DNA of 64,000 bases from Senegalia massiliensis (GTDB lineage Bacteria; Bacillota; Clostridia; Tissierellales; SIT17). The translations under genes were made by a program, and so were the position numbers. Below are positions 1 to 64,000 of the stretch, piece after piece. The first letter of the stretch is position 1, and each line of letters starts with the position of its first letter. The notes below the pieces were generated by a model. It did no database searches. It saw only the letters and a program-made list of their open reading frames with translations, and was not told the DNA's origin. The stretch lies in NCBI RefSeq assembly GCF_009911265.1, contig NZ_QXXA01000006.1, positions 1 to 64,000 of the forward strand, in the 5' to 3' direction.

Positions 1-253
1 TCCCAACCTTTCTATTTTGCTATTCAAATCTTATTATATAAAATAATTGTTGAAATGTACAGAATCTTTAATAAATAATTGATTATATATTTAGTTCCAA
101 AACCTAAGGAAAAAACACATTGAAATAACAATCTTATTACAAAATAAAATTTTTTAAAAATTTTTTATATTAATCTTTAAATTTATTTGATTTTGAAATA
201 AAATAGACATATACTATATAAATACAAAAAATATAATTAAAGGAGAGATTTTA

Positions 254-1621
254 ATGGATGACCCCAATCAATTAAAACCAAAAAAGTATTCATTATCAAG
301 TTATTTACAATTTATAATTCCATCAATTATAGGTATATTAGTTTTGATGGTGCCTTTCAATTACCAAGGTGACACTACAATTGTTGTAGCATTACTCGCA
401 AGTAAACTAACAAGTGCTACACAAAACATCTTACCAGGTATAGTATTAACCTTCATTACTATTACTGGAATAGCTACACTTATCTATAAATTATTTAAAC
501 CCTCAATTATAGAAGATAATGAATTTTTAAAGGGAATATTTAATGTTTCTATATTTTGGGTTATCACACGTATAGTAGGAATGATATTAGGTTTTCTAGT
601 TTATTTTAAAATTGGACCTGAATGGATCTATTCTGATGCTACAGGTGGATTAATACTATACGACTTGATCCTTACATTATTTACTATGTTTTTATTTGCA
701 GGGTTTTTATTGCCTTTCCTTACTGACTTTGGACTATTAGAATTTGTAGGTTCTCTTTTAACCCCAGTCATGAGACCTGTATTTACACTACCTGGTCGTT
801 CATCAATAGACTGTATTGCCTCATGGGTAGGTGATGGAACTATCGGTGTCACACTTACTAATAGACAATATGAACAGGGCTATTATACAGCAAGAGAAGC
901 TTCTGTAATAGCTACTACTTTTTCAGCCGTATCTATCACTTTTTCACTTGTAGTATTAGGTCAAGTTGATTTAATGCATATGTTTGGAATATATTATCTA
1001 ACTATCATACTCTGTGGGGTTATAGCAGCTTTAATACTACCAAAAATTCCACCTTTATCTAGAAAAAAAGATATATATTATACTGAAAATAGTATGGATA
1101 CAGGAGAAGATATTCCTGAAGGATTTACCACTCGAGAATGGGGAACTAAACTTGCTATTGAAAAAGCTAAAAAAACAGGTAACCCTAAAGATTTTGTTAT
1201 CAATGGTACAAAAATAGTTTTTGATATGTGGCTAGGTGTTTTACCAGCAATAATGGCTTTTGGTACAATAGCTCTTATAATAGCGGAAACTACACCAGTA
1301 TTTGAATGGTTAGGAATGCCATTTATACCACTATTAAAACTACTTAATGTTCCTTATGCTACAGAAGCTGCCCAAACAATGGTTGTAGGTTTTGCTGATA
1401 TGTTTTTACCATCTGTAATAGGTGCTAGTATACCAAGCGAAATGACTAGATTTATTGTGGCTACTCTTTCTGTAACTCAATTAGTTTATCTATCTGAGGC
1501 AGGAGCTGTAATATTAGGTGCTAGAATTCCAGTAAATTTAAAAGACTTGTTCTTTATATTCATAGAAAGAACTCTTGTAACATTACCAATAATTGTACTA
1601 GTAGCTCATTTAATCTTTTAA
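254..1621 (+). CDS. YjiH family membrane protein (nucleoside-recognition/Gate domain)
   Basis: A 455-residue polytopic inner-membrane protein. Hydrophobic segments alternate with short loops throughout, and the central part (about residues 150-260, with LTPVMRPVFTLPGRSSIDC and WVGDGTIGVTLTNR) looks like the Gate/nucleoside-recognition fold of YjiH proteins. The start is supported by AGGAGAG at 241-247. It stands alone and is closed by its own terminator. The family is thought to be transport related, but no substrate is established and nothing nearby suggests one. The family call is fairly firm; the function is open. Confidence 0.8.
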   Translation: MDDPNQLKPKKYSLSSYLQFIIPSIIGILVLMVPFNYQGDTTIVVALLASKLTSATQNILPGIVLTFITITGIATLIYKLFKPSIIEDNEFLKGIFNVSIFWVITRIVGMILGFLVYFKIGPEWIYSDATGGLILYDLILTLFTMFLFAGFLLPFLTDFGLLEFVGSLLTPVMRPVFTLPGRSSIDCIASWVGDGTIGVTLTNRQYEQGYYTAREASVIATTFSAVSITFSLVVLGQVDLMHMFGIYYLTIILCGVIAALILPKIPPLSRKKDIYYTENSMDTGEDIPEGFTTREWGTKLAIEKAKKTGNPKDFVINGTKIVFDMWLGVLPAIMAFGTIALIIAETTPVFEWLGMPFIPLLKLLNVPYATEAAQTMVVGFADMFLPSVIGASIPSEMTRFIVATLSVTQLVYLSEAGAVILGARIPVNLKDLFFIFIERTLVTLPIIVLVAHLIF

Positions 1622-1625
1622 CTTT

Positions 1626-1660
1626 AAAAGGTACCTATCTAAAGATAGGTACCTTTTTTA
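1626..1660 (+). terminator. Rho-independent terminator of the YjiH gene
   Basis: A 14-bp perfect stem with arms GGTACCTATC and GATAGGTACC extended by A/T pairs, a 4-nt loop and a T run, directly after the stop codon at 1621. Confidence 0.9.
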
Positions 1661-1680
1661 TACTAATATCTATATAAGGC

Positions 1681-1912
1681 TGCTATTTTTTTCTCCAATT
1701 AAATTTAGGATGAAATTGCCCCATACTTTATCTGTTCGAGAAACAAATAACTTTTCTTGACCTTTTCTTTGTTCTTATTTAAATATAGACTCTAAAGTTT
1801 TCCAAGCTTCTTTATGCAATTACTTGTCTGATTTAATATCAGGACTTCCTGATATATGTTTATCTATTAAATTGTTATATTTATTTGCAGCTTTATAGAT
1901 TGGGAACATACT
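1681..1912 (-). pseudogene. Decayed baeRF family 3 (release-factor-like) gene fragment
   Basis: On the minus strand one frame reads LEIRFSMFPIYKAANKY, then HISGSPDIKSDK, a stop, LHKEAWKTLESIFK, a stop, then EQRKGQEKLFVSRTDKVWG. The order P-IY, ISG-PD, S-K, LHKEAW, E-I-F--EQ--G matches what I remember of the C-terminal half of baeRF3 proteins (bacterial archaeo-eukaryotic release factor-like domain). Two in-frame TAA codons and no start mark it as a remnant. The assignment is from memory of the family pattern, without a search. Confidence 0.5.
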
Positions 1913-1933
1913 AAATCTAATTTCTAATAAAAG

Positions 1934-2095
1934 TTAGACTTTTCTCCTTCCAATTATTAGTGATATGACAAATAATATTAAGAATATGAAAAACAATATT
2001 TTAGCCATACCTGCTGCTACTTCCACTATTCCAAAAAAACCAAATATTCCTGCAACTAATGCAATTATTAAAAATATTACAGCCCATCTAAGCAT
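1934..2095 (-). CDS. DUF1328 family small membrane protein
   Basis: A 53-residue protein starting MLRWAVIFLIIALVAG and continuing with a GIVEVAAGMAK loop and a second hydrophobic segment before an RRK tail. This is the two-helix layout of DUF1328 (YtjA-like) proteins, which are about this length. The ATG at 2093-2095 follows a good AGAGGTGAG ribosome binding site. Function is unknown; the family is linked to the cell envelope and often to stress-type regulation in other bacteria. It lies between the decayed baeRF3 fragment and the divergent YihY gene. Confidence 0.8.
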   Translation of the reverse strand: MLRWAVIFLIIALVAGIFGFFGIVEVAAGMAKILFFIFLILFVISLIIGRRKV

Positions 2096-2252
2096 ATATC
2101 TCACCTCTTTTATTGTCTTAATATTCCAATTCTTCTCTTAATTCATATATATCCTATTAATATATTTATAAACATTTTTGATGTTTTTGTTAGTTATGTA
2201 TCATTATTGGTTATATATATTAATATAAATGAAAGTAAAAGAGGTGAAATTT

Positions 2253-3113
2253 GTGAAAGTTAGAAAGTTAAATATAAAAAACATAATACATAGTATGAAA
2301 TATAGAATAAAACACGATGAAGTTCCAGCACTCGGTGCTCAACTTACATATTATCTTATACTGTCATTTTTCCCTTTTTTAATATTTTTACTTACACTTT
2401 TAAGTCATACTTCAATTTCCACTTCAGATGTTATGGGTAATTTATCAGGTGTATTACCTGAACAGTCATTTTCATTAATATCCGATACAATTGAAGAAAT
2501 CTTACAAAATGGCTCTACACCACTTCTTTCTTTTTCTATTATAGGTACATTATGGTCATCTTCTAGTGGCGTTGCTGCCCTTATAAAAGGACTTAATAAA
2601 GCTTATGATCAAGAAGAAAATAGGCCATTTTTATTGTTAAGAGGTTTTGCAATTCTTATTACTATAGCACTTGTAATTGGTATTATGTTGACTTTTACTC
2701 TATTAGTATTTGGACAGATAATTGGAAACTATATATTTAGTCTTTTTAATCTAACCGAAGTATTCAGACAATTGTGGGCTACTATAAGATTTGCTTTTCC
2801 TATAATAATGCTTATAATTATGTTTACTCTTTTTTATAAATATGCTCCTAATAAAAAAAGATTAAAATTAAAAGAGGTGATACCTGGAGCATTGTTTACT
2901 ACAGCAGCATGGATAGGAATATCACTATTGTTTTCTTTTTATGTAAATAATTTTGGAAATTATGCTAAGACATATGGTAGTATTGGTGGTATAATAATTC
3001 TTTTAATTTGGTTATATATAAGTAGTATAATAATACTTATCGGTGGAGAATTGAATGCAACCCTTGCTTTTGATAAGGTCTCTATAGTAAAACAAATAGA
3101 AGATAAAAAATAA
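2253..3113 (+). CDS. YihY/BrkB family inner-membrane protein
   Basis: About 286 residues with six hydrophobic segments and the family signatures DEVPALGAQLTYYLILSFFP near the N terminus, a GTLWSSSSGVAAL segment, and IGGIIILLIWLYISSIIILI near the C terminus. I chose the GTG at 2253 because GAGGTG at 2241-2246 is well spaced for it; an ATG at 2229 in the same frame would add 8 residues but has no good site. The family (formerly annotated RNase BN) has an uncertain envelope or transport role. A terminator follows at once. Confidence 0.85.
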   Translation: MKVRKLNIKNIIHSMKYRIKHDEVPALGAQLTYYLILSFFPFLIFLLTLLSHTSISTSDVMGNLSGVLPEQSFSLISDTIEEILQNGSTPLLSFSIIGTLWSSSSGVAALIKGLNKAYDQEENRPFLLLRGFAILITIALVIGIMLTFTLLVFGQIIGNYIFSLFNLTEVFRQLWATIRFAFPIIMLIIMFTLFYKYAPNKKRLKLKEVIPGALFTTAAWIGISLLFSFYVNNFGNYAKTYGSIGGIIILLIWLYISSIIILIGGELNATLAFDKVSIVKQIEDKK

Positions 3114-3131
3114 AGACTCAGCTGAGTCTTT
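3112..3131 (+). terminator. Perfect 20-bp palindromic terminator
   Basis: AAAGACTCAGCTGAGTCTTT overlaps the YihY stop codon and is followed by TATTTTAT. It sits between convergent genes (YihY on plus, the thioredoxin-like gene on minus) and can serve both. Confidence 0.8.
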
Positions 3132-3134
3132 ATT

Positions 3135-3461
3135 TTATGAAAAAATCATTTTATAATACCTATTAATGCTGGAATCTAATTCATCAATAGTTATAAATTT
3201 ACTCATTTTTATAGCTTCTTTTCCTTCTATAAATAATATCACCGTAGGAGCTACAAATATTGAATATTGACCTTTTGCTTCTATATTATTATTTATATCT
3301 ACTTCAATAGATTTTATTTTAGGATACTTTTCTAATAACTTTTTTAGCTTTGGACCAAAGCCAACACAATTAGATCACATATCATCAGAAAAAAATAATA
3401 AAGTCATATTATTTTTATCAATTATTTTTTGTATTTCATCAAATGTATCTATTCTTTTCAT
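3135..3461 (-). CDS. Thioredoxin-like selenoprotein candidate (UXXC, in-frame TGA)
   Basis: Reading through one in-frame TGA gives a 108-residue thioredoxin-fold protein: MKRIDTFDEIQKII, strand TLLFFSDDM, then TGA-Ser-Asn-Cys at residues 29-32, GFGPKLKKLLEKYP, KSIEVDINNN, and the cis-proline region IFVAPTVILFIEG. The TGA sits at the first active-site cysteine, giving UXXC in place of CXXC, the usual position of selenocysteine in redox proteins. A SECIS-like hairpin follows it (3344-3364). The frame is otherwise intact, and AGAGGTG precedes the ATG at 3459-3461. It is cotranscribed downstream of the MATE gene, 13 nt after that stop. The alternative is a recent nonsense mutation. No selenocysteine genes lie in this window. 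Confidence 0.75.
3344..3377 (-). promoter_or_regulatory. Candidate bacterial SECIS element with its UGA
   Basis: The mRNA reads UGA (3377-3375), then 18 nt, then the loop GGUCC. The loop closes an 8-bp stem, UUGGCUUU paired with AAAGCUAA (one G-U), at 3364-3344. As I recall E. coli fdhF, its SECIS also has a GGUC-type apical loop 18 nt after the UGA. Confidence 0.7.
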
Positions 3462-3474
3462 ACTATCACCTCTT

Positions 3475-4833
3475 TTACCCTTCTTCTATTACATTTTTAA
3501 CCCATTTTTTTGATATTACTCTAGGTATTCCTATCATGGCTTTAACAAACTCTTCTAAAGACACCAATACTACAACAAAATATACTGGCAAGTTAAGAAT
3601 ATGACCTCCTATTATTGCCATTGGCACTCCTATAAGCCATACACTTCCAGCTTCAATAAACAATGAAGCTGTAGTATCTCCTCCCCCTCTTAATATACCA
3701 ACTATAAGGGTTGTATTAAATACCTTAAATGCCATAAATATAGCAAATACAATTAGTATTTTCTCTACATTTTCTCTTACTATAGCTGAAACTTCAAAAA
3801 ATGATATTATTAGAGGAGAAAAGACTATAATTAAAATTCCTATTATGATACCAATTAAAGGAGTTATAATAGAAAATCTCTTAGCATAGCCTATAGCTTG
3901 AGTTTCATCCTTTGCTCCAATACTATTTCCTATCATAACTGCAGCAGCATTTCCTATGCCCATAGATACAACCATAAATACCTGTTGAACTGTATTTGAA
4001 ATTTGAACAGATGCAAAAGCTTCTGTACTTATTCTTCCATATACAGCCGAATAAGTTATAACACCTAATGACCAAAAAGCTTCATTTAAAATCACTGGTG
4101 TTGTAGTTTTAACTATTCTCATTATAAATGCTTTTGATAAATCCTTCATTTCTCTTATCTTAGCATCAAGAACTAAACCTTTTCTATATATAGTTGTAAG
4201 CAATAATGTTAACTCGATTATCCTTGCAATTAGTGTAGCAATTGCAGCTCCTTTTATACCTAATTCAGGAAAGCCAAAGTTTCCAAATATTAGCAGATAA
4301 TTTAATATTGTATTTACTCCTAATGAAATTGCACTAACAATCATAGGTAATTTAGCATTTCCTATACTTCTAGCTGCAAAGGAATATGAAAATGTAATAG
4401 CAGTAATACTATAACTAAAACAAACTATCAACAAATAACTTACACCTAATTTAATTACTTCTTTATCATTAGTAAATATTCCAAGTATTTTTTCAGGAAT
4501 TAAAAGTGCTGACAGTGTAAAAACAAGAGAAATTAAGGTTCCACTTATAATAGAAAATCCTAACACTCTTCTAATATTAGTAATATCTCTTTTGCCCCAA
4601 TATTGAGATATAAAAATAGCTGAACCACTATTTAACCCAAACATCAAAAGGGTAAAAAAGAAAAAAAGTTGATTCGCAATACCTACTGATGCTATTGAAG
4701 TTTCACCTAATTTACCTATCATTACTGTATCTACCATGTTTAAAGAAGACGAAATTAAGTTTTGTATGGATATAGGAAGTGCTATTGAAATTAATCTTTT
4801 AAAAAATTGTTTATCATTTAATAAATCTTTCAT
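3475..4833 (-). CDS. MATE family efflux transporter
   Basis: A 452-residue protein with the twelve-helix, two-half layout of MATE exporters. The N-terminal half contains LPISIQNLISSSLNMVDTVMIGKLGE, typical of the family, and the second half a repeat-like segment around VSMGIGNAAAVMIGNSIGA. Such proteins expel cationic drugs or metabolites in exchange for Na+ or H+. The following thioredoxin-like selenoprotein candidate begins 13 nt after its stop, so the two form an operon. Substrate unknown. It is not a close copy of the second MATE gene at 14961-16355. Confidence 0.88.
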   Translation of the reverse strand: MKDLLNDKQFFKRLISIALPISIQNLISSSLNMVDTVMIGKLGETSIASVGIANQLFFFFTLLMFGLNSGSAIFISQYWGKRDITNIRRVLGFSIISGTLISLVFTLSALLIPEKILGIFTNDKEVIKLGVSYLLIVCFSYSITAITFSYSFAARSIGNAKLPMIVSAISLGVNTILNYLLIFGNFGFPELGIKGAAIATLIARIIELTLLLTTIYRKGLVLDAKIREMKDLSKAFIMRIVKTTTPVILNEAFWSLGVITYSAVYGRISTEAFASVQISNTVQQVFMVVSMGIGNAAAVMIGNSIGAKDETQAIGYAKRFSIITPLIGIIIGILIIVFSPLIISFFEVSAIVRENVEKILIVFAIFMAFKVFNTTLIVGILRGGGDTTASLFIEAGSVWLIGVPMAIIGGHILNLPVYFVVVLVSLEEFVKAMIGIPRVISKKWVKNVIEEG

Positions 4834-4944
4834 AAAATCACCTACTTACTCAAAATTATCATATGATTATATTATAAACTATTTCGTGTATCTAATCTAT
4901 TAAATGTTTTATTTATTTGATAAAATTCATGAAAAGATAAACAT

Positions 4945-4972
4945 AAAAAGACACCCATATGGGTGTCTTTTT
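4945..4972 (-). terminator. Terminator after the NhaC-type gene
   Basis: A perfect 28-bp palindrome, AAAAAGACACCCAT mirrored, overlapping the stop of the gene ending at 4971. Confidence 0.85.
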
Positions 4973-6395
4973 ATGCAATAACTTTATTGTAATTTTGTTC
5001 TTTATTTTCATCCTTTTTATCAATTGTTATTCCAGTATATCCATAAATTATAGATATTATTGGATTTAATATATTAACAAAAGCAAATGGTGCATACATT
5101 AATGGATTTATACCTAAAGTTTTATGCATAAAAGCACCACAAGTATTCCATGGAATTAATGGAGATGTAAGAGTAGCAGAGTCTTCTAACGCTCTAGATA
5201 AATTCTTTGAAGCTAAATCTCTTTCATCATAAACATCCTTATACATTTTTCCTGTAATAACAAGTGCTAAATATTGGTCCCCTGTAACTAAATTAACTCC
5301 TATACCTGTTAATATTGTAGATAAAATAAGTGAACCTGTACTATTTGCAACTTTTAGTATTTTTTCAGCAATAGCATAAAGCATACCTGTTTTCTCCATA
5401 ACACCACCAAAACTAAGTGCTACAACTATTAAAGATACAGTCCACATCATAGAATCAAGGCCTCCTCGTGTGAGCAACTTATCTACTGCTTCTACTCCTG
5501 TAGTAGATTCAAACCCATAATGTGCTGCATTTATAATATCACCTAAATTTGCCCCTTGAAAAGTAACAGCAAGTATAGCTCCTGCAAAAACTCCTCCAAG
5601 AAGTCCCGGTATTGCTGGAACTTTAAATATAACCAATAGTATTACTATTATTGGCGCTATAAATAGTATTGGAGATATAGTAAACTGATTTGATAATCCT
5701 TGTAAAATAGTATTAATTGTATCCACATTTGATACTGAACTACTATATTTCATACCTATAATTCCATATAGTATTAAGGAAATTAAATAACTAGGTCCAG
5801 TTGTATACATCATATGTTTAACATGTTCAAAAAGATTTGATCCTGCCATAGCCGGTGCTAAATTCGTAGTATCTGACAATGGTGACATTTTATCTCCTGC
5901 ATAAGCACCTGATATTATTGCTCCTGCTACTATAGGCAAAGGTATTCCTAAACCTTCTCCTATACCAATTAATGCAATACCAACAGTACCTGCTGTTGTC
6001 CATGAACTACCTGTAGATAAAGCAACTATTGATGCAAGAATGGTACTTGCTACTAAAAATATACTTGGTGATAAAATTTTAAGTCCATAATAAATCATTG
6101 TAGGTACAACACCTGATAATATCCAAGTACCTATAACCATACCAATTATAAGTAGTATAAGTATTGCTTGCATTGAGGTTTGTATAGAATCAATTATTCC
6201 TTTTTCTATTGCATCCCACTTATATCCTACCTTGACACTTATACCTGCAGCTACTATAGTAGCCATAATTAAAGGTATGTGTGGATCCGCTTCATACACC
6301 TGAAGTGCAATTATTAATGCTCCTATTAAAAATAGAACTGGTACCATAGCTAATTTAAAACTTATTTTACTAGAATTATCATAGTCATCTGACAT
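4971..6395 (-). CDS. nhaC: NhaC family Na+/H+ antiporter
   Basis: A 474-residue polytopic membrane protein with NhaC landmarks: STGSSWTTAGTVGIALIG, GAYAGDKMSPLSDTTNLAPA and NLVTGDQYLALVITGKMY, all conserved in this family. It exchanges Na+ for protons; some members (for example Bacillus MleN) carry malate and lactate with the ions. A strong GGAGGGGG site precedes the ATG. It lies 151 nt downstream of a GlnK/GlnL-like two-component system in the same direction, which suggests regulation by that system and hence possibly an organic or amino acid substrate. That inference is mine. Confidence 0.85.
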   Translation of the reverse strand: MSDDYDNSSKISFKLAMVPVLFLIGALIIALQVYEADPHIPLIMATIVAAGISVKVGYKWDAIEKGIIDSIQTSMQAILILLIIGMVIGTWILSGVVPTMIYYGLKILSPSIFLVASTILASIVALSTGSSWTTAGTVGIALIGIGEGLGIPLPIVAGAIISGAYAGDKMSPLSDTTNLAPAMAGSNLFEHVKHMMYTTGPSYLISLILYGIIGMKYSSSVSNVDTINTILQGLSNQFTISPILFIAPIIVILLVIFKVPAIPGLLGGVFAGAILAVTFQGANLGDIINAAHYGFESTTGVEAVDKLLTRGGLDSMMWTVSLIVVALSFGGVMEKTGMLYAIAEKILKVANSTGSLILSTILTGIGVNLVTGDQYLALVITGKMYKDVYDERDLASKNLSRALEDSATLTSPLIPWNTCGAFMHKTLGINPLMYAPFAFVNILNPIISIIYGYTGITIDKKDENKEQNYNKVIA

Positions 6396-6546
6396 ACAAA
6401 AATCCCCCTCCTTTTATTTGTACATATTATAACAAGAGGGTTACAAAAAAAATCAAAAATATTTATTAAAATTCAAAAATAAATAAGTAATTTTCTGAAA
6501 ATAATATTTATCCACTAATGTATTTTAAAATTCTATTACTAAATAT

Positions 6547-7392
6547 TTAATTTCTAAACTCTATCTCCGTCATTAAACTATCTATAAACTTTCTTATGCT
6601 AATTCTTCCTCCTGTATCTCTTTTCCCTCTTATATAATCCATTTCTGATTTTACATCTTCAAAATTAAACAATGAATTATTATAATTAGTAAATGTTTCA
6701 TTCATATAATCTTCTATTCCCAAATGTGCTAAATTCGACAATGCTTTATTTATAGCTCTTCTTATTCTCTGCTCAGAAGCACTAGAATTTTCACTTATCT
6801 TTTCACAAATTTCCTTTATTTTAAAATCAAATATGCTCTCATCTTTTTCAATCAAAAATGAACAAATATTTATAATATCTTCTGCTCCTTTTTCCCCCAT
6901 AATACCTAACTTATTTAATATATTCCTAATTCCACTTAATTCATCATAATTTTGCTCTTTAAGTTCATCTGAATTCTCATTATTCATAAAAGCATTTTTT
7001 ATATTTTTCAATGTTCTTTTCATATTTATAGATTCAATTATATTATCCATTACCTTTTTAATTTCTACAATATTTAACGGTTTAGTTATAAAAAAATCAA
7101 CCCCTTTATTATATGCTTCAGATATCATATCTTTTGAATTTACTTGTGATACCATTATAAATTTCATTTCCAAATTTAACTTTTTAATCCTATCTACTAA
7201 TTGTATTCCATCTATATTGGGCATAAGTAAATCAACCATTACAATATCAGGTCTATATTTTTTTATTTCTTCTATTGCAATATCACTACTCGTAGAAAAA
7301 CCTACTACATTTGCTAAATTATTATCTTCAATTATATTTTCTAATGACTTTATTATAGCTATATCATCATCAACAACATATAATTTTAGCAT
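6547..7392 (-). CDS. Response regulator, YcbB/GlnL type
   Basis: A 281-residue protein. Residues 1-120 form a receiver with acidic triad DDD at 8-10, phosphoacceptor D54 (IVMVDLLMP) and the FFITKP lysine motif. The C-terminal half (residues about 160-275, with IRRAINKALSNLAHLGIEDY) resembles the YcbB domain, a DNA-binding module found in GlnL-type regulators rather than OmpR or NarL types. It begins 4 nt after the upstream kinase stop, so the pair is one operon. The most likely target is the nhaC-type gene next to it. The domain name for the C terminus is from recall. Confidence 0.8.
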   Translation of the reverse strand: MLKLYVVDDDIAIIKSLENIIEDNNLANVVGFSTSSDIAIEEIKKYRPDIVMVDLLMPNIDGIQLVDRIKKLNLEMKFIMVSQVNSKDMISEAYNKGVDFFITKPLNIVEIKKVMDNIIESINMKRTLKNIKNAFMNNENSDELKEQNYDELSGIRNILNKLGIMGEKGAEDIINICSFLIEKDESIFDFKIKEICEKISENSSASEQRIRRAINKALSNLAHLGIEDYMNETFTNYNNSLFNFEDVKSEMDYIRGKRDTGGRISIRKFIDSLMTEIEFRN

Positions 7393-7396
7393 CTTT

Positions 7397-8665
7397 TCAC
7401 TCCATCTCTTCTATTGGTATTATTATAATAAATTTTGTAGATTTGGAATTTGAACTTACTTCTATATTTCCTCTAAACTCTTTTTCAACAATATCCTTTA
7501 CAACAGTTAATCCTATTCCTCTTTTAATATTACCTGAATCTTTATTAAATTTAGTAGAAAAGCCTGGTTCAAATATATAATTTATGTTATTTTCTTTTAT
7601 ACTTGGACCATTATCTTCTATTATAAATATATATCTATTATTTTCTTTGGTATATTTAAAGTTAATATTGCCATCATTTTCTCCTATAGACTCTATTGCA
7701 TTCATTATTAAATTTCTAAATACTGACATAATATAATAGTGTTTATATATATTCACATCTTCTTTTATGTAAACATTTAAACTTATATTTAAATTGTTTT
7801 TTTCTATATACATATCAATATTTTTTTTCAAAATATCCATTATTGCATATAAAGTCATAAATTTATACCTTACTTTATCTTCCATAATAGATTCTATTCC
7901 ACCAATTACTCTACTATAATTTTTCTTTATCTCATGTACATCTTTAGATATCATAAGAGCCATTTTTTTATCATCATCATTCTCTAACTTCTCATATAAA
8001 TTATAAGCATTACTCATCACATTTTCGATATAATTGTTATTCATATTCATATAATAAACTTCACTTTCTAATTCTGATGAAAGTATGACTAATCTTCTAT
8101 ATCTTTCTTCATGTTCCTTTTTTACTGTGAAAAGATTATAGTAATGTATAGATAATAATATTATAAAAGCAAATCCTCCTCTAATTAAAGCTATTAATAT
8201 TAATGATTTTATATTTGTTTCAAATCCTATATCAGAATATATAAATACTCTAAATATAACTTCTGATAAATTAGCAAATAGATCACATAATACAACAGTT
8301 ATAAACCAAAAGAAATGGGAAGTTTCTTTTCTTTTATAATATAAAAAATAATATATTAACCCATATACAAGGTGAAATGTAACCTCAGGATAACTTTGTT
8401 TAAAAGCAGGTATGAAAGATTTTCCATCTAATGTCATAAATAAGCTTCTAAAAATTACACCTGTCATTCCTGTAAATACTGATGTTATTATTGGATTGAG
8501 ACTTTTATATAAATTCAAGAAAACTGGAAAAATAACTAAAGAAAGCGTTATTCTAAACCCAGCTAATATATAACTTAAAGAAAAGAAAGAAAATATTACA
8601 TCCATTAATGAAATATATATTCTTTTTTTAAAATGAGTCCATTTAACCATTTGTAACACATCCAT
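7397..8665 (-). CDS. Membrane sensor histidine kinase (GlnK/YcbA-like)
   Basis: A 422-residue protein with about six membrane segments in residues 10-200. A dimerisation region with KDVHEIKKNY supplies the probable phospho-histidine, and the ATPase domain has N box FRNLIMNAIESI, G1 IIEDNGPSI, F box FEPGFSTK and G2 GIGLTVVKDIVE. The multi-helix sensor without a periplasmic PAS domain fits small-molecule sensing in or through the membrane. It is translationally close to the response regulator gene. The start may be the Met at residue 6 instead. Confidence 0.82.
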   Translation of the reverse strand: MDVLQMVKWTHFKKRIYISLMDVIFSFFSLSYILAGFRITLSLVIFPVFLNLYKSLNPIITSVFTGMTGVIFRSLFMTLDGKSFIPAFKQSYPEVTFHLVYGLIYYFLYYKRKETSHFFWFITVVLCDLFANLSEVIFRVFIYSDIGFETNIKSLILIALIRGGFAFIILLSIHYYNLFTVKKEHEERYRRLVILSSELESEVYYMNMNNNYIENVMSNAYNLYEKLENDDDKKMALMISKDVHEIKKNYSRVIGGIESIMEDKVRYKFMTLYAIMDILKKNIDMYIEKNNLNISLNVYIKEDVNIYKHYYIMSVFRNLIMNAIESIGENDGNINFKYTKENNRYIFIIEDNGPSIKENNINYIFEPGFSTKFNKDSGNIKRGIGLTVVKDIVEKEFRGNIEVSSNSKSTKFIIIIPIEEME

Positions 8666-8675
8666 TATATCTTAT

Positions 8676-8721
8676 AAATAGTAATATTATGCATTACTAA
8701 GCATGCATAATATTACTATTT
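8676..8721 (-). terminator. Long inverted repeat across the end of the zinc-finger gene
   Basis: Two perfect 19-bp arms (AAATAGTAATATTATGCAT and its complement) separated by 8 nt. The hairpin overlaps the stop of the gene at 8697-9077 and ends 10 nt before the kinase gene. There is no clean T run, so it may act as a weak terminator or an RNA-processing or stability hairpin. Confidence 0.55.
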
Positions 8722-9077
8722 AAATATACTTCTATCTCTCTTCTATCGAAGCTAAATATCCCTTCTTTTTCATATAGATTCAAATTGTTAATATCTATAG
8801 AATGGATCAAGTTTTTATCTTCAATAAATAAATCATATATATTAGTTAAGTCCATTTTTTTAGGTCTATTTTCAAATGATAGTTCTAAAAATAATTTAGA
8901 TAAACTCTGTACAATATATACATCATATTTGCTAAATATAGTATCTCCACAACCTTCACATATTAATGCTCTAACTCCATAAAACCTTACTCTATATCTT
9001 CCCCAACCTGCTCTTACATCAGAAATACCTTCTTTTAGTTCTTCACCACATAAAAAACATCTTAACTTATTATTCAT
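8697..9077 (-). CDS. YgiT-type zinc-finger protein (possible antitoxin)
   Basis: 126 residues. The N terminus carries two CXXC pairs, C7/C10 (RCFLCGEEL) and C40/C43 (LICEGCGDTIF), around a short beta-rich stretch with GRYRVRFYGV, the layout of a YgiT/MqsA-like zinc domain. The rest is helical, with no clear XRE-type helix-turn-helix. Its start overlaps the end of the upstream DUF4258 gene by 8 nt, so they are translationally coupled, as in toxin-antitoxin modules where a DUF4258 or MqsR-like protein pairs with a zinc-finger partner. The toxin-antitoxin role is an inference. Confidence 0.65.
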   Translation of the reverse strand: MNNKLRCFLCGEELKEGISDVRAGWGRYRVRFYGVRALICEGCGDTIFSKYDVYIVQSLSKLFLELSFENRPKKMDLTNIYDLFIEDKNLIHSIDINNLNLYEKEGIFSFDRREIEVYLNSNIMHA

Positions 9078-9420
9078 CTTCTTCTTTCCTCCTCATAATT
9101 CCATCTACCATTTCCCATACATCTTCTTTGAAATGACAAACTGATATTACTAAAGGCGGTATTGCTAAAGCAACTACAGAATAATATTTAGGATCTTGTG
9201 ATTTAGGTTGCTGAAATAAAAACTTTATATCTTTACCATGATATTGTTTTTCTATAGGATCTCCAAGTGAAGCACTTCCCTCTACATCTTCAACTTCTAT
9301 TCCCCTTTGACACATTCTCTCTATGGCATGCTTACTATAATATAAAGAATCTCTTTTTGTAGATTCAATTATATAATCTTGTTCATTCCTAAATTCTTTT
9401 TTTACTAAATCTAATTCCAC
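9070..9420 (-). CDS. DUF4258 family protein (possible toxin)
   Basis: A 116-residue protein with YSKHAIERMCQRGIEVEDVE near residue 28, the typical opening of DUF4258 (S-HA-ERM--RGI), followed by a beta-rich body ending in ALAIPPLVISVCHF. DUF4258 is related to RelE/MqsR-type RNase folds and is often paired with a zinc-finger or antitoxin partner. It is the first gene of the pair, directly upstream of the YgiT-like gene. No classical catalytic set can be assigned by eye. Confidence 0.65.
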   Translation of the reverse strand: MELDLVKKEFRNEQDYIIESTKRDSLYYSKHAIERMCQRGIEVEDVEGSASLGDPIEKQYHGKDIKFLFQQPKSQDPKYYSVVALAIPPLVISVCHFKEDVWEMVDGIMRRKEEDE

Positions 9421-9592
9421 TTTAAGATTCTCCTTTCTTTAGCATAAGTTAATTTTATACTATTATTAAAACTAATACAATATTACGGATTAATATAAAT
9501 TGGCTAATCTTATCAATCACCAACTCAAAAAATCTACATATAATATATTAGAAACAAACTTACTTACATTATTTCTAAAGGAGGATTTAAAA

Positions 9593-9700
9593 ATGTCAGA
9601 AGTAAAAGGTGTTGGAAAAATATTTAAAGAAATTGACACTGAATTGTTATTCTTCTTTCTACTTTTAGTTATTTTATTCAGTTACAACAGCACATATTAA
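9593..9700 (+). CDS. YjcZ-like tiny hydrophobic peptide, copy 1
   Basis: A 35-residue peptide: a short polar head (MSEVKGVGKIFKEID), then TELLFFFLLLVILFSYNSTY. The ELLFFFLLLV-LF core is shared with the next gene and resembles the YjcZ-type mini-proteins made during sporulation in Bacilli and Clostridia. Strong AAAGGAGG at 9577-9584 upstream of the ATG. The stop is 13 nt before the next start, so the two are one operon. Confidence 0.65.
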   Translation: MSEVKGVGKIFKEIDTELLFFFLLLVILFSYNSTY

Positions 9701-9713
9701 AGGGGGTGAGGTA

Positions 9714-9794
9714 ATGTCTTGTTACGGAAAGGGCGTAGATTCTGAATTGTTATTCTTCTTCCTACTTTTAGTAGTACTATTCTGCTACTGCTAA
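9714..9794 (+). CDS. YjcZ-like tiny hydrophobic peptide, copy 2
   Basis: A 26-residue peptide, MSCYGKGVDSELLFFFLLLV then VLFCYC, preceded by GGGGGTGAGG. It shares the (S/T)ELLFFFLLLV core with copy 1 but has a shorter, cysteine-containing head and tail. Presence of two near-identical cores in tandem with good ribosome binding sites and a terminator makes translation likely. The sporulation link is from family resemblance only. Confidence 0.68.
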   Translation: MSCYGKGVDSELLFFFLLLVVLFCYC

Positions 9795-9814
9795 TTCAAA
9801 TAAATAGAGGAATT

Positions 9815-9842
9815 AAAAATATGGGCATATGCCCATATTTTT
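9815..9842. terminator. Bidirectional palindromic terminator
   Basis: A perfect 28-bp palindrome (AAAAATATGGGCAT mirrored) between the convergent mini-peptide operon and the ABC importer operon, with T runs both ways. Confidence 0.88.
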
Positions 9843-10590
9843 AATTTTTAATTTTTTGTACCTTAACCCATTTACATAATCTGTTTTCTATTATATCAAT
9901 TAATCTAAAGATTCCAAAGCCCATTATGCTCAAAGCCAATATTCCACTAAACATTTCTAAATAGTCTACGGTTATCCATTTATTCATTATAAAATAACCT
10001 ATTCCATATTCAGTAGCAAAGTTCTCTGCATAAAATAGTACAGCAATACTTGTACCAATACTTATTCTTAAAGCAGTTATTATATTAGGCATTACTCCTG
10101 GTATTATCATATGTCTATATATTTGATAATTAGAAAGTCCTAATGATCTTACTGAATAAAATAATTCATTAGATAATTCTTTTACTCCATCTCTAGTAGT
10201 TACGATAATTGGAAATATGATTATTACTATTATTAAAACTATTTTTGACAAATCCCCAATGCCCAATAATATCATAAAAACTGGTAAAAAAGCTATTTTA
10301 GGTACAGGATATAAAATATAAATTATTGGTGTAATTAATTTATCTATTTTATTATTCATTCCTGTAACTAGTCCAATTGTTACTCCAACAATTAAGGCTA
10401 TTGAGATAGCTATAAATATTCTAAAAAGACTTATTAATATATGTTTAGATAATGTCATAGGAAATAATTTTATAAAGGTTATAATAGTATCATGAGGACT
10501 AGGAACTACAGATAAGTCTACTATAAAATAAATTATATACCAAAATAATAGAATTATTGTTATAGCATAAATATTTTTACTGTTTTTCAT
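9841..10590 (-). CDS. ABC transporter permease (SsuC/TauC type)
   Basis: 249 residues with about six membrane helices and the permease coupling loop EAA-like motif around ELFYSVRSLGLSNYQIYRHMIIPGVMPNI. This is the membrane part of an importer of the nitrate/sulfonate/taurine/thiamine-precursor class. Its start overlaps the ATPase gene by 14 nt. Together with the ATPase and the lipoprotein it makes a complete importer; substrate cannot be told from sequence. Confidence 0.85.
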   Translation of the reverse strand: MKNSKNIYAITIILLFWYIIYFIVDLSVVPSPHDTIITFIKLFPMTLSKHILISLFRIFIAISIALIVGVTIGLVTGMNNKIDKLITPIIYILYPVPKIAFLPVFMILLGIGDLSKIVLIIVIIIFPIIVTTRDGVKELSNELFYSVRSLGLSNYQIYRHMIIPGVMPNIITALRISIGTSIAVLFYAENFATEYGIGYFIMNKWITVDYLEMFSGILALSIMGFGIFRLIDIIENRLCKWVKVQKIKN

Positions 10591-11320
10591 AATATCTATC
10601 CTCTTCTAAAAGTTTCCTTACTCTTAAACACATTTCATAAAATTCCATCTGATTTCTTGATTGTTCTACACCAAAATAAGGATTATTTATTATACTTTTA
10701 ACATTTCCATGATTCATAATAACAATTTTTTGTCCTAAAAATACTGCTTCTTCTATATTATGAGTTACAGAAACTATAGTTAAAGGTTTATTTTTATATA
10801 TTTTAAGTACAAGATTTTGTAATTTTTCCTTTGTCATCTGATCTAATGCAGAAGTTGGTTCATCCATTAATAACAAGTCAGGGTTTATAGCTAAGGCTCT
10901 ACATATACCTACTCGTTGACTTTGTCCACCACTTAATTCTATAGGATATTTATCTTTATAATCATATATTGATAACTCCTTTAATATACTTTCAACCTTA
11001 TCATTTATTTTTTCCTTAACTACCCCTCTAGCTTTTAGTCCTAAAGCTACATTATCCCATACAGTTTTCCATGGTAATAATCCATGATTTTGAAGTATAA
11101 CAGCAGTATTTTTTCTAATACCATTATTTTTAATTCCATCTATATATATACTTCCTTTGTCAGGAAAAACTAGACCAGCAAGAGAATATAGTAATGTTGT
11201 TTTACCACAACCAGAAGCACCTATTATAGCACAAGTAGTATTTTTCTCTACAAATAAATTCATCTTATTTATAGCTACTTCATCACCATATTTTACTACT
11301 AAATCTTTAACCTCTATCAT
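10577..11320 (-). CDS. ABC transporter ATP-binding protein (SsuB/TauB type)
   Basis: 247 residues. Walker A GASGCGKTT (near residue 36), Q loop VILQNHGLLPWKTVWDNV, signature LSGGQSQRVGI, Walker B LLLMDEPTSALD and the switch histidine SVTHNIEEA are all intact. The Q-loop context LLPW is typical of the nitrate/sulfonate/taurine importer ATPases. It overlaps the upstream lipoprotein gene by one base and the downstream permease by 14. Confidence 0.9.
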   Translation of the reverse strand: MIEVKDLVVKYGDEVAINKMNLFVEKNTTCAIIGASGCGKTTLLYSLAGLVFPDKGSIYIDGIKNNGIRKNTAVILQNHGLLPWKTVWDNVALGLKARGVVKEKINDKVESILKELSIYDYKDKYPIELSGGQSQRVGICRALAINPDLLLMDEPTSALDQMTKEKLQNLVLKIYKNKPLTIVSVTHNIEEAVFLGQKIVIMNHGNVKSIINNPYFGVEQSRNQMEFYEMCLRVRKLLEEDRYYEKQ

Positions 11321-12222
11321 TAATCCAAAAACTTCCCTTCTACCATATCATCATATTCAATGTTTATCTTTTTATCATTCACTTTTTCAACCCATTGAAT
11401 GACTTTATTCATATATTCAGAAGAAGGTAATCTAGCCATATGATATTCAGGCATATCAATACTATCTATTATTTCAGGATTTAATTCTAATTTCTCTATT
11501 AATATTCTCCTAGATTCTTTTTCATTTTCTTTAATATATTTTACTCCTTTATTGTATGCTCTATGAAATTTTGATATAGCTTTTTCCTTCTCAGAAATTG
11601 CATCATAAGTAAATACCATTGCTTCAGGTGTGAATTCTTCTTCATTTTCATATACTCTCTTCTCTAATCCTCCTAATTCACCCATAGATGCCATAGGCTC
11701 GGGAATTATTGCCATATCCATATTTCCTGACTTAATCATTTCTAAACGAGTAGGGATCTCAGGTATAAATATCTTATTCATTTTATATTTAGAAGATAAA
11801 TATTGTTCAGATAAGAAATTAGATACGCTTACCTCCATCATACCTATATCAATAGTTTCTTTTTCTTCAAACCCTTTCTTTACTAGGAACGGAAACTTTC
11901 CATCTGTACTAGTAGTTATTTTTATCTTAAAATCATTATTAACATTATTAACAAAAGCAATAAGATCTGTCATAGCTCCATCTAATTGCCCACTCTGTAA
12001 TGCACTTTCTCTATTAACTGCATTTGTATATACTTTTATATCCATATCTAAATTTTCTTGTTCAAAATATCCCATTTCTTCAGCTACAAATATTGGAGCT
12101 GAATCAACTGCTGGCATTACTCCTATTTTTAATGATGAAATTTCATCCTCATCATTATTACATCCTATAATACTAAATACAATACTAGTAATTAATAAAA
12201 TCATTAATATTTTTTTACTCAT
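11320..12222 (-). CDS. ABC substrate-binding lipoprotein (NMT1/SsuA-like)
   Basis: 300 residues. A lipoprotein signal (MSKKILMILLITSIVFSIIGC, lipid cysteine C21) is followed by an NMT1/SsuA-like binding domain: LKIGVMPAVDSAPIFVAEEMGYFEQE, then GQLDGAMTDLIAFV and MDMAIIPEPMA. It captures the ligand outside the membrane for the permease and ATPase encoded downstream. Family members bind thiamine precursors, sulfonates, nitrate or riboflavin-type ligands. No riboswitch is visible upstream, so the ligand is undetermined. First gene of the operon, divergent from the UbiA gene. Confidence 0.85.
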   Translation of the reverse strand: MSKKILMILLITSIVFSIIGCNNDEDEISSLKIGVMPAVDSAPIFVAEEMGYFEQENLDMDIKVYTNAVNRESALQSGQLDGAMTDLIAFVNNVNNDFKIKITTSTDGKFPFLVKKGFEEKETIDIGMMEVSVSNFLSEQYLSSKYKMNKIFIPEIPTRLEMIKSGNMDMAIIPEPMASMGELGGLEKRVYENEEEFTPEAMVFTYDAISEKEKAISKFHRAYNKGVKYIKENEKESRRILIEKLELNPEIIDSIDMPEYHMARLPSSEYMNKVIQWVEKVNDKKINIEYDDMVEGKFLD

Positions 12223-12343
12223 ATATTTCTCTCCTCTATGATAATTTTAAAACACATAATCTATTTTATAACTTATAAATATATTTGGCAATAATGTATC
12301 AATTACTTTATAATATATTTAGCACTAAAAAAGGAGGCATAAT

Positions 12344-13267
12344 ATGATTAATTCTAAAACCATTACAACAAATATTAATAAAAAAAATATTAAAGATATC
12401 TGGATTGCTTCAAGACCTTTATCTTTAACACTAGCTTTATATTCTACTACATTAGGTATTGTAATTGCATATAATGAAGGATACTTATTTAAATCTGAGT
12501 TTATAGTTATAGATATATGGAAAATATTTTTAGTAACTATTGCTGGATTACTTATACAAACTGCAACTAATTTTATAAATGATTTTTTTGAATGTGAATA
12601 TAAATATAGAGAACAAAGTGATATCAAATATAATTTTTTAGGTAAACAAAGAACCAAATTTGATATATTAATATTTTTATTAGGAATTGGATGCTTTCTT
12701 ATAACTATGGGAATTGGCCTTTATATAATGCTAATCTCTACACCTAAACTTATAATAATAGGATTAATAGGAGTTATAGGAGGATATTCATATACTGGAG
12801 AACCTATAGTTTATAAAAAAAGAGGACTAGGAACTCCTTTATCATTTATTTTAATGGGACCATTAATGGTATTTGGAAGTTATTTAGTTTTTTCTAAAAA
12901 CTTTTCATTAAATCCAATAATTATAGGACTTCCAGTTAGTTTAATGATACCTTTGCTAATGATGAGTAATGAAATAAGAGACTATAAAAGAGATAAATCT
13001 CTGGGTATAAATACTTTAACAGTAAGAATGGGGTATAAATTCGGGAAAATATTATTTATAACTTTATTAGTCTTATCTTATAGTTTAACTACCTTATATG
13101 TATTATTAAATATTTTGCCAATATGGACTTTATTTATATATTTAACCATACCTTTAGCTATAAAATCATATAAAAATGTATCCGTATCAAAAAAAGAAGG
13201 TGTCCCTATCACAAATAAACTCCATCTTATATTTGGATTAATAACTATAATTTCATTAATTGTATAA
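12344..13267 (+). CDS. UbiA family prenyltransferase (MenA-like)
   Basis: 307 residues with about eight helices. The first aspartate-rich site is NDFFECE (near residue 76, a variant of NDxxD) and the second is NEIRDYKRDK (near residue 208), as in MenA-like UbiA enzymes that attach a polyprenyl chain to an aromatic acceptor in the membrane. No other menaquinone genes are nearby, so the acceptor is unknown. GGAGG at 12332-12336 fits the ATG. Divergent from the ABC importer across about 120 bp. Confidence 0.8.
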   Translation: MINSKTITTNINKKNIKDIWIASRPLSLTLALYSTTLGIVIAYNEGYLFKSEFIVIDIWKIFLVTIAGLLIQTATNFINDFFECEYKYREQSDIKYNFLGKQRTKFDILIFLLGIGCFLITMGIGLYIMLISTPKLIIIGLIGVIGGYSYTGEPIVYKKRGLGTPLSFILMGPLMVFGSYLVFSKNFSLNPIIIGLPVSLMIPLLMMSNEIRDYKRDKSLGINTLTVRMGYKFGKILFITLLVLSYSLTTLYVLLNILPIWTLFIYLTIPLAIKSYKNVSVSKKEGVPITNKLHLIFGLITIISLIV

Positions 13268-13271
13268 AAAT

Positions 13272-13297
13272 AAAGGAATCGCATATGCGATTCCTTT
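13272..13297. terminator. Bidirectional palindromic terminator
   Basis: A perfect 26-bp palindrome, AAAGGAATCGCAT mirrored, between the convergent UbiA and YfcC genes. Confidence 0.88.
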
Positions 13298-13301
13298 ACT
13301 T

Positions 13302-14732
13302 TTATATATTAATATATAATCCCAATATTAAAGCTAATATTGTCATTATAAATATTATCACTAAGAATTTCCATACATATTTTAACCATTTACCATAAGG
13401 TACTCTTCCTATAGCTAAACCACCCATTACAACAGCAGATGTTGGAGTTACTAAGTTAACTATACCTGATGCTGATTGATAAGCTGTTATTACTAATGAT
13501 CTTGCAACATTAGCAAAATCTCCAAGTGGTGCCATAATAGGCATCGATACTGTAGCTAATCCTGATGTTGATGGTATTAAGAATGATAATGGTATATAGA
13601 ATAAATATGTTAAAATTATAAATGGTATACGTCCTGCTTGTGAAAGTGTAGTTTCTCCAGCATGTAGTACTGTAGATGTTATATTACCTGCATTCATTAC
13701 TACAGTTATACCTCTAGAAACACCAACTATTAAAGCAACACCTAAAAGATCTTTAGCTCCTGTTACAAAAGAATCAATAAATTCTTCTTCGCCAAAATCA
13801 TCTTCACCAAATGCATGTATAAAGCCTATTATAATTGCTGCTACCAAGAATAACGCTGTCAATTCTGGGAACCACCACCATAACGTAGGAATTGCTTCCA
13901 CTCCAAAATCTTCTAATGGTAGTACACCATAAATCATTGTAGCAAATGTAAGTGCAAATAAAACTAATATAAATAATCTTTTGCCTGTTAGTTCTGGAAA
14001 TTCACCTTCATCTTTTTTACCTAAGAAATATTCTTTATTGCTTTCTCCCATATCTGCAACAAGAGATTTAGAAGGATCATCTTTAACTTTTTTAGCATAT
14101 CTAGTAGTATAAAGGATAGCTAAAATTAATCCTGCTACTAACATAATAAGTCTTATAAGTATTCCTTTACCTAATGCAACATCTGCAAAACCTGAAGCTA
14201 TTCCTGTTGCAAATGGATTTACTGTAGAACCAAGTACTCCGACACCAGCACCTAGTAATATGACTGATACTCCAGTAACAGCATCATATCCAGCTGCTAT
14301 AAATACCGGTATTATTAAAGGATAGAATGCTATAGTTTCTTCTGCCATTCCATAAGTACTTCCACCTAAAGAGAAAAGAGCCATAAGTATAATTATCATC
14401 CAACTTTCTCTTCCTTTGAAGGTTTCAACTACTTTTGCAATACCCGCATCAATAGCTCCCGTTTTCATAACTACTCCTAAGAATCCACCAATTACAAGTA
14501 CGAATAACGCTACATCTATAGCATCATAAAAACCTCTAATAGGTGCCATCATTACGTCAAATGCTCCTTGTGGTGTAGTTTCTTCTTCTGGTAATTGTTC
14601 ATAGGTTCCTGGAACTGGAGCATCATTTTCTCCTAATTCATATTCACCTGCAGGAACAATCCAGGTTAAAATAGCTACTACTATTATGATTGCTACAAGA
14701 ATTGTGTATGCCGTAGGCATTTTAAACTTCAT
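13302..14732 (-). CDS. YfcC family transporter
   Basis: 476 residues starting MKFKMPTAYTILVAIIIVV, using the ATG at 14730-14732 that follows AAAGGAGTGATTAC; an upstream in-frame ATG at 14777 would add 15 residues and lacks a good site. The N-terminal WIVPAGEYE, the segment STYGMAEETIAFYPLIIPV, and SGLATVSMPIMAPLGDF mark the YfcC/DcuC-like carrier family (C4-dicarboxylate anaerobic carrier clan). Such proteins are thought to take up amino acids, peptides or dicarboxylates. Substrate unknown. Confidence 0.85.
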   Translation of the reverse strand: MKFKMPTAYTILVAIIIVVAILTWIVPAGEYELGENDAPVPGTYEQLPEEETTPQGAFDVMMAPIRGFYDAIDVALFVLVIGGFLGVVMKTGAIDAGIAKVVETFKGRESWMIIILMALFSLGGSTYGMAEETIAFYPLIIPVFIAAGYDAVTGVSVILLGAGVGVLGSTVNPFATGIASGFADVALGKGILIRLIMLVAGLILAILYTTRYAKKVKDDPSKSLVADMGESNKEYFLGKKDEGEFPELTGKRLFILVLFALTFATMIYGVLPLEDFGVEAIPTLWWWFPELTALFLVAAIIIGFIHAFGEDDFGEEEFIDSFVTGAKDLLGVALIVGVSRGITVVMNAGNITSTVLHAGETTLSQAGRIPFIILTYLFYIPLSFLIPSTSGLATVSMPIMAPLGDFANVARSLVITAYQSASGIVNLVTPTSAVVMGGLAIGRVPYGKWLKYVWKFLVIIFIMTILALILGLYINI

Positions 14733-14885
14733 GTAATCACTCCTTTGTGTTTTTTCTACATTTATAATTATACCCAAGTAGCTTAATTATAATCCTAGTA
14801 AATATTTATTAGTCGTAAGGATTGATAATAAAATATCAATAGGTATATAAAATGTATAAATTTATTTTAAATAAATAAACTTAAA

Positions 14886-14917
14886 ATGTATGTTACATTT
14901 ATAAATGTAACATACAT
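14886..14917 (-). terminator. Perfect 32-bp palindrome after the MATE gene
   Basis: ATGTATGTTACATTTA followed by its exact complement; on the minus strand it is followed by TTTTAAGTTTATTTATTT, so it can end the MATE transcript. It also lies upstream of yfcC, where it could be a binding site. Confidence 0.65.
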
Positions 14918-14960
14918 AGCTTTATTACACAACCGTTATTTTTTTACTTTTTCTAAATAT

Positions 14961-16355
14961 TTATTTCTTCGTTGTATCTTTATACATATTTTGTTCAAGG
15001 TTAATCTTTGGATAAATAAACTTTTTAAGAATAATTATAAACCATATCATAAGAAATACACCTTTAAATACACTACTTATACTTATACTCCACCATACAC
15101 CCTTAAGACCTAATAAATCATCAGAAGATAAAATCATAGCAAAAGGAACTCTAAGTCCTGTAAGTATTATTCCCACTAAAGATGGTGGTAATGTTCTACC
15201 AAGACCATTAAATGCTCCTGTAGTTGCTATTTCTATAGTCATAAATATTTGAGATACTCCTAATATTCTTAAATATATTACTCCTTCTGCTATAACATCT
15301 TTTTCAATAAAAAATTGTTTCATTATAATTTCCCCACCAAAAATCAATATTACTGTAGCAAAAACACCTATAACTCCAACCATTAAAAGACCAGTAAAGT
15401 ATCCTTCTTTTATCCTTTTAAACTTTTCAGATCCATAATTCTGGCCTACAAAGGCAGATAATGCAGATGAAAATCCTCCTGCTGTCATCCATGAAATAGC
15501 TTCGATTTGTGATCCTACCTTTTGTACTGCAATAGGACCAGCGCCAAATCCTGCAAGTATTCTAGCTATAAGCATAGAAAAAAAGGTAAATAAACCACTT
15601 TGAATAGCAGGAGGCATGCCCATTTTAGTAATTTTTTTAATATATGTAATTTCTATGTTTTTTAAAAATTTAATATCATTAAATATTTCAATTCTACCTT
15701 TTATGCTATATATAAATAATATTGTAACTAACATTTGAGATACAATAGTAGCTATTGCAGCTCCTTTTACACCAAAACTAATTAAAGGTCCTAATCCAAA
15801 TATAAATAATGGATCCAATATAATATTAGAAATTAATCCTATTATATTTATCTTAAAGGGAGTATTACTATCACCACTACCATTAAAAATAGCAGTAAAC
15901 ACAGGATTTATAAAGTAAAATGGTATGCCAAATGAGATTATCATTAAATAATCTCTTGACATATTGACTACATCTACCTTTGGTAAATCAAAGAATCCTA
16001 TAAGACTATTTCTAAAAAAGAATAATATAAATGCATATATAATACTAAATATAATATTTAATTGTATTGAACTTCTTATATATCCTTTAGCATCTTTTAT
16101 ATGATTTTTACCTATTGATTGTGCTACTCCTACTTCTGCACCAATTTTTGATATTGTTATAAATGCAACAGCAAACCAAGTGAAAAAACCTGCTGTTCCT
16201 ACTGCTGCTACAGAATCGCTACCTAACTTACCTATCCAAAACATATCAGTGATATTATAAGCCATTTGACCAAAAGAAGTAGCCATAATAGGTAATGCTA
16301 ATCCTGTTAAAGCTTTTAAAATATTTCCATCTGTTAATTTTCCTTTTTCTATCAA
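14961..16355 (-). CDS. MATE family efflux transporter
   Basis: 464 residues in the twelve-helix MATE layout. The N terminus reads LALPIMATSFGQMAYNITDMFWIGKLG, typical of the Na+-driven DinF/NorM-related branch, and the second half contains GAGPIAVQKVGSQIEAISW. Exports cationic compounds; substrate unknown. Single gene, closed by the palindrome at 14886-14917. Confidence 0.88.
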   Translation of the reverse strand: MIEKGKLTDGNILKALTGLALPIMATSFGQMAYNITDMFWIGKLGSDSVAAVGTAGFFTWFAVAFITISKIGAEVGVAQSIGKNHIKDAKGYIRSSIQLNIIFSIIYAFILFFFRNSLIGFFDLPKVDVVNMSRDYLMIISFGIPFYFINPVFTAIFNGSGDSNTPFKINIIGLISNIILDPLFIFGLGPLISFGVKGAAIATIVSQMLVTILFIYSIKGRIEIFNDIKFLKNIEITYIKKITKMGMPPAIQSGLFTFFSMLIARILAGFGAGPIAVQKVGSQIEAISWMTAGGFSSALSAFVGQNYGSEKFKRIKEGYFTGLLMVGVIGVFATVILIFGGEIIMKQFFIEKDVIAEGVIYLRILGVSQIFMTIEIATTGAFNGLGRTLPPSLVGIILTGLRVPFAMILSSDDLLGLKGVWWSISISSVFKGVFLMIWFIIILKKFIYPKINLEQNMYKDTTKK

Positions 16356-16430
16356 TTTTTATTCACCTCATAGTATTAATATAAATATATATAATTATAT
16401 TTGTTTTAATATCTTTATACAATATAAATA

Positions 16431-16462
16431 AAAGCTGAGATAATTTAAATTATCTCAGCTTT
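16431..16462 (-). terminator. Terminator after the AGCS symporter gene
   Basis: A perfect 32-bp palindrome, AAAGCTGAGATAATTT mirrored, just after the stop at 16465 and flanked by A/T runs on both sides. Confidence 0.85.
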
Positions 16463-16464
16463 TA

Positions 16465-17796
16465 TTACAATTTGCTTTTCTCAAAATATTTTTTTGTTTC
16501 AAGCACAACTACACTACTTAATCCAATGAGCCCAATCAAGTTTGGTGCTGCCATAAGTGCATTCATTATATCCGCCAAAAACCATACTAATTTAAGTTTA
16601 GCAGTAGCACCTATTACTATTGCTATAACAAAAATTATTCTATAATATTTAATAGATTTACTTCCAAATAAGTATTCTAAACATTTCTCTCCATAATAGC
16701 TCCATCCTAGTATTGTGGAAAATGCAAAGAAGATTATACCAAATGATACTATAAAACCTCCAGGTCCTGGAAGTCCCTTATTAAATGCTTCACTTGTTAA
16801 CTCTGCTCCATTTAACCCAGATGCCCAAGCTCCTGTACTTATTATTACAAGTCCTGTAAATGTACATACTATAATAGTATCTATAAATGTGTCTAGCATA
16901 GCAATAAGACCTTGACTTGCAGGGGATTCAGTTTGAGCAGCTGCTTGTGCTATAGGAGCACTACCAAGTCCAGCTTCATTAGAAAAAACTCCTCTTGAAA
17001 CACCACTTTTTATAGCATACATAACTGTAGAACCAGCAAAACCACCTGCTGCTGCACTTCCCGTAAATGCATCTGAAAAAATAAGCTTAAATGCATTAGG
17101 TAAAGTTTCTATATTAAATAACAATATAACAAAACATCCTAATATATATGCTCCTGCCATAAAAGGTACTAGAACTCCTGTTACTTTTCCTATATTTTTT
17201 ATTCCACCTATTATCACAAGCCCTGTTAAAAGAGCTATTACCAATCCTGTGATTAATGGAGATATATTAAAGCTATTATTTAATGCATCTGCTATAGAAT
17301 TAGATTGTACAGTATTCCCTATTCCAAATGAAGCTATTACAGCAAAAAATGCAAATGTTTTTCCAAGCCATTTCTTCCCTAATCCTTTTTCAATATAATA
17401 CATAGGACCACCGGCTATTTCTCCATCTTCTTTTCTTACTCTATACTTTATCGCAAGAACTGCCTCTGCGTATTTAGTAGCCATACCAAAAAAAGCAGTT
17501 ATCCACATCCAAAATAATGCTCCAGGTCCTCCTGCTGCTATTGCTGTAGCAACCCCAACAATATTACCTGTACCAATTGATGCCGCTAAAGCCGTTGTAA
17601 GAGCTTGAAAAGGAGATATGTCTCCTTCATTATCACTTTTTGAGAATAAACTTTTAAATGATGCACGGAACTTAAATAATTGTATTAATTTTAATTTAAC
17701 ACTTAAAAATATACCAGTACCTAATAATAATATGAGTAATGGAGTACCCCATAAGAAATCACTAATATTCTTTAAAATCTCTGAAAATAAATCCAT
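16465..17796 (-). CDS. Sodium:alanine/glycine symporter (AGCS family)
   Basis: 443 residues. Family hallmarks are ALAASIGTGNIVGVATAIAAGGPGALFWMW near the N terminus, EIAGGPMYYIEKGLG, SNEAGLGSAPIAQAAAQT and GWSYYGEKCLEYLFG. It brings in alanine or glycine with Na+. Upstream sequence shows no glycine riboswitch. CCTCC complement (GGAGG) precedes the ATG. Transcribed alone. Confidence 0.9.
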   Translation of the reverse strand: MDLFSEILKNISDFLWGTPLLILLLGTGIFLSVKLKLIQLFKFRASFKSLFSKSDNEGDISPFQALTTALAASIGTGNIVGVATAIAAGGPGALFWMWITAFFGMATKYAEAVLAIKYRVRKEDGEIAGGPMYYIEKGLGKKWLGKTFAFFAVIASFGIGNTVQSNSIADALNNSFNISPLITGLVIALLTGLVIIGGIKNIGKVTGVLVPFMAGAYILGCFVILLFNIETLPNAFKLIFSDAFTGSAAAGGFAGSTVMYAIKSGVSRGVFSNEAGLGSAPIAQAAAQTESPASQGLIAMLDTFIDTIIVCTFTGLVIISTGAWASGLNGAELTSEAFNKGLPGPGGFIVSFGIIFFAFSTILGWSYYGEKCLEYLFGSKSIKYYRIIFVIAIVIGATAKLKLVWFLADIMNALMAAPNLIGLIGLSSVVVLETKKYFEKSKL

Positions 17797-17941
17797 AATT
17801 TATGCCTCCTTAGAATATGATAAATTTATTATAACACCTTGTTAATTTATTGTCAGTATATAATGTGTTTAGTTTTGTTAATAGTTTTAAAATATTAATA
17901 TTAGTTATTTACTTATTTTGCTCTATATTATATCATTTTAT

Positions 17942-18505
17942 TTATTCTAAATTTTCATTTAACAATACCATATGAATATGATCTTCCCATGTTCCATTTA
18001 TATTTAGGTACCTTTTAGATAGCCCTTCATTTATAAATCCTAATTTTTCTACCACTCTAATTGATCGCTTATTTCTAGGCATTATATTAGCTTCAATTCT
18101 ATGAAGACCAATAGTACTAAAAGAATATCTTATAACTCTCTTAATTGCTTCTGTCATATATCCTCTGTTTAATTTATCTTTGTCCATTTTGTATCCTAAA
18201 AAACAAGATAAAAATCCTCCCATTACAATATTGGATAAAGCAACACTTCCTATTATATTTTCATCATTATCCTTTTCAAATATATAAAATTTTTGTAAAT
18301 TACCATTTTCTATTTTGTTAATTTCATCTTCTATAATTTGCTTATGGTAATCTACAGTATAATAATCACTATGTTTTTTCGGTTCAAATTCAGATAAAAA
18401 ATCTTTATTTCTAATATTAAAATCTAAAATAATATCTACAAACCTTTCATCTGATTTTTTCAAATTTAATCTTTCTGTTTCTAAAATTAATTTTTCTATA
18501 CTCAT
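17942..18505 (-). CDS. GNAT acetyltransferase (RimJ/RimL type)
   Basis: 187 residues. ILETERLNLKKSDERFVD at the N terminus, a KDKLNRGYMTEAIKRVIRYSF acetyl-CoA loop and the HRIEANIMPRNKRSIRVVEKLGF motif identify the RimJ/RimL subfamily, which acetylates N-terminal amines of ribosomal proteins or small molecules. It lies 11 nt after the next GNAT gene in the same direction and is probably cotranscribed. Confidence 0.85.
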   Translation of the reverse strand: MSIEKLILETERLNLKKSDERFVDIILDFNIRNKDFLSEFEPKKHSDYYTVDYHKQIIEDEINKIENGNLQKFYIFEKDNDENIIGSVALSNIVMGGFLSCFLGYKMDKDKLNRGYMTEAIKRVIRYSFSTIGLHRIEANIMPRNKRSIRVVEKLGFINEGLSKRYLNINGTWEDHIHMVLLNENLE

Positions 18506-18516
18506 CCAATCTCCCC

Positions 18517-18978
18517 CTAAATATTTTTTTCCATAATATAATTAACAAATACCATATTATTATGTTTTTTATTCTGTTTTTCAACTATGTTAAATCCTCT
18601 TTTTCTAAAAAAATCTTTTGCTGTAATACTTGCTTCTGTAGTTAATTTAGTAATACTTAGATTTTGAGCCTCTTGTTCAATTCCACTTAAAAGTATAGTT
18701 GCAATTCCTTGACCTTGATGATTTTTTGAAACATACATAGTATTAAGATATCCATCTTCCCTTAAATCGCTAAATCCTACAATTTTTTGATTAATAACTG
18801 CTACAGATGTTTTGTTTTCATATAAAAAATTCTCCCATTTTTTCTTTTCTGGTATCTTTGGTGCCCAAGCATTTACTTGTTCTAATGTATAGTCTTTTAT
18901 ATTTATACTATGAACTGTATTATAAAATAATTGAAGTACCTCTTTTAAATCTTTCTCGTCATATTTTCTTATTAGCAT
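18517..18978 (-). CDS. GNAT acetyltransferase
   Basis: 153 residues. LIRKYDEKDLKEVLQLFYNTV, a beta-strand DGYLNTMYVSKNHQGQGIATILL carrying the acetyl-CoA motif Q-x-x-G-x-A, and FFRKRGF near the C terminus fit a small GNAT enzyme of the YafP type. Substrate unknown. First gene of a two-gene GNAT operon. Confidence 0.83.
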   Translation of the reverse strand: MLIRKYDEKDLKEVLQLFYNTVHSINIKDYTLEQVNAWAPKIPEKKKWENFLYENKTSVAVINQKIVGFSDLREDGYLNTMYVSKNHQGQGIATILLSGIEQEAQNLSITKLTTEASITAKDFFRKRGFNIVEKQNKKHNNMVFVNYIMEKNI

Positions 18979-19094
18979 GTAATTACCTCAATTTCATATT
19001 AAATTTAATTGCAATATATTATACCAAACAATTATATATAAATACCAATTATACATTTATAGTATGTTTTAAAATAAATCAAAAAAAATATAAT

Positions 19095-19109
19095 TGATAA
19101 TGATTATCA
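19095..19109 (+). promoter_or_regulatory. Fur-type box upstream of sodA
   Basis: TGATAATGATTATCA is an exact 7-1-7 match to the Fur box pattern TGATAATNATTATCA (a PerR box would have TTATAAT arms). It overlaps a TTGATA -35-like hexamer at 19094-19099, 54 bp before the sodA start. Confidence 0.8.
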
Positions 19110-19162
19110 TTAATAGTATTGGGTATATCTTAAATAGAGAAAAATAAAAGGAGGAATTATTA

Positions 19163-19774
19163 ATGAGTTTCAAATTACCAGAATTAGATTATTCTTATGA
19201 TGCACTAGAACCAAATATAGATGCAAGAACTATGGAGATACATCACACAAAACATCATCAAGGATATACAAATAAATTAAATAATGCACTAGAAGGCCAT
19301 AAAGACCTTCAAGATAAATCAATCGAAGATCTTCTAAAATCAATAGATACATTGCCAGAAGATATAAAAACTGCAGTTAGAAATAACGGAGGAGGTTTTT
19401 ATAACCACTCTATATTCTGGAAAGCTATGAGTCCAAATGGTGGAGGAAAACCAGAGGGCGAATTACTTGAAAAAATAGAAAAAGCTTTTGATAGTTTTGA
19501 TAAATTTAAAGAAGATTTTACTAATGCTGCAAAAACTAGATTTGGTAGTGGATGGGCTTGGTTAATTCTTAAAGATAATGGCGAATTGGAAGTTGTATCA
19601 ACACCAAATCAAGATTCCCCTGTTATGGAAGATAAAAAAGTATTACTTGGTTTAGATGTATGGGAACATGCATATTATCTAAAATATCAAAATAAAAGAC
19701 CTGATTATATAGAAGCATGGTGGAATGTTGTAAACTGGGACTATGTAAATGAAAGATATGAAAATTTAAAATAA
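19163..19774 (+). CDS. sodA: Superoxide dismutase (Fe/Mn)
   Basis: 203 residues, full length. Metal ligands are H27 ([13 protein letters not shown]), the His in [11 protein letters not shown], and the Asp and His of [21 protein letters not shown]. It converts superoxide to peroxide and oxygen in the cytoplasm. AAAGGAGG precedes the ATG. The exact Fur box upstream implies iron-dependent repression, so the enzyme may be made when iron is low, which would favour manganese use. The next gene, convergent, is a ferritin-like protein. Confidence 0.93.
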
Positions 19775-19784
19775 ACTAATATGA

Positions 19785-19810
19785 TTAAGTCTCGAATATT
19801 CGAGGCTTAA
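19785..19810. terminator. Terminator between sodA and the ferritin-like gene
   Basis: Near-perfect hairpin TTAAGTCTCGAATATTCGAG with GCTTAA closing, followed by TTTAATTTTT on the plus strand. Confidence 0.75.
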
Positions 19811-20229
19811 TTTAATTTTTCTAACTCTTTAGTATTTTTTCTTTCCCTATGAAGAATTTCTCCAACTATATCTCTTGATTTATCATCTAAATTACCTCTT
19901 AAAACTTTTTCAGCCATGTTTATTCCTTTTTTTTGACCTTCTAGAGCTTTATTTATTATATAATCATCATCCTTTTTATGAGTTTCAATCTTTAATTTTA
20001 ATTCAGCCATATTCCCTTTAAGACCTAAATTTTCATCTGGCATCCCACCAATATTTTGAATATATTCAGATAATATAGCTATATTTTCTCTATGTCCTTT
20101 TTGTATTTCTTGAAAAACATCTTTATTTTTTTTGTTTTCTAATTTAGATATAAATACATTAAAAGAATCTAAAGCCATGTATTCTCCTTGTAATAAACTA
20201 ATTAAAGCTTCTTCTATTTTTTTATTCAT
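19807..20229 (-). CDS. Ferritin-like DUF2383-type protein
   Basis: 140 residues, all helical. Acid/histidine pairs recur at the spacing of a four-helix di-metal bundle: GEYMALDSF, KGHRENIAIL, EGQKKGINMAEK and LHRERKNTKEL. This fits DUF2383/ferritin-like proteins of unknown substrate. Position opposite sodA suggests an oxidative-stress or iron role. GGAAG-type site upstream of the ATG is weak. Confidence 0.65.
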   Translation of the reverse strand: MNKKIEEALISLLQGEYMALDSFNVFISKLENKKNKDVFQEIQKGHRENIAILSEYIQNIGGMPDENLGLKGNMAELKLKIETHKKDDDYIINKALEGQKKGINMAEKVLRGNLDDKSRDIVGEILHRERKNTKELEKLN

Positions 20230-20375
20230 AATTTCACTTCCTTAATTTTTATACTTTTATTATTCTCATAATCTGTTCTAAATATGTTGGGATATTAGCA
20301 GGATATTCTTACTATATTGTAGAATTTTTAATATACTTAATAATATAGTAATTTAAAACTAAAGGAGGTTTTTTA

Positions 20376-21146
20376 ATGAATGAAACATTAAGTGTATTGA
20401 ATAATAGGATGTCTTTAAGAAGGTATAAAGATAAACCTATATCAGAAGAACATTTAGAACAAATTCTTTATTCTACAATGAGAGCGCCAACAGCTGGTAA
20501 TATGATGCTTTACTCTGTATTAGTTATTAAAGATAAAGAAAAAATCAAAAGGCTAAGTAGCACCTGTGACAACCAAGCTTTTATAGCTAAAGCTCCATTA
20601 GTATTAATATTTCTAGCTGATATGCAAAGATGGACTGATTATCTTCACCATTGTGATATTGAAGATTTTTGTAAAGAAAAAGAAATGGAATATAATGGTC
20701 CAAATAATGCAGATCTTTTCTTGTCTATATCAGATACAATGATTGCAGCTCAAAATGCTGTTATTGCAGGAGAATCCCTTGGAGTCGGTTCTTGCTATAT
20801 TGGAGATATTATGGAAAACTATGAAACACATAAAGTAATGTTTAATTTACCTGATAAAGTATTCCCTATTGGTATGCTTTGTCTTGGATATTATCCTGAA
20901 AAACTGAAAAAAACTCTAATACCTAGATTTAATAAAGAGTATATAGTGTTTGATGAAAAGTATAAAAGATTATCTTCAGAAGAGTTTGATGATATGTTCA
21001 AACATTTGAACGAAAATTTAAATCCTAATAACTCATTTGGAGCAAGAAATATTGGACAATTAATGTATTCAAGAAAATTCGGTGCTCCTTTCTTCAAAGA
21101 AATGGAAAGATCTGTGAAAGTTATTATGGAACATTGGAATAAATAA
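20376..21146 (+). CDS. Nitroreductase family FMN oxidoreductase
   Basis: 256 residues. LNNRMSLRRYKDKPISEE and MRAPTAGNMMLYSVLVI form the N-terminal FMN site, and AAQNAVIAGESLGVGSCYIG the central helix, typical of NfsA/FRP-like nitroreductases. The C-terminal extension (residues about 175-256) matches the NfsA-type subgroup. It reduces flavin or nitro/quinone substrates with NAD(P)H. Good AAAGGAGG site; promoter region shared divergently with the ferritin-like gene. Confidence 0.85.
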   Translation: MNETLSVLNNRMSLRRYKDKPISEEHLEQILYSTMRAPTAGNMMLYSVLVIKDKEKIKRLSSTCDNQAFIAKAPLVLIFLADMQRWTDYLHHCDIEDFCKEKEMEYNGPNNADLFLSISDTMIAAQNAVIAGESLGVGSCYIGDIMENYETHKVMFNLPDKVFPIGMLCLGYYPEKLKKTLIPRFNKEYIVFDEKYKRLSSEEFDDMFKHLNENLNPNNSFGARNIGQLMYSRKFGAPFFKEMERSVKVIMEHWNK

Positions 21147-21205
21147 TTACAAATTACCTCTATTAATGTTATAATAATTAAGCAAAAGAAAAAGAGGTGA
21201 AAAGT

Positions 21206-22069
21206 ATGGATAAACTAGCAGGTAAAGGTTGTAAACAATTAATACCTGATGAAGATAAAATACCTTTAAAAGATATAGAAAGAAATATAATTAAGAGATA
21301 TAGAAAATATCTTTGGTCTCCTTTTGTTAAAGCTATTTCTAATTATAACCTTGTAGAAGAGGGTGACAAAGTAGCTGTTGCTATATCTGGAGGAAAAGAT
21401 AGCCTGCTTTTGGCTAAATTATTTCAAGAGCTTAAAAAACATGGTAATATAAATTTTGAAATAGAATTTTTAGCTATGGACCCTGGATATCATGAAGACA
21501 TAAAAAAATTGCTGATAGAAAATTGCAACTACCTTGATATCCCCGTTAAAATATTTGAATCTAAAATATTTGAAATAGCAGATGAAAAAGCAAGTGAATA
21601 TCCTTGTTATTTATGTGCCCGCATGAGAAGAGGTGCATTATACAGGAAATCTAAAGAGCTTGGATGTAACAAACTTGCACTTGGGCATCACTTTAACGAT
21701 GTAATTGAGACAACTATGTTAAATGTGTTATATTCAGGTAATTTTAAAACAATGTTACCAAAACTAAAATCTCAAAATTATGAAGGTATAGAATTAATCC
21801 GTCCAATGTATTATATAAGAGAAGATGATATAGAGAGATTTACAGAGACAAGTGGTATATGGCCATTAAATTGTGCTTGCATGGTTGCTGCTAAAAAAAT
21901 AGGAAATAAAAGATATGAAATAAAGGAACTTATTTCACAAATGAAAGAAAATTTTGTTGATGTGGATAAGTCAATTTTTAAAGCTGCAGAAAATGTTAAT
22001 ATAGATAGAATTCTTGGATATAAAAAAGATGATAAAAAATATTCATTTTTAGATTTTTATGATGAATAA
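21206..22069 (+). CDS. TtcA family tRNA 2-thiocytidine synthase
   Basis: 287 residues. PP-loop AISGGKDSLLLAKLF binds ATP; ARMRRGALYRKSKELGCNKLALGHHFNDVIETT is the second ATPase motif; CYLC plus a later Cys (NCACM) can hold the iron-sulfur cluster used by TtcA enzymes to thiolate cytidine 32 of tRNA. I chose ATG 21206, preceded by AAGAGGTG; the upstream GTG at 21197 lies inside that site. Terminator directly downstream. Confidence 0.82.
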   Translation: MDKLAGKGCKQLIPDEDKIPLKDIERNIIKRYRKYLWSPFVKAISNYNLVEEGDKVAVAISGGKDSLLLAKLFQELKKHGNINFEIEFLAMDPGYHEDIKKLLIENCNYLDIPVKIFESKIFEIADEKASEYPCYLCARMRRGALYRKSKELGCNKLALGHHFNDVIETTMLNVLYSGNFKTMLPKLKSQNYEGIELIRPMYYIREDDIERFTETSGIWPLNCACMVAAKKIGNKRYEIKELISQMKENFVDVDKSIFKAAENVNIDRILGYKKDDKKYSFLDFYDE

Positions 22070-22073
22070 CGAT

Positions 22074-22103
22074 AAAATGACTCCTAATATTAGGAGTCAT
22101 TTT
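22074..22103. terminator. Bidirectional palindromic terminator
   Basis: Perfect 30-bp palindromic hairpin (AAAATGACTCCTA, ATAT, complement) between convergent genes. Confidence 0.9.
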
Positions 22104-22104
22104 A

Positions 22105-23502
22105 TTATGCAATTTTTCTAGCCATTATTACACCCATCACTGAAGCCATCATAAGTCCTCTAGTCCATCCACTAGAATCCCCCAATGCATATAAACCTTT
22201 AACATTAGTCATAAAATTATCATCTAATTTTATTTTATTACTATAAAACTTAACTTCTGGTCCATATAACAATGTCTCTCTACTTGCAAATCCAGGAACT
22301 ACTACATTCAAAGATTCTATAAATTGAAGAATATTAAGCATTGGTCTATATGGTATTGCAGATGTAATATCTCCTGCTACAGCATCAGGTAATGTTGGAT
22401 TAACATTGGATCTAGAAAGCTCTTCTTGCCATGTTCTTTTTCCATCTAATATATCACCATATCTTTGTACTAATATGTTTCCATCGCCTAACATATTAAC
22501 TAATTGGGATACTTTTTTCCCATATTCAATAGGTTGATTAAAAGGCTCTATAAAATTATGGGAACTCAATATTGCTAAATTTGTATTGTTTGATTTTTTA
22601 TCTTTATATGAATGTCCATTTACTATAGCTAAATTATCATCATAATTCTCTTGGCTTACAAATCCACCAGGATTTTGACAAAATGTTCTTACTTTATCTC
22701 TAAATGGTGATGGATATCCTATTAGTTTTGATTCATATAATACATTATTGACTTTTTCCATAACTTCATTTCTTACCTCTACTCTAACCCCTATATCTAC
22801 AGTTCCCGATTTATGGCTAATATTATGTTTTATACACATATTTTTTAGCCAATCTGCTCCTTTTCTACCAGCAGCTATTATTACTTTATCTGATAATATT
22901 TTTTCTGTAGATTTTTTTCTCTTTGAATCTATTGTGATTATTCCTTTAATGTTATCATCCTCTATTATTAAATCTTCTACCAAAGTATCAAACATTATTT
23001 CTACTCCACTTTGAACTAAATACTGCTGTATTTTATAATATATCTCTTGAGCCTTTTCTGTTCCAAGATGTCTTATAGGGCAATCAACTAATTTAAGTCC
23101 AGCCTCTATTGATTTTCTTCTTATATCTTTAATTTCTTCGGTATTTTCAAGTCCTTCTACATTTTCATCTGCCCCAAACTCCAAATATATGTTATCAGTA
23201 TAATTTATCATTTCTTGAGCAAATTTTTCTCCAATTAAATTAGGTAATTCTCCACCTACTTCAGGGCTCAAAGACAATTTGCCATCAGAAAATGCTCCTG
23301 CACCTGAAAATCCTGTAGTTATATGACAATATGGTTTACATGAAACACATTTAAATAATTCTTCCTTAGGGCAATGACGTTTTTCAATACTAGTTCCTTT
23401 TTCAATTAATAATATTTTTGTATCATATTTCTTTTTAATTAATTCTAAAGCAGTAAATATACCAGATGGTCCCGCACCTACAATTACTAAATCATAATTC
23501 AT
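22105..23502 (-). CDS. FAD-dependent oxidoreductase (COG2509-like)
   Basis: 465 residues. N-terminal dinucleotide fold VIVGAGPSGIFTALELIKK (GxGxxG at 9-14), a HCPKEELFKCVSCKPYCHI segment with several cysteines, TGFSGAGAFSDGKLSLS, and a C-terminal FAD motif GLYALGDSSGWTRGLMMASVMG. This matches the uncharacterised FAD-dependent dehydrogenase group often found in anaerobic Firmicutes. The electron donor and acceptor are not known. Confidence 0.82.
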   Translation of the reverse strand: MNYDLVIVGAGPSGIFTALELIKKKYDTKILLIEKGTSIEKRHCPKEELFKCVSCKPYCHITTGFSGAGAFSDGKLSLSPEVGGELPNLIGEKFAQEMINYTDNIYLEFGADENVEGLENTEEIKDIRRKSIEAGLKLVDCPIRHLGTEKAQEIYYKIQQYLVQSGVEIMFDTLVEDLIIEDDNIKGIITIDSKRKKSTEKILSDKVIIAAGRKGADWLKNMCIKHNISHKSGTVDIGVRVEVRNEVMEKVNNVLYESKLIGYPSPFRDKVRTFCQNPGGFVSQENYDDNLAIVNGHSYKDKKSNNTNLAILSSHNFIEPFNQPIEYGKKVSQLVNMLGDGNILVQRYGDILDGKRTWQEELSRSNVNPTLPDAVAGDITSAIPYRPMLNILQFIESLNVVVPGFASRETLLYGPEVKFYSNKIKLDDNFMTNVKGLYALGDSSGWTRGLMMASVMGVIMARKIA

Positions 23503-23579
23503 ATAAACTCCCCCATTATAAATAGTCGAATATTATACTAATATTATATAATATAGTTCAGGTTTAGTCCAATATAATT

Positions 23580-24446
23580 CTAAAGTCCTCTTAATCCCTC
23601 TGGTTTATAAATATCTTCTTTTAATGCTTCATCAATTTCATTTAACAATCTATCTTTATCATCATTTAATGTTCCTTTAAGAGAAATATAATTTGACGCA
23701 TGATTTGAACGGAATACACAATTTTTAACATTAAGATTTTCTATAAATAATTTTGTTTCTATCATAACTTCCTCTGGAGATAACAATTCAAAATTTCCTT
23801 CTATATAATCATTATATAATTCTGTATCCTCTTCCATCATTAATGTTAATAACCCTACATAATCAGGATTAATCTCATTTATTACTTTAGCTGAATCCAT
23901 AGCATGTTCTTTGATATAATCTTTACCACCTAAACCAGATATCAATGTTACTGATAATTTTATGCCAGACTCCTTGGCTTTTTCTCCAGCTTTAATCATA
24001 GTTTTTCTATCTACACCTTTAGTAATTTTATTCAATATATCTTCATTTCCTGATTCTATCCCCATATACATAATACCTAATCCATTATCTTTCAACACTT
24101 TAAGATCATTTAAGCTTTTATTTAGTATATCTTTAGGTGTAGCATAAATACCTATCCTTTCACATTCAGGAAATATCCTTTTTATATGTTGTAAAATAAT
24201 TAATAAATCCTCTGTTTTCAATATTAAAGCATCACCATCAGCTAAAAATATTCTTTTTATATTTTTATAATATTCCCTTGCAGAATTTAAATCTTCTAAT
24301 ATATCATCTAATTTTCTTATTCTGAATTTTTTCTCCTTATACATACTGCAAAATGTACATTTATTATGAGCACAACCAATTGTTGCCTGTACTATTAGAC
24401 TCCTAGCTTCACTAGGGGGCCTAAAAACTCTTCCTTCATATCTCAT
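23580..24446 (-). CDS. Radical SAM protein
   Basis: 288 residues. The cluster motif GCAHNKCTFCSMY supplies C25, C30 and C33 (C-x4-C-x2-C), followed by RIFLADGDALIL, GIMYMGIESGNEDILNKITKG and SVTLISGLGG, typical of the TIM-barrel radical SAM core of the Elp3/MiaB-like set. No second cysteine cluster or fused domain is seen, so the reaction is unknown. Its start is preceded by GGAGGAAAAAAG. Not obviously linked to its neighbours. Confidence 0.82.
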   Translation of the reverse strand: MRYEGRVFRPPSEARSLIVQATIGCAHNKCTFCSMYKEKKFRIRKLDDILEDLNSAREYYKNIKRIFLADGDALILKTEDLLIILQHIKRIFPECERIGIYATPKDILNKSLNDLKVLKDNGLGIMYMGIESGNEDILNKITKGVDRKTMIKAGEKAKESGIKLSVTLISGLGGKDYIKEHAMDSAKVINEINPDYVGLLTLMMEEDTELYNDYIEGNFELLSPEEVMIETKLFIENLNVKNCVFRSNHASNYISLKGTLNDDKDRLLNEIDEALKEDIYKPEGLRGL

Positions 24447-24631
24447 CTTTTTTCCTCCACTCTTATTTCAACTAAAAATAATCCAGTATAAATCTTTACT
24501 TGCCTTTTGAAAATATCCCACTTTTAAATAATTCTATATAATATTATAGTACAAAAAAAGATAAAATTACAAATGTCCAAATCAAGTTGCTCACAATTGG
24601 CAGGCTTAGTGCTTACCTTTTTGAAATAATA

Positions 24632-24673
24632 AACCCTCCATTAAAACACCAGACTTTGAATCTATAGTATAAT
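24632..24673 (+). promoter_or_regulatory. MerR-type promoter/operator in front of the regulator
   Basis: AACCCTCCAT, then a -35 AAAACA at 24643-24648 and a -10 TATAAT at 24668-24673, spacer 19 bp as in MerR-controlled promoters. The upstream decamer and spacing recur before the ABC genes (25439-25480). Confidence 0.6.
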
Positions 24674-24697
24674 TGATAAAATAGGAGGTGGTGGCAA

Positions 24698-25453
24698 TTG
24701 AAAACATACAAAACTTCGGAGGTTGCTAAAATAATTGGCATACACCCCAATACCGTTCGTTTTTATGAGGAATGGGGATTAATACCAAAAGCAGATCGTA
24801 AGCCCAATGGATATAGAGTTTTTACGATTTTTCATATTGATCAGCTAAAGCTTGCCAGAATTGCTTTTAAGATAGAGATCCTTCAAAATGGCTTAAGAAA
24901 AAAAATTGTAGAAACAATAAAAGCTTCGGCAAATGGGGACTTTGATAAAGCAATCTCTTTAGCGAAAGAGTATCTACATCTTATACACAAAGAACAGAAA
25001 AATACCAAGGAAGCAATCAATATAGCAAAACAGATTTTATACGGAAAAACCTCATCTGATAGGTTGTGTTTGAAACGCAAAGAGGTTTCTGAGTATTTGA
25101 ATATTTCTATAGATAAACTACGAAATTGGGAATTAAATGGTCTATTGTCCGTTAAGCGAAAACAAAATGGCTACCGTTTTTATACAAGCGTGGATATTGA
25201 AAGGCTAAAAATAATACGGTCACTCCGATGTGCCAATTATTCATTAGAAGCTATATTGAGAATGCTCAATGCTATGTCTGTAAATCCACAGATAAATATG
25301 GAGAAAGTATTGAATACTCCTAAAAGTGATACTGACATTATTTCTGTGTGTGATAAGTTGATTCTATCTTTACAGGAAGCAGCCCAAAATGCGGAATTGA
25401 TAATAGAAATCCTAAAGGATATGAAAGTTAAATTTAATAACCCTCCATATTAA
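24698..25453 (+). CDS. Tandem MerR-domain transcriptional regulator
   Basis: 251 residues, TTG start preceded by AGGAGGTG. Two winged-helix MerR domains: TSEVAKIIGIHPNTVRFYEEWGLIP near residue 6 and KRKEVSEYLNISIDKLRNWELNG near residue 126, each followed by NGYR-(F/V)-(F/Y)T. Between them and at the C terminus are helices for dimerisation or sensing. It probably controls itself and the ABC exporter downstream, since both promoters carry the same motif. Codon choice and GC look higher than in the flanks, suggesting acquisition. The ligand is unknown. Confidence 0.82.
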   Translation: MKTYKTSEVAKIIGIHPNTVRFYEEWGLIPKADRKPNGYRVFTIFHIDQLKLARIAFKIEILQNGLRKKIVETIKASANGDFDKAISLAKEYLHLIHKEQKNTKEAINIAKQILYGKTSSDRLCLKRKEVSEYLNISIDKLRNWELNGLLSVKRKQNGYRFYTSVDIERLKIIRSLRCANYSLEAILRMLNAMSVNPQINMEKVLNTPKSDTDIISVCDKLILSLQEAAQNAELIIEILKDMKVKFNNPPY

Positions 25454-25480
25454 CACCAACCTTTTTTCTACTGTTATAAT
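25439..25480 (+). promoter_or_regulatory. Second copy of the MerR-type promoter, before the ABC exporter
   Basis: AACCCTCCAT, -35 TTAACA at 25450-25455 and -10 TATAAT at 25475-25480 with a 19-bp spacer. Decamer, AACACCA core and -10 align without gaps to 24632-24673. It overlaps the 3' end of the merR gene. Confidence 0.62.
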
Positions 25481-25515
25481 TAGTTAGTCAATAACAGTAG
25501 AAGGAGGTTTTTTAA

Positions 25516-26250
25516 ATGAAAGAAATCATTAAAGTAAAGCAGCTATCCAAATCTTATAACGGTTTAATAGCAATCCAAAACTTGGATTTGTCAGTACAGT
25601 ACGGTACGGTATTTGGGCTGCTTGGTGCAAACGGTGCAGGAAAAAGTACTACAATCGAATGTATATTAGGTACAAAGAAACCTGATACAGGAGAAATATC
25701 AATTTTAGAAATGAATCCCTTCCTTCAAAGAAAACAACTTTTTGAAAATGTGGGTGTTCAGTTTCAAGAAGCAAATTATCAAGATAAGATTACTGTAGCT
25801 GAGCTATGTGAGGTCACACAGTCACTCTACAAAAATACTGTAGATTATCGAGAATTGCTGAAGCAGTTTGGAATATCTGACAAAACCAAAAGTATGGTCA
25901 AAGAACTTTCTGGCGGTCAGCGTCAAAAATTATTTATTGTTTTAGCACTAATACCAAATCCTAAAGTGGTATTTTTAGATGAACTGACCACAGGACTTGA
26001 TGCTAGAGCAAGACGAGAGGTATGGAAAATTCTATATGATTTAAAATCAAAAGGTTTGACTATTTTCTTAACCTCTCACTTTATGGACGAAGTTGAGCTA
26101 TTGTGTGATAAAATCTGCATATTGAAAAAAGGACAGGTGATATTTCATGGAACAGTAAAGGAAGCAGTTTCCGCAAGTCCTTTTGAAAAATTTGAAGATG
26201 CTTATTTATGGTATTCAGACGAGGAGGTAATGGACAATGAGAACATTTAG
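25516..26250 (+). CDS. ABC-2 type exporter, ATP-binding protein
   Basis: 244 residues. Walker A GANGAGKST, Q loop VGVQFQEANYQ, signature KELSGGQRQKL, Walker B VVFLDELTTGLD (Glu then Leu in place of the more common Pro), and switch LTSHFMDEVEL. The DrrA/NodI-type layout pairs with the membrane protein encoded immediately downstream, whose start overlaps by 14 nt. Exports a drug or lipid-like compound, probably induced by the MerR regulator. Confidence 0.88.
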   Translation: MKEIIKVKQLSKSYNGLIAIQNLDLSVQYGTVFGLLGANGAGKSTTIECILGTKKPDTGEISILEMNPFLQRKQLFENVGVQFQEANYQDKITVAELCEVTQSLYKNTVDYRELLKQFGISDKTKSMVKELSGGQRQKLFIVLALIPNPKVVFLDELTTGLDARARREVWKILYDLKSKGLTIFLTSHFMDEVELLCDKICILKKGQVIFHGTVKEAVSASPFEKFEDAYLWYSDEEVMDNENI

Positions 26251-26980
26251 TACAATGCTGAAAAATGAGTTGAAACTATCCCTACGTGGTATGGATATGT
26301 TTATTTTTGCTATTTGTATGCCACTTGTTGTTTTAATAATCTTGGGAGTGATATATGGAACTAAGCCCGCATTTAATGGTGCGCAATATAGTTTTTTAGA
26401 GCAATCTTTTGGGGCTTTAACCACTATCGCTATTTGTGCAGGAGGTGTTATGGGACTTCCATTGGTAGTCTCGGATTACAGAAGCAGAAAGATATTAAAG
26501 AGATTTAAGGTTACACCTGTAAGTCCCGCAATGATATTGGTAGTACAGGCTGCCATTTATACACTTTACTCTATTGTTTCATTGTTGTTACTTTATGCCG
26601 TTGCAGCAACTTTCTTTGATTTTCAGTTGCTTGGTTCTCCCTTTGTTTTCTTGGGTGGTTATTTGTTGGTAATGCTTTCAATGTTCAGTATTGGTATGAT
26701 GGTAGGAGGTATTTCGCCGAATACCAAAATTGCAAGTGCTGTTGCAAGCATTTTATATTTTCCAATGCTCATTTTTTCAGGTGCAACTTTACCTTATGAG
26801 ATAATGCCCAATACTTTGCAGAAAATAGCTGATGTACTGCCACTGACACAGGGGATAAAACTACTGAAAGCAGCTTCTTTAGGTTTATCCATTGATGATG
26901 TCATAATCTCTATAATTATTATGATAGCCCTTGCAGTAATTTGTATTGCAGTTTCCCTGAAGTTTTTCAAATGGGAATAG
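26237..26980 (+). CDS. ABC-2 type exporter, permease
   Basis: 247 residues with about six helices; NELKLSLRGMDMFIFAICMP at the N terminus, GVMGLPLVVSDYRSRKILKRFKVTPVSP in the middle (the typical ABC-2 cytosolic loop), and FPMLIFSGATLPYEIMP near the C terminus. It forms the membrane channel with the ATPase encoded upstream. Cassette probably acquired; it ends at a terminator and an IS3 remnant. Confidence 0.87.
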   Translation: MRTFSTMLKNELKLSLRGMDMFIFAICMPLVVLIILGVIYGTKPAFNGAQYSFLEQSFGALTTIAICAGGVMGLPLVVSDYRSRKILKRFKVTPVSPAMILVVQAAIYTLYSIVSLLLLYAVAATFFDFQLLGSPFVFLGGYLLVMLSMFSIGMMVGGISPNTKIASAVASILYFPMLIFSGATLPYEIMPNTLQKIADVLPLTQGIKLLKAASLGLSIDDVIISIIIMIALAVICIAVSLKFFKWE

Positions 26981-27058
26981 TAATACATTTCGAATAAATT
27001 TTGTCTCCTATATATAGGAGTAAATTACACAATGATAAATAAAAAAGGCTATGCGACA

Positions 27059-27101
27059 TTAAAAAGATGATTTCTGCATTTAGCAGGAATCATCTTTTTA
27101 A
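27059..27101 (+). terminator. Terminator after the MerR/ABC cassette
   Basis: Stem TTAAAAAGATGATT...CTGC pairing with GCAG...AATCATCTTTTTAA with a 5-nt loop and one mismatch, about 80 nt after the permease stop. Confidence 0.75.
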
Positions 27102-27126
27102 ATCCCAATTTTTATATATTCTTTAT

Positions 27127-27229
27127 AGTAAATGATATATTATCCTCCTCCATATGATTTGATTAGATTTTGAAATACTGTGATTGTATAATGAACACCT
27201 TAATCCGAATGTATAAAGGCGTTAGTCCA
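27127..27229 (-). pseudogene. Degenerate IS3-family transposase fragment
   Basis: The minus strand reads WTNAFIHSD, a TAA stop, GVHYTITVFQNLIKSYGGG, then another stop. HSDQG-HYTS--FQ is the conserved second-aspartate region of the IS3 OrfB integrase core; here the Q codon CAA has become TAA. Only about 100 bp survive, with no terminal repeats visible. It borders the acquired MerR/ABC cassette. Confidence 0.6.
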
Positions 27230-27269
27230 GAAGATAAATTATAGCATAATGTAAATACTTCTCTCATAA

Positions 27270-27998
27270 TTACTCTTTTTTGTAAGATACAGGCTTTGCA
27301 TATTTAAATTCTCTAATTTCAAAATATCTAGGAATTTTAATATTGTCATATTCAGTTATTTCTATTTCAAAACCATAACTTTCCATTTTATCTATAGTTC
27401 CATTAGACAACGTTAATACTGATTGAATATCACCTAAAGACCCTATAGCCTTTATTTTAATTGGTGCACTTATTGGTTTACTGTTGAAGCTTAGATCTTC
27501 TCCTACCTTTATCATTTTTGAAAATAATGTATGTCTAAGATCATTTATAGCTATAGCTTCTATACCTGTCCCGTTAAGATCGTTAATTATCTTTAGAATA
27601 AAATCATAATCTTCTTCTATAGAAATAGGATATTCATAAGAGTCTTGAGAATTTGGATTATTTATAACTATCTCTACACCTTTACCTTCTACTTCTTTAT
27701 ACCCTGTAAACATCTTATATTTATCAAGTTCTTTAGAAAGTTCTTTCACATAGTCACTTTCTTTAGATATTTTAGATTCATGTTTTCTAATTTCATTCTC
27801 CAAATTTTTAAGTTCATTCATTAATGACTCTTTTTCTTTTTCTAAATTTGAGAGTTCATTTACTAATTCTTTATTTTTTTGACTCGGTATGAAATTAGGT
27901 CCTACTAAGGTATTTACCGTTTTATACTGAATAGCAATTATTATACCAAGTATTACGCATACTGTAATTATTAAGGACTTAGAGAACAGATTTTTCAT
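27270..27998 (-). CDS. DUF881 family membrane-anchored protein
   Basis: 242 residues. A single N-terminal membrane helix (about 8-24), a coiled coil of about 60 residues rich in E, K and L (ELVNELSNLEKEKESLMNEL onward), then the DUF881 domain with GKGVEIVINNP, AIAINDLRHT and PIKIKAIGS. Homologues (YlxW/YlxX-like) often sit near cell-division genes in Firmicutes; function unknown. GGAGG site before the ATG. It is transcribed alone here, far from division genes. Confidence 0.82.
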   Translation of the reverse strand: MKNLFSKSLIITVCVILGIIIAIQYKTVNTLVGPNFIPSQKNKELVNELSNLEKEKESLMNELKNLENEIRKHESKISKESDYVKELSKELDKYKMFTGYKEVEGKGVEIVINNPNSQDSYEYPISIEEDYDFILKIINDLNGTGIEAIAINDLRHTLFSKMIKVGEDLSFNSKPISAPIKIKAIGSLGDIQSVLTLSNGTIDKMESYGFEIEITEYDNIKIPRYFEIREFKYAKPVSYKKE

Positions 27999-28353
27999 TT
28001 ACTACCTCCTAATTTATCTTAAAACCATAGGGTTCTTATATATTAAATGTTTTTCATTTAAATATTTTACTATTTTTTCTATAAATTCTAATTTATATTT
28101 TATACCATTTAACCTTTTAATTGCAAGAAAACTTTAGATTGTAGAGTTCTATAAGGTTTTAATATTGTTATTTACTACTATTGAAAAAGATATTACTATA
28201 AAATTTCATACATCGTATCCTTAGACTAATTAGTTTAAGGATTTTTATAGTTATGAATCTTCATATATGGTAAAATATAGATGTTAGGTTGAAAGATTTA
28301 AAGCTTGCTATAAAGATTAAATTAATTGTTTGTATTTGTGTATGGAGGTGTAA
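27999..28353. other. Intergenic stretch with a possible terminator-like hairpin
   Basis: 355 bp, AT-rich, no coding frame I can support. ATCCTTAGACTAATTAGT with a complementary half at 28217-28242, followed by TTTTTA, is an imperfect hairpin. GGAGGTG at its end serves the next gene. Confidence 0.5.
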
Positions 28354-28872
28354 ATGATTAAAAAAAGCAAAAAAATTACGAGTTTAATTATTGTATTATT
28401 ACTATTATTAAATATCTACTTTATTTATAACATAAATAAAGTAGATAAGAAAATGAAATCTTTAAAGCATAATATGTTAGCACGTTCTGATATAGAAATG
28501 GATAACGCACTTAAAAACATTAGTACACTAAATGATAAGTGGGAAGAAATAAGTGATGCTGAAAAAGTGAAGTACTTAGAGAGAGCAGATAGTAACCTTA
28601 TATTAGCAATGGAATTAATGAGCAGAGCCGACAAGTTTTTTCTACCTGTAAAAACATATAGAGATGGAGTATACACTTTAGAAGAAAAAATAATAAATAG
28701 CATCGATGAAAATACACAAAAGGAATATATTAAAGGATTAGAAAATGATTTTAGAGTTCTTTCAATATTCATAACTAATAACTTCATAGTTTCAGATATT
28801 AAAAAAGAAGAAGCGAACAAGAAATGGAAAGATGAAGTGAAATATTTGAAAACTAAGGAAGTAAAGTACTGA
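28354..28872 (+). CDS. Unrecognised membrane-anchored helical protein
   Basis: 172 residues. A basic start (MIKKSKKI) and a single hydrophobic helix (residues 9-27) are followed by a mostly helical extracytoplasmic part rich in E, K, D and L, with no cysteines and no motif I recognise. ATGGAGGTG upstream is a good ribosome binding site. Opens the run of small membrane-associated genes up to 31.8 kb. I cannot assign a family. Confidence 0.6.
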   Translation: MIKKSKKITSLIIVLLLLLNIYFIYNINKVDKKMKSLKHNMLARSDIEMDNALKNISTLNDKWEEISDAEKVKYLERADSNLILAMELMSRADKFFLPVKTYRDGVYTLEEKIINSIDENTQKEYIKGLENDFRVLSIFITNNFIVSDIKKEEANKKWKDEVKYLKTKEVKY

Positions 28873-28958
28873 TTAATAAATGATACATAATCTTTATAAA
28901 CAGAGTGAATGTTGAATAGTTAAGCTTAGCTAATTAATATTTAAAGGAGGAATTTTAT

Positions 28959-29099
28959 ATGACAAATATCTTGCCTACGATTTGGATGTTAATTTTATTG
29001 CCTTTATATTTAGGAATACCGGTAATAACTTTATATTTTGTAATTAAAATAGCGATAAAAAAATCAATAAAAGAATTAAAAGATGAAAATATTCTATAA
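28959..29099 (+). CDS. Small membrane protein
   Basis: 46 residues, MTNILPTIWMLILLPLYLGI then a second hydrophobic stretch and a charged tail (KKSIKELKDENIL). AAAGGAGG precedes the ATG at 28959-28961 at ideal distance. Too short for a family call; the layout is that of a one- or two-helix mini-protein. Confidence 0.55.
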   Translation: MTNILPTIWMLILLPLYLGIPVITLYFVIKIAIKKSIKELKDENIL

Positions 29100-29216
29100 T
29101 TAAAGAGATACAACATTTATACAGTAATAATGAGTCTCTAGATAAATCTATAAAATCAGAAATATAAAGAAAATTCACTTAATAAACTTTTATACTATGT
29201 CATAAAAATATTTAAT

Positions 29217-29230
29217 ATTGAGTAAAGCTC
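29217..29230 (+). repeat. Intergenic repeat arm, copy 1
   Basis: ATTGAGTAAAGCTC. One of four related 14-mers before genes between 29.2 and 32.3 kb; no full hairpin partner is seen here. Confidence 0.5.
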
Positions 29231-29261
29231 ATAGATAATAGATATGGAATGAGGGAATATA

Positions 29262-30401
29262 TTGAAAAAAGATAAATATGAAAATTTATTAAAACATTTT
29301 TATTGGGGAAATTTTGATACGGGTGTCATCTTCATATTTCTTTCCCTTTTTATTTGGGATAAGACTGAAAACATGATAACTGTTGCAATAGCTTTTTCAA
29401 TTCCTATTATTATTGATACACTTATTGATTATTTTTTTTCTTATTTAAGTGATAAAAAAAGCAGAATAAAGCTTATAATAATTGGTAATATAGGATCTTC
29501 AATATTTTTAAGTTTATATGGTTTTTCTATCAGCATATATATGCTATATGGATTTATTTTTTTAAAATCTTTATTTGCTAAACTGTATCAAAGTTCACTA
29601 CAACCTTATATAAGAGAAAACATTGAAGAACACGAATACATGGAATTTATCGCAAAAAGAAACATAAAAATTAGTGTAGGAGCTTCAATCGGTGGATTTA
29701 CTCTTATGTTTTTATATGGATTTACTCAGAGTCTTCCTTTAGTTTTTATTGTTTCAGGATTGATAGAATTATATTCCACAGTATATTTATTAAAACTTAA
29801 TGATACAAAAGCTCACAGAAAGAAAACAAAGGAAGATTTAATAGATTTAGATTGGATAAAGTATATTACATTAATTTACACAATTGAGGGTTTTGCGATA
29901 GCTTTAATAATGAATAGAATGATTATATACATGCATGAATTTCAAAAAGTATCAATGCAAAATGTGGGTTTGATTTTTTTTATAGTATATGGGATCTCTA
30001 ATATTATGGCATCTAAACTATATAAGGGCTTTAATAAAACATCATTAAAAACAATGCTAATAGTTTCATTTGTTTCTCAAGCAATATTATTAACTTTATT
30101 TACAATTATAAATCAAATATATATTGTTGTTGCTGTTTGGTTTTTCTTTGAGTTAGTATCTAATATAACTGACATCTATTCTAGAGATAAGATAAACCGT
30201 AGTATTTTTACAAATATAGGCAAAAAACTCTCTAAGTTTAGAATTACTATTGCCTTAGGCAATGTTTTAGGACAACTTGTAATAAGTAAAATTTGGGATG
30301 GATTAGGAGTTAGTATTAGTTTTTATTTTTCAAGTGTAGTTTTAATCATTTTATCATTTATTATTTTGTTTAAGAATAATAAAGACTTCGAAAAAAATTA
30401 A
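29262..30401 (+). CDS. MFS transporter
   Basis: 379 residues with about eleven or twelve hydrophobic segments; FDTGVIFIFLSLFIWDKTE near the N terminus and the loop SYLSDKKSRIKLIIIGNIGS, a D-x-x-S-R/K pattern like the MFS A-loop. Start TTG at 29262 follows GAGGG. Shorter than many MFS proteins (about 400 residues) but complete. Substrate unknown. Followed by an intergenic hairpin and a lipoprotein gene. Confidence 0.75.
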   Translation: MKKDKYENLLKHFYWGNFDTGVIFIFLSLFIWDKTENMITVAIAFSIPIIIDTLIDYFFSYLSDKKSRIKLIIIGNIGSSIFLSLYGFSISIYMLYGFIFLKSLFAKLYQSSLQPYIRENIEEHEYMEFIAKRNIKISVGASIGGFTLMFLYGFTQSLPLVFIVSGLIELYSTVYLLKLNDTKAHRKKTKEDLIDLDWIKYITLIYTIEGFAIALIMNRMIIYMHEFQKVSMQNVGLIFFIVYGISNIMASKLYKGFNKTSLKTMLIVSFVSQAILLTLFTIINQIYIVVAVWFFFELVSNITDIYSRDKINRSIFTNIGKKLSKFRITIALGNVLGQLVISKIWDGLGVSISFYFSSVVLIILSFIILFKNNKDFEKN

Positions 30402-30422
30402 TCTTAGTCTTGTAATAAATAT

Positions 30423-30454
30423 GAGCTTTTCTTAATAGCCATTGAGTAAAACTC
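30423..30454 (+). repeat. 32-bp hairpin element, copy 2
   Basis: 14-bp arms GAGCTTTTCTTAAT and ATTGAGTAAAACTC around the 4-nt loop AGCC, 22 nt after the MFS stop. Same design as 30788-30819. Confidence 0.6.
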
Positions 30455-30489
30455 AATTAAAATAAATTAAATTTTGAGGAGGTTTTAAA

Positions 30490-30768
30490 ATGAAAAAAAG
30501 ATTATTATTAATTTTTACTATCACAACAATGACAGTTATATTATTAGCAGGCTGTACTCAAATAGAAGATGAAATTTCAAAAGAAGAAGCACAAGAATTG
30601 GTTATTGAAAAGCATAGTGGAAATATTGGAAACGTAGAGATAAGATATATAGAAATTAAAAATAATAAATATATTGTAGAATGGGAAAATGAAGAGAACT
30701 TAGAAAGAGGTATAGATGAAGTTGATAAAAAAGGAAATGTGAAGATGATAGAAACAGAAATAGAATAA
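30490..30768 (+). CDS. Small lipoprotein, PepSY-like
   Basis: 92 residues. Signal MKKRLLLIFTITTMTVILLAGC with lipobox LAGC (lipid cysteine 22). The mature part, EEAQELVIEKHSGNIGNVEI then IEIKNNKYIVEWENEE, has the helix-then-strands look of a single PepSY repeat. It would sit on the outer face of the membrane. GAGGAGG upstream. Function unknown; PepSY proteins often restrain proteases, and a metalloprotease gene lies 0.5 kb away, which is suggestive only. Confidence 0.7.
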   Translation: MKKRLLLIFTITTMTVILLAGCTQIEDEISKEEAQELVIEKHSGNIGNVEIRYIEIKNNKYIVEWENEENLERGIDEVDKKGNVKMIETEIE

Positions 30769-30787
30769 TATATAGTTTGATTTAGCT

Positions 30788-30819
30788 GAGTTTTACTTAA
30801 TATTAATTGAGTAAAATTT
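30788..30819 (+). repeat. 32-bp hairpin element, copy 3
   Basis: Arms GAGTTTTACTTAAT and ATTGAGTAAAATTT around the loop ATTA, 20 nt after the lipoprotein stop. Arms match copy 2 at most positions. Confidence 0.6.
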
Positions 30820-30879
30820 AAAAATTTATTAATATTTACTCTTTCAAAAAAAGCAAATATTAAGGAGGGACGATGTAAT

Positions 30880-31089
30880 ATGTCCGAAGATAACAATAAC
30901 AACCAAAATAACAAAAATTATTATTTGGGTTATGGAATTGGTTTTGGATTACTTGGTGGTGCTTTGCTTGCAGTAATCCTTGGATTATTTCTTAATACTC
31001 CACTAGTTTGGGCTTTCGCACCTGGCTTTGGAATGTTAGCTGGAATGATTATCGGCATTGCAATGGATACAAATAAAAATAAGGGATAA
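30880..31089 (+). CDS. Small glycine-rich two-helix membrane protein
   Basis: 69 residues. An asparagine-rich head (MSEDNNNNQNNKNYY), then two hydrophobic helices with GxxxG-like packing (LGYGIGFGLLGGALLAVILG and GFGMLAGMIIGIAM), and a basic tail. AAGGAGGG upstream. The glycine-zipper look suggests a packed membrane oligomer; function unknown. Confidence 0.65.
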   Translation: MSEDNNNNQNNKNYYLGYGIGFGLLGGALLAVILGLFLNTPLVWAFAPGFGMLAGMIIGIAMDTNKNKG

Positions 31090-31280
31090 ATAATTTTCAA
31101 AGAGCTAAATATCACATATGATGAATTAGAGATACTTAATTGAGGGAATTTTAATACTTTATATAGAAGTTTATAATTTCAAAATAATAGAGAAATATGC
31201 AACGAAAATATTTTTATTGCATATTAAAAATGAAAGTAATAATTATTAAGTTAATGGTCGTTTATATTAGGGGGGATTGT

Positions 31281-31820
31281 ATGATATTTTTTCAAATTGT
31301 AATTGAAATTATCTTGTTCTTTTTTGTATTTTTTATGACTTTTCAGATTACAACAATCATTCATGAGTTTGGTCATGCTATACCAGCATTAATCTTAACT
31401 AGAGATAGAGTAAAAATAACATTAGGTAGATTAGATAAAAATAATAAAAAGTTTAAACAAATAAGCTTAAGAAGATTAGACATTGAAATTAAAAGTTTTA
31501 GTCCTTTCATAGGATTTGCACATTGGAAATCATCTCAGCTTACAAAATACCAAAGGATAGTTATTCTTGCTGGTGGACCAATTTTTTCTCTAGTTCTTGC
31601 TATTATAATGGTATTTATAAGTATAGGTTCAGAAGGTAAATTCTTAATGGGAATATTTAATTTTAAAGAAATAACTATACTAGCGAGAAATATAGCATTA
31701 GTATCATTTTTATTTACATCTATTCCAATAATATATCCAAATTGGTGGGGGGATTATGGCGATTATCCTAGTGACGGACATCAGATATTAAAATTAATTA
31801 AAGATAATGAAATTAATTAA
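31281..31820 (+). CDS. M50-type membrane metallopeptidase
   Basis: 179 residues. The first helix is followed by IIHEFGHAIPALILT, the zinc site HExxH. A second half has VILAGGPIFSLVLAIIM, as in M50 proteins, and near the C terminus DYPSDGHQILKL provides the usual third ligand Asp in a DG context. I chose ATG 31281 because GGGGGG lies just upstream; the longer in-frame start at 31197 has none. Cleaves substrates within the membrane. The partner is unknown; small secreted or lipoprotein genes are nearby. Confidence 0.78.
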   Translation: MIFFQIVIEIILFFFVFFMTFQITTIIHEFGHAIPALILTRDRVKITLGRLDKNNKKFKQISLRRLDIEIKSFSPFIGFAHWKSSQLTKYQRIVILAGGPIFSLVLAIIMVFISIGSEGKFLMGIFNFKEITILARNIALVSFLFTSIPIIYPNWWGDYGDYPSDGHQILKLIKDNEIN

Positions 31821-32244
31821 GACATACTTTTTTAAACTATGTAGTATGATAAGGTGAAATTGAGTTTACATAAGTGACTGACGAATTCATTTTACCCACT
31901 AGTTATGAAATCTCGTATGTGGTCAAATATAGATCCTAAATTGAATAAAGCTCAATTCAAGGTAGGATTTTATAGCTCTATTATTTTAATTTATTTTGTT
32001 GATATAAATTAAAATAATATATTAATAGTACTAATTAATGCATGTGCTACCTTATTTATAATGTTTGGATTTCTAATGGGAGGGATTTGAGCTCCATTAA
32101 TCCTAGTAATAAAAATGATTTTGCGTTTTATACCACTTTCTTGGATTTACAGATTAATGTCTTCTTTATTTTTATAATTAAAAGTTTTTTTATTATGATT
32201 ATATTAAAAAAATATATAGATTAGCATATTAATATAAAAAGATA
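31821..32244. other. Noncoding or decayed stretch after the peptidase gene
   Basis: No intact gene I can support. Around 32040-32190 one plus frame reads LFIMFGFLMGGI, a TGA, then APLILVIKMILRFIPLSW, a hydrophobic remnant of unknown origin. A repeat arm lies at 31940-31953. Confidence 0.45.
31940..31953 (+). repeat. Intergenic repeat arm, copy 4
   Basis: ATTGAATAAAGCTC, differing from copy 1 at one position. No adjacent partner arm; GAGTTTAC occurs 70 bp upstream. Confidence 0.45.
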
Positions 32245-32291
32245 TTGACAATATAAAAAGAATAGTATAATATAAGGATGAACAATGTTCA
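32245..32291 (+). promoter_or_regulatory. Promoter and operator of the TetR gene
   Basis: -35 TTGACA at 32245-32250, -10 TATAAT (32266) or TAATAT (32268, 17-bp spacer), then the 13-bp palindrome TGAACAATGTTCA at 32279-32291, just before the ribosome binding site. The palindrome recurs at 32910-32922, so both are probable TetR operators. Confidence 0.7.
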
Positions 32292-32306
32292 GGAGGGACA
32301 TAAAGA

Positions 32307-32873
32307 GTGGAAAACTATAATGTAAATTATAAAGAGATTATCTTATCTAAAGCTAAAGAAATTGCCATGAATGAAGGTATAATCAAAATAAATATCCGTA
32401 CTGTAGCAAAAAACAGTGGTATTGCTATTGGAACAGTATATAACTATTTTCCCTCAAAGGGTGATTTGCTAGTAGCTGTTATTGAAGACTTCTGGGAAGG
32501 AGTTTTTAAGGATATTGATTGGAGAGGTTTAGCAGATAATAATTTTTATGACAATCTAGAAAAAGTTTATAGTGTTTTACATGATTATCTTCACAACTTT
32601 AAAGAGAATTGGCTAGAACAGTTGGCTCTGCTAAAAACACAGGAGAAATTAATTGGAAGACAAAAAGAAGATGAATATTTCCAAAAGATGTATAGTAAAA
32701 TAATATTATTAATAGATATGGATAGTAATTTACAACAATATCAATGGTCGCAAACTATTTCAAAAGAAAATATGGCAGAGTTTATATTCGAAAATATGCT
32801 AATTATGCTTAAAAAAGAAAAAGGGGATATGAAATTTTTTATTGAACTCTTAAAAAAAATAATGTCAAATTGA
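32307..32873 (+). CDS. TetR/AcrR family transcriptional regulator
   Basis: 188 residues. N-terminal helix-turn-helix IRTVAKNSGIAIGTVYNYFPSKGDLLVAVIEDFW (residues about 27-60) in the standard TetR layout, then a helical ligand domain without further recognisable motifs. GGAGGG before the GTG at 32307. It probably represses itself and the two membrane genes downstream through the TGAACA-x-TGTTCA sites. Confidence 0.87.
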   Translation: MENYNVNYKEIILSKAKEIAMNEGIIKINIRTVAKNSGIAIGTVYNYFPSKGDLLVAVIEDFWEGVFKDIDWRGLADNNFYDNLEKVYSVLHDYLHNFKENWLEQLALLKTQEKLIGRQKEDEYFQKMYSKIILLIDMDSNLQQYQWSQTISKENMAEFIFENMLIMLKKEKGDMKFFIELLKKIMSN

Positions 32874-32893
32874 AATCATACTAGGTATGATTT
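32873..32893 (+). terminator. Terminator after the TetR gene
   Basis: AAATCATAC, loop TAG, GTATGATTT and a following T run; overlaps the stop codon. Confidence 0.75.
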
Positions 32894-32909
32894 TTTATTT
32901 GAACAATCA

Positions 32910-32922
32910 TGAACAATGTTCA
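32910..32922 (+). promoter_or_regulatory. Second TetR operator
   Basis: TGAACAATGTTCA, identical to 32279-32291, with an extra half site TGAACAAT at 32900-32907. Lies 24 nt upstream of the next gene. Confidence 0.68.
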
Positions 32923-32945
32923 CTAATATATTAAGGGGTGATTAG

Positions 32946-33623
32946 ATGCAAGCTATCATGGAAACTTTATTTGATGCATTATATTTGACTAGTGTAATTA
33001 CTATAGGGATTATAATGATATTAAAGGGTGGAAATAATAAACAATTTAAATTATTTGGAATTATGGCAGTTGTACTAGGAGTAGGAGACTCTTTTCATTT
33101 AATACCTAGAGCATATGCTCTTCTTACTACAGGTCTAGAAAATAATGTTGCTGCACTCGGAATCGGGAAGTTTATTACATCTATTACGATGACAATTTTT
33201 TATGTGATTCTATATTATATATGGAGACAACGTTATAATATTAAAGGACGTAAAGAGATTACATTTACTATTTATGCTTTGGCTATTGTAAGAATAATAT
33301 TATGTTTTTTACCTCAAAATGAATGGTTAAACCACAATTCACCTGTTTCATGGGGAATATATAGAAATATCCCATTTGCCATTATAGGAATTATAATTAT
33401 ATATATATTCAATTCAGAAGTTAAAAAACATGGTGATAAAAATTTTAAATTTATGGCTTTAGCTATTATACTATCTTTTGCATTATATGTACCAGTTGTA
33501 TTATGGAGCAATGTATTTCCATTAGTCGGTGTACTAATGATACCTAAAACTCTTGCTTATGTTTGGATAGTACTTATGGGATATAATGAACTTAGATTGG
33601 AATCTAAAAAGAAAGTAATATAA
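32946..33623 (+). CDS. Unrecognised seven-helix membrane protein
   Basis: 225 residues with about seven hydrophobic helices separated by short charged loops, beginning MQAIMETLFDALYLTSVITI. Conserved-looking segments are GDSFHLIPRAY and YIWRQRYNIKGRKE. I do not recognise a named family. AAGGGGTG upstream of the ATG. Under the same TetR operator as the DUF2871 gene that follows 30 nt downstream. Confidence 0.72.
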   Translation: MQAIMETLFDALYLTSVITIGIIMILKGGNNKQFKLFGIMAVVLGVGDSFHLIPRAYALLTTGLENNVAALGIGKFITSITMTIFYVILYYIWRQRYNIKGRKEITFTIYALAIVRIILCFLPQNEWLNHNSPVSWGIYRNIPFAIIGIIIIYIFNSEVKKHGDKNFKFMALAIILSFALYVPVVLWSNVFPLVGVLMIPKTLAYVWIVLMGYNELRLESKKKVI

Positions 33624-33653
33624 AAAATATATTAAATATGGAGGTATAAATAA

Positions 33654-34091
33654 ATGAATCGTTATATAAAAACTGCAATTTATTATGCTATACTTGGACT
33701 TGCAACAGGTGTCTTTTATAGAGAATTCACTAAATTTAATGGAGTAGATGGAGAAACATCTTTAGCTTTTATACATGTTCATACATTGATTTTAGGTATG
33801 ATATTTTTTCTAATTCTTTCGTTATTTGAAGATAAATTTCATATAAGTACTTTTAAAAGTTTTAAGGTTTTTAATATTTTTTATAATGTTGGACTTATGA
33901 CAACTATAGGAATATTTTTAGTAAGGGGTATTACAGAAGTGTTAGAATCAAACATTAGTAGAGGTCTAGATAAAGCTTTAAGTGGAATAGCTGGGCTTGG
34001 ACATATTTCTCTATCAATTGGACTTATAACAATGCTTTTAATTTTAAATAAAGCATCTAAAAAATTGAATAATCAAACACAAAAAATATAA
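33654..34091 (+). CDS. DUF2871 family membrane protein
   Basis: 145 residues, four hydrophobic helices. YYAILGLATGVFYREFTKFN and FIHVHTLILGMIFFLIL match the DUF2871 pattern. The family resembles a short heme-copper-oxidase-like fold, but whether it binds a cofactor is not known; His residues in HVH and GLGHI could be ligands. Second gene of the TetR-controlled pair. Confidence 0.75.
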   Translation: MNRYIKTAIYYAILGLATGVFYREFTKFNGVDGETSLAFIHVHTLILGMIFFLILSLFEDKFHISTFKSFKVFNIFYNVGLMTTIGIFLVRGITEVLESNISRGLDKALSGIAGLGHISLSIGLITMLLILNKASKKLNNQTQKI

Positions 34092-34143
34092 TTGCATTTT
34101 AGCTCATAGGGTAGAGAAAAACTATACAACCATTAATATTACT

Positions 34144-34175
34144 AGGATAGAGCAAAGTTTTTGATCTATCCTTTT
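34144..34175 (+). terminator. Terminator after the DUF2871 gene
   Basis: AGGATAGA paired with TCTATCCT around a 13-nt loop, followed by TTT. Confidence 0.7.
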
Positions 34176-34509
34176 CTATTTTTCTTATTTTTTTATAACA
34201 TATTAATTAATTATAATATGTAAAAGTTAAAAACCTACTATTGGAATATTTTCTTTCAAAACTTTTTTAATAAATTTATCATCTTCTTTTTCTCTTTGAT
34301 TAATTAATATTATCCCGTTAACTATAAGTTTATATGTTAAATCTATCTTTTTTAGCAATATTTATATCACTTATCATAGTTGAATAATTCAACAAGTACA
34401 AGCATATATTTTAAAAAGGAAAAGTATCTATACAAATAACTTAACATAAAAATTAATATTAACTATTTAATTAAGTGTGTTAATACACCAAAAAGAAAGG
34501 GGTCTTAAT
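34176..34509. other. Gap with dha upstream region
   Basis: No intact gene. The left part holds a short decayed frame (separate entry). GTGTTAATACAC near 34474-34485 is a weak dyad just before the dhaK ribosome binding site and could be an operator. Confidence 0.4.
34227..34350 (-). pseudogene. Short decayed frame, LacI-sensor-like
   Basis: A minus frame reads KIDLTYKLIVNGIILINQ then REKEDDKFIKKVLKENIPIVGF and stops. The pattern G-IIL----E-D---IK--L--NIP-V is like a strand-helix-strand piece of LacI-type sensor domains, though other Rossmann-like folds could give it. No start, about 40 codons. Low confidence. Confidence 0.25.
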
Positions 34510-35508
34510 GTGAAAAAAATTATTAATAATCCAGAAAATGTTGTAAATGAAATGCTAGAAGGAATAGTAAAGGCTCACCCTAAGTATGTAAGAAGAATTG
34601 AAGGTACAGATGTTTTAGTTAGAAAAACATCACCAATAAAAGGTAAAGTAGCTTTAGTTAGTGGAGGAGGTAGCGGTCATGAACCTTCTCATGCTGGATT
34701 CGTAGGAAAAGGAATGTTAAATGCAGCAGTATCAGGAGAAGTATTTACTTCACCAACTCCAGATCAGGTTTTTGAAGCTATTAAAGCAGTAGATGGAGGA
34801 AAAGGAGTTCTATTAATAATCAAAAATTATACAGGAGATATAATGAACTTTGAAATGGCTGAAGAAATGGCTGAACTTGAAGATATTAAAGTAAAACATG
34901 TTGTAGTTAATGATGATGTTGCTGTTGAAGATAGCACCTATACATCAGGTAGACGTGGAATAGCTGGAACTATTTTAGTTCATAAAATAGCAGGAGCTGC
35001 TGCTGAAGAAGGTATGAGCTTAGAAGATGTTCAAAGAATCGCTCAAAAAGTTATTAAAAATGTTAGATCTATGGGTATGTCATTATCTTCTTGTATTGTT
35101 CCTGCTGCAGGAAAGTCAAGTTTCGAATTAGAAGAAGATGAAATGGAAGTAGGGTTAGGTATTCATGGGGAGCCTGGAACTCATAGAGAAAAGATTAAAA
35201 AAGCTGATGAAATCACTAAAGAATTATTAGATAAAATACTAGAAGATATTGAAATAAAAAAAGAAGATGAAGTAGCAATATTAGTAAATGGCTTAGGTGC
35301 AACTCCTCTTATGGAACTTTATATAATGAATAGACACCTTCATAAATTATTAAATGATAAAAATATTAAAATATATAACACAATAGTTGGTAATTTTATG
35401 ACTTCATTAGAAATGGCAGGAGCTTCTATCACTATATTAAAACTTGACGATGAATTAAAACAATTACTTGATTCAATTGCTGATACACCAGCCTTTAAAA
35501 ATATTTGA
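34510..35508 (+). CDS. dhaK: Dihydroxyacetone kinase subunit DhaK
   Basis: 332 residues. Binds dihydroxyacetone covalently through His219 (GLGIHGEPG); H57 and D110 are the other active residues (SGGGSGHEPSHAG, KNYTGD). The GTG at 34510 follows GAAAGGGG; an ATG one base earlier in another frame stops at once, and upstream in-frame starts lack a site. It receives phosphate from DhaL with DhaM as donor, giving dihydroxyacetone phosphate for glycolysis. First gene of dhaKLM. Confidence 0.92.
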   Translation: MKKIINNPENVVNEMLEGIVKAHPKYVRRIEGTDVLVRKTSPIKGKVALVSGGGSGHEPSHAGFVGKGMLNAAVSGEVFTSPTPDQVFEAIKAVDGGKGVLLIIKNYTGDIMNFEMAEEMAELEDIKVKHVVVNDDVAVEDSTYTSGRRGIAGTILVHKIAGAAAEEGMSLEDVQRIAQKVIKNVRSMGMSLSSCIVPAAGKSSFELEEDEMEVGLGIHGEPGTHREKIKKADEITKELLDKILEDIEIKKEDEVAILVNGLGATPLMELYIMNRHLHKLLNDKNIKIYNTIVGNFMTSLEMAGASITILKLDDELKQLLDSIADTPAFKNI

Positions 35509-35528
35509 TTATACAGAGGAGAATAACT

Positions 35529-36167
35529 ATGATATCAAATACTTTACTTATAAAAATATTAAATAATATAGCTATTACTATAAAAGAAAATAAAGAATAT
35601 TTAACTCATCTAGACTCAGTTATAGGGGATTCTGATCATGGATTTAATATGAACAAAGGCTTTAACGAGGTAAGACAAAAATTAGAACCTCTACAAAATA
35701 AAGATTGTGGAACTATACTTAAAAATGTTGCTATGACACTTATTTCAAAAGTGGGTGGAGCTTCAGGTCCTCTTTATGGAACTGCTTTTTTAAAAGCATC
35801 AGTAGTTATAAAAGATAAATATGAGATTAGTGAAAAAGATTCTATAAAAATGTTTGATGAATCAATTAAAGGAATTATATCAAGAGGTAAAGCTAAACAA
35901 GGAGATAAAACAATGTTAGATGCTCTTATCCCAGCATATCAAATTTATAAAGATTCAATAAATAAAGGAAATAGTATTGAAATAGCTATTTCACAAGCTC
36001 AAAAAGCAGCATACGAAGGAGTAGAATATACAAAGACAATAAAAGCTACAAAAGGAAGAGCTAGCTATCTAGGAGATAGAAGTATTGGTCATCAAGATCC
36101 TGGAGCTACTTCTAGCTATTTGATATTAAAATCTATATCAGATACTTTAAATAACATAAATAAATAA
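35529..36167 (+). CDS. dhaL: Dihydroxyacetone kinase subunit DhaL (ADP-binding)
   Basis: 212 residues. LDSVIGDSDHGFNMNKGF supplies the aspartates that hold magnesium and the bound ADP cofactor; SKVGGASGPLYGTAFLKA and GDKTMLDALIPA are the other family motifs. ATG 35529 follows AGAGGAG, 20 nt after the dhaK stop. Transfers phosphate from DhaM to substrate on DhaK. Length is normal for the PTS-dependent type. Confidence 0.92.
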   Translation: MISNTLLIKILNNIAITIKENKEYLTHLDSVIGDSDHGFNMNKGFNEVRQKLEPLQNKDCGTILKNVAMTLISKVGGASGPLYGTAFLKASVVIKDKYEISEKDSIKMFDESIKGIISRGKAKQGDKTMLDALIPAYQIYKDSINKGNSIEIAISQAQKAAYEGVEYTKTIKATKGRASYLGDRSIGHQDPGATSSYLILKSISDTLNNINK

Positions 36168-36196
36168 ATTTAAATATTTTAAAATCGGGTGATAAA

Positions 36197-36595
36197 ATGA
36201 TAGGTATTGTAATAGTATCTCATAGCCATAAAATAGCAGATGGTGTTATAGAGCTAAGTAGTCAAATGGCACAATCAAATATAAATATAATACCAGCTGC
36301 AGGAACAGATGATGGTAGAATAGGAACTGATGTTATAAAGATTAAAAATGCTATAATTAAAGCAGATACAGGTGAAGGTGTAATAGTTCTAGCTGATATA
36401 GGAAGTTCTGTCATGAGTACAGAAATGGCTTTTGAAATGTTAGATGATGAACTTAGACAAAGAGTTTTTATTGCTGATGCTCCTCTCGTTGAAGGTGCTA
36501 TAGGTGCTGTTGTACAGGTATCTATTGGCGGTGATTTAAATCAAGTGAAAAAAGCTGCAGAAGAGGCAAAAACTATTGTAAAAATAATTAATTAG
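36197..36595 (+). CDS. dhaM: PTS-dependent dihydroxyacetone kinase phosphotransferase DhaM
   Basis: 132 residues, only the EIIA-Man-like domain: GIVIVSHSHKIADGV with phosphorylated His9, and VIVLADIGSSVMSTEMA. Unlike the E. coli protein it lacks fused HPr and EI domains, so it depends on the general PTS proteins. GGGTG upstream of the ATG; third gene of dhaKLM. Terminator about 45 nt downstream. Confidence 0.9.
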   Translation: MIGIVIVSHSHKIADGVIELSSQMAQSNINIIPAAGTDDGRIGTDVIKIKNAIIKADTGEGVIVLADIGSSVMSTEMAFEMLDDELRQRVFIADAPLVEGAIGAVVQVSIGGDLNQVKKAAEEAKTIVKIIN

Positions 36596-36640
36596 CAAAA
36601 AAAGCTAATTAAAAATCTATTCTATTATTAAGTTTAATAT

Positions 36641-36678
36641 AAAAAAGAATTCGATCTAAAAAGATCGAATTCTTTTTT
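36641..36678. terminator. Bidirectional terminator between dhaM and arsC
   Basis: 17-bp perfect arms AAAAAAGAATTCGATCT and complement around loop AAAA; serves the convergent dha and ars operons. Confidence 0.88.
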
Positions 36679-37078
36679 ATATTTCGTTTTTGTTAATTCT
36701 ATTTATTAAATCTTCTACTTTTCTTCTAATTATTTCTCTAGTTTCTCTAAAGTCTTTTATGGATCCTCCTGATGGGTCTTCCAATCCCCAGTCTTCATTA
36801 TGACTATTAGGAACATAAGGACACACTACATTACATCCCATAGTAATTAATATATCAATTTTTTGTGGAATGTCCTTTAATAACTTTGGATAGTGACCTT
36901 TCATATCTATTCCCACTTCTTCCATTACTGATACTGCTTTAGGCTTAACTTCATGATACTCTTCTGTTCCTGCAGAGTAGATTTCCATTATATCATTACC
37001 TAATTTTTTAGCCCAGGCTTCAGCCATTTGAGATCTACATGAATTATGAACACATAAAAATGCAACTTTCTTTTTCAT
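36677..37078 (-). CDS. arsC: Arsenate reductase, thioredoxin-coupled (LMW-PTP type)
   Basis: 133 residues. CVHNSCRS provides the C-x5-R loop (C9, R15), and ITMGCNVVCPYVP the two further cysteines that relay the disulfide to thioredoxin. DWGLEDPSGG is the DP motif with the general acid. It reduces arsenate to arsenite for export by the Acr3 protein encoded 20 nt upstream. Last gene of the arsenic operon. Confidence 0.92.
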   Translation of the reverse strand: MKKKVAFLCVHNSCRSQMAEAWAKKLGNDIMEIYSAGTEEYHEVKPKAVSVMEEVGIDMKGHYPKLLKDIPQKIDILITMGCNVVCPYVPNSHNEDWGLEDPSGGSIKDFRETREIIRRKVEDLINRINKNEI

Positions 37079-37098
37079 ATCATCTAACTCCTTATATA

Positions 37099-38157
37099 TT
37101 ATCTATCATAAGCAAACCAACTTTTAGTATTATTTGCTATTTTAACAAGTGTAAGCATAACTGGAACCTCAACAAGTACACCTACTACAGTTGCCAGTGT
37201 TGCTCCTGATTCTAGTCCAAACAATGAAATTGCTACTGCAACAGCTAATTCAAAAAAGTTAGATGCACCTATCATTCCAGCTGGAGCTGCTATATTATGT
37301 GGTAACTTCCAAACTTTCGCCCATAAGTAGGCTATAAAGAAAATTAAAAATGTTTGAATTATAAGTGGTACAGCTATAAGAGCTATATCAATAGGATTAT
37401 CCACAATTGTTTCACCCTGAAAAGAGAATATTATTATAAGTGTTAATAATAGTCCTATAATTGTGATGTTGCTAAATTTAGGGATATACACTTTTTCAAA
37501 ATATTCTTGCCCTTTATTTTTAGTTATAATAAATCTTGACAACCAACCTGCTACTAAAGGAATAACTACAAATAATACTACAGATAAAAATAAAGTATTC
37601 CAAGGAATTGATATATCTCCTATTCCTAATAAAAATGCAACTATTGGAACAAATGCCATTAATATAATTAAATCATTTGTAGCTACTTGTACCAATGTAT
37701 ATGCAGGATTACCTCTGGTCAAATGACTCCAAACAAATACCATTGCAGTACAAGGTGCTGCTCCTAAAAGTACAGCTCCTGCTAAATATTCTTTTGCTAA
37801 TTCAGATGATATAAAGTCTTTAAATACTATATTCAGAAAAAAACTTGCTATCAAATACATAGAGAAAGGCTTAATAAGCCAATTAGATATCCATGTAATA
37901 ATAAGTCCTTTAGGTGTTTCTTTAACTTTTTTAACACTATGAAAGTCAACTTTTAGCATCATTGGATAAATCATTAACCATATAAGTATTGCTACTGGTA
38001 TAGAGACATTTGCATACTCAAATTTACTTAATAAATTTGGAATTCCAGGTAAATATACCCCTATACCAATTCCTATTGCCATACATAAAGCTACCCAAAT
38101 TGTAAGATACTTCTCAAAAAAGCTTATGCCCGATTTTAACACTTCTTTCTTTTGCAT
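37099..38157 (-). CDS. acr3: Acr3 family arsenite exporter
   Basis: 352 residues, ten helices. VLLGAAPCTAMVFVWSHLTRGNPAY carries the conserved cysteine of the family, and AAPAGMIGASNFFELAVAVA is a second hallmark. It pumps arsenite out using the proton gradient. Two nucleotides separate it from the thioredoxin-like gene upstream. Confidence 0.92.
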   Translation of the reverse strand: MQKKEVLKSGISFFEKYLTIWVALCMAIGIGIGVYLPGIPNLLSKFEYANVSIPVAILIWLMIYPMMLKVDFHSVKKVKETPKGLIITWISNWLIKPFSMYLIASFFLNIVFKDFISSELAKEYLAGAVLLGAAPCTAMVFVWSHLTRGNPAYTLVQVATNDLIILMAFVPIVAFLLGIGDISIPWNTLFLSVVLFVVIPLVAGWLSRFIITKNKGQEYFEKVYIPKFSNITIIGLLLTLIIIFSFQGETIVDNPIDIALIAVPLIIQTFLIFFIAYLWAKVWKLPHNIAAPAGMIGASNFFELAVAVAISLFGLESGATLATVVGVLVEVPVMLTLVKIANNTKSWFAYDR

Positions 38158-38158
38158 A

Positions 38159-38398
38159 TTACCTTTCCTTTTCTATATACTTAATTATTTCTTTTGCTTT
38201 ATTCACTTTTCCACTTGATATAACTTTTTCATCTATAACAAGTGCAGGAGTTTTCATTACTCCATATTTCATAATTTCTTGAACCTCAGTTACTTTTTCA
38301 ACTTCTGCATCAATCTTTAATTCTTTTACAGCTTCCTTTACATTGTCTACAACCTTATCACATTTTGCACATCCTGAACCTAAAACTTTGATTTTCAT
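38159..38398 (-). CDS. Small thioredoxin-family protein (ars operon)
   Basis: 79 residues. KVLGSGCAKCDKVVDNV has redox pair C10/C13; MKTPALVIDEKVISSG contains the cis-proline. Glutaredoxin-sized thioredoxins of this type occur beside permeases and ars genes and may reduce ArsC or handle metals. Lies between the permease gene (24 nt) and acr3 (2 nt). Confidence 0.85.
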   Translation of the reverse strand: MKIKVLGSGCAKCDKVVDNVKEAVKELKIDAEVEKVTEVQEIMKYGVMKTPALVIDEKVISSGKVNKAKEIIKYIEKER

Positions 38399-38422
38399 TA
38401 TAAATCACTCCTATTTTTTATT

Positions 38423-39427
38423 TTATATTAATAAATATCCAAAAATATTAAATAAATAACCTATAATTAATATGCCTATTGTTACTATAACTATAAATAA
38501 CCCTAAAAGCTTCTTTTTTACAACCTTTGAAAGCATAACCATTGAAGGAAAAGATAAAGCAGTAACACTCATCATAAATGCTAAAGCTGTTCCAAGTCCC
38601 ACTCCTTTAGCAACTAATGCTTCTGCAATAGGTAAAGTTCCAAATATATCTGCATACATAGGAATTCCTACAAATGATGCAATTATTACAGAATACCAAT
38701 TTTCTTTTCCAAGTACAGCAGATATGAAACTCTGAGGTATATAATTATGAATAGCAGCTCCTATACCCACTCCAATTAGTATATATAACCATACTTTATT
38801 TATTATATCTATAACCTGATTTTTAGAAAATTCAAGTCTTTGTTTTATACTAAGATCTTCTTCCCCATTGTTATGAACAGGATTATTAAATACAAAAGGT
38901 TCAACATATTTTTCTAATTTCATTTTACTTATAATTCCGCCGCCAATTACAGCAAGTATTATTCCAACAACAACATAACTAATAGCAATCTGCCAATTAA
39001 ATATACTAGCAAGTAATATAACTGATGCTAAATCTACAAGTGGAGAAGATATTAAAAATGAAAATGTAACTCCTATAGGAAGTCCCGCACTTGTAAAACC
39101 TATAAAAAGTGGTATTGATGAACAAGAACAAAATGGAGTTACAGTTCCTAAAAGTGCTGCTAAAATATTAGCTTTTATGCCATTAAATCTACCTAGTATT
39201 CTCCTAGTTCTTTCAGGTGGAAAAAAAGATTGAATATATGAAATCGAAAAAATTAAAATAGATAATAATATAAATATCTTAATTACATCATATATGAAAA
39301 AATGTATACTATTACCTAACTTTGTTGATATACTCAAATTAAATACATCTTCAACAAAAATTCTAACTAAATTAGAAAGCCAATCCATCTTTAATAATTG
39401 TGAATTTATAAACTCAAATATAAACAC
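38423..39427 (-). CDS. Permease (YraQ/SO_0444 type)
   Basis: 334 residues with about eight helices. TVTPFCSCSSIPLFIGFTSAGLP has the C-S-C motif of this family, with a repeat-like half at VGIPMYADIFGTLPIAEALVAKG. Such proteins in ars operons are proposed to export metals or organoarsenicals. It overlaps the arsR stop by one base. Confidence 0.85.
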   Translation of the reverse strand: MFIFEFINSQLLKMDWLSNLVRIFVEDVFNLSISTKLGNSIHFFIYDVIKIFILLSILIFSISYIQSFFPPERTRRILGRFNGIKANILAALLGTVTPFCSCSSIPLFIGFTSAGLPIGVTFSFLISSPLVDLASVILLASIFNWQIAISYVVVGIILAVIGGGIISKMKLEKYVEPFVFNNPVHNNGEEDLSIKQRLEFSKNQVIDIINKVWLYILIGVGIGAAIHNYIPQSFISAVLGKENWYSVIIASFVGIPMYADIFGTLPIAEALVAKGVGLGTALAFMMSVTALSFPSMVMLSKVVKKKLLGLFIVIVTIGILIIGYLFNIFGYLLI

Positions 39428-39714
39428 TAAAAACTCCCCCTATTATCTATCTCATCAAAGAAATCCCTTAACATATTTATACTTTGTTTATTTAAACAGT
39501 ATTTCATCCATTTCCCATCTTTTCTACTGTTAATAAGATTAGCTTCAGATAATATTTTCATATGATAGGAAAGAGTTGGCTGAGATATATTAAATTGCTC
39601 TAATAATTCACAAGCACAAAGCTCTCCATATGAAATCATATCAAAAATTTTTACTCTTGTAGGATCACTTAATGCTTTTAGCATTAAAGCATTATCTATA
39701 TAACCTTTTTCCAT
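39427..39714 (-). CDS. arsR: ArsR family metalloregulator
   Basis: 95 residues. Winged helix LSDPTRVKIFDMISYGELCACELLEQF, followed by recognition helix QPTLSYHMKIL. C33 and C35 in ELCACELL form the arsenic site on the DNA-binding helix. It would release the operator on binding arsenite, inducing the operon of which it is the first gene. A 46-bp palindrome lies upstream. Confidence 0.92.
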   Translation of the reverse strand: MEKGYIDNALMLKALSDPTRVKIFDMISYGELCACELLEQFNISQPTLSYHMKILSEANLINSRKDGKWMKYCLNKQSINMLRDFFDEIDNRGSF

Positions 39715-39759
39715 AAATTCACCTCCAATAAGCTAAATTAAATATTTAAAATTATAAAC

Positions 39760-39805
39760 AATGTTATTATACATATAGATAATTATCTATATGTATAATA
39801 ACATT
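39760..39805. promoter_or_regulatory. Perfect 46-bp palindrome upstream of arsR
   Basis: Two exact 23-bp arms without spacer (left arm starts AATGTTATTATACATATAG). It lies 45 nt before arsR and 33 nt after the next operon's last gene. It can be an ArsR operator, a terminator for that operon, or both; the TTATTATACAT-type arms also hold -10-like hexamers. Confidence 0.65.
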
Positions 39806-39838
39806 ATATATTTATAACTGTCAATATGTTCTTTGAAA

Positions 39839-40204
39839 TTATTTCATATCTCTAGTTGATACTAAGTCCACTCCTGTATCTCCTATATTTTTTATTATAA
39901 TATCTCCTACATTTATAGGGGATGTTACAGTAACCTGATTTATGAAATCCATAATCTCGAATATCTTATCTTTAGGAACTGCGTCTTTTGTCTTTACTGG
40001 AAGTCTTTCTAATAACCCATCTTTTACTTTAACGGTTGATGTAATAATACGTGTAGGGTTTTTCATTTCTTTTATACCATAGGACTCGCCTCTATTACAT
40101 TTATTTCCACTTACTCTATATCCCTCTTGTCTTTCTTCGTCTTTTTCTATAAGCAAACTACATCCTATAGGACATACTATACAAGTTATTCTTTTATTAT
40201 CCAT
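39839..40204 (-). CDS. DUF1667 protein of the glycerol-3-phosphate dehydrogenase set
   Basis: 121 residues. ITCIVCPIGCSLLIE near the N terminus has three cysteines and SGNKCNRGESYG a fourth, likely an iron-sulfur site. This family follows GlpA and GlpB-like proteins in many anaerobes and probably works with them in passing electrons. One nucleotide separates it from the upstream gene. Confidence 0.82.
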   Translation of the reverse strand: MDNKRITCIVCPIGCSLLIEKDEERQEGYRVSGNKCNRGESYGIKEMKNPTRIITSTVKVKDGLLERLPVKTKDAVPKDKIFEIMDFINQVTVTSPINVGDIIIKNIGDTGVDLVSTRDMK

Positions 40205-40205
40205 A

Positions 40206-41465
40206 TTATAATTCCTCCAACAATTCTACTATTATATTTTGAGTATCAGAAGGTATCTTTTCTTTATCTAAATTTATCATTTCCATTTCCCCTGGTGTTA
40301 ATTGTCTTTCCTTTTTCTTATATATAGTTTTATCATCAGCTTTTATTTGGATATATGTATTTTTATAAACATCAGTTACTCTAGTAAATAATTTTAATTT
40401 ACTCTCTAAATTTTCATATCTTACATGATGAGGAATTATATACTTTATTCCATTTCCAGAGGTAGTTTTTATTTTTCTATCTATATATTTAATCTCCCCT
40501 TTAATATATTTAGCTGCAAATTTTCCAGCTCTTCTACTTTCTTCTGTAACAAAATCTACTAAATCGTGAACATGAACTACATTACCACAAGCAAATATAC
40601 CTTCCACAGAAGTTTCCATAGATTCATTTACTATAGGACCTGATGTTGTATTATCAAATTCTAACCCTATATCACTTGACAATTCATTTTCTGGTATAAG
40701 ACCTACTGATAATAATAATGTATCGCATTCATAATATTTCTCTGTTCCTTTGATAGGATTTCTTTTTTCATCAACTTTTGCTACCCATAGCCCCTCTAAT
40801 CTATCATTTCCTTTTATATCAATTATAGTGTGACTTAGAAATAAAGGTATATCATAATCATCAAGACATTGAACTATATTTCTATTAAGCCCTCCTGAAT
40901 AAGGCATTATTTCAGCTACTCCTAAAACTTCAGCTCCCTCTAAAGTAAGTCTTCTTGCCATAATTAACCCTATATCTCCAGATCCTAATATAAAGGCTTT
41001 TTTACCTACCATATATCCTTCCATATTAATATATCTTTGTGCACTTCCTGCAGTTAATATACCTGCAGGTCTTTTCCCAGGTATTGCAAGTGCTCCTCTT
41101 GTTCTTTCTCTACAACCCATAGCAAGTATTATAGCTTTAGCTTTTATTTGCATAAACCCATCTTCTCTATTTATTGCTTTTATATTTTTATTTTTATCTA
41201 TATCTAAAACCATTGTATCAATTTTATAATCTATACCTTTTTCTTTTAGTTGTTTTATAAATCTATTTGCATATTCTGGTCCTGTCAACTCTTCATTAAA
41301 AACTTGTAACCCAAATCCATTATGAATACATTGCTGTAGTATACCACCTAACTCTCTATCTCTTTCTATAACTAATATATCTTTTATCCCATTTTCATTA
41401 GCCTCTATAGCAGCTGCAAGACCAGCAGGTCCTCCCCCTATTATTACTAATTCTATTTTATTCAT
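40206..41465 (-). CDS. NAD(P)/FAD oxidoreductase, GlpB-like partner
   Basis: 419 residues. FAD fold MNKIELVIIGGGPAGLAAAIE and a second dinucleotide fold KKAFILGSGDIGLIMARRL; RERTRGALAIPGKRPAGILTAGSAQ follows. I chose ATG 41465, preceded by AAAGGAGG; an upstream frame start would add 11 residues but overlaps the previous gene. It overlaps that gene by 8 nt. It likely takes electrons from the GlpA-like protein to NAD or another carrier. Confidence 0.85.
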   Translation of the reverse strand: MNKIELVIIGGGPAGLAAAIEANENGIKDILVIERDRELGGILQQCIHNGFGLQVFNEELTGPEYANRFIKQLKEKGIDYKIDTMVLDIDKNKNIKAINREDGFMQIKAKAIILAMGCRERTRGALAIPGKRPAGILTAGSAQRYINMEGYMVGKKAFILGSGDIGLIMARRLTLEGAEVLGVAEIMPYSGGLNRNIVQCLDDYDIPLFLSHTIIDIKGNDRLEGLWVAKVDEKRNPIKGTEKYYECDTLLLSVGLIPENELSSDIGLEFDNTTSGPIVNESMETSVEGIFACGNVVHVHDLVDFVTEESRRAGKFAAKYIKGEIKYIDRKIKTTSGNGIKYIIPHHVRYENLESKLKLFTRVTDVYKNTYIQIKADDKTIYKKKERQLTPGEMEMINLDKEKIPSDTQNIIVELLEEL

Positions 41466-42918
41466 AACTATATGCCTCCTTTCCCTTATTAGTCTCACCC
41501 ACTAAAATATTAGAATTATTGTTATCTTTTATAACTTTGTCATAAGCTATATTTAACTCTCTAGATAATATTTCTACTATTCTAGGACCACAAAATCCCC
41601 CTTGACACCTTCCAGCTCCTGGTCTAACTCTACGTTTTATTCCATCAACAGTAGTAGCTCCTGCATTCCTATTTATTGCTTCCACTATTTCACCTTCAGT
41701 TACCATTTCGCATCTACAAATAATTTTGCCATATCTACTATCTTGTTTAATCAATTCATTCTTTTCTTTATCTTCTAATTCCATAAATACTATAGGCTTT
41801 TTTCTAATAGGATTAAAATCTGTTTTTAATTCTATTTCTTTAGATATATTTAATATTAATTTAACTACATATTCTGCAATTGCTGGAGATGAAGATAATC
41901 CTGGAGATTTAATTCCTGCTACATTTATAAATCCTTTAGCATCTTGGGCTTCTCCTATAATAAAATCTCCTGTCCCAGGATGGGCACGAAGTCCAGCAAA
42001 AGTTCTAATATTCTTATGAAATGGTATATCTTTTGAACTTATATTAGATACATTCTTTACAAATTCTAATCCTTCAAATGTAGTTTCTATGCCTTCTTTA
42101 TCATTAATATTTTCAGCATTAGGACCTATTAACATATTCCCATGTACAGTAGGGGTTAATAATACTCCTTTGCCTCGTTTGGTAGGACATTGAAATATAA
42201 CTGTATTAATAAAATCTGTACCTGTACCTTTGTCTAAGACATAATATTCACCTCTTCTTGGAATTATAGTAAAAGATTTTGATGATACCATGTCATTAAT
42301 TTTATCTGCATATACTCCAGCACAATTTATCACATGTTTAGTATCTATTTCTCTCTTATTAGATATTAATCTATAGTTCTTTCCTGTTTTATGTATATCT
42401 TTTATTTCTGTATTTAACGAAAGCTCTACGCCATTTTCCATAGCATTTTCTGTAAGAGCTATGGCTAGTTCCCAAGGACCTATTATACCAGCTGTTTTAG
42501 AATACAAACCTCCCACTACTTGTCTACTAAGATTTGGTTCCATTCTTCTAATTTCTGTTCCTAATAATATTTGCATATCAGGTATTCCATTTTGTAGTCC
42601 TCTTTCATATAATTTTTTGATGGTTTGCATTTCCTCAGTATTAAAAGCTAATACTAAAGAACCTATTCTTTTAAAAGGCACTTTTAATTCTTCACAAATT
42701 TTATCAAACATTGGATTTCCTAAAGCATTAAATTTTGCCATCAATGTATTCTCTCTAGCATCATATCCACCATGAATTATAGCACTGTTTGCTCTTGTAG
42801 CTCCTTTTGAGACATCGTTTTCTTTATCTAAAAGTAATATTTTTAATTTATATTTTGATAGTTCCCGTGCTATGAAAGTTCCTATTACTCCTGCACCTAT
42901 TATCGTCACATCATACAT
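41458..42918 (-). CDS. glpA: Anaerobic glycerol-3-phosphate dehydrogenase, GlpA-like
   Basis: 486 residues. DAO-type FAD domain (IIGAGVIGTFIARELSK, residues 6-22; IKSPGLSSSPAIAEYV) and a C-terminal BFD-like [2Fe-2S] domain with GKIICRCEMVTEGEI, RRVRPGAGRCQGGFCGPR (C-x-C then C-x4-C). It oxidises glycerol-3-phosphate to dihydroxyacetone phosphate. The start follows GGAGG. A leader hairpin lies at 42945-42992. Confidence 0.85.
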   Translation of the reverse strand: MYDVTIIGAGVIGTFIARELSKYKLKILLLDKENDVSKGATRANSAIIHGGYDARENTLMAKFNALGNPMFDKICEELKVPFKRIGSLVLAFNTEEMQTIKKLYERGLQNGIPDMQILLGTEIRRMEPNLSRQVVGGLYSKTAGIIGPWELAIALTENAMENGVELSLNTEIKDIHKTGKNYRLISNKREIDTKHVINCAGVYADKINDMVSSKSFTIIPRRGEYYVLDKGTGTDFINTVIFQCPTKRGKGVLLTPTVHGNMLIGPNAENINDKEGIETTFEGLEFVKNVSNISSKDIPFHKNIRTFAGLRAHPGTGDFIIGEAQDAKGFINVAGIKSPGLSSSPAIAEYVVKLILNISKEIELKTDFNPIRKKPIVFMELEDKEKNELIKQDSRYGKIICRCEMVTEGEIVEAINRNAGATTVDGIKRRVRPGAGRCQGGFCGPRIVEILSRELNIAYDKVIKDNNNSNILVGETNKGKEAYSYE

Positions 42919-42944
42919 TAGATTACCTCCTTTTGGTATAAAAA

Positions 42945-42992
42945 AGCCACATGAATCAACACCTACTCTCGTAGATTATGATTCATGTGGCT
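42945..42992 (-). terminator. Terminator or attenuator hairpin before glpA
   Basis: Perfect 14-bp arms AGCCACATGAATCA and complement with a 20-nt loop, T run at its minus-strand end. It stands between glpK and glpA within what should be one operon, a likely place for GlpP-controlled readthrough. The antiterminator gene lies at 48046-48612. Confidence 0.75.
42963..42986 (-). other. Possible 7-codon leader ORF inside the hairpin
   Basis: Strong GGAGGAG (42999-42993), 6 nt, then ATG AAT CAT AAT CTA CGA GAG TAG (MNHNLRE). Translation would pass through the ascending arm and could open the hairpin. This may be chance. Confidence 0.4.
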
Positions 42993-43063
42993 CTCCTCCT
43001 TCTCCGGCCAATATTTAGTTCTTATTTATATTCTATTTTATGCTATATCTATATAAAATATGA

Positions 43064-44566
<1,503 letters not shown>

Positions 44567-44605
44567 TTACTATTCCCCCTCTTAATTTATTATGCATTAG
44601 TTTCA

Positions 44606-45334
44606 TTACATCCACATATTTAAAAAGAATTTATATATAAATGCTCCCAATACTCCACCTATAATAGGTGCTGCTACAGGTACCCAACCATAGCCCCAGT
44701 CTGAATCTCTTTTATCTTTTATAGGCAATAAAGCATGAGCAATTCTTGGTCCTAAATCTCTAGCAGGGTTTATAGCATATCCAGTTGGTCCACCTAAACT
44801 TAGTCCTATTGACCATACTAGAAAACCTACTAATAATGCACCTAGTGCGCCAGTATTGTTGTTTCCATGACCTATACCTAGAATACCTATTAATAACATA
44901 GCTGTACCTATTATTTCTGTTATTATGTTCCATTTTATATTTCTGATCTCTGGTGCTGTTGCAAATACTCCTAATTTACCATTTTTATCATCAGTAGCAT
45001 CAAAATGATTTTTATAAGTTAAATATACCAAAACCGCTCCACAAAAAGCACCTATAACTTGTGCTAATATGAACCCTGGAACTAAATCCCATGAGAAATC
45101 ACCTATTGCAGCCAGTGCAACTGTAACAGCTGGATTTATATGTGCTCCACTTATCCATCCAGTTACATAAACAGCCATAGCTACAGCTAAACCCCAACCA
45201 GTAGCTATAACTATCCAACCACTATTCTCTCCCTTGCTTTTTTTCAACACAACATTTGCTACTACACCATCACCTAGTAATATAAGAATTAAAGTCCCTA
45301 AAAATTCTGCTAAATACATAGCCATATTTGACAT
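44606..45334 (-). CDS. glpF: Glycerol facilitator (aquaglyceroporin)
   Basis: 242 residues with the six-helix aquaporin repeat. NPA loops GAHINPAVT and GYAINPARDLGPR; the Asp after NPAR and the glycines around it mark a glycerol channel rather than a water channel. I chose ATG 45334 with GGAGGGG upstream; a start at 45349 would lie before it. First gene of the glycerol operon. Confidence 0.92.
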   Translation of the reverse strand: MSNMAMYLAEFLGTLILILLGDGVVANVVLKKSKGENSGWIVIATGWGLAVAMAVYVTGWISGAHINPAVTVALAAIGDFSWDLVPGFILAQVIGAFCGAVLVYLTYKNHFDATDDKNGKLGVFATAPEIRNIKWNIITEIIGTAMLLIGILGIGHGNNNTGALGALLVGFLVWSIGLSLGGPTGYAINPARDLGPRIAHALLPIKDKRDSDWGYGWVPVAAPIIGGVLGAFIYKFFLNMWM

Positions 45335-45653
45335 AATTACCCCTCCCACAATATAGTACTAAATTTTACCACTCTAAATAACCCACCTCCATTCTTTATA
45401 TTCACAATATCGTAATTGTTATACCAATACAGCAATCATTATTTTAAATTTTATTTTTTAAAATTAATTATCAATTTTTTGAATAATTATCTATATTAAA
45501 TAAACCAATAAATCTAATGATACAAGCTGTATTAATAATATATATGTATATTTAAATATAAATATTCTAAATTTTTATGTAACCCCTATAGTCAAAAATG
45601 AATATATTATTATTAGCCTTAGCTAACTTGATATTTTCTTTGGAGGGATAATA
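45335..45653. other. Divergent promoter region of glpF and feoA
   Basis: About 319 bp, AT-rich, no coding frame. GAATAATTATCTA near 45480 resembles half of a Fur site but is not convincing. No terminator hairpin in the glpF leader. Confidence 0.45.
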
Positions 45654-45899
45654 ATGAATGATAAATATATAAATTTAAATAAATTGCCTATTGGAGCTAT
45701 GGGAAGAGTTAAGGAAGTCACTTCAAGTGGAAACACAAGAAGAAGAATGTTAGATTTAGGACTTATAAATAATACAATAGTTAAATCACTTAGAAAAAGT
45801 CCTTTAGGAGATCCTATAGCATATGAAATTCGAGGAGCTGTAATTGCTTTAAGAAGTGAAGAATCTACTCATATATATGTAGAAAAAATAGATAATTAA
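45654..45899 (+). CDS. feoA: Ferrous iron transport protein A
   Basis: 81 residues, SH3-like: LPIGAMGRVKEVTSSGNTRRRMLDLGLINN and IAYEIRGAVIALRSEES are standard FeoA. GGAGGG upstream. It supports FeoB, encoded 15 nt downstream. Confidence 0.9.
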   Translation: MNDKYINLNKLPIGAMGRVKEVTSSGNTRRRMLDLGLINNTIVKSLRKSPLGDPIAYEIRGAVIALRSEESTHIYVEKIDN

Positions 45900-45914
45900 A
45901 AGGAGGATAATAGA

Positions 45915-48014
45915 GTGAATATAAATAAAGAAACATTTAATATAAAATCAAAGTCAGATGATGATATTGTAATAGCTTTAGCCGGTAATCCTAATACAGG
46001 AAAAAGTACAGTATTTAATAATTTAACTGGACTTAAACAGCATACAGGGAATTGGCCTGGTAAAACAGTTACCAATGCTCAAGGTAAATATAAATATAAA
46101 AATGATAATTATATTTTAGTTGATTTACCTGGAACATACTCATTACTATCTAATTCTCAAGATGAAAAAGTAGCTAGAGATTTTATATGCTTTGGTAATC
46201 CTCATGCAACTGTAGTTGTAACAGATGCTACATCTTTAGAAAGAAATCTTAACTTAGTACTTCAAATTTTAGAGATGACAAAAAAAGTAGTAGTATGTGT
46301 AAATTTGATGGATGAAGCAAATAGAAAGAATATAAAGATAAATATAAAAGAGCTATCTAACATACTAGGAATTCCTGTAATTGCAACCTCTGCAAGAGAG
46401 GGAGAAGGCCTAGATAAATTACAAGAAGCCATACGAAAAGTCTCTAAGGAACAAGTAAATACTAAGCCAATACAAGTACAATATGATGATGAAATAAAAA
46501 CAGTTTTACAAGATATAAAAATTCAAGTAAAACCTTTATTAAAAGATAAACTCAACTTAGAATGGACTTGTCTACGTCTACTAGAAGATGATAATGATTT
46601 ACTTAAATCTATTAACGAATATATAAATATAGATTTATCTGAGAATAACGAATTAAATAAAAAAATACAAAATTCTAAATCTAAAATTCCTAATATTAAA
46701 GATAAAATTGTTTCTTCAATTGTTAATCAATCAGAAGATATTTCTAATAGAGTAGTAAAAAAGCCAAAAAAAAATTATAATGAATTTGATTATAAAATAG
46801 ACAATATACTAACTTCTAAAATATTTGGAATTCCTATAATGATTGCTTTATTAGGTGTGATTTTTTGGATTACTATACAAGGCGCTAATTATCCTTCTCA
46901 AATGCTGGCAAATGGCCTATTCTGGATTGAAGGAAAGTTAACTTTATTTTTTAGCTTTCTAGGTACTCCTCAATGGATACATGATATTTCAGTTTTAGGT
47001 ATATATAGAACTCTTGCCTGGGTTATTTCTGTCATGTTACCTCCTATGGCAATATTTTTTCCCCTTTTTACTTTACTAGAGGATTTAGGTTATCTACCAA
47101 GGGTTGCATTTAATCTGGATTATTATTTTAAAAGAGCATGTGCACATGGAAAGCAAGCTCTTACAATGTGTATGGGATTTGGATGTAATGCTGCAGGAAT
47201 TATAGCCTGTAGAATAATAGATTCTCCTAGAGAAAAACTCATAGCAATAATTACAAATAACTTTGTTCCATGTAATGGCAGATTTCCTACACTAATAGCT
47301 CTTGCTACTATCTTTATTGCCAGTGGAACTGGAGCCTTTAGTTCTGTACTTGCAACTCTTTCAGTATTATCTGCTATAATACTTGGAGTATTCATTACGT
47401 TAATAATATCTAAAATACTATCTAATACAATATTAAAAGGTCTTCCATCTTCATTTACTTTGGAACTTCCTCCTTATAGAAAGCCACAAGTAGGAAAAGT
47501 AATTGTTCGTTCTATTTTTGATCGTACATTATTTGTTCTTGGTCGCGCAATAGCTATTGCTGCTCCTGCTGGTTTAGTTATTTGGATAATGGCAAATATA
47601 ACTATAGACGGTAGTAGTGTTCTAACTCATTCTGCTATGTTTTTAGACCCATTTGCAAGATTACTTGGAATGGATGGTTATATTATGATGGCTTTTATAT
47701 TAGGACTTCCAGCTAATGAAATAGTTTTACCAATATTAATAATGAGCTATTTATCCAAAGGAGCTATGCTTGAATTAGATAGCTTAAGTGAAATGAGAAA
47801 TTTATTTATAAATAACGGTTGGACGTGGTTGACTGCAGTATGTACTATGTTATTTTCACTAAATCATTGGCCATGTGGAACTACTCTTTGGACTATTAAA
47901 AAAGAAACAGGTAGTCTAAAGTGGACTGTTATTTCATTTCTAATTCCAACTATTACAGGTATTATAGTTACATTCATAGTAGCTCAAACCGCTAGATTAT
48001 TAGGTTTAGTATAA
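45915..48014 (+). CDS. feoB: Ferrous iron transporter FeoB
   Basis: 699 residues. G domain GNPNTGKST (24-32), HTGNWPGKTVT switch, DLPGTYSL, and a C-terminal transport domain with PWNG-like LPRVAFNLDYYFKRACAHGKQ, GFGCNAAGIIACR, NNFVPCNGRFPTL and a second repeat. GTG start after AGGAGG. Brings in Fe2+ under anoxic conditions. Confidence 0.93.
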   Translation: MNINKETFNIKSKSDDDIVIALAGNPNTGKSTVFNNLTGLKQHTGNWPGKTVTNAQGKYKYKNDNYILVDLPGTYSLLSNSQDEKVARDFICFGNPHATVVVTDATSLERNLNLVLQILEMTKKVVVCVNLMDEANRKNIKINIKELSNILGIPVIATSAREGEGLDKLQEAIRKVSKEQVNTKPIQVQYDDEIKTVLQDIKIQVKPLLKDKLNLEWTCLRLLEDDNDLLKSINEYINIDLSENNELNKKIQNSKSKIPNIKDKIVSSIVNQSEDISNRVVKKPKKNYNEFDYKIDNILTSKIFGIPIMIALLGVIFWITIQGANYPSQMLANGLFWIEGKLTLFFSFLGTPQWIHDISVLGIYRTLAWVISVMLPPMAIFFPLFTLLEDLGYLPRVAFNLDYYFKRACAHGKQALTMCMGFGCNAAGIIACRIIDSPREKLIAIITNNFVPCNGRFPTLIALATIFIASGTGAFSSVLATLSVLSAIILGVFITLIISKILSNTILKGLPSSFTLELPPYRKPQVGKVIVRSIFDRTLFVLGRAIAIAAPAGLVIWIMANITIDGSSVLTHSAMFLDPFARLLGMDGYIMMAFILGLPANEIVLPILIMSYLSKGAMLELDSLSEMRNLFINNGWTWLTAVCTMLFSLNHWPCGTTLWTIKKETGSLKWTVISFLIPTITGIIVTFIVAQTARLLGLV

Positions 48015-48044
48015 AAAAGTCCGTTCTTAAGAACGGATTTTTTT
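48013..48044. terminator. Bidirectional terminator between feoB and glpP
   Basis: TCCGTTC, loop TTAA, GAACGGA with A and T runs on the two sides. Confidence 0.85.
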
Positions 48045-48045
48045 A

Positions 48046-48612
48046 TTATAAATACCAAATTTCTTCTTTGCTTGTAGATATCCCAATAGCACCTGACTTT
48101 AAACTATTAATAACATCTGTTTTATCTAATATTAGCCCACCTGTAATTATAGGTATATTAGTTTTCTCATGAATTATTTTAGTTACTTTAGGCATTACTC
48201 CTGGAAGTATTTCTACAGCATTTGGTCTTATTGATTTTATAGCTTTTATTCCTGTATCTAATGATAGTGAATCTATTAAAAATAATCTTTGAATAGCAAA
48301 TAATCCAATATTTTTAGCATATTTAACCAAATTACTTTTCGTAGTTATTATACCATCAGGTTTTATATTATTATTTATATAATCAATAGCCACAGTATCT
48401 CTAGAAAAGCCTTCTATCAAATCAATATGAATATATACTTCCATATTATTTTTCTTTATTTCTTCTACCATTGAGCTAAGATTAAATATATTACCCGTAA
48501 GTAAAAATATTATATTTGAAGGTGATTGTATTGCCTTTTTCAAATTTTCAGCATCATTAACTGCCGCAATTACTGGATTATTATTGATATTATCAAAAAA
48601 TAAAGAACTCAA
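48046..48612 (-). CDS. glpP: Glycerol-3-phosphate-responsive antiterminator
   Basis: 188 residues. IIFLLTGNIFNLSSMVEEIK, IHIDLIEGFSRDTVAIDYI, RLFLIDSLSLDTGIKAI, EILPGVMPKV and PIITGGLI match GlpP, a barrel protein that binds glycerol-3-phosphate and mRNA to allow transcription past glp leader terminators. The glpFK/glpA genes and a leader-type hairpin lie within 5 kb. Good GGTGG upstream. Confidence 0.92.
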   Translation of the reverse strand: MSSLFFDNINNNPVIAAVNDAENLKKAIQSPSNIIFLLTGNIFNLSSMVEEIKKNNMEVYIHIDLIEGFSRDTVAIDYINNNIKPDGIITTKSNLVKYAKNIGLFAIQRLFLIDSLSLDTGIKAIKSIRPNAVEILPGVMPKVTKIIHEKTNIPIITGGLILDKTDVINSLKSGAIGISTSKEEIWYL

Positions 48613-48675
48613 CTCTTCACCACCTTAATATATATTTTATATAATTATACCATATTTTCCCCAAATATAATCACA

Positions 48676-48705
48676 AAAAAAGATACATCTTAAGATGTAT
48701 CTTTT
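48676..48705 (-). terminator. Terminator after the F420-ligase-like gene
   Basis: Perfect 30-bp palindrome AAAAAGATACATCTT mirrored, just after the stop at 48711. Confidence 0.88.
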
Positions 48706-48710
48706 TATCT

Positions 48711-49892
48711 TTATTCACTTGCCAAATTGTCAAAATACCCTTGTATAAACACTACCGGTGTTCCTTTATCACCACTACCACTTATAAGATCACATAAACT
48801 TCCTAATAAATCTGTAATTTGGCGAGGAGTTGTTCCTAAAGACGCATTATTTGCTGTCAAATCTGATTCTTTTTCAGTAATTTTATTTTTCATAGCATTC
48901 ATAACTTCATCTTTAGATATTTCTCCTAATTCTGTGTCTACTATATATTTTAATTTCAATTCATTTGGAGTACCTTCTAATCCTTTTGTATATGCAGGAG
49001 ATACTACAGGATCAGCTAATTCCCAAATTTTACCGACTGGATCTTTAAATGCACCATCACCATAAATCATAACTTCAATATTTTTGTTTGTTTTTTCTTT
49101 TAATTTTTTTTGTATTTCATCTACATAATATTGACTATTTCTTGGAAATAGTTTAACTTTTGTCTCTGAAGATAGATTAGAGCCAAGAAGACCATATTCA
49201 GGATTATAACCGCTTCCATTAATAGATTCAGCTAATATATCGTCTAAAGAATATACAATATTAGCCCCTTCTTTTTTAAGCAATTTTTTTAATCTTTTTC
49301 TATCATGAATGTTTGCAATCAATACATCTTTTGTAAACTTTAATATTGTTCGTGGATCATTAGAAAAATGTATTTCTATATTATTATTTGCTGCCTCTCT
49401 ATATAAATCTATATAATCTATTCCTGTAAAAGGATGAACTACTTTTTCTCCAAATTTTTCTCTATATTCTTTTTCTGATAATGTATCTGTGAAAGGGTTG
49501 ATGCCTAAATCATCCATTTTATCTACGTCCATTAAGTGATTTCCTACTTCATCTGATGGATAACTTAAAAGCAAATGTATTTTTCTATTACTTTTTGCTA
49601 TACCTTTAAGCAGAATGGAAAATCTATTTCTACTTAATATAGGAAATATCAATCCAATTTCATTCGGAAACTTATCAGCTACGTCTTTTCCAATATCATC
49701 AATATTTACATAATTACCTTGAGCTCTTGCAACAAGTGATTCTGTTATTCCTACGACATCTCTATCTCTAAATTCTATATTCTCTGATTCTGCTGCAGTT
49801 ATTACAGAATCTACTACAATATTAACAATGTCGTCCCCTTCTTTTACAATAGGTGTTCTTATACCTCTAGCAGTAGTACCTATAGTTCTCAT
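48711..49892 (-). CDS. Coenzyme F420-0:L-glutamate ligase-like protein
   Basis: 393 residues. TIGTTARGIRTPIVKEGDDI, RDRDVVGITESLVARAQGN, IFPILSRNRFSILLKGIAK, and NPEYGLLGSN match the F420-0:glutamate ligase (CofE-like) fold in its long form. It would add glutamate to a lactyl-phosphate-type or folate-like cofactor. Firmicutes of this kind are not known to make F420 and no fbi/cof partner is here, so the substrate is in doubt. GGAGG upstream. Confidence 0.75.
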   Translation of the reverse strand: MRTIGTTARGIRTPIVKEGDDIVNIVVDSVITAAESENIEFRDRDVVGITESLVARAQGNYVNIDDIGKDVADKFPNEIGLIFPILSRNRFSILLKGIAKSNRKIHLLLSYPSDEVGNHLMDVDKMDDLGINPFTDTLSEKEYREKFGEKVVHPFTGIDYIDLYREAANNNIEIHFSNDPRTILKFTKDVLIANIHDRKRLKKLLKKEGANIVYSLDDILAESINGSGYNPEYGLLGSNLSSETKVKLFPRNSQYYVDEIQKKLKEKTNKNIEVMIYGDGAFKDPVGKIWELADPVVSPAYTKGLEGTPNELKLKYIVDTELGEISKDEVMNAMKNKITEKESDLTANNASLGTTPRQITDLLGSLCDLISGSGDKGTPVVFIQGYFDNLASE

Positions 49893-49964
49893 AAATTTTT
49901 ACCTCCAATATAGATTTAATCACAGACTCAATTATACCATACATTAATTTAATTTTCTATAAAA

Positions 49965-50144
49965 ATGTTAGGAAATTACAAAATAATTTTATTCCATAAT
50001 ATATAATTAAAATTCCACAAACTACATTTATTATTCTTATTATTTTCATTTTAAAATTTCTTATGAAAATACAAACAACTATTATAGACCCAGTAAATCA
50101 CGCTATTTATACTAATGCAAATCCTCCAAATAAACACTCCATTT
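49965..50144 (-). pseudogene. LysE-family transporter C-terminal remnant
   Basis: Minus frame MECLFGGFALV, stop, IA, stop, FTGSIIVVCIFIRNFKMK, then IIRIINVVCGILIIYYGIKLF and TAG. The end (R-IN---GI-II-YGIKL) is like the last helix of LysE-type exporters. Internal TAA and TGA show decay. About 60 codons. Confidence 0.5.
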
Positions 50145-50179
50145 TATCTACCTATTTTTATTATTATACTATAATAACA

Positions 50180-50212
50180 AAAGTCCCCCATATTATAATA
50201 TGAGAGACTTTT
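50180..50212 (-). terminator. Terminator after hydA
   Basis: AAAAGTC, CATATTA and TAATATG, GACTTTT arms with small mismatched bulges; just after the stop at 50216. Confidence 0.7.
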
Positions 50213-50215
50213 AGA

Positions 50216-51952
50216 TTATATTTTTTCTTTTGGTGTATAGTACGTATGGAGAAGTTCATGTGCCTTTTCTCCATAAGGTTCACCTAAAAATTCTTTATAC
50301 AATTTCAAAACTTCTTGATTTTCATGTGATTTTCTTTTTTTCTTATTCCTATCTTCGCTATAAATAGCTTTCTGTCTTTTCTTTATAATTTCCATGTCAC
50401 CATGATGATAAGGTTGGCCTCCACCACCTATACAACCACCAGGACAAGCCATTATTTCTATAGCATCATATTTAGACTCTCCTTTTTGGATAGATTCAAG
50501 CATTGCTCTTGCATTGCCTAAACCATGAGCTATACCTATTTTCAAACTTTTATCTCCAATTTGAACTTCTGCCTCTCTAATTCCATCCATACCTCTTAAA
50601 GCTTCAAATTCTACATTCTCTAACTCTTCTCCAGTAAGCCATTCATATGCCGTTCTTGTTGCAGCTTCTATAACTCCTCCTGTAGTTCCAAATATCACAG
50701 AAGCACCAGTACTTTCACCTAATAATTTATCAAATTCTTCATCTTTTAAATTTTTAAAGTCTACTCCAGCTTCTTTTAACATCTGTGAATATTCTCTTGT
50801 TGTGATTACTAAATCTACATTGTCATTATCACCTTTTGTAAGTTCTGGTCTTTTTGCCTCAGCTTTTTTTGCAACACATGGCATTACTGAAACCACTACA
50901 ATATCCTTTGGATCTATACCTATCTTTTGCGCATAATATGTTTTAGCAATTGCTCCAAACATTATGTGAGGAGATTTACAAGTTGAAGGTATATCTAATA
51001 AATCTGGAAACTGATGTTCAAAGAATTTTACCCATGCAGGACAACAACTTGTAAGCATTGGTAAAGTACCATCATGCTGTAATCTATGTGCAAGTTCTGA
51101 TGCTTCTTCCATTATTGTAAGATCAGCACCAAAGTCTGTATCATATACTCCATCAAATCCAAGTCTTCTAAGTGATGCTGCCAGCTTCCCAGTAACAAGA
51201 CTTCCAGGCTCCATGTCAAACATCTCACCTATTGCAACTCTTATGGCTGGAGCTACTTGAACAATTACATGCTTTTTAGGATCGTTTAATACTCTCCAAA
51301 CTTTATCTGTATGGTTAAGTTCAGTTAATGCAGCTGTAGGACACACTGCTACACATTGTCCACAATAAGTGCATGATGTATCTTTCATTGGTAGATTAAA
51401 GGCAGGTCCTACAAAAGCATCAAAGCCTCTATCTATACCTGATAATATATTACATGTCTGAACTTCATTACACATAGTTTCACATCTTCTACACATTATA
51501 CATTTATTTGGATCTTTTACAATTGCATCACTAGACTTATCTGTTTCATAATCTATTTTTTCTCCTTGCCACGGAATATCTCTTATTCCAAGCTCTTTAG
51601 CTAAGGATTGAAGATCACAATCTAAATTTTTTGGACAAGTAAAACAATCATTAGGATGATTAGAAAGTAAAAGTTCTACACTCATTCTTCTTCCCATAAT
51701 TGCACGTAATGTATCACTTTTTATTTTCATTCCATCATACACTTTTGTAGAACAAGCTGGCATTAAATTAGGTCTACCTTCTACTTCTACCATACATACT
51801 CTACAAGATGCTCCTTCATTTACTGCTCCAAATTTACCTAAATCTAAATGACATAATGTAGGTATATGAACACTTACTTTTTTAGCAGCTTCTAATATTG
51901 TAGTACCTTCTTCAACTTGTAATTCATGTTCATTTATTTTAATATTAAGCAT
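50216..51952 (-). CDS. hydA: [FeFe] hydrogenase catalytic subunit, group A3-like
   Basis: 578 residues. N-terminal plant-type [2Fe-2S] domain (IPTLCHLD, GASCRVC), HPNDCFTCPKNLDC (His-Cys cluster), two [4Fe-4S] sets (CIMCRRCETMC, CTYCGQCVAVCP), and H-cluster motifs L1 TSCCPAWVKFFE, L2 MPCVAKKAE, L3 ACPGGCIGGGGQP. It makes or oxidises H2. With the two upstream subunits it forms the NADH/ferredoxin bifurcating enzyme. Lacks the extra C-terminal [2Fe-2S] domain of the Thermotoga protein. Confidence 0.93.
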   Translation of the reverse strand: MLNIKINEHELQVEEGTTILEAAKKVSVHIPTLCHLDLGKFGAVNEGASCRVCMVEVEGRPNLMPACSTKVYDGMKIKSDTLRAIMGRRMSVELLLSNHPNDCFTCPKNLDCDLQSLAKELGIRDIPWQGEKIDYETDKSSDAIVKDPNKCIMCRRCETMCNEVQTCNILSGIDRGFDAFVGPAFNLPMKDTSCTYCGQCVAVCPTAALTELNHTDKVWRVLNDPKKHVIVQVAPAIRVAIGEMFDMEPGSLVTGKLAASLRRLGFDGVYDTDFGADLTIMEEASELAHRLQHDGTLPMLTSCCPAWVKFFEHQFPDLLDIPSTCKSPHIMFGAIAKTYYAQKIGIDPKDIVVVSVMPCVAKKAEAKRPELTKGDNDNVDLVITTREYSQMLKEAGVDFKNLKDEEFDKLLGESTGASVIFGTTGGVIEAATRTAYEWLTGEELENVEFEALRGMDGIREAEVQIGDKSLKIGIAHGLGNARAMLESIQKGESKYDAIEIMACPGGCIGGGGQPYHHGDMEIIKKRQKAIYSEDRNKKKRKSHENQEVLKLYKEFLGEPYGEKAHELLHTYYTPKEKI

Positions 51953-51964
51953 ATTATCACTCCT

Positions 51965-53860
51965 TTATGGCTTTTTAATTGCTTCAAATTTACATGCATT
52001 GTAACAAGCTCCACATTTTATACACTTTTGTTGGTCTATTATGTGTACCTTTTTTACTTCTCCACCAATACAATTAACTGGACAAACTCTAGCACATGCT
52101 GTACATCCTACACAATTCTCACGTATTATTTCATATTTACTAAGAGCCTTACATTCACCAGTTTCACAATATTTTTCTTCTACATGCTGCTTATATTCAT
52201 TTTCAAAAAAATCCATAGTACTTAAAACTGGATTAGGAGCTGTTTGACCTAAACCACAAAGTGCTGTATCTTTTATAGTGTTTGATAATTGATATAAATT
52301 TTCTAAGTCTATATTTTCTGCTTTTCCATCTGTTATATTTTCTAATATTTCATGCATTCTTTTTGTACCTACTCTACAAGGAGTACATTTACCACAGGAC
52401 TCTTCCTGAGTAAATTCAAGATAAAATTTAGCTATATTTACCATACAATTATCTTCATCCATTACAATCATTCCACCAGATCCCATCATAGATCCAATTG
52501 CTTTTAAGGATTCATAATCTATAGGAGTGTCTAAATCTTTTTCAGTAATAACTCCTCCAGATGGACCTCCAGTTTGGACTGCTTTAAATTCTTTCCCATC
52601 TATTATGCCTCCACCAATATCATATATTATTTCTCTTAAAGTTGTTCCCATAGGTACTTCTACAAGTCCTACATTATTAACTTTACCAGCTAATGCAAAT
52701 ACTTTTGTACCTTTACTTTTTTCTGTTCCTATAGAATTAAACCAATCTGCTCCATTTAAAAGTATAGGTGGAACATTAGCAAATGTTTCTACATTATTTA
52801 CACTAGTTGGCTTTTCCTTATATCCAGATTGTGATGGAAATGGAGGTTTTCTAGTTGGCTCTCCTCTTTTACCTTCTACTGAATGAATAAGTGCTGTTTC
52901 TTCTCCACATACAAATGCTCCAGCACCAATTTTTATATCTATATCAAAACAAAAATCAGAATCAAAAATATTTTTTCCTAAAAACCCATATTCACGAGCT
53001 TGAGTTATTGCATGATTTAACCTTGATATTGCTAAAGGATATTCTGCTCTAATATATACAAACCCTTTACTTGCCCCTGTAATATATCCTCCTATTGTCA
53101 TAGCTTCTATTATACTATGAGGATCTCCTTCTAATATACTTCTATCCATAAATGCACCTGGATCTCCTTCATCAGCATTACATATAATGTACTTATCATC
53201 TGAGTTTTCTTTTTTAGTCATTTCCCACTTTACTCCTGTAGGAAATCCTCCACCACCGCGACCTCTTAATCCACTTTGTTTTATTATATCTAATAATTCT
53301 TCTCTATCAGTTTTTATAGCATTTCCTAAGGCTTCATATCCTCTAAAAGCTATATATTCCTCTATAACTTCTGGGTTTATAATTCCACAATTTCTTAAAG
53401 CTATTCTATATTGTTTCTTATAGAATGGCATATCGTGATGTTTATCCATTTTAGTGTTTGTTCTAGGTTCTTCATATAAAAGTTTTTCTACTCTATTGCC
53501 ATTTATAATATGCTCATTTACTATAGCTTCTGCATCATCAGGAGAAACCTTAACATAAAAAACATCTTCAGGATAAATTTTAACTATAGGACCTTGTCCA
53601 CAAAAACCAAAGCATCCAGTTTTTGCAACTTGTACTTTATCATCATATCCCTTTTCCTTTAGCACTGAATTTAGTCTGTCTATAATTTCATCACTTTCTG
53701 AAGATATACATCCAGTACCAGCACAAACCATAATATTGCTTTTATAATTACCTGATATTTCTTGCATATTTACATCATTATCATTTTCACGTCTTAACTC
53801 TACTTTAATTTTTGAATCTTTAGATAATTTTTTTAATTGTTCCAATGATTTTACTTGCAA
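51965..53860 (-). CDS. hydB: Hydrogenase subunit HydB (NuoF-like flavoprotein)
   Basis: 631 residues. N-terminal [2Fe-2S] thioredoxin-like domain (CAGTGCISS, CFGFCGQGP), NuoF core with FMN/NAD motif GLRGRGGGGFPTGVKWE and cluster SCGKCTPCRVGTKRMHEIL, and C-terminal ferredoxin domain CVGCTACARVCPVNCI, CIKCGACYNACKFEAI. This is the bifurcating flavin subunit. 13 nt separate it from hydC upstream, 12 nt from hydA. Confidence 0.92.
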   Translation of the reverse strand: MQVKSLEQLKKLSKDSKIKVELRRENDNDVNMQEISGNYKSNIMVCAGTGCISSESDEIIDRLNSVLKEKGYDDKVQVAKTGCFGFCGQGPIVKIYPEDVFYVKVSPDDAEAIVNEHIINGNRVEKLLYEEPRTNTKMDKHHDMPFYKKQYRIALRNCGIINPEVIEEYIAFRGYEALGNAIKTDREELLDIIKQSGLRGRGGGGFPTGVKWEMTKKENSDDKYIICNADEGDPGAFMDRSILEGDPHSIIEAMTIGGYITGASKGFVYIRAEYPLAISRLNHAITQAREYGFLGKNIFDSDFCFDIDIKIGAGAFVCGEETALIHSVEGKRGEPTRKPPFPSQSGYKEKPTSVNNVETFANVPPILLNGADWFNSIGTEKSKGTKVFALAGKVNNVGLVEVPMGTTLREIIYDIGGGIIDGKEFKAVQTGGPSGGVITEKDLDTPIDYESLKAIGSMMGSGGMIVMDEDNCMVNIAKFYLEFTQEESCGKCTPCRVGTKRMHEILENITDGKAENIDLENLYQLSNTIKDTALCGLGQTAPNPVLSTMDFFENEYKQHVEEKYCETGECKALSKYEIIRENCVGCTACARVCPVNCIGGEVKKVHIIDQQKCIKCGACYNACKFEAIKKP

Positions 53861-53872
53861 TATTATACCCCC

Positions 53873-54352
53873 TTAAATATATTCATTTAATATATTTTTT
53901 ATATCATCTTCTTTTACTTTTCCATATACCTTCTCATTTACTGTTATAACTGGTGCAAGTCCACATGCACCAATACATCTAACTCCTTTTAAAGTAAACT
54001 TATTATCTTTAGTTGTTTCGCCACTTTTAATATTTAATTCGGATTCTAATCTGTTCATTAATTTTTCTGAACCTTTTACGTAACAAGCTGTACCCATGCA
54101 AACACTAATAGTATGTTCTCCCTTAGGCTCTGTAGAAAAATATGAGTAAAAACTTACTACTCCAAATACTTCTGATGCAGGAATATCTAGTTTTCTTGCT
54201 ATAAACAATTGTACTTCACTAGGTAAATATCCAAAAATAGACTGTGCTTTATGAAGTACTTGTATTAAAGATTCTTTTGGTGCTTCTAAATTATCAATAA
54301 ATAATTCTAATTCTTGATACTTTACTTCTGGTAACTTTCTTACATTTTCCAC
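53873..54352 (-). CDS. hydC: Hydrogenase subunit HydC (NuoE-like)
   Basis: 159 residues. Thioredoxin-like [2Fe-2S] domain with CMGTACYVKGSE and CIGACGLAPVI, preceded by the helical LIQVLHKAQSIFGYLPSEVQ, standard for NuoE. First gene of hydCBA; completes the NADH- and ferredoxin-linked hydrogenase. Confidence 0.9.
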   Translation of the reverse strand: MENVRKLPEVKYQELELFIDNLEAPKESLIQVLHKAQSIFGYLPSEVQLFIARKLDIPASEVFGVVSFYSYFSTEPKGEHTISVCMGTACYVKGSEKLMNRLESELNIKSGETTKDNKFTLKGVRCIGACGLAPVITVNEKVYGKVKEDDIKNILNEYI

Positions 54353-54485
54353 CTTAACACCACCTTAAATAAAAGTATAATTTAATTATTAATCTAAGAA
54401 AAGATTTAATGATAAAATATTAACATTCTATATATGTTAATATTTTACCATAAAGTTCTCTTTATACCTAGTTCTTTTTATAAAA

Positions 54486-54520
54486 AAACAATTAAATCTA
54501 TTCTATAGATTTAATTGTTT
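54486..54520 (-). terminator. Terminator after the UbiA gene
   Basis: 15-bp perfect arms AAACAATTAAATCTA and complement, loop of 5 nt, just beyond the stop at 54536. Confidence 0.85.
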
Positions 54521-54535
54521 TATAAACTCATATAA

Positions 54536-55483
54536 TTATTTTAATAATAAGCCAGGTAATATACTTAATATATATATGCTATTAATAATCACAAAATTCT
54601 TCACTGCAAAAATAAATGTATTCTTTTTTGTTTGCTCTTTAAAAAACACATCTATATTTTTCTTTATAGGTATTAAAGTAAATAATACTAATATAGTTGT
54701 AATAGGTAATATTTTAAATATTATAGATAATATAATATTTATATAAGCAATATAATATAAATATTTAAACAATTTAAGTGATTTTTCTTTACCTATATAT
54801 ATAGGTAAAGTATATCTTTTATTTTCTATATCGTCTTCTATATCACAAATATTATTTGCAAGCATTATATTAGAAATACCTACAATAGCAGGTAGTGATA
54901 TTAAAAATATAATTATTACCTCTAAAAAATCAAACTTAACAATTAATTGTGATAAATTAATATTCATATCTATTAATCCTTTATTATATCTATGAATATA
55001 TATAGATACGAAAGGTATTATAAATCCCATAAAAAATCCTGAAAATATTTCACCAAGAGGCATCCTAGAAATTGGTACAGGACCAAATGAATATAATATT
55101 CCAACACCAAAAGATATAATTCCTAGAATTAAAAGTATATAATTTGTATTAATAAATAATATTAACCCCATTGCTACAGCCACAAGTACCAAAATAAATA
55201 TGGTAAAAACTACTGTACCTTCTTTAAGATTAAAATTTGCTATAGCATTATGAACTTCATATCCAAAACCATGTTTTTTTATAGCTTTTTTATAATCAAT
55301 ATAATTATTTATAGCAGTAGTAGCCATATCAAATGCAATTAGAGAAATGTACATAAACAAAAAATTCTTAACATTAAAATCATCATATCTATATAATGTA
55401 TATACTGTTCCTAATATAAATGGAATGATACTAGCAACTTTCGTTTGTATTTCTACTAATTTTAAAAAACTTTTTACTCCCAT
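54536..55483 (-). CDS. UbiA family prenyltransferase (MenA-like)
   Basis: 315 residues with about eight helices. First site TTAINNYIDYKKA (near residue 56, N-x-x-x-D) and second ANNICDIEDDIENKRYTLP (near residue 210). Resembles MenA-type enzymes attaching a prenyl chain. It is not a close copy of the gene at 12344, and no quinone pathway genes lie here. Good GGAG upstream. Divergent from the patatin gene. Confidence 0.8.
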   Translation of the reverse strand: MGVKSFLKLVEIQTKVASIIPFILGTVYTLYRYDDFNVKNFLFMYISLIAFDMATTAINNYIDYKKAIKKHGFGYEVHNAIANFNLKEGTVVFTIFILVLVAVAMGLILFINTNYILLILGIISFGVGILYSFGPVPISRMPLGEIFSGFFMGFIIPFVSIYIHRYNKGLIDMNINLSQLIVKFDFLEVIIIFLISLPAIVGISNIMLANNICDIEDDIENKRYTLPIYIGKEKSLKLFKYLYYIAYINIILSIIFKILPITTILVLFTLIPIKKNIDVFFKEQTKKNTFIFAVKNFVIINSIYILSILPGLLLK

Positions 55484-55610
55484 ATAAAAACTCCTTTAAT
55501 CACTTTATCGATAATATTATAACATATAAACCTTCATATGATTAACACTTTTAAAAATATGGTAAGTAATATATATGAGATCTATTAAATTTAATAAGTA
55601 GGTGATCTGT

Positions 55611-56471
55611 TTGACAAAAAATAAAAATGCTCTTGTAGTAGAAGGTGGGGCTATGAGAGGAATATTTGCAGCAGGAGTATTAGATGCATTTTTAAAAGAA
55701 AAATTTAATCCCTTTGATATATGTATTGGTGTATCAGCTGGTGCTACCACATTGTCGGGATACCTTTCAAATATGTATGGTAGAAATATGAATATATATA
55801 CAAAATATTCTACTCGTGCAGAATTTATAAACATTAAAAGGTTTCTTCAAGGTGGAGATCTATTAGACTTAGATTGGTTGTGGGATATCTCATTAAGAGA
55901 AATTGAACTTGATATAGATAAAATAATAGAATACAAGGGTAAATATCTTGTAGGAGTTACAAATATAAATACAGGAAATATAGAGTATATTGAACCTAAT
56001 AAAAATAATATAAGTAGGGTAGTAAAAGCTTCTAGTGCTATACCTGTAGTATATAGAAGTCCTATTGAAATCAATGGACAAAAATATGCTGATGGTGGTA
56101 TTTCAGATCCAATACCAGTAAAAGAAGCATATAAAAGAAATGCTAAAAATATTATAGTAATACGTTCAAGACCTAAAGATTATAGAATGACAGTCAGTAA
56201 ATCTTATTATATAAGTAAATTAATATTGAGAGATTATCCTAATCTAATATATGCTTTAGGAAATAGAGCTAAAAAATATAATGAATCAATAGATTTTATA
56301 AGAAGACCACCAAATAATATAAATATATTAGAAATTAATCCTCCTCTAGACTTTAAAACCACAAGATTTACTACAGATTTAAATATATTAAACAATGATT
56401 ATAAAATAGGTTTGAAAAAAGGTAAACAAGCTATTAATCAGTGGTATAATTCATGTGAAAAATTTAGCTAA
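55611..56471 (+). CDS. Patatin-like phospholipase
   Basis: 286 residues. Oxyanion loop VVEGGAMRGIFAAGVL, nucleophile GVSAGATTLSGY, and catalytic Asp in KYADGGISDPIPV form the patatin Ser-Asp dyad. A cytoplasmic lipid acyl hydrolase of the YqhO/RssA-like type. I chose the TTG at 55611, preceded by AGGTG; the GTG at 55602 lies inside that site. Confidence 0.87.
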   Translation: MTKNKNALVVEGGAMRGIFAAGVLDAFLKEKFNPFDICIGVSAGATTLSGYLSNMYGRNMNIYTKYSTRAEFINIKRFLQGGDLLDLDWLWDISLREIELDIDKIIEYKGKYLVGVTNINTGNIEYIEPNKNNISRVVKASSAIPVVYRSPIEINGQKYADGGISDPIPVKEAYKRNAKNIIVIRSRPKDYRMTVSKSYYISKLILRDYPNLIYALGNRAKKYNESIDFIRRPPNNINILEINPPLDFKTTRFTTDLNILNNDYKIGLKKGKQAINQWYNSCEKFS

Positions 56472-56587
56472 TTTAATTTTAAAAGTTGTTAAATTTAATA
56501 TATAATATTTTTTATTTAATATATTGTTATTTGACTCAAATTATTATATAATTTTAGAACAAATAAAAAATAATTTCGAGGTGAAAA

Positions 56588-57127
56588 ATGAAAAATATTA
56601 ATTTAAACTTTATTGATAATTTAAACGATATCTTACCATTTAAAGATGCTATTTGGAATCTTTTATTATTATGTGATAAAGATTTTTATCCCACATTATC
56701 TGAAAGGGAAAACAATCCTAATGGACCTTATAAATATTTTAAAAGCTTATTCATAGATGAAGCTAAATTTTTACTAGCATTTGATAATAAAAAGCTAGTT
56801 GGTTTTTCTATTTTTTATCATAATTATTATGAAGATATAATATCACAATATACACCATGTAATTATATAAAAATTGCATGTGTACACCCTGACTATAGAG
56901 GTCAAAAAATCGCTTCAAAATTTAATAAATTTATAGAAAGTGAATTACCATTTGAACTTTCATTACCTTTTATAGTAAGAAGAACTTGGTCATCCAATTT
57001 CCCACAAATGAGTCTCCTTCAAAATTATGGATATACTCTTTTTCATAAATTTGAAAATGACCGCGGTGATGGGATCAATACTGTCTATTTCTCAAAATTT
57101 ATAGAACCTATAGAAAGAATAAGTTAA
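56588..57127 (+). CDS. GNAT acetyltransferase
   Basis: 179 residues. IKIACVHPDYRGQKIASKFNKFI has the acetyl-CoA binding R-G-Q-x-I/A motif, and WSSNFPQMSLLQNYGY the later strand-helix piece. Longer N terminus than the average. Substrate unknown. CGAGGTG upstream; terminator directly after. Confidence 0.78.
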   Translation: MKNINLNFIDNLNDILPFKDAIWNLLLLCDKDFYPTLSERENNPNGPYKYFKSLFIDEAKFLLAFDNKKLVGFSIFYHNYYEDIISQYTPCNYIKIACVHPDYRGQKIASKFNKFIESELPFELSLPFIVRRTWSSNFPQMSLLQNYGYTLFHKFENDRGDGINTVYFSKFIEPIERIS

Positions 57128-57148
57128 CCCTGACATATGTCAGGGTTA
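57125..57148. terminator. Bidirectional terminator
   Basis: TAACCCTGACAT and exact complement (24 bp) between the GNAT and cysteine desulfidase genes. Confidence 0.88.
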
Positions 57149-57151
57149 TAT

Positions 57152-58441
57152 TTAATTCATATTTCCCATTATACCTAAAATACTCTGGTCCATATTATAC
57201 ATTCCCTCATTACTTAATATTCCTAAATTCTTTATTGTTTTTTCAGCAGAATCCTCGATTATTCCATTTCTATCAAATGTAATATTTTCATTTATTGCAA
57301 GAAGTGCTGACTGTACTGCTACTGAAGCAGAAGTAGATACTTTTAATGCACAACTTGGTTTTGCACCATCACAAATCATACCACTTATATTAGCTATCAT
57401 GTTTTTTATAGCTCCATCAATTTGTTTATGACTTCCACCCATAAGCCATGTTATAGCTGCACTTGCTCCAGTACCAGCTGCTACTGCACAGCCACATAAT
57501 GCTGACAACCTTCCTATATATGATTTTATATAACAATTTATCACATGACTTATAGCTAATGCTTTAACTAATTTATCATTAGTTTGAGGATATTTTTGAT
57601 TAAATGCTACTATAGGAAGTATTGCTGTTAGACCATTATTTCCACTTCCATTTGAACTCATCACTGGCAAATTAACTCCACTCATCCTTGCATCAGCACC
57701 TGCAGCTGTAATCATCATTGAATTATTTAATAAATCATTTGAAAGTACATTTTTATCAATTAATTTTTTTGTTCTATAGCCTACTCCTATTCCAACCTTT
57801 TTTTCTAAACCTTTCTGAGCCATCTTTTTATTCATATTCATACCATCTAATAAAAATAATAGATCTTCTTTGTCTATTTCCTCTATTGTTTTTACAATGT
57901 CCTGTATTTTTTTATTAATTAAAAATGATATTTCTGTATTATCTTTATTTTCATCATTACTCTCTTTACTAACTATTACATTATTATTCTTTTCAATATA
58001 TACTATATTATTATGCCTGTTTTCTATTATCAAATGTACATTATTATTTTTTCCTTCTATATTAACTTCTATATATATTTTTTTATCTGTATCTTTGATA
58101 TCTAATTTAAAGGGAATCTCTTTTAAAATTTTATGTGCTTTTAATACAATATTTTCATCTACATCTTCTAATAATTCAAGACCTTTATTAGAATTACCTA
58201 TAGATATTCCAAGTGCAGCAGAAATACTAAGTCCTACTTCTTCAGTATTGGGTATACCTACACCAAGGCCATTTTTATATATGTTTGGACTTACAAGAAC
58301 TTGTATTTTTCTTATGGATTCATCCTCTAATACTTGTTTTGATTTGGCACATGCAAATGCTACAGCCACAGGTTCAGTACATCCCATTGCAGGAACGACT
58401 TCATTTTTTAGTATATTTATAATTATATTTTTTAATCTCAC
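57152..58441 (-). CDS. cyuA: L-cysteine desulfidase family protein (CyuA/UPF0597)
   Basis: 429 residues. NEVVPAMGCTEPVAVAFACA at the start, PVMSSNGSGNNGLTAILP, RLSALCGCAVAAGTGASAA and GMICDGAKPSCALKVSTSA give the cysteines that hold the [4Fe-4S] cluster. It breaks cysteine into pyruvate, ammonia and sulfide, as CdsB/CyuA does; a serine dehydratase role is the alternative. A sigma-54 promoter (58477-58493) precedes it and its probable activator gene is next upstream. Confidence 0.85.
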   Translation of the reverse strand: MRLKNIIINILKNEVVPAMGCTEPVAVAFACAKSKQVLEDESIRKIQVLVSPNIYKNGLGVGIPNTEEVGLSISAALGISIGNSNKGLELLEDVDENIVLKAHKILKEIPFKLDIKDTDKKIYIEVNIEGKNNNVHLIIENRHNNIVYIEKNNNVIVSKESNDENKDNTEISFLINKKIQDIVKTIEEIDKEDLLFLLDGMNMNKKMAQKGLEKKVGIGVGYRTKKLIDKNVLSNDLLNNSMMITAAGADARMSGVNLPVMSSNGSGNNGLTAILPIVAFNQKYPQTNDKLVKALAISHVINCYIKSYIGRLSALCGCAVAAGTGASAAITWLMGGSHKQIDGAIKNMIANISGMICDGAKPSCALKVSTSASVAVQSALLAINENITFDRNGIIEDSAEKTIKNLGILSNEGMYNMDQSILGIMGNMN

Positions 58442-58476
58442 CTAATCACCCTATCATTTCATTTACTGTATTATAT

Positions 58477-58493
58477 TTGCAAATTTTATGCCA
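58477..58493 (-). promoter_or_regulatory. Sigma-54 promoter of the cysteine desulfidase gene
   Basis: Minus strand TGGCATAAAATTTGCAA matches TGGCAC-N5-TTGCA (GG and GC 12 bp apart), 36 nt before the ATG. Confidence 0.8.
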
Positions 58494-58525
58494 ATAGCTA
58501 TTTCATCATATTTAGGTCAACTCTG

Positions 58526-58538
58526 TATCATTATGATA
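58526..58538. promoter_or_regulatory. Possible activator-binding dyad
   Basis: TATCATTATGATA, a perfect 13-bp palindrome upstream of the sigma-54 promoter. Closer than typical enhancer sites, so tentative. Confidence 0.4.
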
Positions 58539-58552
58539 TTTGAAGTATTAAA

Positions 58553-58597
58553 AAACAGGTATCAATTTAAGACATTCTCTCAAATTGATACCTGTTT
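58553..58597 (-). terminator. Terminator after the sigma-54 activator gene
   Basis: 16-bp perfect arms AAACAGGTATCAATTT and complement around 13 nt; it overlaps the stop codon at 58596. Confidence 0.85.
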
Positions 58598-60350
58598 AAA
58601 TATTATATAATTTTATTTTTCTATATATTGTTGCTCTACCAATACCTAAAGCTCTTGCAGATTTTTCTATACCTTTATTATCCCTACCATATCTATCTAA
58701 AGCTTTTTTTATTTCTATTTTTTCTAACTCTTTTATAGTCATTATAGGAGAAGTGCTCTCTTTTATATTTTCATATTCTTGTTCTCTTATATTCCTTGGT
58801 AAATCTCCTATATTTATTATATCTGTAACACACATATTAACAGCATATTCTATTACATTCTCAAGTTCACGAATATTTCCAGGCCAATGATATTGTCTAA
58901 ATAAATCAATTACATTATTACTCACTTTATTTATATTTCTATTTAATCTTTTATTGAATTTCTCAAGAAAATTATCTACTAATATATTTATATCATCTAA
59001 TCTTTCTCTCAAAGGCGGAATTTTTAAAGGAATTACATTTAATCTATAATATAAGTCCTCCCTAAACTCCTTGTACTTAACTTTTTGTTCCAACAATTTA
59101 TTTGTAGCAGCTATAACTCTTACATCTACTGGAATTACACTATTCCCTCCTACTCTCTCAATTACACTTTCTTGTAATACACGAAGTAATTTTGTTTGTA
59201 AATGTAATGGCATGTCACCTATTTCATCTAAAAATATAGTTCCTTTATGTGCAAGTTCAAATTTACCTAATTTCCCACTCTTTTTAGCTCCTGTAAAAGC
59301 ACCTTCTTCATATCCAAAAAGTTCAGTTTCTATTAAATTTTCAGGAATAGCAGTACAATTTATTGCAATAAATGGCTTATCTACTCTTTCAGATTCAAAA
59401 TGTATGCTTCTTGCAAAAAGTTCTTTCCCTGTGCCACTTTCACCAGTTATTAATACAGTAGAATTGCTTTTAGATATTTTTTTTGCATATCTTTTTACAT
59501 CTTTGATATTTATGCTTTCACCAATAATGTCACTAAAAAATGTCATTTGAGTAGGACTTGATAAATCATTTACTACTTTTAATATTTCTTTCATCTTGTT
59601 AAATGTAAATATATAACCTGTTACCTCATTATCTATAATTATAGGTTTCACACTGTAAAATGCTCTATAATTTTTATTTTTATATTTATATATAAATTCT
59701 TTATTTGATATAGGTGACTTTTCATTTGAAAATTTATTTTTTATTATTTCTTTTATATTATTTATTTTATTTAATTCAAACATTTCATTTGCTATTATAT
59801 TATATCTTTTTATTTCTCCATTTTGTCCAGTTGAAATTACTCCTGTATTCATAGAATTTAATAGTATTTCTAATTCACTAGCCATAAGAGTAATTTCTTC
59901 TTTTTTTCTATTTTCATCTAATTTAGATGCTATTAAATCTGCCATATGATTTAAAAACTCTAACAAATTCATTTTATTACTTGTTATTATTTCTTTTTGT
60001 TCCTTGTTAAATGCTATAAGCCCTATAATCCCAATTGTATTTCTATTTATTTTAATAGGACAACATACTTGAGCCCATTCTCTACACACACCTTTATGAG
60101 TACAATTCTTACAGGCTTCATGTTCTCTAGGATTTTCTATTATAAAGCTTTCATTTTGCTTAAGTGCATAAGCAAAAAGACAATTATCGTTTAGCTTTTC
60201 ACCTATATTATCTAAATATTTTCCAGTTCCAGCAATTCTATTTAATTTTTCATCAACTATTGTAACATCTACATTGATTACACTTGCTGTAGCATTAGTT
60301 ATATTTGTAAGAGTATCAGATATCTTATATAAATCATTTTGACTATACAT
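58596..60350 (-). CDS. Sigma-54-dependent transcriptional activator
   Basis: 584 residues. N-terminal GAF-like input with a cysteine set C80, C83, C89, C96, C97 (EACKNCTHKGVCREW), a PAS domain (about 150-260), the AAA+ domain with GESGTGKE, GAFTGA and RVIAATN, and a C-terminal Fis helix-turn-helix (KSARALGIGRATIYRKIK). The cysteines could bind metal, an iron-sulfur cluster or sense sulfur species. It lies immediately upstream of the gene carrying a sigma-54 promoter, its probable target. Confidence 0.9.
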   Translation of the reverse strand: MYSQNDLYKISDTLTNITNATASVINVDVTIVDEKLNRIAGTGKYLDNIGEKLNDNCLFAYALKQNESFIIENPREHEACKNCTHKGVCREWAQVCCPIKINRNTIGIIGLIAFNKEQKEIITSNKMNLLEFLNHMADLIASKLDENRKKEEITLMASELEILLNSMNTGVISTGQNGEIKRYNIIANEMFELNKINNIKEIIKNKFSNEKSPISNKEFIYKYKNKNYRAFYSVKPIIIDNEVTGYIFTFNKMKEILKVVNDLSSPTQMTFFSDIIGESINIKDVKRYAKKISKSNSTVLITGESGTGKELFARSIHFESERVDKPFIAINCTAIPENLIETELFGYEEGAFTGAKKSGKLGKFELAHKGTIFLDEIGDMPLHLQTKLLRVLQESVIERVGGNSVIPVDVRVIAATNKLLEQKVKYKEFREDLYYRLNVIPLKIPPLRERLDDINILVDNFLEKFNKRLNRNINKVSNNVIDLFRQYHWPGNIRELENVIEYAVNMCVTDIINIGDLPRNIREQEYENIKESTSPIMTIKELEKIEIKKALDRYGRDNKGIEKSARALGIGRATIYRKIKLYNI

Positions 60351-60373
60351 TTTATCAAATCCTTAAAATATTT

Positions 60374-62071
60374 TTAAAGCTTTTTATCATCTATTTTTTC
60401 TAACCATTCTTTTATAGGTTTTGAAATTTCAGATATAGTTCCCTCATTAAATGGATTTTTAAGTCCTGCGGTTTCTACTAATTGTAAGAAAGATTTACTT
60501 CCTCCCATTTCACATAATTTTATATAGCTTTCTAAAGCTTTTTCTTTATTATCTCTATATTTAACCCAGTATTGAAATGCACAAACTTGAGCTAAAGTAT
60601 AATCTATATAATAAAAAGGATCTGTAAAAATATGACCTTGTCTAAACCAAAATCCTCCTCTTTCTAAGAAATCATTATCTTCATAATTTAAGTTAGGAAG
60701 ATATTCCTTTTCTAAATCTCTCCATTTTCTTTTTCTATCAACCTTTGATGCTTCTGGATTTTCAAATACAAAGTGCTGGAATTCATCTACTAATGCTCCG
60801 TAAGGTAAAAATAAAACTGTTCCACTTAAATGAGAAAATTTATATTTCAAAGTATCTTCTTTAAAAAATAAGTCCATCCATGGCCATGCTAAAAATTCCA
60901 TACTCATAGAGTGAATCTCACATGCGTCAAGAGTTGGAAAGTTATACTCAGGCAGTTCAAAATCTCTACTACTATACATTTGAAAAGCATGACCTGCTTC
61001 ATGAGTTAGAACGTCTACATCATCTGAAGTGCCATTAAAATTTGAGAATATAAATGGTGATTTATAATCATCTATAAATGTACAATATCCACCACCAGCT
61101 TTACCTTTTTTAGCTTCTAAATCCATAAGGTTTTTTTGATTCATAAACTTAAAAAATTCACCTGTTTCAATAGACAATTCATTATACATCTTTTCTGCAT
61201 TTTCTATCATCCAATTTTTATCACCTTTAGGTGTAGCATTTCCAGACAAAAATTCTAAAGGTTCATCGTAATATTTAAGAACATCAATCCCTAATCTTTC
61301 TGCTTGCCTTTTTCTTAAAGAATTTGCAATAGGAACTATTTCTTCTTTAATTTGATCTCTATATTGTTTTACCATATCTTTATTATAATCACTTCTTTTA
61401 TGTCTATCATATGCAAGTTCTATAAAATTATTATATCCTAATTTTTTTGCTATTTTCTGTCTCACTTTTACCATTTCATCATAAATATTATCAAATTCTT
61501 CTTCGTTTTCAAAAAAGAAACTATTATAAGCAACTTGTGCTTTTTTTCTTATATTTCTATCTTTTGATTGTAGAAATGGACCCATTTCAGATAAATTTCT
61601 TTCTTCTCCTTCAAAATTTATTTTTGCAGAACCACGTAATTTAGTATATCTACTTACTAATTTATTTTCTTTTTTTAAGTCTTCTATTATATCTTCTGAG
61701 AAAGTTTTAATTTTAAGTTCTGCAATCTTAAATATCTGCTCTCCCCATTGGTCTTCTAATTCATTTTTAAATTGTGAATTAAGAAGTGCTTTATAATATT
61801 TTGAAACAAATCCAGTATAAACAGGTGAATTTTCATCCATAAATTCTTTCTCTTTTTCATAATATTCATCATTTAAATTTATTGTATGACGAATTAAAAC
61901 TAAGTTTTCCATAGTTTCAAAGTTTTTTCTTAAATTATTTATATTTTTCATCATTTCATTTTGAATATCTACAGATTCTGCTTTTTTAAATTTTTCTAAA
62001 TAATCTATAAATTTCTTTTCTAATTTTTTAATATTTGGTCTTATATATTCATATTCATTAAATTTTTTCAA
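60374..62071 (-). CDS. M3 family oligoendopeptidase (PepF-like)
   Basis: 565 residues. Zinc site THEAGHAFQMYSSRDF (HExxH) with downstream Glu in DACEIHSMSMEFL, and the substrate-binding GTVLFLPYGALVDEFQHFVFENPEAS. Standard size for the smaller M3 oligoendopeptidases. Cuts short peptides in the cytoplasm. Single gene. Confidence 0.92.
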   Translation of the reverse strand: MKKFNEYEYIRPNIKKLEKKFIDYLEKFKKAESVDIQNEMMKNINNLRKNFETMENLVLIRHTINLNDEYYEKEKEFMDENSPVYTGFVSKYYKALLNSQFKNELEDQWGEQIFKIAELKIKTFSEDIIEDLKKENKLVSRYTKLRGSAKINFEGEERNLSEMGPFLQSKDRNIRKKAQVAYNSFFFENEEEFDNIYDEMVKVRQKIAKKLGYNNFIELAYDRHKRSDYNKDMVKQYRDQIKEEIVPIANSLRKRQAERLGIDVLKYYDEPLEFLSGNATPKGDKNWMIENAEKMYNELSIETGEFFKFMNQKNLMDLEAKKGKAGGGYCTFIDDYKSPFIFSNFNGTSDDVDVLTHEAGHAFQMYSSRDFELPEYNFPTLDACEIHSMSMEFLAWPWMDLFFKEDTLKYKFSHLSGTVLFLPYGALVDEFQHFVFENPEASKVDRKRKWRDLEKEYLPNLNYEDNDFLERGGFWFRQGHIFTDPFYYIDYTLAQVCAFQYWVKYRDNKEKALESYIKLCEMGGSKSFLQLVETAGLKNPFNEGTISEISKPIKEWLEKIDDKKL

Positions 62072-62190
62072 AAATATTCACTCCTTTTATCTTCTACTTA
62101 TATCATATCACTATTTATTGCTTTTTTTCTACTATAATATAAATATATCTGGGTAATAATAAGTTGAATATATAGAAAGAAGGGATATAA

Positions 62191-63192
62191 ATGAATGATG
62201 CAAAATTTAAAGCATTTTTTGTAGAACAAGATGGAGAAAACTTTAAAAGAAGTATAATCTCAAAGCAAATAAGTGATTTGCCAGAAGGTGATATTACTAT
62301 AAATGTAAAATATTCTTCTTTAAATTACAAAGATGCATTGTCATCAATAGGAAATAAAGGAGTAACTAGAAATTATCCTCATACTCCTGGAATCGATGCA
62401 GCTGGAATTGTAGTAGAGAGTAATGATAATAATATAAAAGAGGGAGATAAAGTATTAGTTACAGGATATGATTTAGGTATGAATACTGATGGTGGATTTG
62501 AAGAATATATTCGTGTTCCTAGTAAATGGGTAGTTAAACTCCCCGAAAATTTATCATTAAAAGAAAGTATGATATATGGTACAGCAGGTTTTACTGCTGC
62601 TATATCTGTATATAAACTTATGAAATTAGGAAGAGTAAAACCTGAGGATGGAGAAATATTAGTAACTGGTGCTACTGGTGGAGTTGGTAGTACTGCTATA
62701 AAGATATTATCTAAATTAGGATATGATGTAATAGGTGCTACAGGAAAAAAAGAAGAAAAAAATATGATAGTTAATATGGGAGCAAAAGACATCATAAATA
62801 GACATGAATTTGAAGATGAAAGTGGGAAACCTATTTTAAAATCTAGATGGGCTGGAGTAATTGATACCACTGGAGGAAATATCCTTTCAACTGCAATAAA
62901 AACTACAAATTATGGTGGTAGTGTAACTACATGTGGAAATGTGGCTGGTCATAAATTTGATGCATCTGTTTATCCATTTATATTAAGAGGTGTATCACTT
63001 CTTGGTGTTGACTCAGTAAATGTAGATAATGAACTTAGAAATATATTATGGAGCTTACTTTCAAATGACTGGAAGATAGATACTCTACATGATAATATAA
63101 ATGAAATTGGACTTAGCAACTTAAATGATGAAATCCATAAAATGTTAAATGGATCTCATAAAGGAAGAACTATTGTAAATTTAGAAATATAA
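62191..63192 (+). CDS. YhdH/YhfP family quinone oxidoreductase (acryloyl-CoA reductase type)
   Basis: 333 residues. Medium-chain reductase: KYSSLNYKDALSSIGNKGVTRNYPHTPGID, then NADPH fold VTGATGGVGSTAIKILSKLG, and FILRGVSLLGVDSVN. The family uses NADPH to reduce quinones or acryloyl-CoA; no catalytic zinc ligands are seen. AGAAGGG upstream. A perfect terminator follows. Confidence 0.87.
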   Translation: MNDAKFKAFFVEQDGENFKRSIISKQISDLPEGDITINVKYSSLNYKDALSSIGNKGVTRNYPHTPGIDAAGIVVESNDNNIKEGDKVLVTGYDLGMNTDGGFEEYIRVPSKWVVKLPENLSLKESMIYGTAGFTAAISVYKLMKLGRVKPEDGEILVTGATGGVGSTAIKILSKLGYDVIGATGKKEEKNMIVNMGAKDIINRHEFEDESGKPILKSRWAGVIDTTGGNILSTAIKTTNYGGSVTTCGNVAGHKFDASVYPFILRGVSLLGVDSVNVDNELRNILWSLLSNDWKIDTLHDNINEIGLSNLNDEIHKMLNGSHKGRTIVNLEI

Positions 63193-63232
63193 AAAATAAT
63201 GACATCATATTAATATGATGTCATTATTTTTT
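63191..63232. terminator. Bidirectional palindromic terminator
   Basis: Perfect 42-bp palindrome (AAAAAATAATGACATCATAT and a central TA) between convergent genes. Confidence 0.88.
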
Positions 63233-63235
63233 ATA

Positions 63236-63334
63236 TTAACTTTTATCTTTTATGGCTATAGTAACAGTAACTGCTATGCCACCCCATAATACAATTGCTC
63301 CAAATAAGAAAAATGCTATAGAAGTCCCTGTCAT
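63236..63334 (-). CDS. MetS-like NSS transporter small subunit
   Basis: 32 residues: MTGTSIAFFLFGAIVLWGGI then AVTVTIAIKDKS, one membrane helix. Its ATG overlaps the stop of the transporter gene by one base (TAATG), as in MetP/MetS pairs, where the small subunit is needed for methionine or alanine import. GAGGAGGC just upstream. Confidence 0.8.
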   Translation of the reverse strand: MTGTSIAFFLFGAIVLWGGIAVTVTIAIKDKS

Positions 63335-64000
63335 TAAATTGCCTCCTCTTCATCTTCAATATTTTTTTCTAATACTCCTTTATGCCATTTTGTACTCTTA
63401 GCTATAAAGGCTGCTATAATTATAAATCCTATAATTCCCCATCCTAATATCATAAGAGCATTAGTTGGGTATCCTTCATAAGGATTCTTTATTTCATTAA
63501 TTATCTTTGTAATAAGCATTACACCTAGTATTGCCGGTGTTACAAACTTAATCATTACTTCCCACCATTTACCTATACTATAAATAGATACTGAGTTAGT
63601 ATGTTTTCTGATCTTATCTGCACCAATTATCCAACCTAATATTATAGCTTCAAGTAAGCCTACAGTTACTAAACTAAATGAATTAATAAATGCATCAACT
63701 ATGTCTAGTACAAATACTCCAGCACCTGTTGCATATATTACACATACTAAATATCCTACTATGGAAGTTATAGTAATTACTTTTTTTCTACTTGCTCCAG
63801 ACTTATCTATTACTGCACTAGAAAATGCCTCTAATAAGGAAATACTTGATGTAAGTCCTGCAAATACTAGTGCTAAGAAGAATAATACTCCAAATACTGT
63901 ACCAACTGGCCCCATTAAACTAAATACTTTTGGGAAAGCTACAAAAGCAAGACCAATTCCTTGTGTTGCAACATCTTCAATTGGTATCCCTTGGCTAGTT
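63334..64000 (-). CDS. NSS family sodium-dependent transporter (partial, cut by window end)
   Basis: The C-terminal part of a neurotransmitter:sodium symporter. The frame is open to the window edge, reading IEDVATQGIGLAFVAFPKVF upstream of FAGLTSSISLLEAFSSAVID, the conserved TM8 sodium site region. Further helices and an acidic tail (EKNIEDEEEAI) follow. Probably imports methionine, alanine or a related amino acid with the small subunit. Confidence 0.88.
   Translation of the reverse strand, partial: TSQGIPIEDVATQGIGLAFVAFPKVFSLMGPVGTVFGVLFFLALVFAGLTSSISLLEAFSSAVIDKSGASRKKVITITSIVGYLVCVIYATGAGVFVLDIVDAFINSFSLVTVGLLEAIILGWIIGADKIRKHTNSVSIYSIGKWWEVMIKFVTPAILGVMLITKIINEIKNPYEGYPTNALMILGWGIIGFIIIAAFIAKSTKWHKGVLEKNIEDEEEAI

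Follow-up and report, generated by a model that had tools for sequence, protein, structure and literature searches.

The thioredoxin-like locus and its neighborhood

The window, i.e., the whole 64,000-nucleotide stretch of Senegalia massiliensis DNA analyzed here, contains a minus-strand frame of 109 codons (3461 to 3135) whose single internal stop is a UGA at codon 29 (Table 1). Translated with TGA read as U, the frame gives MKRIDTFDEIQKIIDKNNMTLLFFSDDM-U-SNCVGFGPKLKK...YYKMIFS*. The upstream context of its start reads AAGAGGTGATAGT-ATG, and the element AGAGGTGA lying just 5' of the start is Shine-Dalgarno-like. This thioredoxin-like (trx) gene has a normal start and a normal end, with the UGA between them; gene callers that take UGA as a stop can be expected to miss such a gene or cut it in two. 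The initial annotation had described a complete thioredoxin-like frame, preceded by a good ribosome-binding site and bearing one internal TGA at the first redox cysteine (U-S-N-C). Its coordinates, given with no strand, are right and refer to the minus strand; its readings of the upstream signal and of the UGA as the sole internal stop are right as well.

Table 1. Coordinates of the features at the trx locus in the window and of the copies of the gene in genus g293
Feature	Position	Strand	Remarks and basis
Thioredoxin-like selenoprotein gene	3135..3461	-	108 residues if the UGA is decoded as Sec; ATG at 3461, TAA stop ending at 3135
In-frame UGA, codon 29	3375..3377	-	First active-site cysteine (U-S-N-C); frame translation and homologue alignment
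SECIS-type hairpin, UUGGCUUU-GGUCC-AAAGCUAA	3344..3364	-	Loop is nt 19-23 after the UGA; folding, SECIS rules and synonymous recoding; identical in sister species G001
Ribosome-binding region, AGAGGTGA	3464..3474	-	Between MATE stop and ATG; sequence reading
Intrinsic-terminator-like hairpin and T tail	3107..3136	-	At the true TAA stop; sequence analysis
MATE-family exporter gene	3475..4833	-	Directly upstream of trx, ending 13 nt before its ATG; frame list and genus synteny
YihY/BrkB-family membrane protein gene	2229..3113	+	Convergent neighbor, stays near the locus within the genus; frame list and genus synteny
g293 copy, G603	L071 3679-3999	+	C-F-U-G-S
g293 copy, G760	L075 3562-3882	-	C-F-U-G-N
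g293 copy, G759	L076 3758-4069	+	K-F-U-G-S

The MATE and trx genes are probably co-transcribed. In the window, the gene order is NhaC-like, MATE, trx and YihY; in another species of the genus, G003, it is NhaC-like, MATE, AbgT transporter, trx, aminotransferase and YihY, with a MATE protein 78% identical to that of the window. The G003 trx product has the active site C-S-A-C and shares 47% identity with the window protein. By gene order and alignment, the two trx genes are positional orthologues, one predicted to be a Sec form and the other a Cys form. A further species of the genus, G002, lacks the trx gene and yet has selA. A functional link between the MATE and trx genes was considered and rejected, because the AbgT gene separates them in G003 and other lineages have other neighbors. 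The pairing, which the initial annotation had left unexplained, does exist; it is interrupted in G003 and, judged by gene order, is local genus-level synteny rather than a functional clue.

Two further sets of genes were observed elsewhere in the window. An arsenic-resistance-type cluster at 36677-39427 (minus strand), named from the translations, comprises in a row an ArsC-like reductase, an Acr3-like arsenite exporter and a CSCS-containing permease. At 8697-9420 (minus strand) lie two small adjoining genes, DUF4258-like followed by zinc-finger YgiT/MqsA-like, which on reading resemble a toxin-antitoxin pair.

Protein family and coding constraint past the UGA

A profile search with the translated protein matched the Pfam Thioredoxin family PF00085 at 42.1 bits (cut-off 23.5). 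The AlphaFold2 model of the 108-residue protein is a confident thioredoxin fold (pLDDT 91.2), and a Foldseek search with this predicted model returned thioredoxins as the top structural matches (TM about 0.82-0.91). Score and fold both place the product in the thioredoxin domain family. The scores against the TrxA equivalogs TIGR01068 and NF047697 lie far below their cut-offs, at 37.2 versus 96.8 bits and 32.3 versus 140 bits, respectively. By these profile scores and the homologue alignment, the predicted protein is a member of a divergent Trx-like subfamily outside the TrxA models, marked by a conserved C-terminal RYY. The closest sequence with a solved structure is PDB 4euy, which is titled only "Uncharacterized protein". 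Residue 29 aligns with the first Cys of the CxxC motif in all close homologues except the other Sec lineages, so that both Cys and TGA are found at this residue, as a comparison suggested by the initial annotation was meant to reveal. P72 is invariant across the alignment of close homologues and matches the expected position of the thioredoxin cis-proline.

A sister species, G001, carries a copy with 95% DNA identity and 94% protein identity, the same UGA, the same hairpin and the same neighbors. In codons 30-108, nine synonymous and two non-synonymous changes separate the two copies (omega about 0.07, with P about 1e-4 relative to neutrality), indicating that the sequence after the UGA is protein-coding. 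The 28 codons 5' of the UGA show four amino-acid changes and one synonymous change, too few to judge. These data bear on the reading under which a Cys codon (TGT or TGC) was mutated or miscalled to TGA, leaving either a dead gene or a plain Cys gene. One base change would suffice for this, in the close Cys relatives that very codon is TGT or TGC, and an isolated case would look identical. However, G001 was assembled separately and has the same TGA, the 79 codons past it evolve as coding sequence, there is no other stop or frameshift, and the start, ribosome-binding region and terminator are intact. The shared UGA together with the purifying selection constitutes a strong argument against a pseudogene or sequencing error. 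We consider such an origin very improbable and, on this comparison, largely refuted already by G001. Nor do the close relatives have unrelated stops in the frame, which the initial annotation had named as a sign against its proposal.

The SECIS-type hairpin and the selenocysteine machinery

The sequence 3' of the UGA reads UCUAAUUGUG UUGGCUUU GGUCC AAAGCUAA and forms a stem of 8 bp, or 9 if the loop-closing G-C pair is counted, with the loop beginning 18 nt past the UGA. There was no Rfam match within the window, and the element was hence assessed by the published rules for bacterial SECIS elements (PMC13188914), which it satisfies. The bare hairpin, at -7.5 kcal/mol, lies exactly at the energy limit of these rules and reaches -10.7 to -11.7 with the flanking basal helix. 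Counting both strands, the window has 2021 TGAs, of which only 18 (0.9%) pass the rules. The fold z of the hairpin region is about -2.7 to -3.4, and when its 15 codons were recoded synonymously 5000 times, leaving the peptide unchanged, only 0.16% of the variants folded equally strongly. The spacing and stem of the hairpin with the GGUCC loop, which the initial annotation first described and likened to the GGUC-type loop of E. coli fdhF, are reproduced, and the element folds beyond chance. It is identical in the window's genome and G001, and so provides no covariation between these two close UGA-bearing species. Cys homologues are mostly devoid of a comparable structure at this position; three of them fold to -10 to -11 with differently positioned hairpins, which means that folding energy alone is not diagnostic.

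The known selenoprotein genes of the same genome offer a standard for comparison. The grdB element, GUUGC-GGU-GCAAC, likewise has 18 nt before its loop, selD has a stem with the loop GUU at 33 nt, and a search of grdA for a hairpin fitting the SECIS model found none that fits. By this scoring, none of the elements in the genome's known selenoprotein genes fits the SECIS model better than that of the trx gene.

The presence of selB and selC is accepted as the signature of a Sec-decoding genome (PMC1273633). Both are present in the genome, along with selA and selD, so that the full set for which the initial annotation had proposed a search is accounted for; a lack of selB and selC would have spoken against it. 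On contig C4, selC scores 69.9 bits (gathering score 47), and selA, selB and selD each exceed their cut-offs. The genes selD, selA and selB adjoin one another, with selC within about 10 kb. The selD gene, directly beside selA and selB (G000:C4:41500-51000), itself contains a UGA (...TAASG-U-AAKIG), as do this genome's grdA and grdB. A glycine-reductase operon (G000:C1:112500-124000) combines trxB and a Cys-form trxA (active site C-E-P-C) with the UGA-containing grdA and grdB. All relatives tested have selA, including the carriers of Cys forms and G002, and the machinery alone hence does not discriminate Sec from Cys carriers.

In general, a UGA decoded as Sec is also open to termination, and some truncated product is to be expected here too. 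This raises the idea that the UGA is a real stop acting as a regulatory attenuator, which would usually yield only a 28-residue peptide, with the full protein made solely when selenium is high or read-through is leaky. We hold this to be very unlikely: a SECIS-type hairpin and the full Sec machinery are present, and the sequence beyond the UGA is under constraint, which speaks for the full protein as the product under selection. A near-cognate or suppressor tRNA that reads the UGA as Trp or Cys would likewise account for a full-length product and for the coding constraint beyond the UGA, but this is extremely unlikely in view of a tRNA-Sec well over its gathering score with selA, selB and selD, the placement of the UGA exactly at the redox Cys and before a Sec-type hairpin, and the classical selenoproteins GrdA, GrdB and SelD as the genome's other UGA genes.

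Selenocysteine is thus very probably inserted at codon 29, as initially proposed; the Sec genes, the Cys and UGA homologues, the fit to the SECIS model and the purifying selection seen with G001 all support this reading. The product would be a thioredoxin-like thiol/selenol oxidoreductase. In the mechanism that we envisage, SelD would supply selenophosphate and SelA would convert Ser-tRNA(Sec) to Sec-tRNA(Sec). SelB-GTP, loaded with the latter, would bind the hairpin and bring Sec to the ribosome, competing there with release factor 2. Once complete, the 108-residue chain would fold as a thioredoxin in which the Sec29 selenolate attacks the substrate and Cys32 then resolves the mixed intermediate, giving a selenenyl-sulfide (U29-C32). 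Regeneration of the protein could fall to a thioredoxin reductase, possibly the TrxB encoded beside the glycine-reductase genes.

Predicted Sec forms and Cys forms across the subfamily, and known selenoproteins

Homologue searches of the order (249 genomes), the class (391) and one family (207) recovered mostly Cys forms, together with three further lineages with a UGA at or beside the site. One copy, that of G094, is identical to that of S. hydroxybenzoicus, from which we infer that the order of the window's genome, which we take to be Tissierellales, includes Sedimentibacter. The first UGA lineage, G065 (L065 4080-4373, plus strand), is a more distant relative from another family of the order; it has U-S-V-C with the UGA at the same column and is apparently an independent Sec form. 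The second, G241 (L063 880-1167, minus strand), has U-S-V-S, with the UGA again at the same column and Ser in place of the resolving Cys. In the third, the clostridial genus g293, three species share F-U-G-(S/N), in which the UGA is one residue further on and has no CxxC partner. The selA gene is present in each of the three genomes tested from these lineages (G065, G241 and G603). The g293 hairpin has the loop UGUA, starting 18 nt after the UGA, and among its three sequences one pair of the stem is kept as A-U, G-U and G-C; with three sequences and one double change, this covariation does not exceed that of shuffles. The alignment is consistent with g293 possibly having a single-Sec variant conserved in three species. 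If so, its protein would be a single-selenol redox protein with different chemistry.

The stop-flagged rows from G295, G161 and G314 were discarded, because their stops are ordinary C-terminal ones and their CxxC or CxLC sites are intact. In G195 there is an internal TAA, which does not lie near the active site. Among phage records, no relative of the trx gene was found. A search of the plasmid collection yielded eight records, and the two examined, from Peptoclostridium and Acetoanaerobium, are Cys forms.

A tree of 40 members requires four changes of the Sec label (bootstrap range 3-4), at least two of them forced by well-supported branches; the deep branches are weak and do not settle the direction of Cys/Sec change. 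The three further UGA lineages at or beside the site suggest that the exchange probably occurred several times. We lean slightly towards the broader view that the subfamily repeatedly swaps Cys and Sec, with four UGA branches that include a within-genus pair, and with a shift of Sec and loss of the resolving Cys in g293. The locus in the window would offer a natural experiment: within one genus, two species have the Sec form and a third has the Cys form at the corresponding chromosomal position, and measurements on these orthologues could show what a thioredoxin-like protein gains from selenium.

The Cys-form members of the subfamily, annotated as "thioredoxin family protein", include those of Sedimentibacter, Peptoclostridium acidaminophilum (WP_025436897.1) and the PDB 4euy protein; to our knowledge, none has an established function. 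They have the same length as the window protein and align with it end to end at about 27-47% identity, with P72 and a GKE motif conserved and their CxxC aligned to its UxxC. They differ in having Cys for Sec and, mostly, in lacking a comparable hairpin. A limited literature search did not find this subfamily described as selenoproteins.

Two thioredoxin-like NCBIfam selenoprotein families with UxxC, SaoT NF040730 and HUIPC-motif NF047660 (PMC13188914), resemble the window protein in both these respects and are absent among its NCBIfam matches at E <= 0.001. Thioredoxin selenoproteins with UxxC in PF00085 are themselves an established family (PMC13188914, PMC9312934). Seven were counted in PMC1794560, and those of Treponema denticola, Geobacter and Carboxydothermus are listed (PMC13188914, PMC1794560), with Treponema, Geobacter and Carboxydothermus among the hosts in the former count. 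The window protein shares with them the thioredoxin domain, a Sec (here predicted) at the position of the first active-site Cys, a resolving Cys three residues on, and a UGA-containing gene in a host with SelABCD. Unlike these Sec-thioredoxins, which were compared by description, it has U-S-N-C, scores far below the TrxA cut-offs and belongs to the divergent subfamily with RYY. The gene hence very probably encodes a new thioredoxin selenoprotein within an already known class of UxxC thioredoxin selenoproteins, in a Trx-like subfamily that the TrxA models do not cover.
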